Below are positions 1 to 35,767 of a DNA stretch of 35,767 nt, in pieces. Both the position numbers and the translations under genes were made by a program. The number at the start of each line of letters is the position of its first letter. Position 1 is the first letter of the stretch. The notes under the pieces are model-generated. The model had not been told where the DNA came from. It did no database searches and saw nothing but the letters and a program-made list of their open reading frames with translations. The DNA is from Candidatus Coproplasma excrementipullorum (GTDB taxonomy: Bacteria; Bacillota; Clostridia; Christensenellales; Borkfalkiaceae). The DNA lies in contig DVNU01000018.1 in assembly GCA_018714165.1 (NCBI GenBank), positions 1 through 35,767 of the forward strand, in the 5' to 3' direction.

Positions 1-299
1 TACAGTTTAGCACAGAGGAGCTTTTTTGTATACCTACGTAGGCTTGAAGCTAAAGCTATTTCCACCTGCATAGCAGGTGGTTGACAAAGCGCTCGTTATT
101 TCAAAACGAGCGCTTTTCTGTATAAAACAAAGCAGGACGCGCACCTTACGGTGCGCGCCCTTCAGAGAGAATATGAAAAAAGTTAAGTGTGGGTAATGTC
201 TTTAAAAAGCTTTATCTCTTGCTTGATTGTTGTTTCATTATAATTAATCAATGTGTAGTTTGTATGAAAACGCAATGATAATTTGATTATTCTTTAAAA
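1..299. other. Left-edge intergenic region without a gene
   Basis: No credible ORF is seen. The stretch holds three compact hairpins: CCACCTGC/GCAGGTGG at 62-80 with a 3-base loop, a 12-bp stem at 86-116, and CGCGCACC/GGTGCGCG at 138-157. From about 160 to 299 the sequence is AT-rich with nothing recognisable. On the minus strand the 138-157 hairpin is followed by CCTGCTTTGTTTT, so it may end the transcript of the flavoprotein gene that stops at 300. The first hairpins may belong to a gene or element lying to the left of the window. Confidence 0.5.
86..119 (+). terminator. Terminator-like hairpin
   Basis: AAAGCGCTCGTT (86-97) pairs perfectly with AACGAGCGCTTT (105-116) around a 7-base loop, and TCTG follows. 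It would suit an upstream plus-strand gene outside the window. The U-run is short, so the call is tentative. Confidence 0.4.
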
Positions 300-1835
300 T
301 TATTTAAATCTTTCAAACAGAGCCTCGGCAGTACGGATTCCGTCCGCCGCGGACGAGGTTATACCGCCTGAATATCCGCTCCCTTCGCCGCACGGATACA
401 AATTTTGCAGTAAAACACTTTGAAGTAAGGAATTCCTTAAAATTCTTACAGGGGATGAAAAGCGCGTCTCCACACCTGTCATCACGGCATGGGGCGAGGC
501 AAAGCCCTTTAAACGCTTGTCCATATCGGGAATGGCGACCTTTAAGGCCTCCACCGCCACTTTTGGCAAGACGCCATTAAGCGGCGCATAGGTTACGCCT
601 GCGGCATAGGTGGGTTTGACTTCGCCAAAGGCACCCGAAAGCTTATCTTGTGAAAAATCGCCGAAGGTTATGGCGGGGGCCCGGTAATTGCCGCCGCCCT
701 CCTCAAAGGCCCTACGCTCGATATCGCGCTGAAAGCGCATACCTGCAAACAAGTCGTCCGAACCGAAATCGGAGCGCCTCATCTGAACCATCAGGGCCGA
801 ATTTGAATTTTCGCCGTCGCGGGCGTACAGGCTCATGCCGTTGACTACCACCCCTCCCTTCTCGCTTGCAGCTGGAATAACTACTCCGCCGGGGCACATA
901 CAGAAGGTAAATACCGTGCGCTCGTGGGCGTGGGAGACTAATTTATAGTCGGCAGTCGGAAGGGTGACATAGCTCTTGCCATACTGAGCAAAACTTATGT
1001 CGCGGGCGAGATGCTCAATCCTGACGCCGACAGCAAAGTCGCGCGCCTCCATCTGCACACCGTATTTATCCAGCATTTCAAAGGTGTCGCGCGCAGAATG
1101 ACCTATTGCAAAGACGGCCGCATCGCACGTGATAGCTTTTGAAGAGCCGCCGCGGGTATCAGTGACATTCAGACCGACGAGTTTATCGCCGCTTATTTCC
1201 AGCCCGTCCACCCTGGCATTGAACAGAAATTTGCCGCCGTTCGCCGTTATATGCGCACGGATGTTGCGCAGAACGTCGTACAGCTTATCACTGCCCACGT
1301 GCGGTTTGTTGAGATATAAAATCTCCTCCGGCGCACCGAACTGCGCGAAGTACTTCAGCACATCGCGGTTGAATCCGTCGTGCGTCTGAGTGTTCAACTT
1401 GCCGTCCGAAAATGTCCCCGCACCTCCTTCACCGAACTGTACATTGCTTTCGGAATCGAGAATGCGGGTTGAATAAAATTTTTCGCAGGTGGCGCGGCGC
1501 TCCTCAACAGGCTGTCCGCGCTCTATAATGAGCGGTCTGAAACCGTGGTCAATCAGCCTGAGCGCACACATCAGCCCTGCGGGGCCGCTGCCGACTATGG
1601 CAATGCGCGGATTTGTACGCACCCTTTCGAAGGAAGGCGCGCTTTCACTCTCTTCTTCCTTGGAAAAAGCTATGGAATAAACCCATACAATATTGCTCTT
1701 GTCGCGGGCATCGAGAGATTTTTTGAGAATTTTGAAGTATTTTACGGGCGCGCCAAGGTTGCGCGAGGCAATTTTTAAAAGTTCGCTCTCCGACCGGGCG
1801 ACGGGCAGTTTTACGTTGTCGAGCCGCTTTATCAT
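300..1835 (-). CDS. FAD-dependent oxidoreductase (COG2509 family)
   Basis: A cytoplasmic flavoprotein of unknown substrate, related to the 'NAD(FAD)-utilizing dehydrogenases' of COG2509. After an N-terminal domain of about 75 residues, a Rossmann FAD-binding motif GSGPAG sits at residues 82-87. FGEGGAGTFSDGKL follows, typical of this family, and CGEGSGYSGGI near the C-terminus should cover the flavin. The ORF track opens at 1886, but the better start is the ATG at 1835 (MIKRLDN, 511 aa). It overlaps the stop of the upstream gene as ATGA and has a GGAGGG ribosome binding site 4 bases away. The overlap indicates translational coupling with the second flavoprotein. The family is seen from sequence; the reaction cannot be told. 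Confidence 0.85.
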   Translation of the reverse strand: MIKRLDNVKLPVARSESELLKIASRNLGAPVKYFKILKKSLDARDKSNIVWVYSIAFSKEEESESAPSFERVRTNPRIAIVGSGPAGLMCALRLIDHGFRPLIIERGQPVEERRATCEKFYSTRILDSESNVQFGEGGAGTFSDGKLNTQTHDGFNRDVLKYFAQFGAPEEILYLNKPHVGSDKLYDVLRNIRAHITANGGKFLFNARVDGLEISGDKLVGLNVTDTRGGSSKAITCDAAVFAIGHSARDTFEMLDKYGVQMEARDFAVGVRIEHLARDISFAQYGKSYVTLPTADYKLVSHAHERTVFTFCMCPGGVVIPAASEKGGVVVNGMSLYARDGENSNSALMVQMRRSDFGSDDLFAGMRFQRDIERRAFEEGGGNYRAPAITFGDFSQDKLSGAFGEVKPTYAAGVTYAPLNGVLPKVAVEALKVAIPDMDKRLKGFASPHAVMTGVETRFSSPVRILRNSLLQSVLLQNLYPCGEGSGYSGGITSSAADGIRTAEALFERFK

Positions 1836-2995
1836 ATACCCTCCGCTATGCTTTGGGCGGCGCGTACTCCGCTGGCAAACGCCCACAGAAGGTTATAACC
1901 GCCGCAGTCGCCGTCGACATCGACATATTCGCCGACAAGATACAGCCCCTTTACAAGCTTGCTCTGCATATCCTCGCCGATATCGGCACAGTCTATACCG
2001 CCGTGCGTGACCTGGGCATAGTCAAACCCCAGCGTTCCCGTCACGGTCAGACTGAAATTTTTGACCATATACGCAATATTCTCCGCCAAGGCGCCCGGAC
2101 AGCGCTTTATTATAGCGCGGCCGATCTGGTTGTGCAGAGTGCCCGAAAGCAGTTCGGAGGCAGGATAGCCTAGGGAAATTTTTCTGGCTATGTCGCGCAT
2201 GATTTCTTCGCGGCTGAAATCGGGCAAAAAGGCGAGGCATAATGTAACGTCTTTGAGCCCTGAGACGAGCGAGGAAATTTTAAATATGGCGTTGCCCGAA
2301 AGGCCGTAATCGGTGAATATAACGTCGCCGCGCGCACTGCCGAGCACGTTTTTGCCGCAATAGGCCGTAACTATGCAGTCGGCACGTATGCCCTTGAGCG
2401 TTTTGATGTGCGCAGTATCCGTTTTGAGCTGGACAAGCGAAGGATTGAGTGCCGTCAGCTTATGTCCCAGACTCTGCGCCAGTAAATATGCGGTGCCGTC
2501 CGTGCCGAACTGCTTCTGGGCCTTGCCGCCGCAGGCCAGCACGACCTTTGCCGCGCCCAGCTCCCTGCCGTCGGACAGCTTGAGAACAAATCCCCTCCTC
2601 ACTTGAGAGACCCTCGCGGGATTGATGAATGTGACGCCGCCCGAAAGTTCGCGGATGAGGCTGTCGGTCAGGGACGATGCCTGCCTGCCCGAAGGGTACA
2701 TTCTGCCCTCCTCGTCTGCGGCAAACAGGCAGTTGAACAGTGATGAAGGCAGGTTGTAGTTGCCGCCAATGACCTTCTGCGCGAGCGCAGAGCCGCCGCC
2801 GTGATAATTTGCAGGCGACAAATTGACGTTTGAAACGTTGCCCTGACCGTTGCCTGTGGCGGCCAGCTTTTTACCCAGCCGCTCGCAGGCATCGATTACA
2901 ACTACCGATATATCTTTATTTTTGCGCTTTAGAGTCAGTGCGCAGGCTAAACCCGACGCGCCGCCGCCGACTATTGCCACGTCATATCTTTGCAT
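1832..2995 (-). CDS. HI0933/BaiN-like flavoprotein (aminoacetone oxidase family)
   Basis: A flavoprotein of the HI0933 (COG2081, TIGR00275) family, 387 aa, a normal length. The FAD dinucleotide-binding motif GGGASG lies at residues 10-15. The family signature GKKLAATGNGQGNVSN is at 41-56; most relatives have RCN where this one has QGN. The C-terminal VDGDCGGYNLLWAFASG matches the conserved GP(C)GGYNLQWAF block. Proteins of this family include BaiN, proposed to act in bile-acid dehydroxylation, but most members have no proven substrate, so no reaction is assigned. The gene has no Shine-Dalgarno sequence, and a promoter ends 8 bases before the ATG. Its stop overlaps the start of the COG2509 gene by four bases. 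Confidence 0.88.
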   Translation of the reverse strand: MQRYDVAIVGGGASGLACALTLKRKNKDISVVVIDACERLGKKLAATGNGQGNVSNVNLSPANYHGGGSALAQKVIGGNYNLPSSLFNCLFAADEEGRMYPSGRQASSLTDSLIRELSGGVTFINPARVSQVRRGFVLKLSDGRELGAAKVVLACGGKAQKQFGTDGTAYLLAQSLGHKLTALNPSLVQLKTDTAHIKTLKGIRADCIVTAYCGKNVLGSARGDVIFTDYGLSGNAIFKISSLVSGLKDVTLCLAFLPDFSREEIMRDIARKISLGYPASELLSGTLHNQIGRAIIKRCPGALAENIAYMVKNFSLTVTGTLGFDYAQVTHGGIDCADIGEDMQSKLVKGLYLVGEYVDVDGDCGGYNLLWAFASGVRAAQSIAEGI

Positions 2996-3003
2996 GGCTA
3001 TAT

Positions 3004-3031
3004 TTTATAATACGGCGGCGCAGTTTGTCAA
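3004..3031 (-). promoter_or_regulatory. Sigma-A-type promoter of the HI0933-family gene
   Basis: On the minus strand TTGACA (3031-3026) is followed after 16 bases by TATAAA (3009-3004). The expected transcription start is about 2997, only two bases before the ATG at 2995. The -35 box overlaps the stop codon of the ferritin-like gene. No Shine-Dalgarno sequence precedes the ATG, so the message should be nearly leaderless. Confidence 0.6.
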
Positions 3032-3537
3032 TCGCTTATCCTGTCGAGAAGGTCAGTGAAGGCTTTGAGGTGCAATTTTTCGTCCTCAAGTATGCGGGCG
3101 ATAATATCCTTTACCCTGTCGTTGCGCAATCTGTCGAGCATATGGGCATAACTCATTACGGCGTGGCGCTCGGCGAGAATGTCGTCCTCTATCATATTTT
3201 TAAGCGAGCGCGAATAGCTTACAAATTTTGCCGAATAGAAGTTGAATGCCGCGGGCGGGCAGGCAGTATAGATGGGCTGGGCGCCGAGCGCGCATATTGT
3301 TTTGCCGAGAAGTTTCAGATGAATCATCTCGGCCACTGATATGCTGTCGATAAGCTCGGCATATTCGCTGAGCCCCTTGCTGTCGAACATTACGGCGTGG
3401 TAGTTGTACTGTAAAATTGAATTGAGTTCACCCGTCGACGAGGCGTATGCGGGAGAAATTATACGGAGAGCTCTGCAGTCGGGACAGATGCCTTCGGTTG
3501 TGGGATAGGGTTTATCGGCTATGAGAGGTTTGGGCAT
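3028..3537 (-). CDS. Ferritin-like di-iron protein (bacterioferritin/rubrerythrin type)
   Basis: A 169-aa four-helix protein resembling bacterioferritin-type di-iron carboxylates. Likely metal ligands are E37 in helix A (GELNSILQYNYHA), E70 and H73 in helix B (AEMIH), E123 in helix C (ILAERHA), and E153 and H156 in helix D (EDEKLH). A single CPDC pair lies near the N-terminus; there is no complete rubredoxin domain. A role in iron or peroxide handling is an inference from the fold. The track start at 3582 is a TTG without a binding site. The ATG at 3537 (MPKPLIAD) has AAGGAG nine bases upstream and is preferred. It sits just before two flavoprotein genes, which could mean a shared redox-stress role, but the flavoproteins have their own promoter. 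Confidence 0.75.
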   Translation of the reverse strand: MPKPLIADKPYPTTEGICPDCRALRIISPAYASSTGELNSILQYNYHAVMFDSKGLSEYAELIDSISVAEMIHLKLLGKTICALGAQPIYTACPPAAFNFYSAKFVSYSRSLKNMIEDDILAERHAVMSYAHMLDRLRNDRVKDIIARILEDEKLHLKAFTDLLDRISD

Positions 3538-3649
3538 AAAAAAAGGCTCCTTGATACTTGACTTTACTATCAAAATATTCAAAGAGCACTTTATTTTGTG
3601 CGGGTCGGCTACTCCTTAAAGAGCGCCGCTACACGATTGCCATTATTTT

Positions 3650-3679
3650 GCGCGCGGCGGCAAATTTGCCGCCGCGCGC
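3650..3679. repeat. 30-bp perfect palindrome after uvrA
   Basis: GCGCGCGGCGGCAAA is followed directly by its exact reverse complement. It lies 10 bases past the uvrA stop and could form a very stable hairpin at the 3' end of the uvrBA message. No U-run follows on either strand (AAAATAATGG on the minus strand), so it is not a textbook intrinsic terminator. Confidence 0.6.
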
Positions 3680-3688
3680 AGACTTAAA

Positions 3689-6508
3689 TTAAACGTTTAA
3701 AATTTTCTTCAAGAACTGACCCGTGTAACTTGCGGGATTTTGCGCAACCTCTTCGGGTGAGCCCGTGGCGACTATCGTGCCGCCGCCGTCACCACCTTCG
3801 GGGCCGAGGTCTATGATATAATCGGCCGTCTTTATGACATCGAGGTTGTGCTCGATGACGAGCACGGTGTTGCCGCCTTCGCGCAGGCGTGCAAGAATTT
3901 TTACGAGCTTGTCGACGTCGTAACTGTGCAAACCTGTGGTGGGTTCATCGAGAATATAGAATGTCTTGCCCGTGGAGCGCTTTGACAACTCGGTGGCGAG
4001 CTTGACCCTCTGTGCCTCGCCGCCCGAAAGAGTGGTCGAGCTCTGGCCGAGCTTGATATATCCCAGGCCGACATCGCACAATGTCTGGATTTTATTGTGA
4101 ATCGCCGTTACGGGTTTGAAGAATTCGGCCGCCTCCTCGCAGGTCATATCGAGAACATCGGCGATTGATTTGCCCTTGTACTTTACCTCCAGCGTCTCGC
4201 GGTTGTAGCGCTTACCGCCGCACACCTCGCAGGGGACGAAGATGTCGGGTAAAAAGTGCATGGCAATCTGCAAAATGCCGTCGCCCTGGCAGTGCTCGCA
4301 CCTGCCGCCCGCGACATTGAAGGAGAACCTGCCCGACTTATACCCCCTCTCCTTGGCGTCGGGAGTGGCGGCGAACAGGTCGCGGATGGGCTGGAACACG
4401 CCCGTGTAAGTTGCGGGGTTGGAGCGGGGCGTTCTGCCTATGGGTTGCTGGTCTATGGCGATGACCTTGTCGAAATACTCCAGGCCCTCGAAGGAGTCGG
4501 CGTCGCCCAGTTTCTGGCGGGCGCCGTTCAGATTGTTTGCCAGGTAGGGATAGACAATTTCGTTGACAAACGACGACTTGCCGCTGCCCGAAACGCCCGT
4601 CACTGCGGTGATCAGCCCCGCGGGAACGGAGATATCTATATTCTTTAAGTTGTTCTGACGGCAACCGTGCACCTTGAGCCAGCGACCATCAGGCTTTTTT
4701 CTCACTGTCGGCACTTCTATTTTGCGCCTGCCTGCCAAAAAGTCGCCCGTGATGGACTTGGGCTCGTTCATGATATCCTCTTGTGTGCCGCAGGCCACGA
4801 CTTCGCCGCCGTGCACGCCCGCCATGGGGCCGATATCAACTATATAGTCGGCCGCCCTTATGGTGTCCTCATCGTGCTCCACGACAATGAGTGTATTGCC
4901 TATGTCGCGCAGGCCCTCAAGAGACTTTAAGAGCTTTTCGTTGTCGCGCTGGTGCAAACCTATAGAGGGCTCGTCGAGAATGTACAGCACGCCTGTGAGC
5001 GCACTGCCAATCTGAGTGGCCAGCCTTATGCGCTGGCTCTCTCCGCCCGAGAGGGTGGCCGCATTGCGCGAAAGCGTGAGATAGCCCAGACCGACATCCT
5101 CAAGGAAGTTTATGCGGTTGTCTATCTCCTTGATTATGCTGTCAGCAATCATATGCTCGGTCTTGTTGAAGAAGGAGAAGTCGGAAAACTTCTTTAAGTC
5201 ATCCACCGACATATCGCACACCTCGGCTATATTCTTGCCGCCGACAGTGACGGCCAGTGCCTCCTTTTTGAGCCTCTTGCCGTGACAGCAGGGACACTCG
5301 GCAGTGCGCATATAGCGCTCGATGTCCCACTTTACGCTCTCGGACTGGGTCTGGTTGTAGCGGCGCTGAAGGTTGGCTGCAAAGCCCTCCCAAGCCGACT
5401 TATAGCTGGTTGAGAATGTGCGCGAGGAGTAATCCATTGCAATCTTTTCGCCGCCGTTGCCCCACATAAGCATATCGTAAATACCTTCGGGCAAATCCTT
5501 TACAGGCACATCGAGGGAAAACCCGTAGGCCTTGGACAGCGAATTGAGATGCATCTGCGTTACGGTGGATGAGTCGAGGTTCCAGCCGCTTATTTTAATT
5601 GCGCCCTCGCGCAGAGTCTTGCTTTTATCGGGGCATATCAAATCGGGATCTATCGACTGAGTGAAGCCCAGGCCCGAACATTCGGGGCAGGCGCCCCAGG
5701 GCGTGTTGAAGGAGAATAAGCGGGGCTCTATCTCCTCTATTGAGATGCCGCAGTCGGGGCAGGCGTATTTGGAGGAATAGAGCTCCTCCTTGTCGTCACA
5801 GTCGATGACGACGAGACCGTCGGCGAGTTTAAGGGCGTTTTCAAGACTGTCCGTCAGTCTCTTCAAAATGCCGTCCTTGATTACCAGCCTGTCGACGACT
5901 ACAGAGATGTTGTGGCGGATATTCTTCTCCAGATGAATTTCTTCCTGCAAATCGTAGACTATGCCGTCTATTTTTACCCTGCCGTAACCGCTCTTTTTAT
6001 ACGAGGCCAGCTCCTTTACGTACTCGCCCTTTTTGCCGCGCACGACGGGTGCCTCCACCATAATCTTGCTGCCGGCAGGCATGAGCATTACCCTGTCGGC
6101 AATTTCGTCGACAGACTGACGGCGTATCTCCCGCCCGCACTTGGGGCAATGGGGAACGCCCACGCGCGCGAACAGCAGACGGAAATAATCGTAAATTTCC
6201 GTAACCGTGCCCACCGTTGAACGGGGGTTGCGCGAAGTCGTCTTCTGGTCAATGGAAATTGCGGGCGAAAGTCCGTCTATTGACTCTACGTCGGGTTTTT
6301 CCATCTGACCCAAAAACTGGCGGGCGTAGGAGGACAGACTTTCGATATACCTCCTCTGCCCCTCTGCAAATATTGTATCGAAGGCGAGCGTCGATTTGCC
6401 GCTGCCCGAAAGTCCCGTGAACACAGTTAAAGTGTTGCGGGGGATATGCACATCTATATTCTTTAAATTATTTTCCTTTGCGCCTTTTACAAAAATTTCT
6501 TCTTTCAT
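3689..6508 (-). CDS. uvrA: Excinuclease ABC subunit A
   Basis: UvrA is the damage-sensing ATPase of nucleotide excision repair. As a dimer it loads UvrB on distorted DNA. The 939-aa product has the full family length and two ABC modules. Walker A GLSGSGKST is near residue 32 and GVSGSGKSS near 639. Signatures LSGGESQR (about 488) and LSGGEAQR (about 826) are present. Zinc-finger pairs include CPKC, CPDC, CPCC and the C-terminal CEHC/CEVC. The signature order and cysteine pairs leave little doubt. It starts 27 bases after the uvrB stop and should be read from the uvrB promoter. No clear Shine-Dalgarno sequence precedes the ATG (AACACAGATATG). Confidence 0.98.
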   Translation of the reverse strand: MKEEIFVKGAKENNLKNIDVHIPRNTLTVFTGLSGSGKSTLAFDTIFAEGQRRYIESLSSYARQFLGQMEKPDVESIDGLSPAISIDQKTTSRNPRSTVGTVTEIYDYFRLLFARVGVPHCPKCGREIRRQSVDEIADRVMLMPAGSKIMVEAPVVRGKKGEYVKELASYKKSGYGRVKIDGIVYDLQEEIHLEKNIRHNISVVVDRLVIKDGILKRLTDSLENALKLADGLVVIDCDDKEELYSSKYACPDCGISIEEIEPRLFSFNTPWGACPECSGLGFTQSIDPDLICPDKSKTLREGAIKISGWNLDSSTVTQMHLNSLSKAYGFSLDVPVKDLPEGIYDMLMWGNGGEKIAMDYSSRTFSTSYKSAWEGFAANLQRRYNQTQSESVKWDIERYMRTAECPCCHGKRLKKEALAVTVGGKNIAEVCDMSVDDLKKFSDFSFFNKTEHMIADSIIKEIDNRINFLEDVGLGYLTLSRNAATLSGGESQRIRLATQIGSALTGVLYILDEPSIGLHQRDNEKLLKSLEGLRDIGNTLIVVEHDEDTIRAADYIVDIGPMAGVHGGEVVACGTQEDIMNEPKSITGDFLAGRRKIEVPTVRKKPDGRWLKVHGCRQNNLKNIDISVPAGLITAVTGVSGSGKSSFVNEIVYPYLANNLNGARQKLGDADSFEGLEYFDKVIAIDQQPIGRTPRSNPATYTGVFQPIRDLFAATPDAKERGYKSGRFSFNVAGGRCEHCQGDGILQIAMHFLPDIFVPCEVCGGKRYNRETLEVKYKGKSIADVLDMTCEEAAEFFKPVTAIHNKIQTLCDVGLGYIKLGQSSTTLSGGEAQRVKLATELSKRSTGKTFYILDEPTTGLHSYDVDKLVKILARLREGGNTVLVIEHNLDVIKTADYIIDLGPEGGDGGGTIVATGSPEEVAQNPASYTGQFLKKILNV

Positions 6509-6535
6509 ATCTGTGTTATTGACGTAAAAATATAT

Positions 6536-8521
6536 TTAATCCTTCTTTTTTACCGACCCCTTTCCGGCCGTCATCATTCTCTTCTTCAGTTGTGAAATAG
6601 CATCGCGAATCTCTATGGCGCGTTCGAAGTCTAGCTGGGAGGATGCCACCTTCATCAAAGCCTTTAATTTTTCTATCTCGGCGGGGATATCCTGAAGCTT
6701 TATGTCGTCGCCCGCCTTCTTTTTAGTAGTAATGCCGAGGTCAATTTTTATGTCCTTGATAATCGTTTTGGGCACTATGCCGTGCTCTTTGTTGTATGCG
6801 TCCTGAATGGCGCGGCGGCGGTTGGTCTCGTCTATCGCCCTCTTCATGCTGCCCGTCATCTCGTCGGCGTACATTATAACTCTGCCCTCGGCATTGCGCG
6901 CGGCGCGGCCTATGGTCTGGACGAGTGAAGTTTCGCTCCTCAAAAAGCCCTCTTTATCGGCATCCAGAATTGCGACGAGCTTGACTTCGGGCAGGTCTAG
7001 TCCCTCTCTTAAGAGGTTGATGCCGCAGAGAATGTCAAACTCGCCCGAACGCAGTCCGTTTATTATGTCGATGCGCTCCAGTGCGTCGATATCAGAGTGC
7101 ATATAGCGCACCTTGAGGCCGTGCTCCTTTAAATAGTCTGTGAGGCTTTCGGCCATTTTTTTAGTCATGGTGGTGACGAGCACGCGGCCCTGGGTGGCGA
7201 GAACCTTTTTGATTTCGCCTAAAAGATCGTCTATCTGGCCCTTTGTGGGGCGTATTTCGACCTGAGGATCCAAGAGGCCCGTGGGGCGGATGAGCTGTTC
7301 CACCACCTGCCCCGCCTCCCCCAGTTCGTAGGGTGCGGGCGTGGCTGAAACACAGATGAGCTGTGGCACGCGCGCGTCGAACTCTTCAAAAGTCAAAGGT
7401 CTGTTGTCATAGGCCGACTTTAAGCGGAAGCCGTAATTTACAAGATTGTCCTTGCGCGAGCGGTCGCCGTGATACATGGCGCGTATCTGCGGTATGGTCA
7501 TGTGGCTCTCGTCTATGAACACGAGAAAATTATTCTTGGGAAAGTAATCAAGAAGGGTGAACGATGGCTCGCCGGGGCTTCTGCCGTCGAAATAGCGCGA
7601 ATAATTTTCCACGCCCGAACAGTAGCCTATCTCCCTCATCATCTCAAGATCATAGGTGGTACGCTGTTCGAGGCGCTGGGCCTCAAGCAGTTTGCCTTCG
7701 TCGCGGAAGGCCTTTACCTCATCGTGCATATCGCGCTCTATCATTGAAAGGGCGCTTTGCATTTTGTCGCTGCCGACGGCATACTGGCTGGCGGGGAAGA
7801 TCAATACGTGTTTGAGCTCGGAAATTATTGTGCCGGTGAGCGCCTCCTCTTCACATATTCTGTCTATCTCATCGCCGAAAAACTCGACGCGTATTGCAAC
7901 TTCAGAATTGGACGCGGGAAAAATCTCTACTATATCGCCGCGCACGCGGAAGGACGAGCGCTGAAAATCGATATCTCTGCGCTGGTACTGAATCTCCACA
8001 AGGTTGCGCAGAAGCGCGTCGCGCTCCAGCTCCATTCCGGGGCGGAGTGAAATTGCAAGGCGGAAGTATTCTTCGGGCGCGCCCAAACCGTATATACAGG
8101 AGACAGAGGCGACTACTATTACATCGTCCCTTTCACCGAGCGAGCTCGTGGCAGAGTTGCGGAGCTTGTCTATCTCGTCGTTTAGGCTCATATCCTTTTC
8201 GATATACGTATCGGTTGAGGGAATGTAGCTTTCGGGCTGATAATAGTCGTAGTATGACACAAAGTATTCCACCCTGTTTTCAGGGAAGAACTCCTTGAAT
8301 TCGTTGCACAGCTGGGCGGCGAGCGTCTTGTTGTGGGCGATGACGAGCGTTGGGCGGTTGACGTTTGCAATAACGTTTGCCATAGTGAAGGTCTTGCCCG
8401 AACCCGTAACACCCACGAGCACCTGTGTGCGGATACCGTCCAGCACGCCCTCGGTGAGATGTGCTATGGCCTGCGGCTGGTCGCCCGTAGGTTTGAATTT
8501 TGAATGTAACTTGAATTGCAT
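6536..8521 (-). CDS. uvrB: Excinuclease ABC subunit B
   Basis: UvrB is the helicase-like core of excision repair that verifies damage and recruits UvrC. Walker A GVTGSGKT is at residues 37-44. The damage-probing beta-hairpin ([11 protein letters not shown]) is near residue 95. The DESH Walker B box, helicase motif VI (QTIGRAARN) and the C-terminal UvrC-binding UVR motif ([11 protein letters not shown]) all follow. The track begins at a TTG (8533). The ATG at 8521 ([15 protein letters not shown], 661 aa) agrees with the family and lies downstream of the predicted transcription start. The predicted leader is only about 18 bases, has no Shine-Dalgarno sequence, and is mostly taken up by a LexA-box-like element. 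uvrA follows in the same operon. Confidence 0.98.
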
Positions 8522-8527
8522 AATTTT

Positions 8528-8539
8528 AAACAAATGTTT
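8528..8539 (-). promoter_or_regulatory. Candidate LexA (SOS) operator of uvrBA
   Basis: Read on the plus strand this is AAACAAATGTTT. The core AACAAATGTT fits the Bacillus DinR/LexA core AAC-RNRY-GTT; the outer G and C of the full GAAC-N4-GTTC box are changed. It covers about +1 to +12 of the predicted uvrB transcript. uvrB is a classic LexA target in Bacillus. No lexA gene is in the window, so this rests on motif and position. Confidence 0.5.
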
Positions 8540-8545
8540 TTAAAC

Positions 8546-8575
8546 ATTATACACCGCGCGCGACAACTTTGTCAA
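8546..8575 (-). promoter_or_regulatory. uvrBA promoter
   Basis: Perfect hexamers on the minus strand: TTGACA (8575-8570), 18-base spacer, TATAAT (8551-8546). The spacer and the -35 box lie within a GC-rich hairpin, CCGCGCGC/GCGCGCGG (8554-8583), which may also act at the end of the upstream tcdA transcript. Confidence 0.75.
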
Positions 8576-8590
8576 GCGCGCGGGGTGCGT

Positions 8591-9307
8591 TTAATGGCTG
8601 TTGATTAAGTCCTTAATGACCTCCCCCGCCATTATGAGGCCGGCGACGGAGGGCACAAAGGAACAGCTTGCCGGCGACGGTCTGCCCGAAACGCGCTTTT
8701 CGGTTACGCTTATATCGGCCGCGGAGGGCAATTCTTTTGAATACACAACTTTGAGCGCCCTTACCCCAGCCCTCTTTAACTGCGAGCGCATTGTGCGGGC
8801 GAGGGGACAGACGGAAGTCTTGTATATATCCGTCACTTCAAAGGCGGTAGGGTCGAGTTTGTTGCCCGTACCCATGCAGGAGATTATCTTTACGCCCGCC
8901 TCCTGCGCGTGAAGGGCGAGCGAAACCTTTGCCGCCACCGTATCGACGGCGTCTACTATATAGTCGTACTGCGAAAAGTCAAAGAGGTGCGCGCTCTCCT
9001 CGGTGTAAAAGACATTGTGCACCTGCACGCGGGCCAAGGGGTTGATGTCGAGCACACGCTTTTTTGCAACCTCCGTCTTGGGCACGCCTATCGTCGAATA
9101 AAGGGCGAGAATCTGACGGTTGAGGTTGGTGATGTCCACCACGTCGTTATCTACAAGGTCGAAGGCGCCAACACCGCCGCGGGCGAGCGCTTCGAGGCAG
9201 TAGCCTCCCACCCCGCCCAGGCCGAAGAGCGCAACGCGGCACTTTGCAAGTTTTTGCACGGCATCTTCGCCAAGCAGTGCGGCCGTGCGCGAAAAAGCTT
9301 TATCCAT
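8591..9307 (-). CDS. tcdA: tRNA threonylcarbamoyladenosine dehydratase
   Basis: TcdA (CsdL) is an E1-like ATP-dependent enzyme that cyclises t6A37 of ANN-decoding tRNAs to ct6A. The 238-aa product has the ThiF/E1 nucleotide-binding motif GLGGVGG at residues 29-35. The adenylation-site segment DLVDNDVVDITNLNRQ and the IVDAVDTVAAK segment follow. The C-terminal part (SCSFVPSVAGLIMAGEVIKDL) is typical of TcdA rather than of ThiF or MoeB, which are longer and carry zinc cysteine pairs. The ATG at 9307 is six bases after a TATAAT box, so the message is predicted to be leaderless. uvrB lies downstream but has its own promoter. Confidence 0.9.
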   Translation of the reverse strand: MDKAFSRTAALLGEDAVQKLAKCRVALFGLGGVGGYCLEALARGGVGAFDLVDNDVVDITNLNRQILALYSTIGVPKTEVAKKRVLDINPLARVQVHNVFYTEESAHLFDFSQYDYIVDAVDTVAAKVSLALHAQEAGVKIISCMGTGNKLDPTAFEVTDIYKTSVCPLARTMRSQLKRAGVRALKVVYSKELPSAADISVTEKRVSGRPSPASCSFVPSVAGLIMAGEVIKDLINSH

Positions 9308-9313
9308 GCCTTA

Positions 9314-9342
9314 ATTATATCACCATTTTGCAATTAAATCAA
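9314..9342 (-). promoter_or_regulatory. tcdA promoter (leaderless type)
   Basis: On the minus strand TTGATT (9342-9337), 17 bases, then TATAAT (9319-9314). The +1 position falls on the A of the tcdA ATG at 9307. AAGG stands one base before the ATG, too close to work as a Shine-Dalgarno sequence. Confidence 0.65.
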
Positions 9343-9346
9343 ACTT

Positions 9347-9374
9347 AAAGCCGCCCGCTGTTGCGGGCGGCTTT
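9347..9374 (-). terminator. Terminator of the two-component operon
   Basis: AAAGCCGCCCGC (9347-9358) pairs with GCGGGCGGCTTT (9363-9374) around TGTT. On the minus strand it is followed by the U-rich AAGTTTGATTT and lies 6 bases past the histidine kinase stop. It directly abuts the tcdA promoter. Confidence 0.7.
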
Positions 9375-9380
9375 AAACAA

Positions 9381-10820
9381 TCAATTAATTTTTTCATCGG
9401 GGTTGGACGAAACTTCGGGAAAGTCGACATAGAACGTGGAGCCTTCGCCCTTTACAGAATTGACGCCGAAATCGAAGTTGTGGGCCTGCAATATTATCTT
9501 TACTATGTTGAGACCGAGGCCGGTGCCCTTTACGGGGCGGGCGTGGGCGTCCTTGGAGCGGTAATACCTGTCCCAGATGTGCTCCTTCTCCTCATCGGAG
9601 ATTCCCTTGCCCGTGTCGCGCACAGCAAAGCGTATGCGACTCTGTTCGGGCATATCCTTTAAGGAGACGTACACGCACTTATCCGCGCCCGTGTAGTTGA
9701 CGGCGTTGGAGACGAGGTTGTATATGACCTGATAGATCTTCTCCTCATCGGCCAGCGTGTAGAGGTTAGGGTCGATGTCGACATAGAATTTATAGCCAGA
9801 CGTCTCCTGGAGATAGTCGAACTTGTTCATTATGCCATATATAAACTCAGTAAGATTGAATACCTTTTTGTTGAGCTCGGACAATCCCGCACTGACCTTG
9901 GAGGCGTTGAGAATATCATTTACCAGCCCGGTGAGCCTGTCCGCCTCGTCTATAATAACCTGAAGGTGCTTTTCCCTCTTCTGCGGGTCGTCACCCGAAA
10001 TTTCCTTGACCATCGAGGCGTACGCCTTTATCATCGTAAGAGGCGTGCGTAAATCGTGCGAGACATTGGCCAGAAGCTCCTTCTGGAAATCGTCGCTCTT
10101 CTTTATCTCGTCCTTGGCATAATTGAGGCTTTCGGACAGCTGGGCAAGCTCCTCGAATTCCGCCGAGGCAAACTGTACGCTGTAATCGCCCTTGGCCATG
10201 CGGGTGGCTGTCTCTGAAATGGTTCGTATTGGGCGGGCTATGCGCTGCGCCAGGATGTAAGATATTATAAAAGCTATTATTATCGTCACGGCGGCTATAA
10301 TTATGATGTAAATCTGCATGCTGTTTACAGATTCCGTCATAATGTACATGGGATACCGCACCAGAAGATAGCACTGCTCACCGTTGAAGGTAACGCACGA
10401 CGCATAGTTGAGCATGGACGACGAACCGTATATGACCGCCCTGTTCTCCGTCCAGCCGTTTACCGTGGAGTTGAGCTCGCTGAATATCGAATCCCAGTCA
10501 TCGGAGGGCTCGGTGGTATAAATAAAGGCCTGGCCGTCGGTGCCGGTGAGGAACACGTCGACGCCCTCGGTGAAGGCGTAACGATTCATCTCGCCGCCAA
10601 CTTCACCCGTAAACTGAGAGTTCTTACCGTCTATTATCATAGTCAAACCGCGGCCTATGGTAGTTATTCTGTCGCGCGCCTGGGCAGAATATGCGTTGCC
10701 CAAAACGCCGAAGCATACCAGCGATACTACGGCTATTATCAGTACGGTGAATATAGCAAAGTACCGCCAGAGCAGTACCTGCATACTTTTTATTTTCAGC
10801 AGCGGAAGTTTATGCTTCAA
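9381..10820 (-). CDS. Sensor histidine kinase
   Basis: A membrane sensor kinase of 479 aa from the track start. TM1 is at about 13-38, an extracytoplasmic sensor domain at about 40-165 and TM2 at about 170-192. A HAMP linker (IARPIRTISETATRM) comes next. HisKA carries the phospho-acceptor in NVSHDLRTPL near residue 255. HATPase_c shows the N box (NAVNYTG) and G boxes (DTGKGISDEE, GTGLGLNIVK). The signal sensed is unknown. The first codon is uncertain: TTG at 10820 overlaps the regulator stop by 11 bases, and the ATG at 10784 (MQVLLWRY) would leave a 25-base gap. Neither has a good ribosome binding site. It is co-transcribed with the OmpR-type regulator upstream and ends at a hairpin terminator. 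Confidence 0.9.
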   Translation of the reverse strand: MKHKLPLLKIKSMQVLLWRYFAIFTVLIIAVVSLVCFGVLGNAYSAQARDRITTIGRGLTMIIDGKNSQFTGEVGGEMNRYAFTEGVDVFLTGTDGQAFIYTTEPSDDWDSIFSELNSTVNGWTENRAVIYGSSSMLNYASCVTFNGEQCYLLVRYPMYIMTESVNSMQIYIIIIAAVTIIIAFIISYILAQRIARPIRTISETATRMAKGDYSVQFASAEFEELAQLSESLNYAKDEIKKSDDFQKELLANVSHDLRTPLTMIKAYASMVKEISGDDPQKREKHLQVIIDEADRLTGLVNDILNASKVSAGLSELNKKVFNLTEFIYGIMNKFDYLQETSGYKFYVDIDPNLYTLADEEKIYQVIYNLVSNAVNYTGADKCVYVSLKDMPEQSRIRFAVRDTGKGISDEEKEHIWDRYYRSKDAHARPVKGTGLGLNIVKIILQAHNFDFGVNSVKGEGSTFYVDFPEVSSNPDEKIN

Positions 10821-11481
10821 ATTTATAACCCAGTCCCCTGAGCGTAACTATGAATTTGCGATACTGTTTGAGGTTGGCGCGCAACATCTTTATGTGTGTG
10901 TCCACCGTTCTGTCATCGCCGTAGAAATCAAAACCCCATACATCGTACAGCAGTTTTTCGCGCGTGAGGGCAATGCCTTTATTTTTTATAAAGTAAAAAA
11001 GAATTTCATATTCCTTGGGCGTGAGCTCGGCCTTTTCGCCGTCGACATAGACGTTCCTGCCCGCCATATCGACAGTGAGCCCCTCGAATTTATAGACGTC
11101 GGGATTGGTGTTTTCGCTTGCAGCCGAGCGGCGCTTTGTAACAGCGTTTATGCGCGCCATGACTTCCTTGGGCGAGAAGGGCTTTGTAACATAATCGTCA
11201 ACGCCTATTTCGAACCCGAAGAGCTTGTCGTACTCTTCACCGCGTGCGGAGAGCATTATCACGGGAATATCCTTGAATTTCTTGATCTCCTTGACGGCGG
11301 AAAAACCGTCGAGCTTGGGCATCATTACATCCATTAAAATTATGTCGTAATCGTTGTCGCGGCAGAGACGGACGGCTTCCATACCGTCGGCAGCCTCGAA
11401 CGCTTCATTTCCCTCGAATTCAACGTATTCCTTCAACACGTTGCGGATCATATCCTCGTCGTCGACTATAAGTACTTTCAT
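10810..11481 (-). CDS. OmpR/PhoB-family response regulator
   Basis: A DNA-binding response regulator of 223 aa. The receiver domain has the acidic pocket DDED (residues 7-10), the phospho-acceptor D51 in LMDVMMP, the switch serine in MLSARG and the invariant lysine in TKPF. The C-terminal winged helix has the usual LTPKEYEIL, REKLL...VWGFDFYGDDRTVDTHI and GLGYKFE landmarks. AAAGGAG lies ten bases before the ATG. It is the first gene of a two-gene operon with the histidine kinase. Targets cannot be told from the window. A possible -10 box, TATAAT (11534-11529), lies upstream without a strong -35 box. Confidence 0.94.
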   Translation of the reverse strand: MKVLIVDDEDMIRNVLKEYVEFEGNEAFEAADGMEAVRLCRDNDYDIILMDVMMPKLDGFSAVKEIKKFKDIPVIMLSARGEEYDKLFGFEIGVDDYVTKPFSPKEVMARINAVTKRRSAASENTNPDVYKFEGLTVDMAGRNVYVDGEKAELTPKEYEILFYFIKNKGIALTREKLLYDVWGFDFYGDDRTVDTHIKMLRANLKQYRKFIVTLRGLGYKFEA

Positions 11482-11618
11482 GACGCGTTTACTCCTTTGG
11501 AATTTTATTACAATTTTATTATAATTTAATTATAACCAATTTTGTGTAAAGGTAAATAGCCAACAATGAAATATTTGTGAAAGTTTATATTTTTTTATAA
11601 AAAAATTGCATTCCTCGC

Positions 11619-11647
11619 TTGACAAACGCGCTTTTCAGCGCTATAAT
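11619..11647 (+). promoter_or_regulatory. Consensus promoter of the radical-SAM/DUF4130 operon
   Basis: TTGACA (11619-11624), a 17-base spacer, then TATAAT (11642-11647): a perfect sigma-A promoter. The expected +1 is near 11654, giving a leader of about 135 bases before the ATG at 11789. Such a strong core promoter usually needs a repressor. Confidence 0.85.
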
Positions 11648-11655
11648 ACGTATAC

Positions 11656-11667
11656 AAACAAACGTTT
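11656..11667 (+). promoter_or_regulatory. Candidate LexA (SOS) operator
   Basis: AAACAAACGTTT at about +3 to +14. With its left neighbour it reads CAAAC-AAAC-GTTTG, fitting the Bacillus LexA consensus CGAAC-RNRY-GTTYC at 12 of 14 positions by eye. It differs at one of 12 bases from the element at the uvrBA start. The site can also be read as a wider palindrome centred on AACGTT, so another repressor is possible. Confidence 0.5.
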
Positions 11668-11719
11668 GCTTGCTGTTATATTCGGGTTTTTGACAGCTTG
11701 CAGGCGTTTACGGCCCGCA

Positions 11720-11756
11720 ATGCGGCGTTCGGGTTTTGCCGCATCGTTTCCTTTTT
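11720..11756 (+). promoter_or_regulatory. Leader hairpin followed by a pyrimidine tract
   Basis: ATGCGGC (11720-11726) pairs with GCCGCAT (11738-11744), followed by CGTTTCCTTTTTTCC. This could be a weak intrinsic terminator or attenuator in the 5' leader of the radical-SAM operon. TTCGGGTTTT occurs twice in the leader (about 11681 and 11728), the second copy inside the hairpin loop. Confidence 0.3.
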
Positions 11757-11788
11757 TCCTTGGGATTAAGGGCCTTAAGGATTAAGTT

Positions 11789-13048
11789 ATGTTAGACGCC
11801 GAAAGACTTGAAATTCTTACCGAAAGCGCGAAATATGACGTATCCTGCTCCTCGTCCGGTTCTAAACGGGTGAACAGGGACGGGGGTATCGGGAACGCTT
11901 CCGTCGGGGGAATATGCCACTCCTTTACCCCTGACGGAAGATGCATTTCTCTTTTGAAAATTTTAATGAGCAACGACTGCATTTACGACTGCGAATACTG
12001 CCCCAACAGGGCCAGCGCGGACGTGAGGCGGGCAACCGTCACTCCCGAAGAGATTTGCGAGCTGACGATAAATTTTTATAAGCGAAATTACATCGAGGGG
12101 CTATTCCTCTCCTCCGCCGTGTTCGGCAATCCCAACAGGACTATGGAACTGTTGACGCGCACGGTGACAATGCTGAGAAAGCAGTATAACTTCAACGGGT
12201 ACATTCACTTAAAGGGCATACCCCACGCCGACGAGGCGCTGTGTCTGCGCGCTGCCAGGCTGGTGGACAGAATGAGCTACAACATAGAACTGCCCAGCGA
12301 AAAATCGCTCAAATTGCTGGCGCCTCAAAAGACGCGCGACAGCCTGCTGGTGCCCATGAAAAAGCTGTACGCCGCCACCGTGTACGACCGCGAAAATAAA
12401 GTAAAGCGCGCGGCGAGGGTTATACCCGCGGGACAGACGACGCAGATGATAATAGGCGCATCACCCGAAAGCGACGGGCAGATTTTAAAGCTTACGCAGG
12501 CCCTGTACAGAAGCTTCGGACTGAAGAGGGTGTACTACTCCTCCTATATCCCAGTCGTAAAGAGCGCCCGCCTGCCCGACAAGGCGGCAGGGCTCCTGCG
12601 CGAACACAGGCTGTACCAGGCTGACTGGCTGTTGCGCTTTTACGGGTTTGACGTAGACGAGATATGCGGCGAGGGCGACAACCTTTCGCCGGACTTCGAT
12701 CCCAAATGCGCATGGGCGCTCAGAAATTTACACCTCTTCCCCGTCGAGATAAACAAGGCGCCGCTGGAAATGCTTTTGCGCGTACCGGGCATCGGGGCGC
12801 GCGGGGCGTACAGGATAACCGAGGCGAGAAAGTTTGCAAAGCTTGACTTTGATAATCTTAAAAAAATGCGCATAATACTCAAGAGGGCAAAGCATTTTAT
12901 AACTTGCAACGGAAAGTTTTACGGCGCAGAGGGCGAAAAGATGATTAAAGCTTCGCTTATGCTGTGCGACAGGACGGACGACAGCGAACAGCTGTCGCTC
13001 TTCTCCACCCCCGAGACGGGACTTTCCGCCCTGACGGGAGAATTATGA
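11789..13048 (+). CDS. Radical SAM protein, putative DNA modification/repair (TIGR03916-like)
   Basis: A 419-aa radical SAM protein of the subfamily annotated as putative DNA modification or repair radical SAM protein. The 4Fe-4S cysteines form CxxxCxxC at C64, C68 and C71 (CIYDCEYC). The C-terminal third holds a ComEA-like helix-hairpin-helix (LRVPGIGARGAYRI, about 329-342), a non-specific DNA-binding motif. Conserved blocks such as GGICHSFTPDGRCISLLKIL and HLKGIPHAD suit this subfamily. The substrate is unknown; DNA is inferred from the HhH domain and from the usual pairing with DUF4130 and uracil-DNA glycosylase-like proteins. AAGGA nine bases before the ATG is a weak ribosome binding site. 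The stop overlaps the next gene as ATGA. Confidence 0.88.
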   Translation: MLDAERLEILTESAKYDVSCSSSGSKRVNRDGGIGNASVGGICHSFTPDGRCISLLKILMSNDCIYDCEYCPNRASADVRRATVTPEEICELTINFYKRNYIEGLFLSSAVFGNPNRTMELLTRTVTMLRKQYNFNGYIHLKGIPHADEALCLRAARLVDRMSYNIELPSEKSLKLLAPQKTRDSLLVPMKKLYAATVYDRENKVKRAARVIPAGQTTQMIIGASPESDGQILKLTQALYRSFGLKRVYYSSYIPVVKSARLPDKAAGLLREHRLYQADWLLRFYGFDVDEICGEGDNLSPDFDPKCAWALRNLHLFPVEINKAPLEMLLRVPGIGARGAYRITEARKFAKLDFDNLKKMRIILKRAKHFITCNGKFYGAEGEKMIKASLMLCDRTDDSEQLSLFSTPETGLSALTGEL

Positions 13049-13776
13049 CATTTTATCTTACGGACGGCAGTGAGGACTGCTTTTATACAGCCGTATTCGA
13101 CTGCTACGCCGACAAGCAGGGTGTGATAACCAGCCGCAGAGACGTGCAACTGGCACTTGACAGCGAGGTTAAAGAGGTTGCCACAGACGACAACAAGGCA
13201 ACCAGAGTAAAAAAGAAAATTGCCGAGTACGACAGCGCGGCCCTGGGCGACATAACGCTTGCGCTACGCTCCTGCGACGGCAACAAGGAACAGGTTGCCC
13301 TTGAATATATAAGACAGATAATCAAGCGCCGACGCCCCGTGCGCACAATGACCAATCTGCCAGACGTTATGGAGATGGAGGACATATGCAGCCGCGTTAC
13401 CGGCGAACTGCACAAACTTAAGGGGTTTTTGCGGTTTATGGAGAACGATAAGGGCGTATTGTACGCCCCCTACTCCCCCGACAACGACATAACCGACCTT
13501 TTAGCCCCGCACTTTGCCGAGCGGTTGAAGAACCAGAAGTTTGTCATTCACGATATCAAACGTAAGATTGCCGCACTGTACGACGGAAACGAAATTATCA
13601 TCTGCTTTGCCGACGGCGCGGATGTGTACCTGTCCGAATATGAGCAGGAATTTGAGGAGCTGTGGAAGCTATACTACAAATCCGTAAACATCAAGGAGCG
13701 CCCGCACGAAAAACAGATGAAGGGCTATATGCCCGTGCGATACTGGAAATTTCTGCCCGAAAAAAGGGATAATTGA
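13045..13776 (+). CDS. DUF4130 / TIGR03915-family probable DNA metabolism protein
   Basis: A 243-aa partner of the radical SAM protein. The ATG at 13045 (MTFYLTDGSEDCFYTAVFD) overlaps the radical-SAM stop by four bases and has GGGAG in front, so the track start at 12964 is rejected. The N-terminal TDGSEDCFYTAVFDCY and the C-terminal RPHEKQMKGYMPVRYW are typical of this family. In other bacteria the family is often fused to a UdgX-like uracil-DNA glycosylase domain. That domain is missing here, and no glycosylase gene is in the window. No catalytic residues are established, so its action is unknown; a nucleic-acid role is inferred from genetic pairing. There are no membrane segments or signal peptide. 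Confidence 0.85.
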   Translation: MTFYLTDGSEDCFYTAVFDCYADKQGVITSRRDVQLALDSEVKEVATDDNKATRVKKKIAEYDSAALGDITLALRSCDGNKEQVALEYIRQIIKRRRPVRTMTNLPDVMEMEDICSRVTGELHKLKGFLRFMENDKGVLYAPYSPDNDITDLLAPHFAERLKNQKFVIHDIKRKIAALYDGNEIIICFADGADVYLSEYEQEFEELWKLYYKSVNIKERPHEKQMKGYMPVRYWKFLPEKRDN

Positions 13777-13785
13777 ATAAAAATA

Positions 13786-13821
13786 AAGGAACGGCTCTGC
13801 GCAAGCGCAGAGCCGTTCCTT
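13786..13821. terminator. Bidirectional terminator between DUF4130 and DUF975 genes
   Basis: A near-perfect 17-bp stem, AAGGAACGGCTCTGCGC/GCGCAGAGCCGTTCCTT, with AA between the arms. On the minus strand it is followed by TATTTTTATTC, a good U-run for the DUF975 transcript. On the plus strand only ATAATG follows, so termination of the radical-SAM operon may be weaker. Confidence 0.75.
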
Positions 13822-13853
13822 ATAATGTAAAACATTTGAAATTTTACGAAAAA

Positions 13854-14504
13854 TTAAGTATCTTCCGCTATATTTTCATTTTCAACCATATTGTCATAAT
13901 TTGCTTTAAGCGGGGCGCTGATATCTTCATAGAACGCCGCCGTTGCCGTCTGAATGTATGGAGAAATCCAGAGAGTTAATATGCCGAGCGTAAGAACACA
14001 CAAAAGAAGCCAACCGATGAAACTTATTTGGAGGCAGAATAGTCTCCACTTGTTGCCGCGCATTATGTCCATAGATTTCTTTCTGGCGTCATTTGCCGTC
14101 ATTGACGGATTATCTGCGAGAATATAATAAGTCATTGAATATGAATAACCTTTTATTATCCCCGGAATAATAAACAATAAAGACCATAGTGCAATAAGTA
14201 TTCCGTTTATAAGATTGGCAAGAAACGCGTCGAGAAAACGTTTGAAACCGACAAACAGATTATTTACAGTAACATTGTCCCCGCGAACTATATTGAGTGA
14301 AATAATCGAAAGGCCAAGCGAAAACGGCCCTGTGATAATTAACGTAACAATGCTGCCAAGCACAGCACCCAAACTCGGTATAACGCTTAAAGCGCCGACA
14401 CATCCAAAAATTACCAAATACACCAGATATGTAATAACCAGCGTCCCCCACTTCCCCCTGATACTGTTCCATGCTTGCCTTCTGAACTCTTTTGCTCTTT
14501 TCAT
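13854..14504 (-). CDS. DUF975 family membrane protein
   Basis: An integral membrane protein of 216 aa, with probably five or six hydrophobic segments (for example LVITYLVYLVIFG, LIALWSLLFIIPG, IGWLLLCVLTLGILTLW). The N-terminal MKRAKEFRRQAWNSIRGKWG is the typical opening of DUF975 proteins. The family has no proven function. The track start at 14564 lies inside the promoter; the ATG at 14504 has AAAGGAG six bases upstream. The gene is divergent from a small XRE regulator, and the shared control region carries an inverted repeat, so it is probably repressed by that regulator. A terminator follows at 13786-13821. Confidence 0.85.
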   Translation of the reverse strand: MKRAKEFRRQAWNSIRGKWGTLVITYLVYLVIFGCVGALSVIPSLGAVLGSIVTLIITGPFSLGLSIISLNIVRGDNVTVNNLFVGFKRFLDAFLANLINGILIALWSLLFIIPGIIKGYSYSMTYYILADNPSMTANDARKKSMDIMRGNKWRLFCLQISFIGWLLLCVLTLGILTLWISPYIQTATAAFYEDISAPLKANYDNMVENENIAEDT

Positions 14505-14534
14505 ATTCTGCTCCTTTACCTTTTTGTTAATTAA

Positions 14535-14564
14535 ATTGTAGTACGTTATTAGCGTATTTGTCAA
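14535..14564 (-). promoter_or_regulatory. Promoter of the DUF975 gene
   Basis: On the minus strand TTGACA (14564-14559), 18 bases, then TACAAT (14540-14535). The spacer contains the left arm of the inverted repeat at 14540-14577, and the right arm lies just upstream of the -35 box. Confidence 0.7.
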
Positions 14565-14577
14565 GTATTAACGTACT
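14540..14577. promoter_or_regulatory. Inverted-repeat operator between DUF975 and XRE genes
   Basis: AGTACGTTA (14540-14548) and its exact reverse complement TAACGTACT (14569-14577) are separated by 20 bases, about two helical turns centre to centre when arm lengths are included. A nearby weaker TACGTTA/TAGCGTA palindrome (14542-14556) may be a further site. The arms flank the -35 box of the DUF975 promoter and lie just upstream of the XRE -10 box. The likely binder is the XRE protein next to it. Confidence 0.6.
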
Positions 14578-14584
14578 ATTTGTC

Positions 14585-14590
14585 TATAAT
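14585..14590 (+). promoter_or_regulatory. -10 box of the XRE regulator
   Basis: TATAAT, with the expected start near 14597 and a leader of about 16 bases. No good -35 hexamer is found at the usual distance, as the right operator arm occupies that area. Being inside the longer track ORF, it also argues against the TTG start at 14580. Confidence 0.45.
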
Positions 14591-14612
14591 TTATAAAAAG
14601 GCAAAAGTAAGC

Positions 14613-14825
14613 ATGGACAAGATAACAAAATTTCAACAGAGATTCAACGAATGTATTAAATATTCGGACATAAAACAGACAGAGCTTGCCAAGGCAGCAC
14701 ACGTTTCTAAACAATGTATTTCTGATTATAAATCGGGAAAAAGCGTGCCGAGTATAGATACTTTATTTTTGATATGTAAATATCTTGAGGTTTCAGCAGA
14801 TTATCTTTTGGGACTTGAAGATTAA
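14613..14825 (+). CDS. Small XRE-family transcriptional regulator
   Basis: A 70-aa DNA-binding protein made almost only of a Cro/C1-type helix-turn-helix. QTELAKAAHVSKQCISDYKS is the HTH core, followed by the usual VPSIDTLFLICKYLEVSADYLLG. There is no sensor or dimer domain beyond this, so it may act as a simple autorepressor. The start is taken as the ATG at 14613, since the TTG at 14580 lies upstream of the predicted transcription start. The ribosome binding site is poor (AAAAAGG about 12 bases away). It is divergent from the DUF975 membrane protein gene and probably controls it. A 20-bp terminator stem follows at once. Confidence 0.88.
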   Translation: MDKITKFQQRFNECIKYSDIKQTELAKAAHVSKQCISDYKSGKSVPSIDTLFLICKYLEVSADYLLGLED

Positions 14826-14870
14826 AAACGAAGCGTGCGGCGCGATAATTCGCGCCGCACGCTTCGTTTT
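14825..14870. terminator. Bidirectional terminator between XRE gene and mrp
   Basis: A perfect 20-bp stem (14825-14844 with 14851-14870) around ATAATT, with GAAGCGTGCGGCGCG in its left arm. Its ends are AAAA and TTTT, so it works as a U-run hairpin on both strands. It serves the convergent XRE and mrp transcripts. Confidence 0.85.
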
Positions 14871-14873
14871 TAC

Positions 14874-15713
14874 TTACTTTCTATTTTTTAATTGCTCGTC
14901 GATTCTATTGAAAAACGCTTCATAATAGTTATGGTCGAAGGTCTCAATCTTGCCGCTGTCGGCGGCCTCGGTAAGTGAGCGGTCGATGGGCACCTTTACG
15001 ACATTGGTTATGCCGTGCTCAAGCGCTATGGCGTCTACCTGGCTCTCGCCGAATACGGAGATCTTTCTTCCACAGTCGGGACAGGTGATGTAGCTCATAT
15101 TTTCAACTATGCCCAGAATGGGGATATTCATCATACCCGCCATGTTGACTGCCTTTTTGACTATCATACCCACGAGATCCTGGGGCGTTGTGACGATAAC
15201 TATACCGTCAAGGGGGACACTCTGGAAGATAGTCAAAGGCACGTCGCCCGTTCCGGGGGGCATATCGATGAACATATAGTCTACATCAGTCCAGACGACG
15301 TCCGTCCAGAACTGCAGAACAGTGCCTGAAATCAAAGAGCCGCGCCAGACGACGGGGTCGTCCTCGTGGTTCAAAAGCACGTTCATGGACATTACCTGCA
15401 TGCCGCCGTCGGACCGCACAGGAAGAATTCCCGCCTCGCTGCCCATTGCCCTCTCGTGAATGCCCAACATTTTAGGTATGGAAGGGCCGGTTATGTCGGC
15501 ATCCATTATTGCCGTGTTGTAGCCCGCCTTCTGCGAGGCGCAGGCCAAAAGGGCGCTGGTCATGGACTTGCCCACTCCTCCCTTGCCCGAAACGACGGCA
15601 ATGACTTTGCGTATTTTGCTCAGCTTGTGCGGCTCCTTAATAAGGCTTTCGCTCTTGCGCGATGAGCAGGCCTCGCCACAGGATGAGCAGTCGTGATTGC
15701 AATTTTCTGCCAT
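14874..15713 (-). CDS. mrp: Mrp/NBP35-family iron-sulfur carrier ATPase
   Basis: A P-loop ATPase that binds and delivers Fe-S clusters to apo-proteins in the cytoplasm, 279 aa. The deviant Walker A GKGGVGKS is at residues 43-50, the switch region DADITGPSIPKMLG follows, and DMPPGTGD is the Walker B-like block. The cluster-binding CPDC pair is near residue 211. The N-terminus has a short cysteine cluster (CNHDCSSCGEAC) found in many clostridial relatives and possibly a second metal site. AAGGAG lies seven bases before the ATG. It has its own promoter, divergent from the SRP RNA, and ends at a shared terminator. Confidence 0.93.
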   Translation of the reverse strand: MAENCNHDCSSCGEACSSRKSESLIKEPHKLSKIRKVIAVVSGKGGVGKSMTSALLACASQKAGYNTAIMDADITGPSIPKMLGIHERAMGSEAGILPVRSDGGMQVMSMNVLLNHEDDPVVWRGSLISGTVLQFWTDVVWTDVDYMFIDMPPGTGDVPLTIFQSVPLDGIVIVTTPQDLVGMIVKKAVNMAGMMNIPILGIVENMSYITCPDCGRKISVFGESQVDAIALEHGITNVVKVPIDRSLTEAADSGKIETFDHNYYEAFFNRIDEQLKNRK

Positions 15714-15742
15714 ACAGTACTCCTTATTTTTAAAACATCTAC

Positions 15743-15771
15743 ATTTTATGGCATAAAAGGGTAAAAGTCAA
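15743..15771 (-). promoter_or_regulatory. mrp promoter
   Basis: On the minus strand TTGACT (15771-15766), a 17-base spacer, then TAAAAT (15748-15743). It predicts a leader of about 22 bases containing the AAGGAG site. Confidence 0.65.
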
Positions 15772-15798
15772 GTTATTTGCAAATGCGGTTAAATTTAG

Positions 15799-15827
15799 TT
15801 GCAAAACGACACGGCGTTTGGTATAAT
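15799..15827 (+). promoter_or_regulatory. SRP RNA promoter
   Basis: TTGCAA (15799-15804), 17 bases, then TATAAT (15822-15827). The +1 position would be at about 15834, exactly where the RNA's terminal helix begins. Confidence 0.8.
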
Positions 15828-15833
15828 GTTATG

Positions 15834-16100
15834 GCTGCGCTAGGTGGGGAGATAGCGGTGCCCTGAACCTGCAATCCGCTACAGCAGGACTGAATGCCCT
15901 TCCCGACCGCCAAGGTGGAAGGCCGCGCCGTATAAGGGGTGTTGATTACAAGGTCTTATGCAACCGTCAACTGCGAACCGTGTCAGGATAGGGATATAGC
16001 AGCACTAAACAGTCCCGACGGTGTGCCATAAGGTTGCTTTGTAGGAGCTACCTGTACGGTTTACGCTTCGGCCTTTGCGGGCAAAAAGGGATGCGCAGTA
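15834..16100 (+). ncRNA. ffs: Bacterial large signal recognition particle RNA (with Alu domain)
   Basis: SRP RNA binds Ffh and targets ribosomes making membrane proteins. The 5' part GCTAGGTGGGGAGATAGCGG and GCAATCCGCTACAGCAGGACTGAAT match the Alu domain of the Bacillus-type RNA of about 270 bases. The Ffh-binding domain IV reads GTGTCAGG-ATA-GGGA-TAT-AGCAGCAC, matching TCAGG...AGCAGC with a GGGA tetraloop. CTGCGC (15835-15840) pairs with GCGCAG (16093-16098), closing helix 1 and fixing the ends. A matching promoter and terminator flank it. Both domains leave little doubt; the exact ends are inferred. Confidence 0.93.
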
Positions 16101-16111
16101 AAATGCAAATT

Positions 16112-16152
16112 ACGGTGTGTGAGCAATCACACACCGTTTAATTTGTATTTTT
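16112..16152 (+). terminator. SRP RNA terminator
   Basis: ACGGTGTGTGA (16112-16122) pairs with TCACACACCGT (16127-16137) around a GCAA tetraloop, followed by TTAATTTGTATTTTTTT. Confidence 0.85.
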
Positions 16153-16196
16153 TTGTGTAAATTAAAAATTTTGCCAGCGGACAAAAGGGAAAACAG

Positions 16197-16228
16197 CAGT
16201 GGGCGCGGCCGAACGGCCGCGCCCACTG
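16197..16228 (-). terminator. Terminator of the ABC exporter operon
   Basis: CAGTGGGCGCGGCCG (16197-16211) pairs with CGGCCGCGCCCACTG (16214-16228), a 15-bp stem with AA between the arms. On the minus strand CTGTTTTCCCTTTTG follows. It lies 15 bases past the permease stop. Confidence 0.7.
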
Positions 16229-16243
16229 ATTTTATATACTGAT

Positions 16244-17389
16244 TTACCTGTTGAACATTACCTTTTCGGAATTGAACATAACACCGAGCAATACAGAGAG
16301 AATTGCCGCGCACACCAGGTTGACGGCCATAGTTATTACAAAGGGAATTGCGGCAAATGTGCCCGCCATGAGCGACGATATACAGAGCGCGCTGTTTAAT
16401 ACGGGAATGAAGAAAAATCCAAGCGACGGCGACGAGATGAACATGGAGCACAGCGAACACACCATAGCCACTATCATCACGGGCGCATTGAGGCTGTTGG
16501 CCTCCTTCACCGTCTTTGCACAGGCCGAAAGAATGGCCAACAGGCTGACAAAGACAAGCACTGTTGAGATGATTACAAGGAAGAGCCCGAAGTAGTCGAG
16601 CACGCCGTATGCAGCCAGCGAGAAGTCTACGCCGTAGCTGCTCATAAGATTTGGCAGAGAGAAGATGACGCCGATAAAGCTGGAGATACCGCTGAGCACC
16701 GCTATTACGGAGAGCGAAAGTATTTTGCCCACTGCAAGGTGACTGCGTTTTACGGGCGTTACAAGCAGAGTGGCGAACGTACCCCTCTCCTTCTCTCCCG
16801 CTATGGACTCTAAAACGACGCCGGTACAGCCCGAAAGCATTAAAACTATGAGTAGCATCGGCACGATCATTGACAGTATGTACGCCGACATTGAGGTACT
16901 GTCGGCCAGGTCATACTGCTCGCCGGCGATGGCGTTTATGTTGAAAACGTTTGAAATCTGCTGTTCGTAGCCGTCGAGTATAGCGACAAGCGTTGAAAAT
17001 GCCGTTGCCGAGACGGTATCTGCCGAATAATAATAGATGCTGACATTGGGGGCGTGTACGCTGGTTGTAAGCTCGTCAAAATTTTCGGGGAAGATGACGA
17101 GAAGGTCGACTTCGCCGTCGGCAATCTGCTGTTTTGCCTCCTCGTCGGAAACCTCCTGTTCGCGCACATCAAAGAGAATACTCAGCTGTCCCGAAAGACT
17201 GTCCGGCATATTTTGGACATATATTATCGGCGTGGTCTCCTCTTCCGCCACCGCCTGCATTATAGCGCCCATTGCCGAATAGACGGCATAGATTAAAAGG
17301 CCGGGCATGAGAATGGTAGTGAAGAGCATGCGCTTATCGCAGAAGAAACGCAGAAATTCCTTTTTGATTATGGCAAGTATACTCTTCAT
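16244..17389 (-). CDS. ABC-2 type transporter permease (NatB-like)
   Basis: The membrane subunit of a two-gene ABC exporter, 381 aa. Topology is that of the ABC2_membrane_3 type: one N-terminal helix (MLFTTILMPGLLIYAV, about residues 21-36), a long extracytoplasmic domain to about 170, then five or so helices (for example MIVPMLLIVLMLSG, SVIAVLSGISSFIGVIF, FLVIISTVLVFVSLL). NatB-like proteins export sodium or, in other systems, drugs or peptides; the substrate here cannot be told. Its ATG overlaps the ATPase stop as ATGA. The conserved GEKERGT segment after the fourth helix is the usual coupling region. Confidence 0.88.
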   Translation of the reverse strand: MKSILAIIKKEFLRFFCDKRMLFTTILMPGLLIYAVYSAMGAIMQAVAEEETTPIIYVQNMPDSLSGQLSILFDVREQEVSDEEAKQQIADGEVDLLVIFPENFDELTTSVHAPNVSIYYYSADTVSATAFSTLVAILDGYEQQISNVFNINAIAGEQYDLADSTSMSAYILSMIVPMLLIVLMLSGCTGVVLESIAGEKERGTFATLLVTPVKRSHLAVGKILSLSVIAVLSGISSFIGVIFSLPNLMSSYGVDFSLAAYGVLDYFGLFLVIISTVLVFVSLLAILSACAKTVKEANSLNAPVMIVAMVCSLCSMFISSPSLGFFFIPVLNSALCISSLMAGTFAAIPFVITMAVNLVCAAILSVLLGVMFNSEKVMFNR

Positions 17390-18165
17390 TCTATGCCCCC
17401 CGCGGCCTCGGAATAGAGGTCGAAAAATTTATCTTCAAGATTTTTTTGGGCGGTCAGCGCGGAAAGAGTATCGAGCGCGACGAGCTTGCCGTCGATTATA
17501 ACCCCCACCCTGTCGCACAACTTTTCGGCAAGTGAGAAGATGTGCGTCGACAAAATTATGCTCCTGCCCTCCGAACGGAGCTCGGAGAGATAATCTGTGA
17601 CCGTCTTGGCCGTGAGCACGTCGAGGCCGTTTGTGGGCTCATCGAAGATGATGAAATGGGGGTCGTGCACTATGGATATAACTATTGAAACCTTCTGCTT
17701 CATGCCCGTTGAGAGGTTTGCAAGCTTAACTTCCGCAAACTTATCTATGCCGAAGCGCGCAAACAGAGCGATCTTGCGCTGTTCGCGGACATCGTGCGGA
17801 ATGTTGTGAAGTTCCGAGAAAAAGTCGAACAGATAATTGGGCGTGAAGAAGTCGTCAAGCTTGAGTTCGCTGGTTAGAAAACCTATCTTGCCGCGCACGC
17901 CGTAGGGGTTATTTACTACACTTATGCCGTCGATAAACGCGTCGCCGCCGTCAGGCTTTATGAGTGTGGCAAGCATACGCAGGGTTGTGGTTTTGCCTGC
18001 GCCGTTGGGGCCGAGCAAGCCAAATATTTCGCCCTTGTACGCGGTAAACGAAAGGTCGTCCACCGCCGTCCTGACCTTGAGTCCGCCTTCTAATTTCTGT
18101 TGTCTGAGGGGGATTTTGAAGCTCTTTTTTAGGTGCTCCACCCTCAGTATTTCATTCTCTTCCAT
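17386..18165 (-). CDS. ABC transporter ATP-binding protein (NatA-like)
   Basis: The ATPase of the exporter, 259 aa. Walker A GPNGAGKTT is at residues 52-60, the signature LSTGMKQKVSI (GG reduced to TG, as is common in the Nat/CcmA group) is near 159, Walker B FIIFDEP follows, and the switch histidine is in STHIF. It powers the adjacent NatB-like permease. GGGAG six bases upstream supports the start at 18165. It is first in the operon and has a promoter at 18206-18235. Confidence 0.92.
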   Translation of the reverse strand: MEENEILRVEHLKKSFKIPLRQQKLEGGLKVRTAVDDLSFTAYKGEIFGLLGPNGAGKTTTLRMLATLIKPDGGDAFIDGISVVNNPYGVRGKIGFLTSELKLDDFFTPNYLFDFFSELHNIPHDVREQRKIALFARFGIDKFAEVKLANLSTGMKQKVSIVISIVHDPHFIIFDEPTNGLDVLTAKTVTDYLSELRSEGRSIILSTHIFSLAEKLCDRVGVIIDGKLVALDTLSALTAQKNLEDKFFDLYSEAAGGIE

Positions 18166-18205
18166 AGATGCTCCCTTTTAATTTTTGCGCAACAAATACA
18201 TTTAT

Positions 18206-18235
18206 ATTGTACTATAAGTTTGCAGCATTTGTAAA
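18206..18235 (-). promoter_or_regulatory. Promoter of the ABC exporter operon
   Basis: On the minus strand TTTACA (18235-18230), 18 bases, then TACAAT (18211-18206). It predicts a leader of about 34 bases. Confidence 0.55.
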
Positions 18236-18293
18236 GAATATAATTATAATTTCCGTAACATAATCCCAAACGCAATTTTTGACCATATGACTA

Positions 18294-18325
18294 GGGCGGC
18301 GCGCTTTATAAAAAGCGCGCCGCCC
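18294..18325. terminator. GC-rich hairpin after uppP
   Basis: GGGCGGCGCGCTTT (18294-18307) pairs with AAAGCGCGCCGCCC (18312-18325). It lies 26 bases past the uppP stop. On the minus strand it is followed by TAGTCATATGG, so the U-run is absent; termination or 3'-end protection is inferred only from position. Confidence 0.5.
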
Positions 18326-18351
18326 GTTTAATTTAGAATGAAATTTTAAAA

Positions 18352-19182
18352 TCAGATTACGCCCGTACAATAGAGCACTATGCAGGCTATTGCAAGCAGT
18401 ACAAGATATAAGCTGAACCACTTGTAATTTGCCTTTTTGATTGCGCCAATCATCACCTTGATGGCAAACAGACCGGAAATTGCGGCGACAATGAAGCCAA
18501 GAGCAATGCACCAGCCCGCATTGGGGCCCATTGCCGTAAACGATGCAGAGAGCTCGCCGTCCATAGCGCCCTTTAAAAGAGAGACGGCAAAACTGCCCAA
18601 AATGACGGGAATACTCATTAAGAATGAGAATTTGGAGAGATCTTCAGACCTGCCGCCCGCCAGAACGCCCGCGCAGATTGTTGAACCGCTACGCGAAAGA
18701 CCGGGGAAGATTGCGGCGACTGCCTGGGCCAGACCCATGGGGACGGTCGTGCGCCAGCAGAGCGGAAGCTCCTTTTCCTTTGCCCTGCGCTTTGCGTAAA
18801 TTTCGGTTACGAGCAACAGTATTGCAGTAAGAGTGAAGAACACCGCAAGCAATATTCCTATATACGGGCTGTCGTTTATTGCATTTTCCGCATCAAATGC
18901 CGACAACGATAAACCGACAACCCCGGCAGGTATGGTTGCCACTATGAGGTATAACAGCGTTTTGAAGGGTTTTTTGAACAAATCTATAATGTCGCGCCAG
19001 AACACCGCACAGACGGCGACGAGCGTGCCGACGTGAAGCAATATATCGAACAGCAGATCCATTCCGCCGAGATCGATACCCATCAGGCTCTGCACAAATG
19101 TGAGATGTCCGCTCGATGAAACAGGAAGAAACTCCGTAAGGCCCTGAACGAGCCCCAGCACTATCGCTTGCCAGATTTCCAT
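18352..19182 (-). CDS. uppP: Undecaprenyl-diphosphatase
   Basis: UppP (BacA) dephosphorylates undecaprenyl pyrophosphate at the membrane to recycle the lipid carrier of cell-wall synthesis; overproduction gives bacitracin resistance. The 276-aa product has the family length and many hydrophobic helices. Both catalytic blocks are present: EFLPVSSSGHL (residues 17-27) and PGLSRSGSTI (about 159-168). AGGAG lies close before the ATG. It starts 20 bases after the lipoprotein stop and is probably read from the same promoter. Confidence 0.95.
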   Translation of the reverse strand: MEIWQAIVLGLVQGLTEFLPVSSSGHLTFVQSLMGIDLGGMDLLFDILLHVGTLVAVCAVFWRDIIDLFKKPFKTLLYLIVATIPAGVVGLSLSAFDAENAINDSPYIGILLAVFFTLTAILLLVTEIYAKRRAKEKELPLCWRTTVPMGLAQAVAAIFPGLSRSGSTICAGVLAGGRSEDLSKFSFLMSIPVILGSFAVSLLKGAMDGELSASFTAMGPNAGWCIALGFIVAAISGLFAIKVMIGAIKKANYKWFSLYLVLLAIACIVLYCTGVI

Positions 19183-19202
19183 TATTCTCTCCTGTGGTTA
19201 TA

Positions 19203-21422
19203 TCAGCTCTGCGAATCGAGCGCCATAAGGTCGGCGTAGGCATCCTCATAGAGCGTTACGGTCGTATCTCCGCCGTAGAGCTCGTTGAGAATTGAACGCT
19301 GATTATCTGTTATGTCTGCAAGGAGGGTGTCCTTAATCCAGTTATAATAGAGGTTCTGGAATGTTCCCTCGGTGGTGACATCTTCCTCCGTCCAAGTTAC
19401 GTCGCCATAGACGGGGCCTTCGCTTGTGGAATATACAGCGGTTACATAGATGATGTGCCAGCCATAGTCGGCCGCGCAGACATAGAACGTGCCTGCCCCT
19501 TCCTCTACAGCCGCCTGTGCGGCGTATTCAAATTCAGGGACATAATCTGTATCATAAGCAGAAATGGTGTAGCCGATATATTGCGAGAGCACGGATGTAT
19601 CGGTGGTGTATGCATACTGAAGTTCGTTTACGGCGCTCATAGCCTTATATGCATTGGTGTCCTTTACTAACATCGATGCGAGAGACGTTTCGCCAAGCTC
19701 TACATTACCGATGGCATAGATAAAGCGCGAATAGTCAATCTCCCTGTCGTCCTCTTCAAGGTCGGCCGTCTCTGCCGTGTAATAGTCGCTTGCGGCAGTT
19801 GTGAAGTAGCTGTTGATGCCATCCCTTACCGTGCCGTCGTTGAGATCATATGAAGCGTATGTGGTTGCACCAGTGGGATCGAGCACATAATTGACGTAGT
19901 TCACGAACTCTTCGAGCATATCATTGATATCGAGCCGTTCGGGTGAAAGCGCATAGGAGCCGTCGGTATTTTCATACACTTTACCGTTGTATGAATAGAG
20001 GCCGACGTACTTGTCGAGCTCTTCATACCTGGAATGCTCGGTATCGGTGAGGTTATCTTCGAAGAAGAGATAATCTCTGTCCGCATCCTTGCCGTAATAG
20101 TTAATATTGGTTGAGGATGCATCGAAGGAATAATCGGTTTCACCATTGAACCAAGCGGAGCGCTGGTCGGTGGTGGTGATGTCGTCAAGAATGTCCTTCC
20201 TTGCGAAGTAATATTCGGCAGAGGTGTCGGACGTGTTGATGTTTACGTTCTGTGCCGCGCTGAAGGGCAACAGAATGTTATAAACATAACCGAACGTGCC
20301 GCCCTCGGTGCCCTCTGTACCAGGGTTCCACAGTATGAATGATGTATCAGACAGCGAGCTCATCGAACTTTCGAAGGCAGAAGTTGTAGAATTGGAGATC
20401 TGCTGATTTGCAAGATCGCTTTCGTATCTGTTCTTGAGGAATGTGTATTCGCCATTTTCTACCGTGTCTATGCTGGCCTCCTGTTCAGCCTGGTAACGCT
20501 CGTAATACTCGTTGATTACCTGCTGCTGGAGCTGGGCGAGATACTCCTCCTGAATGTAGGAGATGTTCATAAGGTCGCGCACATCGCCATCCTCTTCAGT
20601 GAGAAGAAAATTGTCCCTCAGATTGGTGATGAACGAGGCGTATGCCTTACGACGGGTCTGAATGGTAGACCCCTCGAGCTTATCCTCGGCGTAGATGCCG
20701 AGGGCTTCGTCGCTTGCATAATCGTAACCGTCGCTTTCGCTGGAGTAACCGGTGTAGACGCCGTAATCGAGTTTGCCGTCTTCAGTAAGGGGAAGGAAGT
20801 CCTCCACCTCCGTGCCCGCGCCCGTGGGAGTCGTGCGGGTGTCAGATGAGGAAGAACTCTCCTCGTCGCCATTTATAATACTCTCCTCAATGGAATCGAG
20901 AGAGGAGTTTATGCTGGAATAGAGCGCATACTGCGCAAGCATTACGCGATCACTGCCGGCATCGTCACTGACTTCGCCCTCGAGGAGAAGTTCGTATCTT
21001 TCCACTTCGCCCTCTGTATCCAGATATTGCTGATAGAAGCCAGCATTCTCTCCGCACTTGTCCCTTATGAGGCTGAGAGTGGCATACTGCGTTACAACTG
21101 CAGTGCTTGTCAGCGCATCAACAAGCATTTCAAAAATTTCGGCATAGCTGTAACTGTTTACGAGAGAGCTGCCCGCATTGTAGAACGCCGCCACGAGATC
21201 TCTTTTTACAATCTCTCTGGACGAGGAAATGGCGCCTGCATATTCCGATAGGGCGACGCCGTTTTTGACGTCGTCGGCAAGAGCATCGCTCTGCGAAATA
21301 TCAACAGTGGCGATGACCTGCTTCATATCCTCTTCATTTATGGTGTCGCATCCCGCCGCAAAGGCGACGGACATAGTGAGTGTTGCCGCAAGGGCCGCGC
21401 AGATAAGTTTTTTAGCTTTCAT
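19203..21422 (-). CDS. Large PrsA/SurA-like lipoprotein with a split parvulin domain
   Basis: A secreted lipoprotein of 739 aa. The signal peptide (MKAKKLICAALAATLTMSVA) ends at the lipobox AAGC with C25 as the lipidated residue. Parvulin-like ends are visible: YVYNILLPFS near residue 380 resembles the first strand (ARHILV), and EFEYAAQAAVEEG near 625-640 plus YGWHIIYVT near 654 resemble the end of a rotamase domain. About 200 more residues than usual lie between. The protein is very rich in D, E, Y, S and T. The gene position after mfd is that of PrsA-like foldases in Clostridia, which supports a role in folding exported proteins, but the isomerase may be inactive. GGAG nine bases upstream of the ATG sets the start. 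Confidence 0.62.
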   Translation of the reverse strand: MKAKKLICAALAATLTMSVAFAAGCDTINEEDMKQVIATVDISQSDALADDVKNGVALSEYAGAISSSREIVKRDLVAAFYNAGSSLVNSYSYAEIFEMLVDALTSTAVVTQYATLSLIRDKCGENAGFYQQYLDTEGEVERYELLLEGEVSDDAGSDRVMLAQYALYSSINSSLDSIEESIINGDEESSSSSDTRTTPTGAGTEVEDFLPLTEDGKLDYGVYTGYSSESDGYDYASDEALGIYAEDKLEGSTIQTRRKAYASFITNLRDNFLLTEEDGDVRDLMNISYIQEEYLAQLQQQVINEYYERYQAEQEASIDTVENGEYTFLKNRYESDLANQQISNSTTSAFESSMSSLSDTSFILWNPGTEGTEGGTFGYVYNILLPFSAAQNVNINTSDTSAEYYFARKDILDDITTTDQRSAWFNGETDYSFDASSTNINYYGKDADRDYLFFEDNLTDTEHSRYEELDKYVGLYSYNGKVYENTDGSYALSPERLDINDMLEEFVNYVNYVLDPTGATTYASYDLNDGTVRDGINSYFTTAASDYYTAETADLEEDDREIDYSRFIYAIGNVELGETSLASMLVKDTNAYKAMSAVNELQYAYTTDTSVLSQYIGYTISAYDTDYVPEFEYAAQAAVEEGAGTFYVCAADYGWHIIYVTAVYSTSEGPVYGDVTWTEEDVTTEGTFQNLYYNWIKDTLLADITDNQRSILNELYGGDTTVTLYEDAYADLMALDSQS

Positions 21423-21483
21423 TAAAAATTTCTCCGCAGGCGAACGCCTTACAGGCAGTCCGCCATTTTTACAATACTCATAT

Positions 21484-21512
21484 ATTATACGATATTTAAA
21501 ATATTATAGCAA
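21484..21512 (-). promoter_or_regulatory. Promoter of the PrsA-like lipoprotein / uppP operon
   Basis: On the minus strand TTGCTA (21512-21507), 17 bases, then TATAAT (21489-21484). A second TATAAT (21508-21503) overlaps without a good -35 box. The leader would be about 55 bases. Confidence 0.5.
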
Positions 21513-21519
21513 ACAAATT

Positions 21520-24500
21520 TTATGGATTTTGCGTGAAACTTGCCGCGAATTTTAAAAAATTTGTCATGCCGAGCATAGTTTTGACGGGCGTGGCCGACGG
21601 TTTGAACACAATGGACGGCACTCTTGCCATAGACAGCGTGACTTTGCCCGAATATCTTTGGAGTGCGGCCGAAAGTTTTCCGTCGCTGAGCGAATTTACG
21701 CCCGCAAGTTCGAGCGTGCCCCCCCTGGAATTTACGCTTATCTTTTTTACGCCGAAGGGCGAGGCGTAAGCCTTTAAGACGGCGATTATCAGCAGGTTGA
21801 ACACGCAGTCCGGCATCTCGCCGTAGTTCTCCTCTATTGAGTGAAGCACGCGCTTGTAATCGCCCACCGTGCGGATCTCGGCAATCTGCTTGTAAGCGTC
21901 CAGTCTGCCGGCGCTGCTCTCGATATAGCTTTCGGGAATATAGGCCGTGGCCTTCACGTCAAGTTCGGCAGAGAACACGTTTTCACCCGTGAGCTCCTCT
22001 TTTAAGAGTTTGGAGTACAGCTCGTAGCCTACCTTGTCCATGTGTCCGTGCTGCTCGGCGCCGAGCACGTTGCCCGCGCCGCGTATCTCCAGGTCGCGCA
22101 TGGCTATTTTAAAGCCCGAACCGAGTTCGGTAAACTGCATTATGGCCTTGAGCCTTTCGGTGGCTTCGCTGGTCATTACTTTGTCGGGACGGAAGGTGAA
22201 GTATGCCGAGGCCAGGCGGGCGCCCCTGCCCACCCTGCCGCGCAACTGATAGAGCTGGGAGATACCGAGGCGGTCGGAATCGATGACTATTATGGTGTTC
22301 GCGTTGGGCAGGTCGATGCCGTTTTCGATTATGGTCGTGGTGACGAGCACATTCTTTTCGCCGCGGTAGAAGGCGAACACGTTGCCCTCAAGCGTGTTTT
22401 TGTCCATTCGTCCGTGAGCGTATGTGATATTTGCTTCGGGCACAAGCTCACAGAGCTTTCCTGCGAAGGACGAGATTGTCTCCACCCTGTTGTACAGCAC
22501 AAACACCTGTCCACCGCGCGAAATTTCACGCAGAATGGCGTCGCGGATGAGCGCGGGAGTCTCCTCCACCACGTAGGTCTGCACGGGCAGTCTCTTCTGG
22601 GGCGGGGTATTTATGGTGCTTATGTCCCTTATGCCCGCCAGAGACATGTGCAGGGTACGGGGAATGGGCGTGGCCGTCATCGTAAGGCAGTCTATGTCGT
22701 TTTTGATGTGCTTAATCTTTTCCTTGTGCTCAACGCCGAAGCGCTGTTCCTCGTCGAGGACGAGCAGGCCGAGATCGTAGAACTTGACATCGTCGGATAA
22801 AAGACGGTGGGTGCCGATTATGACGTCGATATCACCATCGGCGAGCTTTTTTAAGACCTTCTGCTGTTCGGCGGGAGTTTTGAAACGGTTGAGCTTTTCA
22901 ACGCGCACGCCGAAGTCATTGAAGCGCTTTAAGGCCGTCTGGTAATGCTGTTCCGAAAGTATGGTGCTGGGGCACATGAATGCCGCCTGCTTGCCGCCGA
23001 GCACGCACAGATATATTGCGCGCAGGGCAACTTCGGTCTTGCCGTAGCCGACGTCGCCGCACAGCAGTCTGTCCATAACCTTGGGGGAGCACATATCCCT
23101 TTTTATCTCTTCAATGCTGGCGAGCTGGTCGGGCGTCTCCTCATACTCGAAGGCCTCCTCGAACTCCTCCATCATTGCGGCGTGTTCGGGGAAGGCGTAG
23201 CCCTTTTTTGCCGCGCGTTCGGCATACAGCTCCTTTAAATCGAAGGCCAGCTTCTTTATGGACTGGCGCACCCTCTCCTTTACCCTGTCGAATTCGGCGC
23301 CGCCTATCTTCGAGAGTGCGGGATTGCTCTCGCCCGTGTATTTGGAGAGGATATCCATCTGCTCGACGGGGACATACAGCACATCGCCGCCGCGGTATTC
23401 TATGGCGATGTACTCCTTTATACCGTCCGTCGTTTCAATCTTTTTGGTACCGGTGATCTTGCCTATGCCGTGCTTTTCATGGACGGCGTAGTCGCCGATT
23501 TCAGGCGAGGTGAACATATCGCCCCTGCGGCGGCGCAGGCGGCGCTGGACAGACTTTGTGTAGATATCGCCGCTGCCGACGACGGCCAGCTTGGCCTCGT
23601 GCAGGACAAAGCCCTTGTACAGCTCCTCCGAGCTGAGGCATACGCCGCGCATGGCATCCAGCCTGTCGGGCAGAGGGTCTGCGGCGATCATCTGGCTGTC
23701 GAGCGCGTCGGTGAGCTTTTCAAGCCGCTGAACGTTGCCCGTGAATATAAGAACGCGGTATCCGCCCGCACGCCAGTTTTTGACGTCCTCTATGAGCGTG
23801 GGTACAGAATTGAGATAGGACGGCGTGGGCGTAGAGCGCAGGTTGTAGGTCTTAAGCGGTCTGAAAAACTGCGTTGACGAGGTGAATGTCTGCAACGCGA
23901 GGTTGCGGAAGGAATTTATGCGGGCGATGAACGCGTCCCCGGTCATCATCTGGTCGAGGGAGAAGGCAAAGACCTCTCCCCCCGCCTTTAAATTTTTGTA
24001 TCTTTCGCGGTGCTCCTTTCCGACGGCGGTGAGCCTGTCGGAGATGGTCTTACACTCGTCGAGTATGACGAGTGCATCAGCAGGCAAAAGATCGAACACC
24101 GTGCGCGAGGACGATAAGAGCGGCATGAGGAAGGCCGCTCCGGCAAACGGTGCGCCGCTTGAAAGCTTTGTTTCTATCTCATCCGCAAGGGCGCGCGAGC
24201 GTTCGTGTGCGTGTACGTCGGGGCAGTCTTTAAGTCCCGCAGAGAGCGCAGAATGGATTTTAGGCAGGTCGGTCTCTTCTACGGCGCAGTCGGTTGCGGC
24301 AATGATTGTGACCGTCTGAACATCCTCAAGCCGCTCGCCGCTGACTGAATCATAGGGGCGTATTCTCTCGACAGAGTCGCCGAAAAAGTCTATGCGGACG
24401 GGATTTTCGCTCCCCACGGGCCAGATATCCAGAATGTCGCCGCGCAGGGCAAAGCAACCTGCCGTTTCGACGGCATACTCGCGGGTATAACCCATACCGA

Positions 24501-24942
24501 CAAGGGTAGCGGGCAGGGACATGAAATCCGCCTCCTCCCCCTTATTTAAGACAACCGTAGGCAGGGATGCGGGCACGAGCTGAAGAGCCGATTCCACGTC
24601 GCAGACAATTATTTCTGCGCCGCAGAAAATGCCGTGCAGAGCATCTATGCGTCGAAAGAGCGCATCACGGGAGATTGCATCCTTGTATAAAAGCACGTCG
24701 TCCTTGGCCGAAAGGTATGCACACTTTTTGCCGGAAAGCGTCTTTATGGCCTCACACGCCTTTTCGGCGGCGATGTGGTCGGGCGCAATGTACAGGCTGA
24801 CGCCTTCAAATAATGAAGCGGTTAGGTATTTTTGACTATCAGATACACCAAAAACCGCCGTCGGAGTACCGAGGCGGACGTCGCTTTGCAGGGCGGGATA
24901 GTCGCCCTTTAAGTTGTCGCAAGTGAAAAAGTTTCTATTCAT
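21520..24942 (-). CDS. mfd: Transcription-repair coupling factor
   Basis: Mfd removes RNA polymerase stalled at lesions and recruits UvrA, linking transcription to excision repair. The 1140-aa product has the full layout. A UvrB-like N-terminal part comes first. The CarD-like RNA-polymerase-interacting domain starts near 484 ([14 protein letters not shown]). Walker [15 protein letters not shown] is near 629-642, DEEQ near 729, and helicase motifs such as [11 protein letters not shown] and QLRGRVGRG follow. The C-terminal TRCF domain is last. It follows pth by 43 bases, the usual Firmicutes order. No clear Shine-Dalgarno sequence is seen (CACTGCATTGAATG), but the MNRNFF start fits the family. 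Confidence 0.97.
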
Positions 24943-24985
24943 TCAATGCAGTGTTACCGCAACAGGGCGGCATGGCTGAAATATT

Positions 24986-25549
24986 TCAACCGTTGTAGCG
25001 GGTCATTACAATTTCGGTCTTTTCGCCCTTGGCGAGAGCGAGTGCCGCATCTGCCGCCCTGCCGCAGGCCAAGACAAAGAGGTCGTAGTCCTCCGGACGG
25101 ACGTTGGAGAGCACATAATTAATTATAGGTATATTGACTTCGGGGTCGCGGATGCCTATGCGGATGCGGACAAAGTCGGACGAGCCTGTCTCGGCTATGA
25201 CCGAGCGCATGCCGTTGTGCGTGCCCGCGCTGCCGGACGGGCGTATGCGCACATGACCCTTGGGAATGTCGTAGTCGTCGTAGATGACTACAAGGTCGGA
25301 AGGCGCAGCCTTGTACTTGGCGAGAAGTTGTTTTACCGCCCTGCCGGAACAGTTCATATAAGTTAAGGGGCGGGCGATTATTACCTTTTCACCATCCACG
25401 TTTGCCTCTGCGCATATGGCCTCGCACTGACGTTTTTTAAACTTTACGCCGAGGTTTGCGGCGAGGTCGCCGACGGCCAGCCAGCCCATGTTGTGGAAGG
25501 TTTTGAAATATTTTTCCTCAGGATTACCCAGTCCTACTATTATCTTCAT
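24986..25549 (-). CDS. pth: Peptidyl-tRNA hydrolase
   Basis: Pth cleaves peptidyl-tRNAs dropped from ribosomes, an essential recycling step in the cytoplasm. The 187-aa protein starts with the family opening IVGLGNP. Catalytic H19 sits in TFHN, N66 in YMNCSG, the aspartate in YDDYD, and the HNG of the tRNA-binding loop in GTHNGMRS. The gene lies between prs and mfd as in many Firmicutes. A terminator separates it from prs, so it needs its own promoter. No Shine-Dalgarno sequence precedes the ATG, and -10-like sequences run up to it. Confidence 0.96.
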   Translation of the reverse strand: MKIIVGLGNPEEKYFKTFHNMGWLAVGDLAANLGVKFKKRQCEAICAEANVDGEKVIIARPLTYMNCSGRAVKQLLAKYKAAPSDLVVIYDDYDIPKGHVRIRPSGSAGTHNGMRSVIAETGSSDFVRIRIGIRDPEVNIPIINYVLSNVRPEDYDLFVLACGRAADAALALAKGEKTEIVMTRYNG

Positions 25550-25557
25550 ATTATATA

Positions 25558-25586
25558 ATTATTTGAACTCAGTGAGGCACGGTTAA
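25558..25586 (-). promoter_or_regulatory. Possible pth promoter
   Basis: On the minus strand TTAACC (25586-25581), 17 bases, then AATAAT (25563-25558). The start would be about two bases before the ATG at 25549. A perfect TATAAT (25555-25550) directly abuts the ATG but is too close to serve it. The AT-rich run makes this call uncertain. Confidence 0.4.
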
Positions 25587-25600
25587 ACGAACCTCATTTT

Positions 25601-25632
25601 CAAAAACAAAGCCACAGACGCGCTGTGGCTTT
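25601..25632 (-). terminator. prs terminator
   Basis: AAAGCCACAG (25608-25617) pairs with CTGTGGCTTT (25623-25632) around ACGCG. On the minus strand GTTTTTG follows. It lies 19 bases past the prs stop. Confidence 0.85.
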
Positions 25633-25651
25633 GGTGGGTTGCAAAAACGTA

Positions 25652-26599
25652 TCAGTCGTAAATTTTGGACATCGACTTGTCCATATATACATTTTCGATG
25701 GCCGCGGCAAAGATGTTTGCAGTGGAGATCATCTTGAAGATGGGAAGCATCTTTTCGACAGGGATATTTATAGTGTCGAGCATGGCAAGTTCGGTTATGG
25801 GCGATGAAGCCAGCCTTTCTACTGCGGGGCCCGACAGAACGCCGTGCGAGCAGCAGGCGTAAATTTCCTTGGCGCCCGCCTCCTTCAGGGCCTTGGCGCC
25901 CTGAACTATGGTGCCGGCGGTATCTATCATATCGTCGACCATAAGGCAATTTTTACCTTCGACGTCGCCGATGATGTTCATAACCTCCATTACGTTGGCC
26001 TTGGGACGGCGTTTGTCGATGATGGCCATCTTCGCGTCCATTCTGGCGGCAACCTTGCGCGCCCTGGCAACCGAGCCGATGTCGGGCGAGACGACAACGA
26101 AGTTATCATCCACCTTGGGTTTGAAGTAATTGTAGAGTGTAGGCCCGCCGACGAGATTGTCGAGGGGAATATCGAAGAAGCCCTGTATCTGAAGGCAGTG
26201 CAGATCCATTGTGAGCACCCTGTCTGCACCTGCGGAGGTTAAAAGATTGGCAACGAGTTTTGCGGTTATGGGCTCGCGGGAGCGTGCCTTTCTGTCCTGA
26301 CGGGCATAGCCGAAATAGGGAATTACGGCCGTAATTCTGCCTGCCGAAGCCCTCTTGGCGGCATCTATCATTATGAGCAGTTCCATCAGATTGGTATTGA
26401 CGGGATCGGACGTGGACTGAATTAAAAAGACGTCTCTGCCGCGGATGGATTCGTCGTAGCGGACATAGATTTCGCCGTCGGAAAAGTGGGTGAGTTCCAT
26501 TTCGCCGAGCGTGGTGTTGAGCTTGGCGGCAATTTTTTCGGCCAAAGGCCTGTTGGAATTACCTGCAAAGAGCTTGATTTCGGTGCCGTGGTTGATCAT
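25652..26599 (-). CDS. prs: Ribose-phosphate pyrophosphokinase
   Basis: Prs makes PRPP from ribose 5-phosphate and ATP for nucleotide, histidine and tryptophan synthesis. The 315-aa product has the usual length and class I motifs. These include the ATP-site segment [15 protein letters not shown], the metal-binding [11 protein letters not shown], and the PRPP-binding loop [16 protein letters not shown] lies 11 bases before the ATG at 26599. The gene has its own promoter and a strong terminator, followed by pth and mfd. Confidence 0.98.
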
Positions 26600-26686
26600 T
26601 GAAGTGCTATTCCTCCGAGTGTCTTCATTAGTTGCGCCCGCTTTTCCGCAGGCGAAAATTATGCAGTGTAATAATTTTGTAATTTA

Positions 26687-26715
26687 ATTGTATAATTTCC
26701 CGCCGATAAAGTCAA
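26687..26715 (-). promoter_or_regulatory. prs promoter
   Basis: On the minus strand TTGACT (26715-26710), 17 bases, then TACAAT (26692-26687). The leader would be about 80 bases and can form a small CGCCTGC/GCGGGCG hairpin. The rest of the 26600-26851 gap is AT-rich apart from the terminator at its far end. Confidence 0.6.
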
Positions 26716-26779
26716 CACGAATGGGCGGAATTTTTTAAGATAAAATTATAATGTAAAAAATTTTCCTTTTTTATCCAAC

Positions 26780-26830
26780 AAAAATCAACTCAGCAACGGA
26801 ACAGTCATCTAAACCGCACCGTTGCTGAAT
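26780..26830 (-). terminator. Terminator of the LRR lipoprotein gene
   Basis: CAGCAACGG (26791-26799) pairs with CCGTTGCTG (26819-26827) around a 19-base loop. On the minus strand AGTTGATTTTTGTTGG follows. It sits 24 bases past the stop at 26852. Confidence 0.65.
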
Positions 26831-26851
26831 AAATACATATAAAGTTAAGTA

Positions 26852-28585
26852 TTACCACGCCACAGCAACACCATCGACATAATGCCAGAAATTCCCTTCT
26901 TCTGATGGCTGCTCTTCAGAATAGAAATATAATGTAGCCTGAGGTGACCTCAAAGATAGGTTATAATACAAACCCTCCCATTCTGCCTCAGTCCCTTCAA
27001 AATATATTGCCTTCAAATTATCGCACAAATAGAACGCAAAACTATCCAGATATGTAAGCGATGCCGGCAGAACAACTCTTTCGAGTTTATCGTCAGCGGA
27101 AAATGCATATTCCCCGATTATCGTTAAAGTATTCGGAAAGATTATGCTCACAACAGAATCACAGTTGCTAAACGCATGATCGTCAATTTCTTCGATTGTT
27201 GACGGCAAAATTATTTCTTCAAGCGCCGAGCAGTTGTAAAATGCATATTTCCCTATCTTTTTTATTCCTTCAGGCAGCACAACTTTTTTGAGCACACTAC
27301 AATTAGAGAGCACAGAATATGATACCTTTTGCACGCCTGACGGAAAGATAAATTCTTCAAGAGACGTCCTAAAAAAAGCTCTTGGACCAACAGACTGAAT
27401 TTCATCAGACAGCGTTATACCAGCCAACCATTCACATCCGCTAAATGCACCACCGGCAATACAAGTGATACCGGATGGAAGCTGATCTATAACGGTGCCC
27501 TGAGGCATATCGCCCCTGTATTCATAAAGTATATAGTCGTTAAAAATTACATACCCTTCGGGCTGGGAGTTATACCAGGCAGTAGATGAAAAAACTCCAT
27601 CCCCCATATATTTGATATTTTCAGACATTGTAATTTTTTCGAGAAACGAACAGCCTGCAAACACGGAGTCTCCCAATACAGTGACACTGTCAGGAATGGC
27701 TACTTCCGATAATAATACACAGTCGATGAATGCCCCATCACCTATTTCCACAACACTATCGGGTATCTCTATCTGTAACAGGTTCTGACAGCCGGAAAAA
27801 CACGTCATGCCGATACTGGTAACGGAGGGTAAATCTATATGAGAGATTCCGCTTTCACGTAATACACCGTCATTGAGCTCTGTCAGCCCTGAAGGAAGAT
27901 TTATTTCTTTTAAACTGAGACACCCACAAAACGCACCGTTGCCTATCTCAACAACGCTTTCGGGAAGTTCGAATTGAGTAACGGCCGAGCAATTCTGGAA
28001 AGCGGCTTCACCTATACTCTCTAAATATGCGGGAAGCCGAAAACTTGTGGTAACACGGTTATAAACGGCTCCACTAAGGGAAGATATATAAAATGCATAC
28101 GAAGCTATGCGCTTTACAGGCAGATTATTGTAATAATCCGGAATTACTACGCGGCCCTCCAGTCCGGTAAAATCGGAATATGCTCTTGTAACCTCGTACC
28201 CGCTGAGATCAGGCAGAAGCGTATATGTAAGATTCTGGTTGGGTTGTTCATATACATAATCGTACTCACTCCAATCAGAATCGATGTAATCAAGCCCGGA
28301 GCCAACTGCCTTAACGCGAAAGGTTAAGGATACGCTGTGATCAAAGTAGGGCAATTCGTAATAATTGCGATAGGTCTGCTCTTGGGTATCTTCATATGCA
28401 ATAATATAACCCTGCGCCTGCTCCACTTCATCCCACAGCAGAATATCGTTTTGGAGACGCAGATTTGCGGGGGCAGAGAGCTGCTGCGGTTCAAGAGGTT
28501 GCTCTTCGGGACTGCAGGCTGCCAGGCCGCATGCGATCAGCACAAAAAATAAACATAACATCGCATACTGAACAATTTTCTTCAT
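26852..28585 (-). CDS. BspA-type leucine-rich-repeat lipoprotein
   Basis: A surface lipoprotein of 577 aa. The signal peptide ends at LAAC with C24 as the lipid anchor. Residues of about 38-115 look like a fibronectin type III-type fold (LSAPANLRLQNDILLWDEV ... GYIIAYE). From about 120 to 550 runs a series of LRR_5 (BspA/TpLRR) repeats such as IGEAAFQNCSAVTQFELPES and IGDGAFIDCVLLSEVAIPDS. Such proteins mediate adhesion or surface interactions in gut bacteria; the ligand is unknown. The base composition is visibly lower in GC than the flanks, pointing to an accessory gene. AAAGGGGTG precedes the ATG. The gene starts 15 bases after a decayed gene whose promoter it probably uses. Confidence 0.88.
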   Translation of the reverse strand: MKKIVQYAMLCLFFVLIACGLAACSPEEQPLEPQQLSAPANLRLQNDILLWDEVEQAQGYIIAYEDTQEQTYRNYYELPYFDHSVSLTFRVKAVGSGLDYIDSDWSEYDYVYEQPNQNLTYTLLPDLSGYEVTRAYSDFTGLEGRVVIPDYYNNLPVKRIASYAFYISSLSGAVYNRVTTSFRLPAYLESIGEAAFQNCSAVTQFELPESVVEIGNGAFCGCLSLKEINLPSGLTELNDGVLRESGISHIDLPSVTSIGMTCFSGCQNLLQIEIPDSVVEIGDGAFIDCVLLSEVAIPDSVTVLGDSVFAGCSFLEKITMSENIKYMGDGVFSSTAWYNSQPEGYVIFNDYILYEYRGDMPQGTVIDQLPSGITCIAGGAFSGCEWLAGITLSDEIQSVGPRAFFRTSLEEFIFPSGVQKVSYSVLSNCSVLKKVVLPEGIKKIGKYAFYNCSALEEIILPSTIEEIDDHAFSNCDSVVSIIFPNTLTIIGEYAFSADDKLERVVLPASLTYLDSFAFYLCDNLKAIYFEGTEAEWEGLYYNLSLRSPQATLYFYSEEQPSEEGNFWHYVDGVAVAW

Positions 28586-28600
28586 TGCCTATCACCCCTT

Positions 28601-29310
28601 TCAATCAAGAATTTCATTTAATAACAGCAGAATGTCTTCATCTGCAGAATCATTATAGTTTACGTCGTAATCATACTCAATATCTGAATTTGTAATAACC
28701 CATAGCCCATTCGGACTATAAGTAACGGGAACTTCTTCCCAAATATAAACAGGGATATTCATACTGATATCACCATAGTTAGTATTTTGACCGTCATGCA
28801 ATAACTGATAAAAATCCAAATCCAACAACCATATTCCCATAGCGTAAAACTTATTGGCGTCACTATAAGACTCATTCTGAAGTGAAAAACGTATATCTTC
28901 TACCGTCATTGCACTATATGAACATAAATCATAAAGGTTAACATATCCACCGTCAGCATTAACAAGAATGTTAATATTGTGGAAATGTAATAACTCCAGA
29001 ATAAACTGAACATTGTTAGTATTGTTTAAATTGAGTTATGCACTGACAAATATCAATTTACAATCATTACCTTTTAATGCAGCAAAAAAAGTTTCTAAAA
29101 TCATTGGATCAATCTGACTTTGCTTATTTTCAAATATTACACAACTGCCCTCCGGCACATTATCAAAATATGAATCATTCATCATTTCCAGCAATGATAA
29201 ATAGGTTAAATTTAAGCAAACGTAAATGTCTTATCTGAAATAAAAATTCCAAACGAAACCAACACAAAAATAATAATCAGACTCAAAAAAGTTTTTGCTG
29301 AATTTTTCAT
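28601..29310 (-). pseudogene. Decayed gene for a small secreted or membrane-anchored protein
   Basis: The track shows only a 102-aa C-terminal ORF (28601-28909), but the coding sequence can be followed further. An ATG at 29310, with GAGGG upstream, opens a hydrophobic signal or anchor (MKNSAKTFLSLIIIFVLVSF...). That frame closes at a TAA at 29214-29212. The downstream frame continues from about 29218 with CLNLTYLSLLEMMNDSYFDN and similar protein-like sequence. It meets an in-frame TAA at 29038-29036 (GCA-TAA-CTC, one C-to-T change from CAA), then runs on unbroken to the LRLD-rich acidic end at 28601. So one frameshift and one nonsense change separate it from an intact protein of roughly 235 aa. 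The family is not recognised. A good promoter and ribosome binding site remain. A translated C-terminal piece cannot be excluded. Confidence 0.72.
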
Positions 29311-29349
29311 TTTGTTCCCTCTTAACTTAAAATAATTTTTTATAATTTC

Positions 29350-29378
29350 ATTTTAACACCTTTATGCTTTTATGTCAA
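29350..29378 (-). promoter_or_regulatory. Promoter of the pseudogene / LRR lipoprotein unit
   Basis: On the minus strand TTGACA (29378-29373), 17 bases, then TAAAAT (29355-29350). The leader to the ATG at 29310 would be about 33 bases. It is the only good promoter seen before the LRR lipoprotein gene. Confidence 0.65.
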
Positions 29379-29444
29379 TATCACATATAACATATAATTT
29401 TCACAATTGTTTATAGTTTTTATAAGCGCACTTTATTAAACTAC

Positions 29445-29477
29445 AGAAAAATACGCACCGCTTATAAGCAGTGCGTA
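29445..29477 (-). terminator. tadA operon terminator
   Basis: TACGCAC (29452-29458) pairs with GTGCGTA (29471-29477), and the inner GCTTATAAGC extends the stem past one C-A mismatch. On the minus strand TTTTTCTG follows. It lies 21 bases past the tadA stop. Confidence 0.75.
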
Positions 29478-29498
29478 CGGCCGATAAAATATTTGTTT

Positions 29499-29969
29499 TT
29501 AATCTTTGGCCTTCTTTTTGGCCTTTTCGCGGGCGCGCATCGAGGAGAAAAAGTCGGAGAGAATGGCCCTGCACTCCTCCTCCATCACGCCGCCCTCAAC
29601 CTCAATTTTGTGGTTGAGAAGGTTGGCATTTGCAATCTCGTTGGTGAGCGAGCGCCCCTTGTCCTCATGGGCGCCGAAATAGATTTTTTTGATACGCGCA
29701 TTCAGGGCCGCACCCATGCACATGGGGCAGGGTTCGAGCGTTACATACAGCTCGCACTCAGGTATGCGCCAGCTCTTCAATTTTTTGCAGGCCTTTTCGA
29801 TGGCCTCAATCTCGGCGTGGGCGGTGGCTATCTGCCTGCCCGTGCGGCGGTTGTGACCGCGGGCGATTACCTTGCCGTCGAGCACGACGACGGCGCCTAT
29901 GGGCACTTCGCCCTCGTCGTACGCCTTCTGAGCGCACTTGAGTGCGCTCATCATAAACTTATTTTTCAT
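29499..29969 (-). CDS. tadA: tRNA-specific adenosine deaminase
   Basis: TadA converts A34 to inosine in the anticodon of tRNA-Arg(ACG). The 156-aa protein has the zinc-deaminase set: H51 with catalytic E53 in HAE, and C81 and C84 in PCPMC. VPIGAVVV opens the first strand. The C-terminus is lysine-rich (REKAKKKAKD). The start is taken at the ATG at 29969 (MKNKFMM), 11 bases inside the upstream gene's end, rather than the track start at 29999. The binding site is weak, so it may be translationally coupled to the M14 peptidase gene. Confidence 0.93.
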   Translation of the reverse strand: MKNKFMMSALKCAQKAYDEGEVPIGAVVVLDGKVIARGHNRRTGRQIATAHAEIEAIEKACKKLKSWRIPECELYVTLEPCPMCMGAALNARIKKIYFGAHEDKGRSLTNEIANANLLNHKIEVEGGVMEEECRAILSDFFSSMRAREKAKKKAKD

Positions 29970-30687
29970 AATTTTCCGTAAAATATCTGAGCGCGCCAAA
30001 GCAACTTTTAAGATGGCGCAACTGCTTTATCGGGTGCGAAAGGTCATCGGAGCCGCACTCTATGGTGTAGGCGGGTATGCCCAGCTTTTGTATGCACCAG
30101 TCCTTGTAGCCGCCCGCGCTGCCGACAATTTTTTTGACGGCATAGCCCGTGGACTGCGCCAGCAGGCGGGCGCCATCTTCGTCCCCGCCGCCGCCAAATT
30201 CCCAGTAGATCTCTCCGCCCTTGGTGTGGAAGCTGAAGGTGACATACGGCCGTATTTTTTGCGTGAAGCGGGCGAGGGCGAGGCTCTCACTCTCGGAGAA
30301 GGGCTTATCGCCTATGCAGTTCTGCGCGCCGCGCGTGCGGGTGTTGAGCCTGCCCGTACCCCAATCCGCATCGAAATTGACGTTCAAGTCGACGCCGCGG
30401 GCGTTGGCCTTCCACATGGGCAGAAGGGTCTGGCTGAATATGGCGCCGTCGGGGTTGGCAAGCGGAATTATCCACCCGCCCTCTTGGGTAGGTTTTTTTA
30501 TGTGCCTGAGCGCGAGACGGGCGGTTATCCACTCGCGGCCGTGAATGGCGTACACGGCGATATACTGTCTGCCGAAGAGACTGCCGACGTGCATTGCGGG
30601 TATGGGCCTGCCTTCGAAGGAGTAGCCTATTACGCACTTGCGGCCCTTATAGTTTTTGTAAAATTTCAATACCTCGTTATATATCAC
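29959..30687 (-). CDS. M14-family zinc carboxypeptidase, probably cytoplasmic
   Basis: A metallopeptidase of 242 aa in the carboxypeptidase A (M14) fold. Zinc ligands are H49 and E52 (HGREW) and H154 (SFHTKGG), with the catalytic glutamate E210 in TIECG. Substrate-binding RG and NPD segments (PLANPDG, GVDLNVNFD) are also seen. M14 enzymes of this size include MpaA and other gamma-D-glutamyl-diaminopimelate peptidases, so a role in murein-peptide recycling is possible but unproven. No signal peptide is visible. The start is a GTG with no Shine-Dalgarno sequence, 20 bases after rlmH. It overlaps tadA by 11 bases. Confidence 0.82.
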   Translation of the reverse strand: MIYNEVLKFYKNYKGRKCVIGYSFEGRPIPAMHVGSLFGRQYIAVYAIHGREWITARLALRHIKKPTQEGGWIIPLANPDGAIFSQTLLPMWKANARGVDLNVNFDADWGTGRLNTRTRGAQNCIGDKPFSESESLALARFTQKIRPYVTFSFHTKGGEIYWEFGGGGDEDGARLLAQSTGYAVKKIVGSAGGYKDWCIQKLGIPAYTIECGSDDLSHPIKQLRHLKSCFGALRYFTENYEK

Positions 30688-30707
30688 GGGATATTATATT
30701 CATCAGC

Positions 30708-31145
30708 TTACTTGTGATATTCTCCCCCGCCGTTTATCATAAAGGCGCGGTATATCTGTTCGCACAGTATTACGCGCATGAGTTGGTGCGGGAAGGTCAT
30801 ATCCGAAAAGGACAGTTTAAGCTTTGCCGCGTTCTTCACGGAGGGCGAAAGCCCCTCCGACGAGCCTATTACGAAGGTTATCGTCCGGCCCGCGTCGCAC
30901 AGGCATTTTATGCGTGAGGCGAGGCCTTCGCTGGACAGTTTTTGCCCCTCCACGCACAGCGCGATGACGTAACCCTGCGCTCGGCGGGCAATGGCGGCGC
31001 CCTCTTCCTCCAGATTTCTGCCTTCGGCAATTTCGGTTATCTCCAGTTTGCAGAAGCGCGAAAGGCGTTTGGAATATTCGGCGACGGCCGAGCGGTAAAA
31101 CTCCTCCTTTATCTTGCCGACGCAGACAATGTTGACCTTAATCAT
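30708..31145 (-). CDS. rlmH: 23S rRNA pseudouridine-1915 N3-methyltransferase
   Basis: RlmH is a SPOUT methyltransferase that methylates pseudouridine 1915 in helix 69 of 23S rRNA on assembled 70S ribosomes. The 145-aa product is slightly shorter than the usual 155-160. It keeps the SAM-binding GSSEGL, the LSFSDMTFPHQLMRVILCEQIYRAF block and the conserved YHK C-terminus. Its ATG overlaps the CPBP protease stop by four bases, so the two are coupled. The M14 peptidase and tadA follow. Confidence 0.95.
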   Translation of the reverse strand: MIKVNIVCVGKIKEEFYRSAVAEYSKRLSRFCKLEITEIAEGRNLEEEGAAIARRAQGYVIALCVEGQKLSSEGLASRIKCLCDAGRTITFVIGSSEGLSPSVKNAAKLKLSFSDMTFPHQLMRVILCEQIYRAFMINGGGEYHK

Positions 31146-32041
31146 AGCGAAAACAGCCCCAGAATCCAGACGAGGAACATGACCAACAGCCCCGCGCCGC
31201 CCCAGACGAAGAGGCTCTTGGTTTCGCCGTCAAGACCGCGGCGAACAGGCTTTTTATCTATAATGAGCCAGGCGAGCGCGCCCGCCAGCGAGAGCGCAGC
31301 GCAGACTATCAGGAGCGCGTATCCCCATGTCGTCATCGGGAGATTGCCGCTCTCGTCCACGACAGACAGGCCGTTGAGCACGATTATTATGCCGTTGTTT
31401 AAAAAATGGGCTAGCATGGACGGCAAGACCGAGCCAGAACGCAGGGCGATGAGAGCAAACACACAACCGCAGATGAACTGGTAGATGGTCTGCTCTACCG
31501 AACCGTGATAGAGTGAAAAGAGAAGCGCCGTTAAAAATATTGACTTTACCGTGCCGGCGCCGAGGTTGGCGTTGTATAAAATTGAGCCGCGGAAGAGAAG
31601 CTCCTCCACCGCCGCGGGCAGAAGGGCGATTACGACGAGGCAGCCCATCATTCCCCATCCCTCCGGCGAGGGAAGCGCGGACTGCGCAGGCATGTATCCG
31701 CAAAGCTGCAGCAGCTGAACGAACAGGCTGTTGAGCGGAGAGATTGCAAACAGCAGGCCGAACACGGCCAGTATTGCTATTAGATAGTACTTGGGGGCGC
31801 ACTTAATCGGTGCGGCGGCGCGGAGCGGGGTCTTTAAATATTTTGTGGAGAGCGCAAGCGTTATGCATATGGCTATGGGCGAAGCGAAATAGCCCAGATA
31901 TGCCGCAGCGTCGCCCGTCAGCCCCGCGCCCTGAATGATGAGGGAGATTATAAGGCTTATTACGATGTAAAAGCAGACATCGGCGCTGTAAATCGCGCCC
32001 GCCCGCGCACCGTAGGAATTTTCGCCGAGCAATGAATTCAT
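31142..32041 (-). CDS. CPBP-family intramembrane metalloprotease
   Basis: A membrane protease of the Abi/CPBP (Rce1-like) family, 299 aa with seven or eight predicted helices. The catalytic motifs are complete: EExxxR at E146, E147 and R151 (EELLFRG), FxxxH at H179 (FSLYH), and HxxxN at H212 (HFLNN). In bacteria such enzymes act in bacteriocin self-protection or peptide maturation; the substrate here is unknown. The ORF-track start (TTG at 32059) overlaps a -10 box. The ATG at 32041 (MNSLLGEN) is preferred. It lies six bases after TATAAT, so the mRNA should be leaderless. First gene of the operon with rlmH, an M14 peptidase and tadA. Confidence 0.9.
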   Translation of the reverse strand: MNSLLGENSYGARAGAIYSADVCFYIVISLIISLIIQGAGLTGDAAAYLGYFASPIAICITLALSTKYLKTPLRAAAPIKCAPKYYLIAILAVFGLLFAISPLNSLFVQLLQLCGYMPAQSALPSPEGWGMMGCLVVIALLPAAVEELLFRGSILYNANLGAGTVKSIFLTALLFSLYHGSVEQTIYQFICGCVFALIALRSGSVLPSMLAHFLNNGIIIVLNGLSVVDESGNLPMTTWGYALLIVCAALSLAGALAWLIIDKKPVRRGLDGETKSLFVWGGAGLLVMFLVWILGLFSL

Positions 32042-32047
32042 ACGCAC

Positions 32048-32076
32048 ATTATACAGCAATTTTGGGTTTTAGTAAA
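32048..32076 (-). promoter_or_regulatory. Promoter of the CPBP-rlmH-M14-tadA operon (leaderless type)
   Basis: On the minus strand TTTACT (32076-32071), 17 bases, then TATAAT (32053-32048). The +1 falls on the A of the ATG at 32041. No Shine-Dalgarno sequence is possible. Confidence 0.6.
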
Positions 32077-32129
32077 TTAATTGCTTTGCGTTTAAATAAA
32101 ATTGTTGCAAAATTCTGATTACAGTTCCG

Positions 32130-32160
32130 GTCAATCAATATACGGCAAAAATTGATTGAC
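32130..32160. repeat. 10-bp inverted repeat at the pheST promoter
   Basis: GTCAATCAAT (32130-32139) and ATTGATTGAC (32151-32160) are exact reverse complements with 11 bases between. The right arm covers five of the six bases of the pheST -35 box. Centre-to-centre spacing is 21 bases, two helical turns, as expected for a dimeric regulator. No U-run follows, so it is not a terminator. Confidence 0.55.
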
Positions 32161-32184
32161 AAGTTATTTTTCAGACTGTATAAT
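32156..32184 (+). promoter_or_regulatory. pheST promoter
   Basis: TTGACA (32156-32161), 17 bases, then TATAAT (32179-32184). Both hexamers and the spacing are consensus. The start should be near 32191, at the 5' edge of the T-box leader. Confidence 0.85.
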
Positions 32185-32190
32185 TTAAAT

Positions 32191-32450
32191 AACGGCTGTG
32201 ACCGGGACAGACGCACAAAAAGTTCTTTAAAAGAGAAGGCGAACCCGAAGGCTGAAAGGTTGCCTTAAAGGATATGTGCGGTATTCACCCGCGAGCCGGA
32301 CGCGCGAAATGCAAAAATTAGCGCGCCCCGCCACTCCTGCGTAAATGGAACATAAGGCGGTAAGGATATCCTTACCGTGAAATCGGGTGGTACCGAGTAA
32401 GTGTGCATAACTTCCTCCCCGTGTCTTTAAGACGCGGGGATTTTTTATTT
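32191..32450 (+). promoter_or_regulatory. T-box riboswitch for tRNA-Phe
   Basis: The leader controls pheST by sensing uncharged tRNA-Phe. Stem I is closed by CCGG/CCGG (32202-32205, 32296-32299) and CGCAC/GTGCG (32212-32216, 32276-32280). In the loop between, GTATTCACC contains the specifier TTC (32284-32286) followed by A, a phenylalanine codon. The T-box sequence GGGTGGTACCGAG lies at 32385-32397; its TGGT can pair with the tRNA 3' end. The terminator CCCCGTGTC/GACGCGGGG (32417-32439) is followed by ATTTTTTATTTT. Confidence 0.93.
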
Positions 32451-32463
32451 TAAAGAGGTTTTT

Positions 32464-33489
32464 ATGATAGAAGAAAAAATTGAAGAGCTCAAACAAAAAA
32501 TCGACGATATGGCCAAGGACATAAAGAGCAGCAAGTCATTAGCCGAACTCAAGCTGGCGTTCTTCGGAAAGCAGGGCGAAATTTCCGAGCTGATGAAGGG
32601 CATGCGCGATATTCCCAAGGAAAAGCGGCCCGAAGTAGGAAAGATTATAAACGCACTGCGCGACTGGGCCAACGCCAAGTTTGACGCGCTTGAGGAGAAC
32701 GTTAAAAGAATAGAGCTTGAACAGCTCTACAAATCCGAAAAGACCGACGTAACTCTGCCCGGCCACAGACTGCCTTACGGCGCATACCACCCCAACACGC
32801 TGGTTATACGCGAGCTTGTGGACATCTTTTCCGGTATGGGTTTCGAGGTGTTCGAAGGGCCTGAAATCGAGAACGACTACTACAACTTCACGGCGCTAAA
32901 CACGCCCAAAGACCACCCCGCGCGCGATATGCAGGACACATTTTATATTACCGACGAACTATTGCTGCGCACGCAGACCTCTGCAGGCCAGATAAGGGTT
33001 ATGGAGAACAAAAAGCCGCCCATCAAAATTCTTTCGCCTGGCAAGGTGTATCGCAGCGACGACGACGCCACCCACTCCCCCATGTTCAGTCAGATGGAAG
33101 GCCTTGTTGTAGACAAGGGCATTACGCTGTGCGACTTAAAGGGTATGCTGGATGAGTTTGCGAAAAAGATATTCGGAAGTTCTGTCAAAACGCGCCTCCG
33201 CCCCTCCTACTTCCCCTTCACCGAGCCTTCGGTTGAGGTGGACGTGAGCTGTTTTGAGTGCGGCGGAAAGGGTTGCCGCCTCTGCAAGGGCACTGGCTGG
33301 ATTGAAGTACTTGGCGCAGGCATGGTCAACAGGCGCGTGCTTGAAGGATGTGGAATTGACCCCGACGAGTATACGGGCTTTGCCTTCGGCATGGGCATAG
33401 AGCGCATTGCAATGTTAAAGTACGGAATCAACAATATGAAGATGCTCTTCGAGGGCGACGTGAGATTCTTAAAGCAGTTTAAGAATTAA
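32464..33489 (+). CDS. pheS: Phenylalanine-tRNA ligase alpha subunit
   Basis: PheS carries the catalytic core of the (alpha-beta)2 enzyme that charges tRNA-Phe. The 341-aa protein begins with the coiled-coil tRNA-binding arm (about residues 1-85). The class II motifs follow: motif 2 around [18 protein letters not shown] and motif 3 in [18 protein letters not shown]. The [19 protein letters not shown] segment is a common Firmicutes feature. AGAGG precedes the ATG. Expression depends on the tRNA-Phe T-box upstream. pheT starts 18 bases after its stop. Confidence 0.98.
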
Positions 33490-33507
33490 TTTTGTGAGGA
33501 TTGAGAT

Positions 33508-35767
33508 ATGAAAGCACCTTTAAGCTGGTTGAAAGATTATGTTGATATAGACGTTTCCGCCGAAGAGTTGCAAAAAAAGCTGTTCGGCTGCGGATTTGAA
33601 GTTGAAGAACTGATAGATACAGGCAAGGATATTTCGGGCGTGGTAGTCGGCGAAGTTGTGGAGTGCGAACCCGTTGAAGGGACGCACCTGCACGTGTGCA
33701 AGGTTGACTGCGGCGAGCACGGAATTTTGCAGATCTGCTGCGGCGCGGACAACGTGGCTAAAGGCATCAAGGCGCCCGTGGCGCTGGTCGGCGCCACCGT
33801 TTACGCCACCGCAAAGGACCACGTGACGATTGAAGGCGTGATGACCATAAAAAAGGGCAAACTGCGCGGCATAGACTCATACGGTATGCTCTGTTCGGGC
33901 GTGGAGATAGGCGTGAGCGGAGATATGTTCGAGGGTGCCGACTACAACGGCCTCCTCCTGCTGCCCGCCGACTGGAAGAACGGCGAGGACGTAAAACCCC
34001 TTTTGGGGCTCGACGACTACATCTTTGACATTGGCGTAACAGCCAACAGACCCGACTGCCAGAGCATTCTGGGCATAGCCCGCGAAGTGGCGGCAGTGCT
34101 CGGCAAGCCTTTGAATCGCCCCGACTGCTCCTACACGACCGTGCACTGCGAAGAGCCCGTAAAGGTTACAGACCTTGCGCCCGACCTGTGCCCCAGATAT
34201 ATTGCGCACTACGTAAAGGACATCAGAATTGCCCCTTCGCCCATGTGGATGAGAAGGCGGCTGGCGCTGTGCGGACTGCGCTCGATAAATAATGTTGTCG
34301 ACATAACAAACTTTGTGCTCCTTGAAATGGGCCAGCCTATGCACGCGTTCGACCTCTCCACCCTCAAGGGCAGGGAGATAGTCGTCCGCCGCGCAAAGGA
34401 CGGCGAAGAGATTGTCACCCTCGACGAAAAGTCCTTCAAGCTCAACCACGAAAACCTTGTAATCTGCGACGGCGACAAGCCCGCGGCGCTTGCAGGCATT
34501 ATGGGCGGTCTCAACAGCGAGATCGAGGACGGCACCAAAGAACTGCTCTTCGAGGCGGCAAAGTTCGCCCGCGACAGCGTGAGAAAGACTTCGCGCGCGC
34601 TCGGCCAGCACTCCGATTCCTCGGCCATGTTCGAAAAGGGCGTAAACGAATACACCACCGAGATGGCGATGAACAGGGCGCTTCACCTCATTCAGGAGCT
34701 GGGTTGCGGCACCGTGACCAACGTGCACTGCGACGTAAAGACGCCCTATTCGCACGACGGCGCAAAGGCTATGACGGTGAGCATCTCTAAAATCAATGCG
34801 CTCCTGGGCATAACAGTGCCCACGGAGGATATGCGCGACATACTTACGCGCCTTGACTTCGGCGTGAAGATTGACGGCGACGATATGACGCTGGACGTGC
34901 CTGCCTACCGCGAGGACATAGACGGCTACCCCGACATTGCCGAAGAGATAATAAGGATGTACGGCTATGACCACATTCACGGCACCTTTATGCCCACGGC
35001 AAAGGTGACCAACGGCGGATTTAACGACGAACAGAAAGCGGAAAACAACCTAAAGAGGGCGCTGGTTGAACAGGCGCTGTACGAAATATCCACATATTCC
35101 TTCTATTCAGAAAAGGATCTGGATATGTTGCGCATACCCGCCGATGCGCCCGAAAGGCAATTCATTAAGATTAAGAACCCCATCGGCGAGGATTTATCGG
35201 TGATGCGCACCACCCTTGCCCCCTCCATGCTCAACACGATCGTGCGCAACCTGCGCCGCGGCAATATGGAGGGCAGACTGTTTGAGATTGCCAAGGTATA
35301 CATTCCCAAGGAATTGCCCTTAAAGGACTTCCCCGAAGAGCACAAAAAGCTGTGCATCGGTTTATTCGGGCTGTGCGACTTCTTCGATCTGAAGGGCGTA
35401 ACCGAGGCCGTGGCCGACAGCCTGCGCACAAAATTCGAGTATGTACCCTCCGCCCGCTCCTTCCTGCACCCCGGCGTATGCGCAGACATAGTCTGCGACG
35501 GCAGGGTGATTGGCTATGCGGGCAGACTCGACCCTGCGATATCCGAGGAACTGGCCCTGGAAAGAAAGGTATTTATAGCCGAGATAGATTACGAGGCGCT
35601 GATGAGCTGTGCAAGGCCCTTCAGGTATAACGCCCTGCCCAAGTTCCCCGAAGTCACGCGCGACCTGGCCCTGGTGGCGGATATGGACGTGACGTGCGGC
35701 CAGATTGAAAAGGCGATTTATTCGGCCTGCAAGTATGTGACGGACGTAAGGCTGTTTGACATCTACA
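33508..35767 (+). CDS. pheT: Phenylalanine-tRNA ligase beta subunit (3' end beyond the window)
   Basis: PheT is the large beta subunit, needed for tRNA binding and editing of mischarged Tyr-tRNA. The ORF opens at the ATG at 33508 (MKAPLSWLKDYVDI), with GAGG upstream, and stays open to the window end, about 753 residues of an expected 790-800. Domains in order: an N-terminal part with an EMAP/OB-type tRNA-binding region (about 40-150, GVVVGEVVECE), the B3/4 editing domain (about 200-370, with SINNVVDITNFVLLEMGQPMHAFD), B5 (about 400-475), a catalytic-like core, and the start of the C-terminal anticodon-binding domain (FPEVTRDLALV ... GQIEKAI). It is missing from the ORF track only because it runs off the edge. 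Co-transcribed with pheS. Confidence 0.97.
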   Translation, partial: MKAPLSWLKDYVDIDVSAEELQKKLFGCGFEVEELIDTGKDISGVVVGEVVECEPVEGTHLHVCKVDCGEHGILQICCGADNVAKGIKAPVALVGATVYATAKDHVTIEGVMTIKKGKLRGIDSYGMLCSGVEIGVSGDMFEGADYNGLLLLPADWKNGEDVKPLLGLDDYIFDIGVTANRPDCQSILGIAREVAAVLGKPLNRPDCSYTTVHCEEPVKVTDLAPDLCPRYIAHYVKDIRIAPSPMWMRRRLALCGLRSINNVVDITNFVLLEMGQPMHAFDLSTLKGREIVVRRAKDGEEIVTLDEKSFKLNHENLVICDGDKPAALAGIMGGLNSEIEDGTKELLFEAAKFARDSVRKTSRALGQHSDSSAMFEKGVNEYTTEMAMNRALHLIQELGCGTVTNVHCDVKTPYSHDGAKAMTVSISKINALLGITVPTEDMRDILTRLDFGVKIDGDDMTLDVPAYREDIDGYPDIAEEIIRMYGYDHIHGTFMPTAKVTNGGFNDEQKAENNLKRALVEQALYEISTYSFYSEKDLDMLRIPADAPERQFIKIKNPIGEDLSVMRTTLAPSMLNTIVRNLRRGNMEGRLFEIAKVYIPKELPLKDFPEEHKKLCIGLFGLCDFFDLKGVTEAVADSLRTKFEYVPSARSFLHPGVCADIVCDGRVIGYAGRLDPAISEELALERKVFIAEIDYEALMSCARPFRYNALPKFPEVTRDLALVADMDVTCGQIEKAIYSACKYVTDVRLFDIY

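Follow-up and report, generated by a model that had tools for sequence, protein, structure and literature searches.

The locus and its gene pair

The window analysed here, a 35,767-nt stretch of contig DVNU01000018.1 from Candidatus Coproplasma excrementipullorum (assembly GCA_018714165.1), carries a two-gene cassette in which a gene for a radical SAM protein is followed by one for a DUF4130 protein (Table 1). The first product scores 581.5 bits against TIGR03916 (curated cut-off 343.5 bits), and the second scores 204.7 bits against TIGR03915 (E 1.8e-60, cut-off 112.25) and 153.1 bits against PF13566 (E 7e-45, cut-off 27), the Pfam DUF4130 domain spanning residues from about 80 onwards only. 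At the junction, which reads ATGA, the ATG at 13045 overlaps the TGA of the radical SAM gene, and this overlap is kept in nearly every congener. A mechanical ORF finder starts the DUF4130 gene at GTG 12964; relatives start at the ATGA codon. An initial annotation had described a radical SAM enzyme with a helix-hairpin-helix (HhH) coupled through ATGA to a DUF4130 protein, and this description is borne out, with both families over their cut-offs, the junction visible in the DNA and the HhH itself below the Pfam gathering cut-off.

We take COG4277 to be the likely COG of the TIGR03916 protein. The pair as such is already catalogued: NCBI names both families as putative DNA repair proteins, TIGR03916 being called 'putative DNA modification/repair radical SAM protein', with the short names rSAM_link_UDG for TIGR03916 and SAM_7_link_chp for TIGR03915. 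In order, adjacency, coupling and scores above the curated cut-offs, the cassette agrees with the catalogued pair and differs from it in nothing essential; it is an ordinary member without a uracil-DNA glycosylase (UDG) domain. The window also contains a uvrB-uvrA operon (3689-8533, both genes confirmed), mfd (21523-24942) and, on the plus strand, a large bacterial SRP RNA (15835-16098, Rfam RF01854).

Table 1. Features of the cassette and of the uvrB reference site, in window coordinates
Feature	Position	Strand	Basis or remark
LexA-type (SOS) box AAACAAATGTTT, directly upstream of uvrB	8528..8539	.	comparison site for the SOS box, same genome
Sigma-70 promoter TTGACA-17 nt-TATAAT of the cassette	11619..11647	+	12/12 consensus bases
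LexA-type (SOS) box CAAACAAACGTTTG, shortly after the -10 element	11655..11668	+	RAAC-N4-GTTY, Clostridia-type
Radical SAM protein TIGR03916, 419 aa	11789..13048	+	E 1e-174
Three further invariant Cys codons (C20, C43, C52), preceding the radical SAM motif	11846..11944	+	108/108 relatives, 11/11 further partners
Radical SAM cluster motif C64-x3-C68-x2-C71	11978..12001	+	sequence; invariant in 108 relatives
Helix-hairpin-helix (HHH_3, ComEA-like), residues 319-350	12743..12838	+	weak PF12836 match and PDB relative
DUF4130 protein TIGR03915, 243 aa, ATGA overlap between its start and the stop of the first gene	13045..13776	+	profile matches and model
Hairpin, 16-pair stem, terminator-like (T run on minus strand), between the cassette and the convergent gene	13786..13821	.	

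Pairing, distribution and neighbourhood

The two families travel together. Each is found in 39 of 61 relatives, and their occurrence disagrees in only two genomes, each an incomplete assembly. A scan of GTDB species genomes returned at least 591 relatives, the best 80 of which, taken as diverse loci, come from Clostridia, Negativicutes, Bacteroidota, Geobacter, Elusimicrobia, Synergistaceae, Methylomirabilis and Adlercreutzia. In 77 of these 80, DUF4130 and the radical SAM gene share a locus, adjacent or within a few kb and nearly always as direct neighbours; in the remaining three, DUF4130 is elsewhere in the same genome. The adjacency of the two genes is far beyond chance. In Hymenobacter, one or a few genes stand between them, and in Heliobacterium chlorum the gene after the radical SAM gene encodes a photolyase in place of DUF4130. 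Among genomes sampled from the phylum, about a quarter (29 of 120) encode DUF4130, which is also present in other phyla.

A search among the neighbours of the pair for a third conserved gene found none. Beyond the pair, the genes that recur are of generic signalling and ABC types, or encode an XPD-like helicase of the XPD/DinG class, which sits downstream in five Lachnospiraceae-type loci. Repair genes are occasional neighbours, such as a photolyase (L079) or an XPD/DinG-type helicase (L115, L144), and no restriction or defence gene recurs beside the pair. Two side observations concern the wider family. Diverged DUF4130-like proteins in six genomes fall below the TIGR03915 cut-off (E 1e-21 to 1e-27) and possibly form a sister family. 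A 240-kb record filed as 'Acinetobacter phage MD-2021a' (CAKLQH020000003.1) carries the pair among chromosomal genes, glyS/glyQ included, and appears to be host chromosome deposited under a phage name.

A LexA-type box in the cassette promoter

The box behind the cassette promoter belongs to the same class as the boxes in front of lexA and uvrB in the same genome. Its strict form, RAACAWWYGTTY, occurs at only five distinct sites in this genome, three of which lie in front of lexA, uvrB and the cassette. In C. difficile, LexA boxes of the form GAAC-N4-GTTT/C are bound at the lexA, recA, ruvCA and uvrBA promoters, as measured by surface plasmon resonance (PMC4234289). The cassette promoter thus carries a putative LexA operator of the class found at known SOS genes of its own genome, which suggests that the cassette is under LexA control. 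Genome-wide pattern searches gave no enrichment of the box (6 hits, against 13 for the reversed pattern); it is the placement of the sites and their conservation that carry the argument. The 14-mer CAAACAAACGTTTG recurs at G000:C41:18773 (L164), with no recognisable repair gene nearby. As a third SOS reference gene, recA was dropped, since the recA loci of relatives in the genus show no LexA-type box within 300 bp upstream; the SOS circuit may therefore be wired unusually here. The 135-nt leader of the cassette (11654-11788) folds strongly, at about -51 kcal/mol with flanks, and contains a GC-rich hairpin with a T-rich run behind it, which may be an attenuator.

Conservation across relatives speaks for this assignment. 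RAAC-N4-GTTY is present in the 250 bp before the radical SAM gene in 28/28 congeners and 45/80 diverse loci, compared with 23 of 590 stretches upstream of other genes at these loci and 0 of 77 downstream stretches. Other spacings of the half-sites give 0 to 2 of 80, and mononucleotide shuffles a mean of 1.35 of 80. Within the genus, some base-permuted palindromes also score (24/28 for one of them), and because the near-identical promoters of congeners overlap such permuted palindromes, the diverse set is the fairer test. The 35 diverse loci in which the Clostridia-type box is absent belong mostly to Bacteroidota, Geobacter-type bacteria and Negativicutes, with some Clostridia; most of these lineages are expected to use other LexA motifs.

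Other lineages do show boxes of other types. Eight of eight alphaproteobacterial cassettes in which DUF4130 is fused to a UdgX domain carry GAAC-N7-GAAC 17-39 bp before the start, and a GAAC/GTTC repeat at spacings of 4-6 or 8-10 is found in none of the eight. GTTC-N7-GTTC is the published alphaproteobacterial LexA motif (PMC8565304). In Caballeronia, the sole betaproteobacterial fused example, the corresponding site is CTGTATAAACATACAG, an E. coli-type box (CTGT-N8-ACAG). With boxes of different lineage types in front of it, the pair looks like an SOS-controlled unit operating under several different LexA codes, as far as promoter sequences can indicate.

Earlier work points in a related direction. 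An SOS-controlled, UDG-based two-gene operon, COG1573-COG4277, has been predicted in Bacteroidetes, and a UDG-based repair system has been reported for Verrucomicrobia and Alphaproteobacteria (PMC8565304). A 2013 paper names DUF4130 in one legend, where an SOS gene network shows it next to UDG and to radical SAM proteins of the SplB-like type (PMC3765255). Among the open-licence papers searched, these two were the ones that named the families, one giving COG4277 and the other DUF4130; neither SOS control of the unfused pair in Clostridia nor a pairing of UdgX with radical SAM was found there.

Fused and unfused forms

The initial annotation had stated that the second protein is fused to a UdgX-like domain in many bacteria and had proposed looking for a stand-alone UdgX elsewhere in the genome. 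Fused forms do exist, in Leisingera, Paracoccus and others; those found here lie on alpha- and betaproteobacterial plasmids. In control searches, Caulobacter vibrioides gave matches to TIGR03914, TIGR03915 and TIGR03916 alike. The search of the organism's own genome (a 1.72 Mb assembly, 81% complete) gave no match to TIGR03914, the UdgX domain; the UDG superfamily is represented there by two genes only, one for a family-1 Ung and one for a TIGR04274 deoxyinosine glycosylase. Treating the cassette as a special minimal version without a UDG proved mistaken: the TIGR03914 cut-off is passed by 0 of 120 genomes of the phylum and by 0 of 61 Bacteroidota, which makes the unfused pair the usual form in either phylum. 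Given the Bacteroidota result, orthologue-group naming may lie behind the 'UDG base-excision' label attached to the SOS operon of Bacteroidetes.

The fused domain retains GEQPG in 9/9 forms and a KRR[IL]H-type stretch in 7/9. The KRR[IL]H motif is typical of the uracil-crosslinking UdgX, in which the role of this motif in crosslinking is established. The fusion operons of Alphaproteobacteria such as Leisingera and Paracoccus share with the present cassette an orthologous radical SAM protein with six cysteines, the C-terminal core of DUF4130, the start/stop overlap and a LexA box in front. The cassette differs from them in having no UdgX, a LexA box of another type, and a stand-alone DUF4130 with an N-terminal subdomain (about residues 1-70) and Asp170. 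UdgX and family-4 uracil-DNA glycosylases, fused to the partner protein in Proteobacteria, are represented by no gene in this genome. An anticorrelation between the cassette and a stand-alone type-4 UDG was considered and set aside, being suggestive in the order and not significant in the phylum (16/29 vs 66/91, Fisher p 0.11). In five related genomes that lack the cassette, two type-4-like UDG genes sit close together as a tandem pair.

The DUF4130 protein

Near-invariant positions in stand-alone DUF4130 proteins are E121, R130, F131, P145, H156, F157, R160, D170, W207, R219, P230 and E239. Stand-alone proteins from Acinetobacter and Bacteroides retain D170 and most of this set. In the nine fused forms, D170 is lost throughout, H156 is mostly Phe, and E121 is replaced by Asp, Cys or Ala, with the Arg/Trp/Pro framework of the domain kept. 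The N-terminal ~70 residues are absent or unrecognisable in eight of the nine and strongly diverged in the Caballeronia protein. The absence of the N-terminal subdomain and of Asp170 from the fused forms suggests that UdgX took over part of the function of DUF4130. The fused sample represents one broad proteobacterial group, so the contrast between fused and unfused forms may reflect a single evolutionary event.

This contrast, together with the predicted fold, raises the idea that DUF4130 is an enzyme in its own right, a distant relative of the DHH/DHHA1 phosphoesterases (the RecJ, NrnA and Cdc45 class), and that UdgX substitutes for it in Proteobacteria. A structure model built from 78 sequences is confident (pLDDT 95.2, pTM 0.88), and its 13 best Foldseek matches in the PDB are all DHH-superfamily phosphoesterases or relatives; the loss of the N-terminal subdomain and Asp170 from all nine fused forms, and of His156 from most, would fit the replacement of such an activity. 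The matches themselves are weak, however. The best reaches probability 1.00 and E 1.1e-3 at a TM-score of about 0.40 and an rmsd of 14 A, no match has E <=0.001, and a search of a viral fold library returned weak DHH-like matches only. Membership in the DHH superfamily found no support in profile comparison, since hhalign against NrnA and RecJ profiles built here gave a probability of ~0.1%. DHH and DxD metal motifs are absent from the window protein, and across the N-terminal part of 115 homologues only D7-G8 is conserved, which could recall motif I. DHH/DHHA1 phosphoesterases are the top fold matches of the model, with weak scores, no sequence support and no DHH motif, and we give the reading of DUF4130 as a catalytic distant relative of them a low probability. 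A solved relative of DUF4130 was sought and none was found.

The radical SAM protein

Six cysteines (20, 43, 52, 64, 68 and 71) are invariant in all 119 radical SAM proteins compared (108 relatives and 11 others, mostly partners of fused forms). The HhH match to PF12836 has an E-value of 2e-4, below the Pfam gathering cut-off, and the closest PDB relative of the stretch is the ComEA-like 2duy. Among NCBIfam models, the nearest other families are ThiH, BioB, MoaA, HydG and MqnE, and no spore photoproduct lyase model appears among the matches up to E 5. The analogy with spore photoproduct lyase (SplB, COG1533) drawn in the initial annotation consequently stands for the shared radical SAM chemistry, spore photoproduct lyase being a member of the same enzyme class that acts on DNA damage, and fails for family kinship. 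The cassette enzyme also differs from that lyase in having a partner protein and an HhH, and lies nearer to ThiH, BioB and HydG. Spore photoproduct lyase is reported to be SOS-regulated in some phyla (PMC8565304).

Proposed function and alternatives

The cassette is probably an SOS-induced, two-protein unit for processing DNA lesions. The evidence drawn from the sequences comprises the two families, their coupling and co-occurrence, the LexA-type boxes, the invariant residues and the difference between fused and unfused forms. LexA most likely represses the cassette from the box between promoter and genes, and DNA damage would release it together with uvrBA. The weak HhH match and the regulation point to DNA as the substrate: the radical SAM protein may hold DNA through its HhH while a 5'-deoxyadenosyl radical acts on the damaged base, with C20, C43 and C52 as candidates for a second metal site or for hydrogen or electron donation. 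The co-translated DUF4130 protein would be an obligate partner that either recognises or presents the lesion or performs a second catalytic step through its Asp170/Glu121/His156 region. In Proteobacteria, the fused UdgX of the uracil-crosslinking type may take over part of this DUF4130 step.

The division of labour could also run differently, with the radical SAM enzyme serving as an activator or maturase of DUF4130, its protein substrate, and DUF4130 acting on DNA. Such a relationship would explain the obligate pairing and coupling as well as the invariant acidic, His and Arg residues of stand-alone DUF4130. It is less easily reconciled with the position of the HhH on the radical SAM protein itself, or with a cysteine set that is unchanged where DUF4130 is truncated and fused to UdgX, though Asp170 and other residues are lost; the separation of the genes in three genomes also speaks against it, though it is compatible with maturation. 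On balance, this arrangement appears rather improbable.

The initial annotation had left room for either direct lesion repair or base modification. The LexA-type boxes strengthen the first, and the SOS-type promoter makes base modification less likely than a damage response. A pair that makes a hypermodified base or an epigenetic mark would draw on a radical SAM chemistry able to functionalise bases and would agree with the word 'modification' in the NCBI family name, but LexA-type control in several lineages that differ in LexA code suits a damage-induced role and does not suit constitutive marking, and no restriction or defence genes recur nearby; this makes it quite improbable. The least probable reading, with RNA or a small molecule as the target and SOS control as incidental, could appeal to the weak HhH match (E 2e-4, below the gathering score) and to the cofactor enzymes ThiH, BioB, HydG and MqnE as closest relatives, and is opposed by LexA-type boxes across phyla, the fusion to a UdgX with the KRR[IL]H motif and the repair-gene neighbours.

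Significance

The pair itself is already catalogued; what the present analysis adds is the set of LexA-type boxes and the contrast between fused and unfused forms. Boxes of different lineage types make a damage response testable for a widespread, uncharacterised pair, and the residue exchange between the two forms narrows attention to a few key positions: D170, E121 and H156 in DUF4130, and C20, C43 and C52 in its partner. Beyond the favoured reading of an SOS-induced lesion-processing unit, a bolder version may be offered tentatively, as a possibility that we regard as doubtful: a six-cysteine radical SAM enzyme and a DHH-like DUF4130 enzyme would together make up a widespread SOS repair pathway, compatible with anaerobes, that removes a lesion requiring radical chemistry, and UdgX would have displaced the activity of DUF4130 in Proteobacteria. 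If true, this pathway would constitute a distinct kind of repair, standing alongside photolyases, spore photoproduct lyase, AlkB and excision repair.
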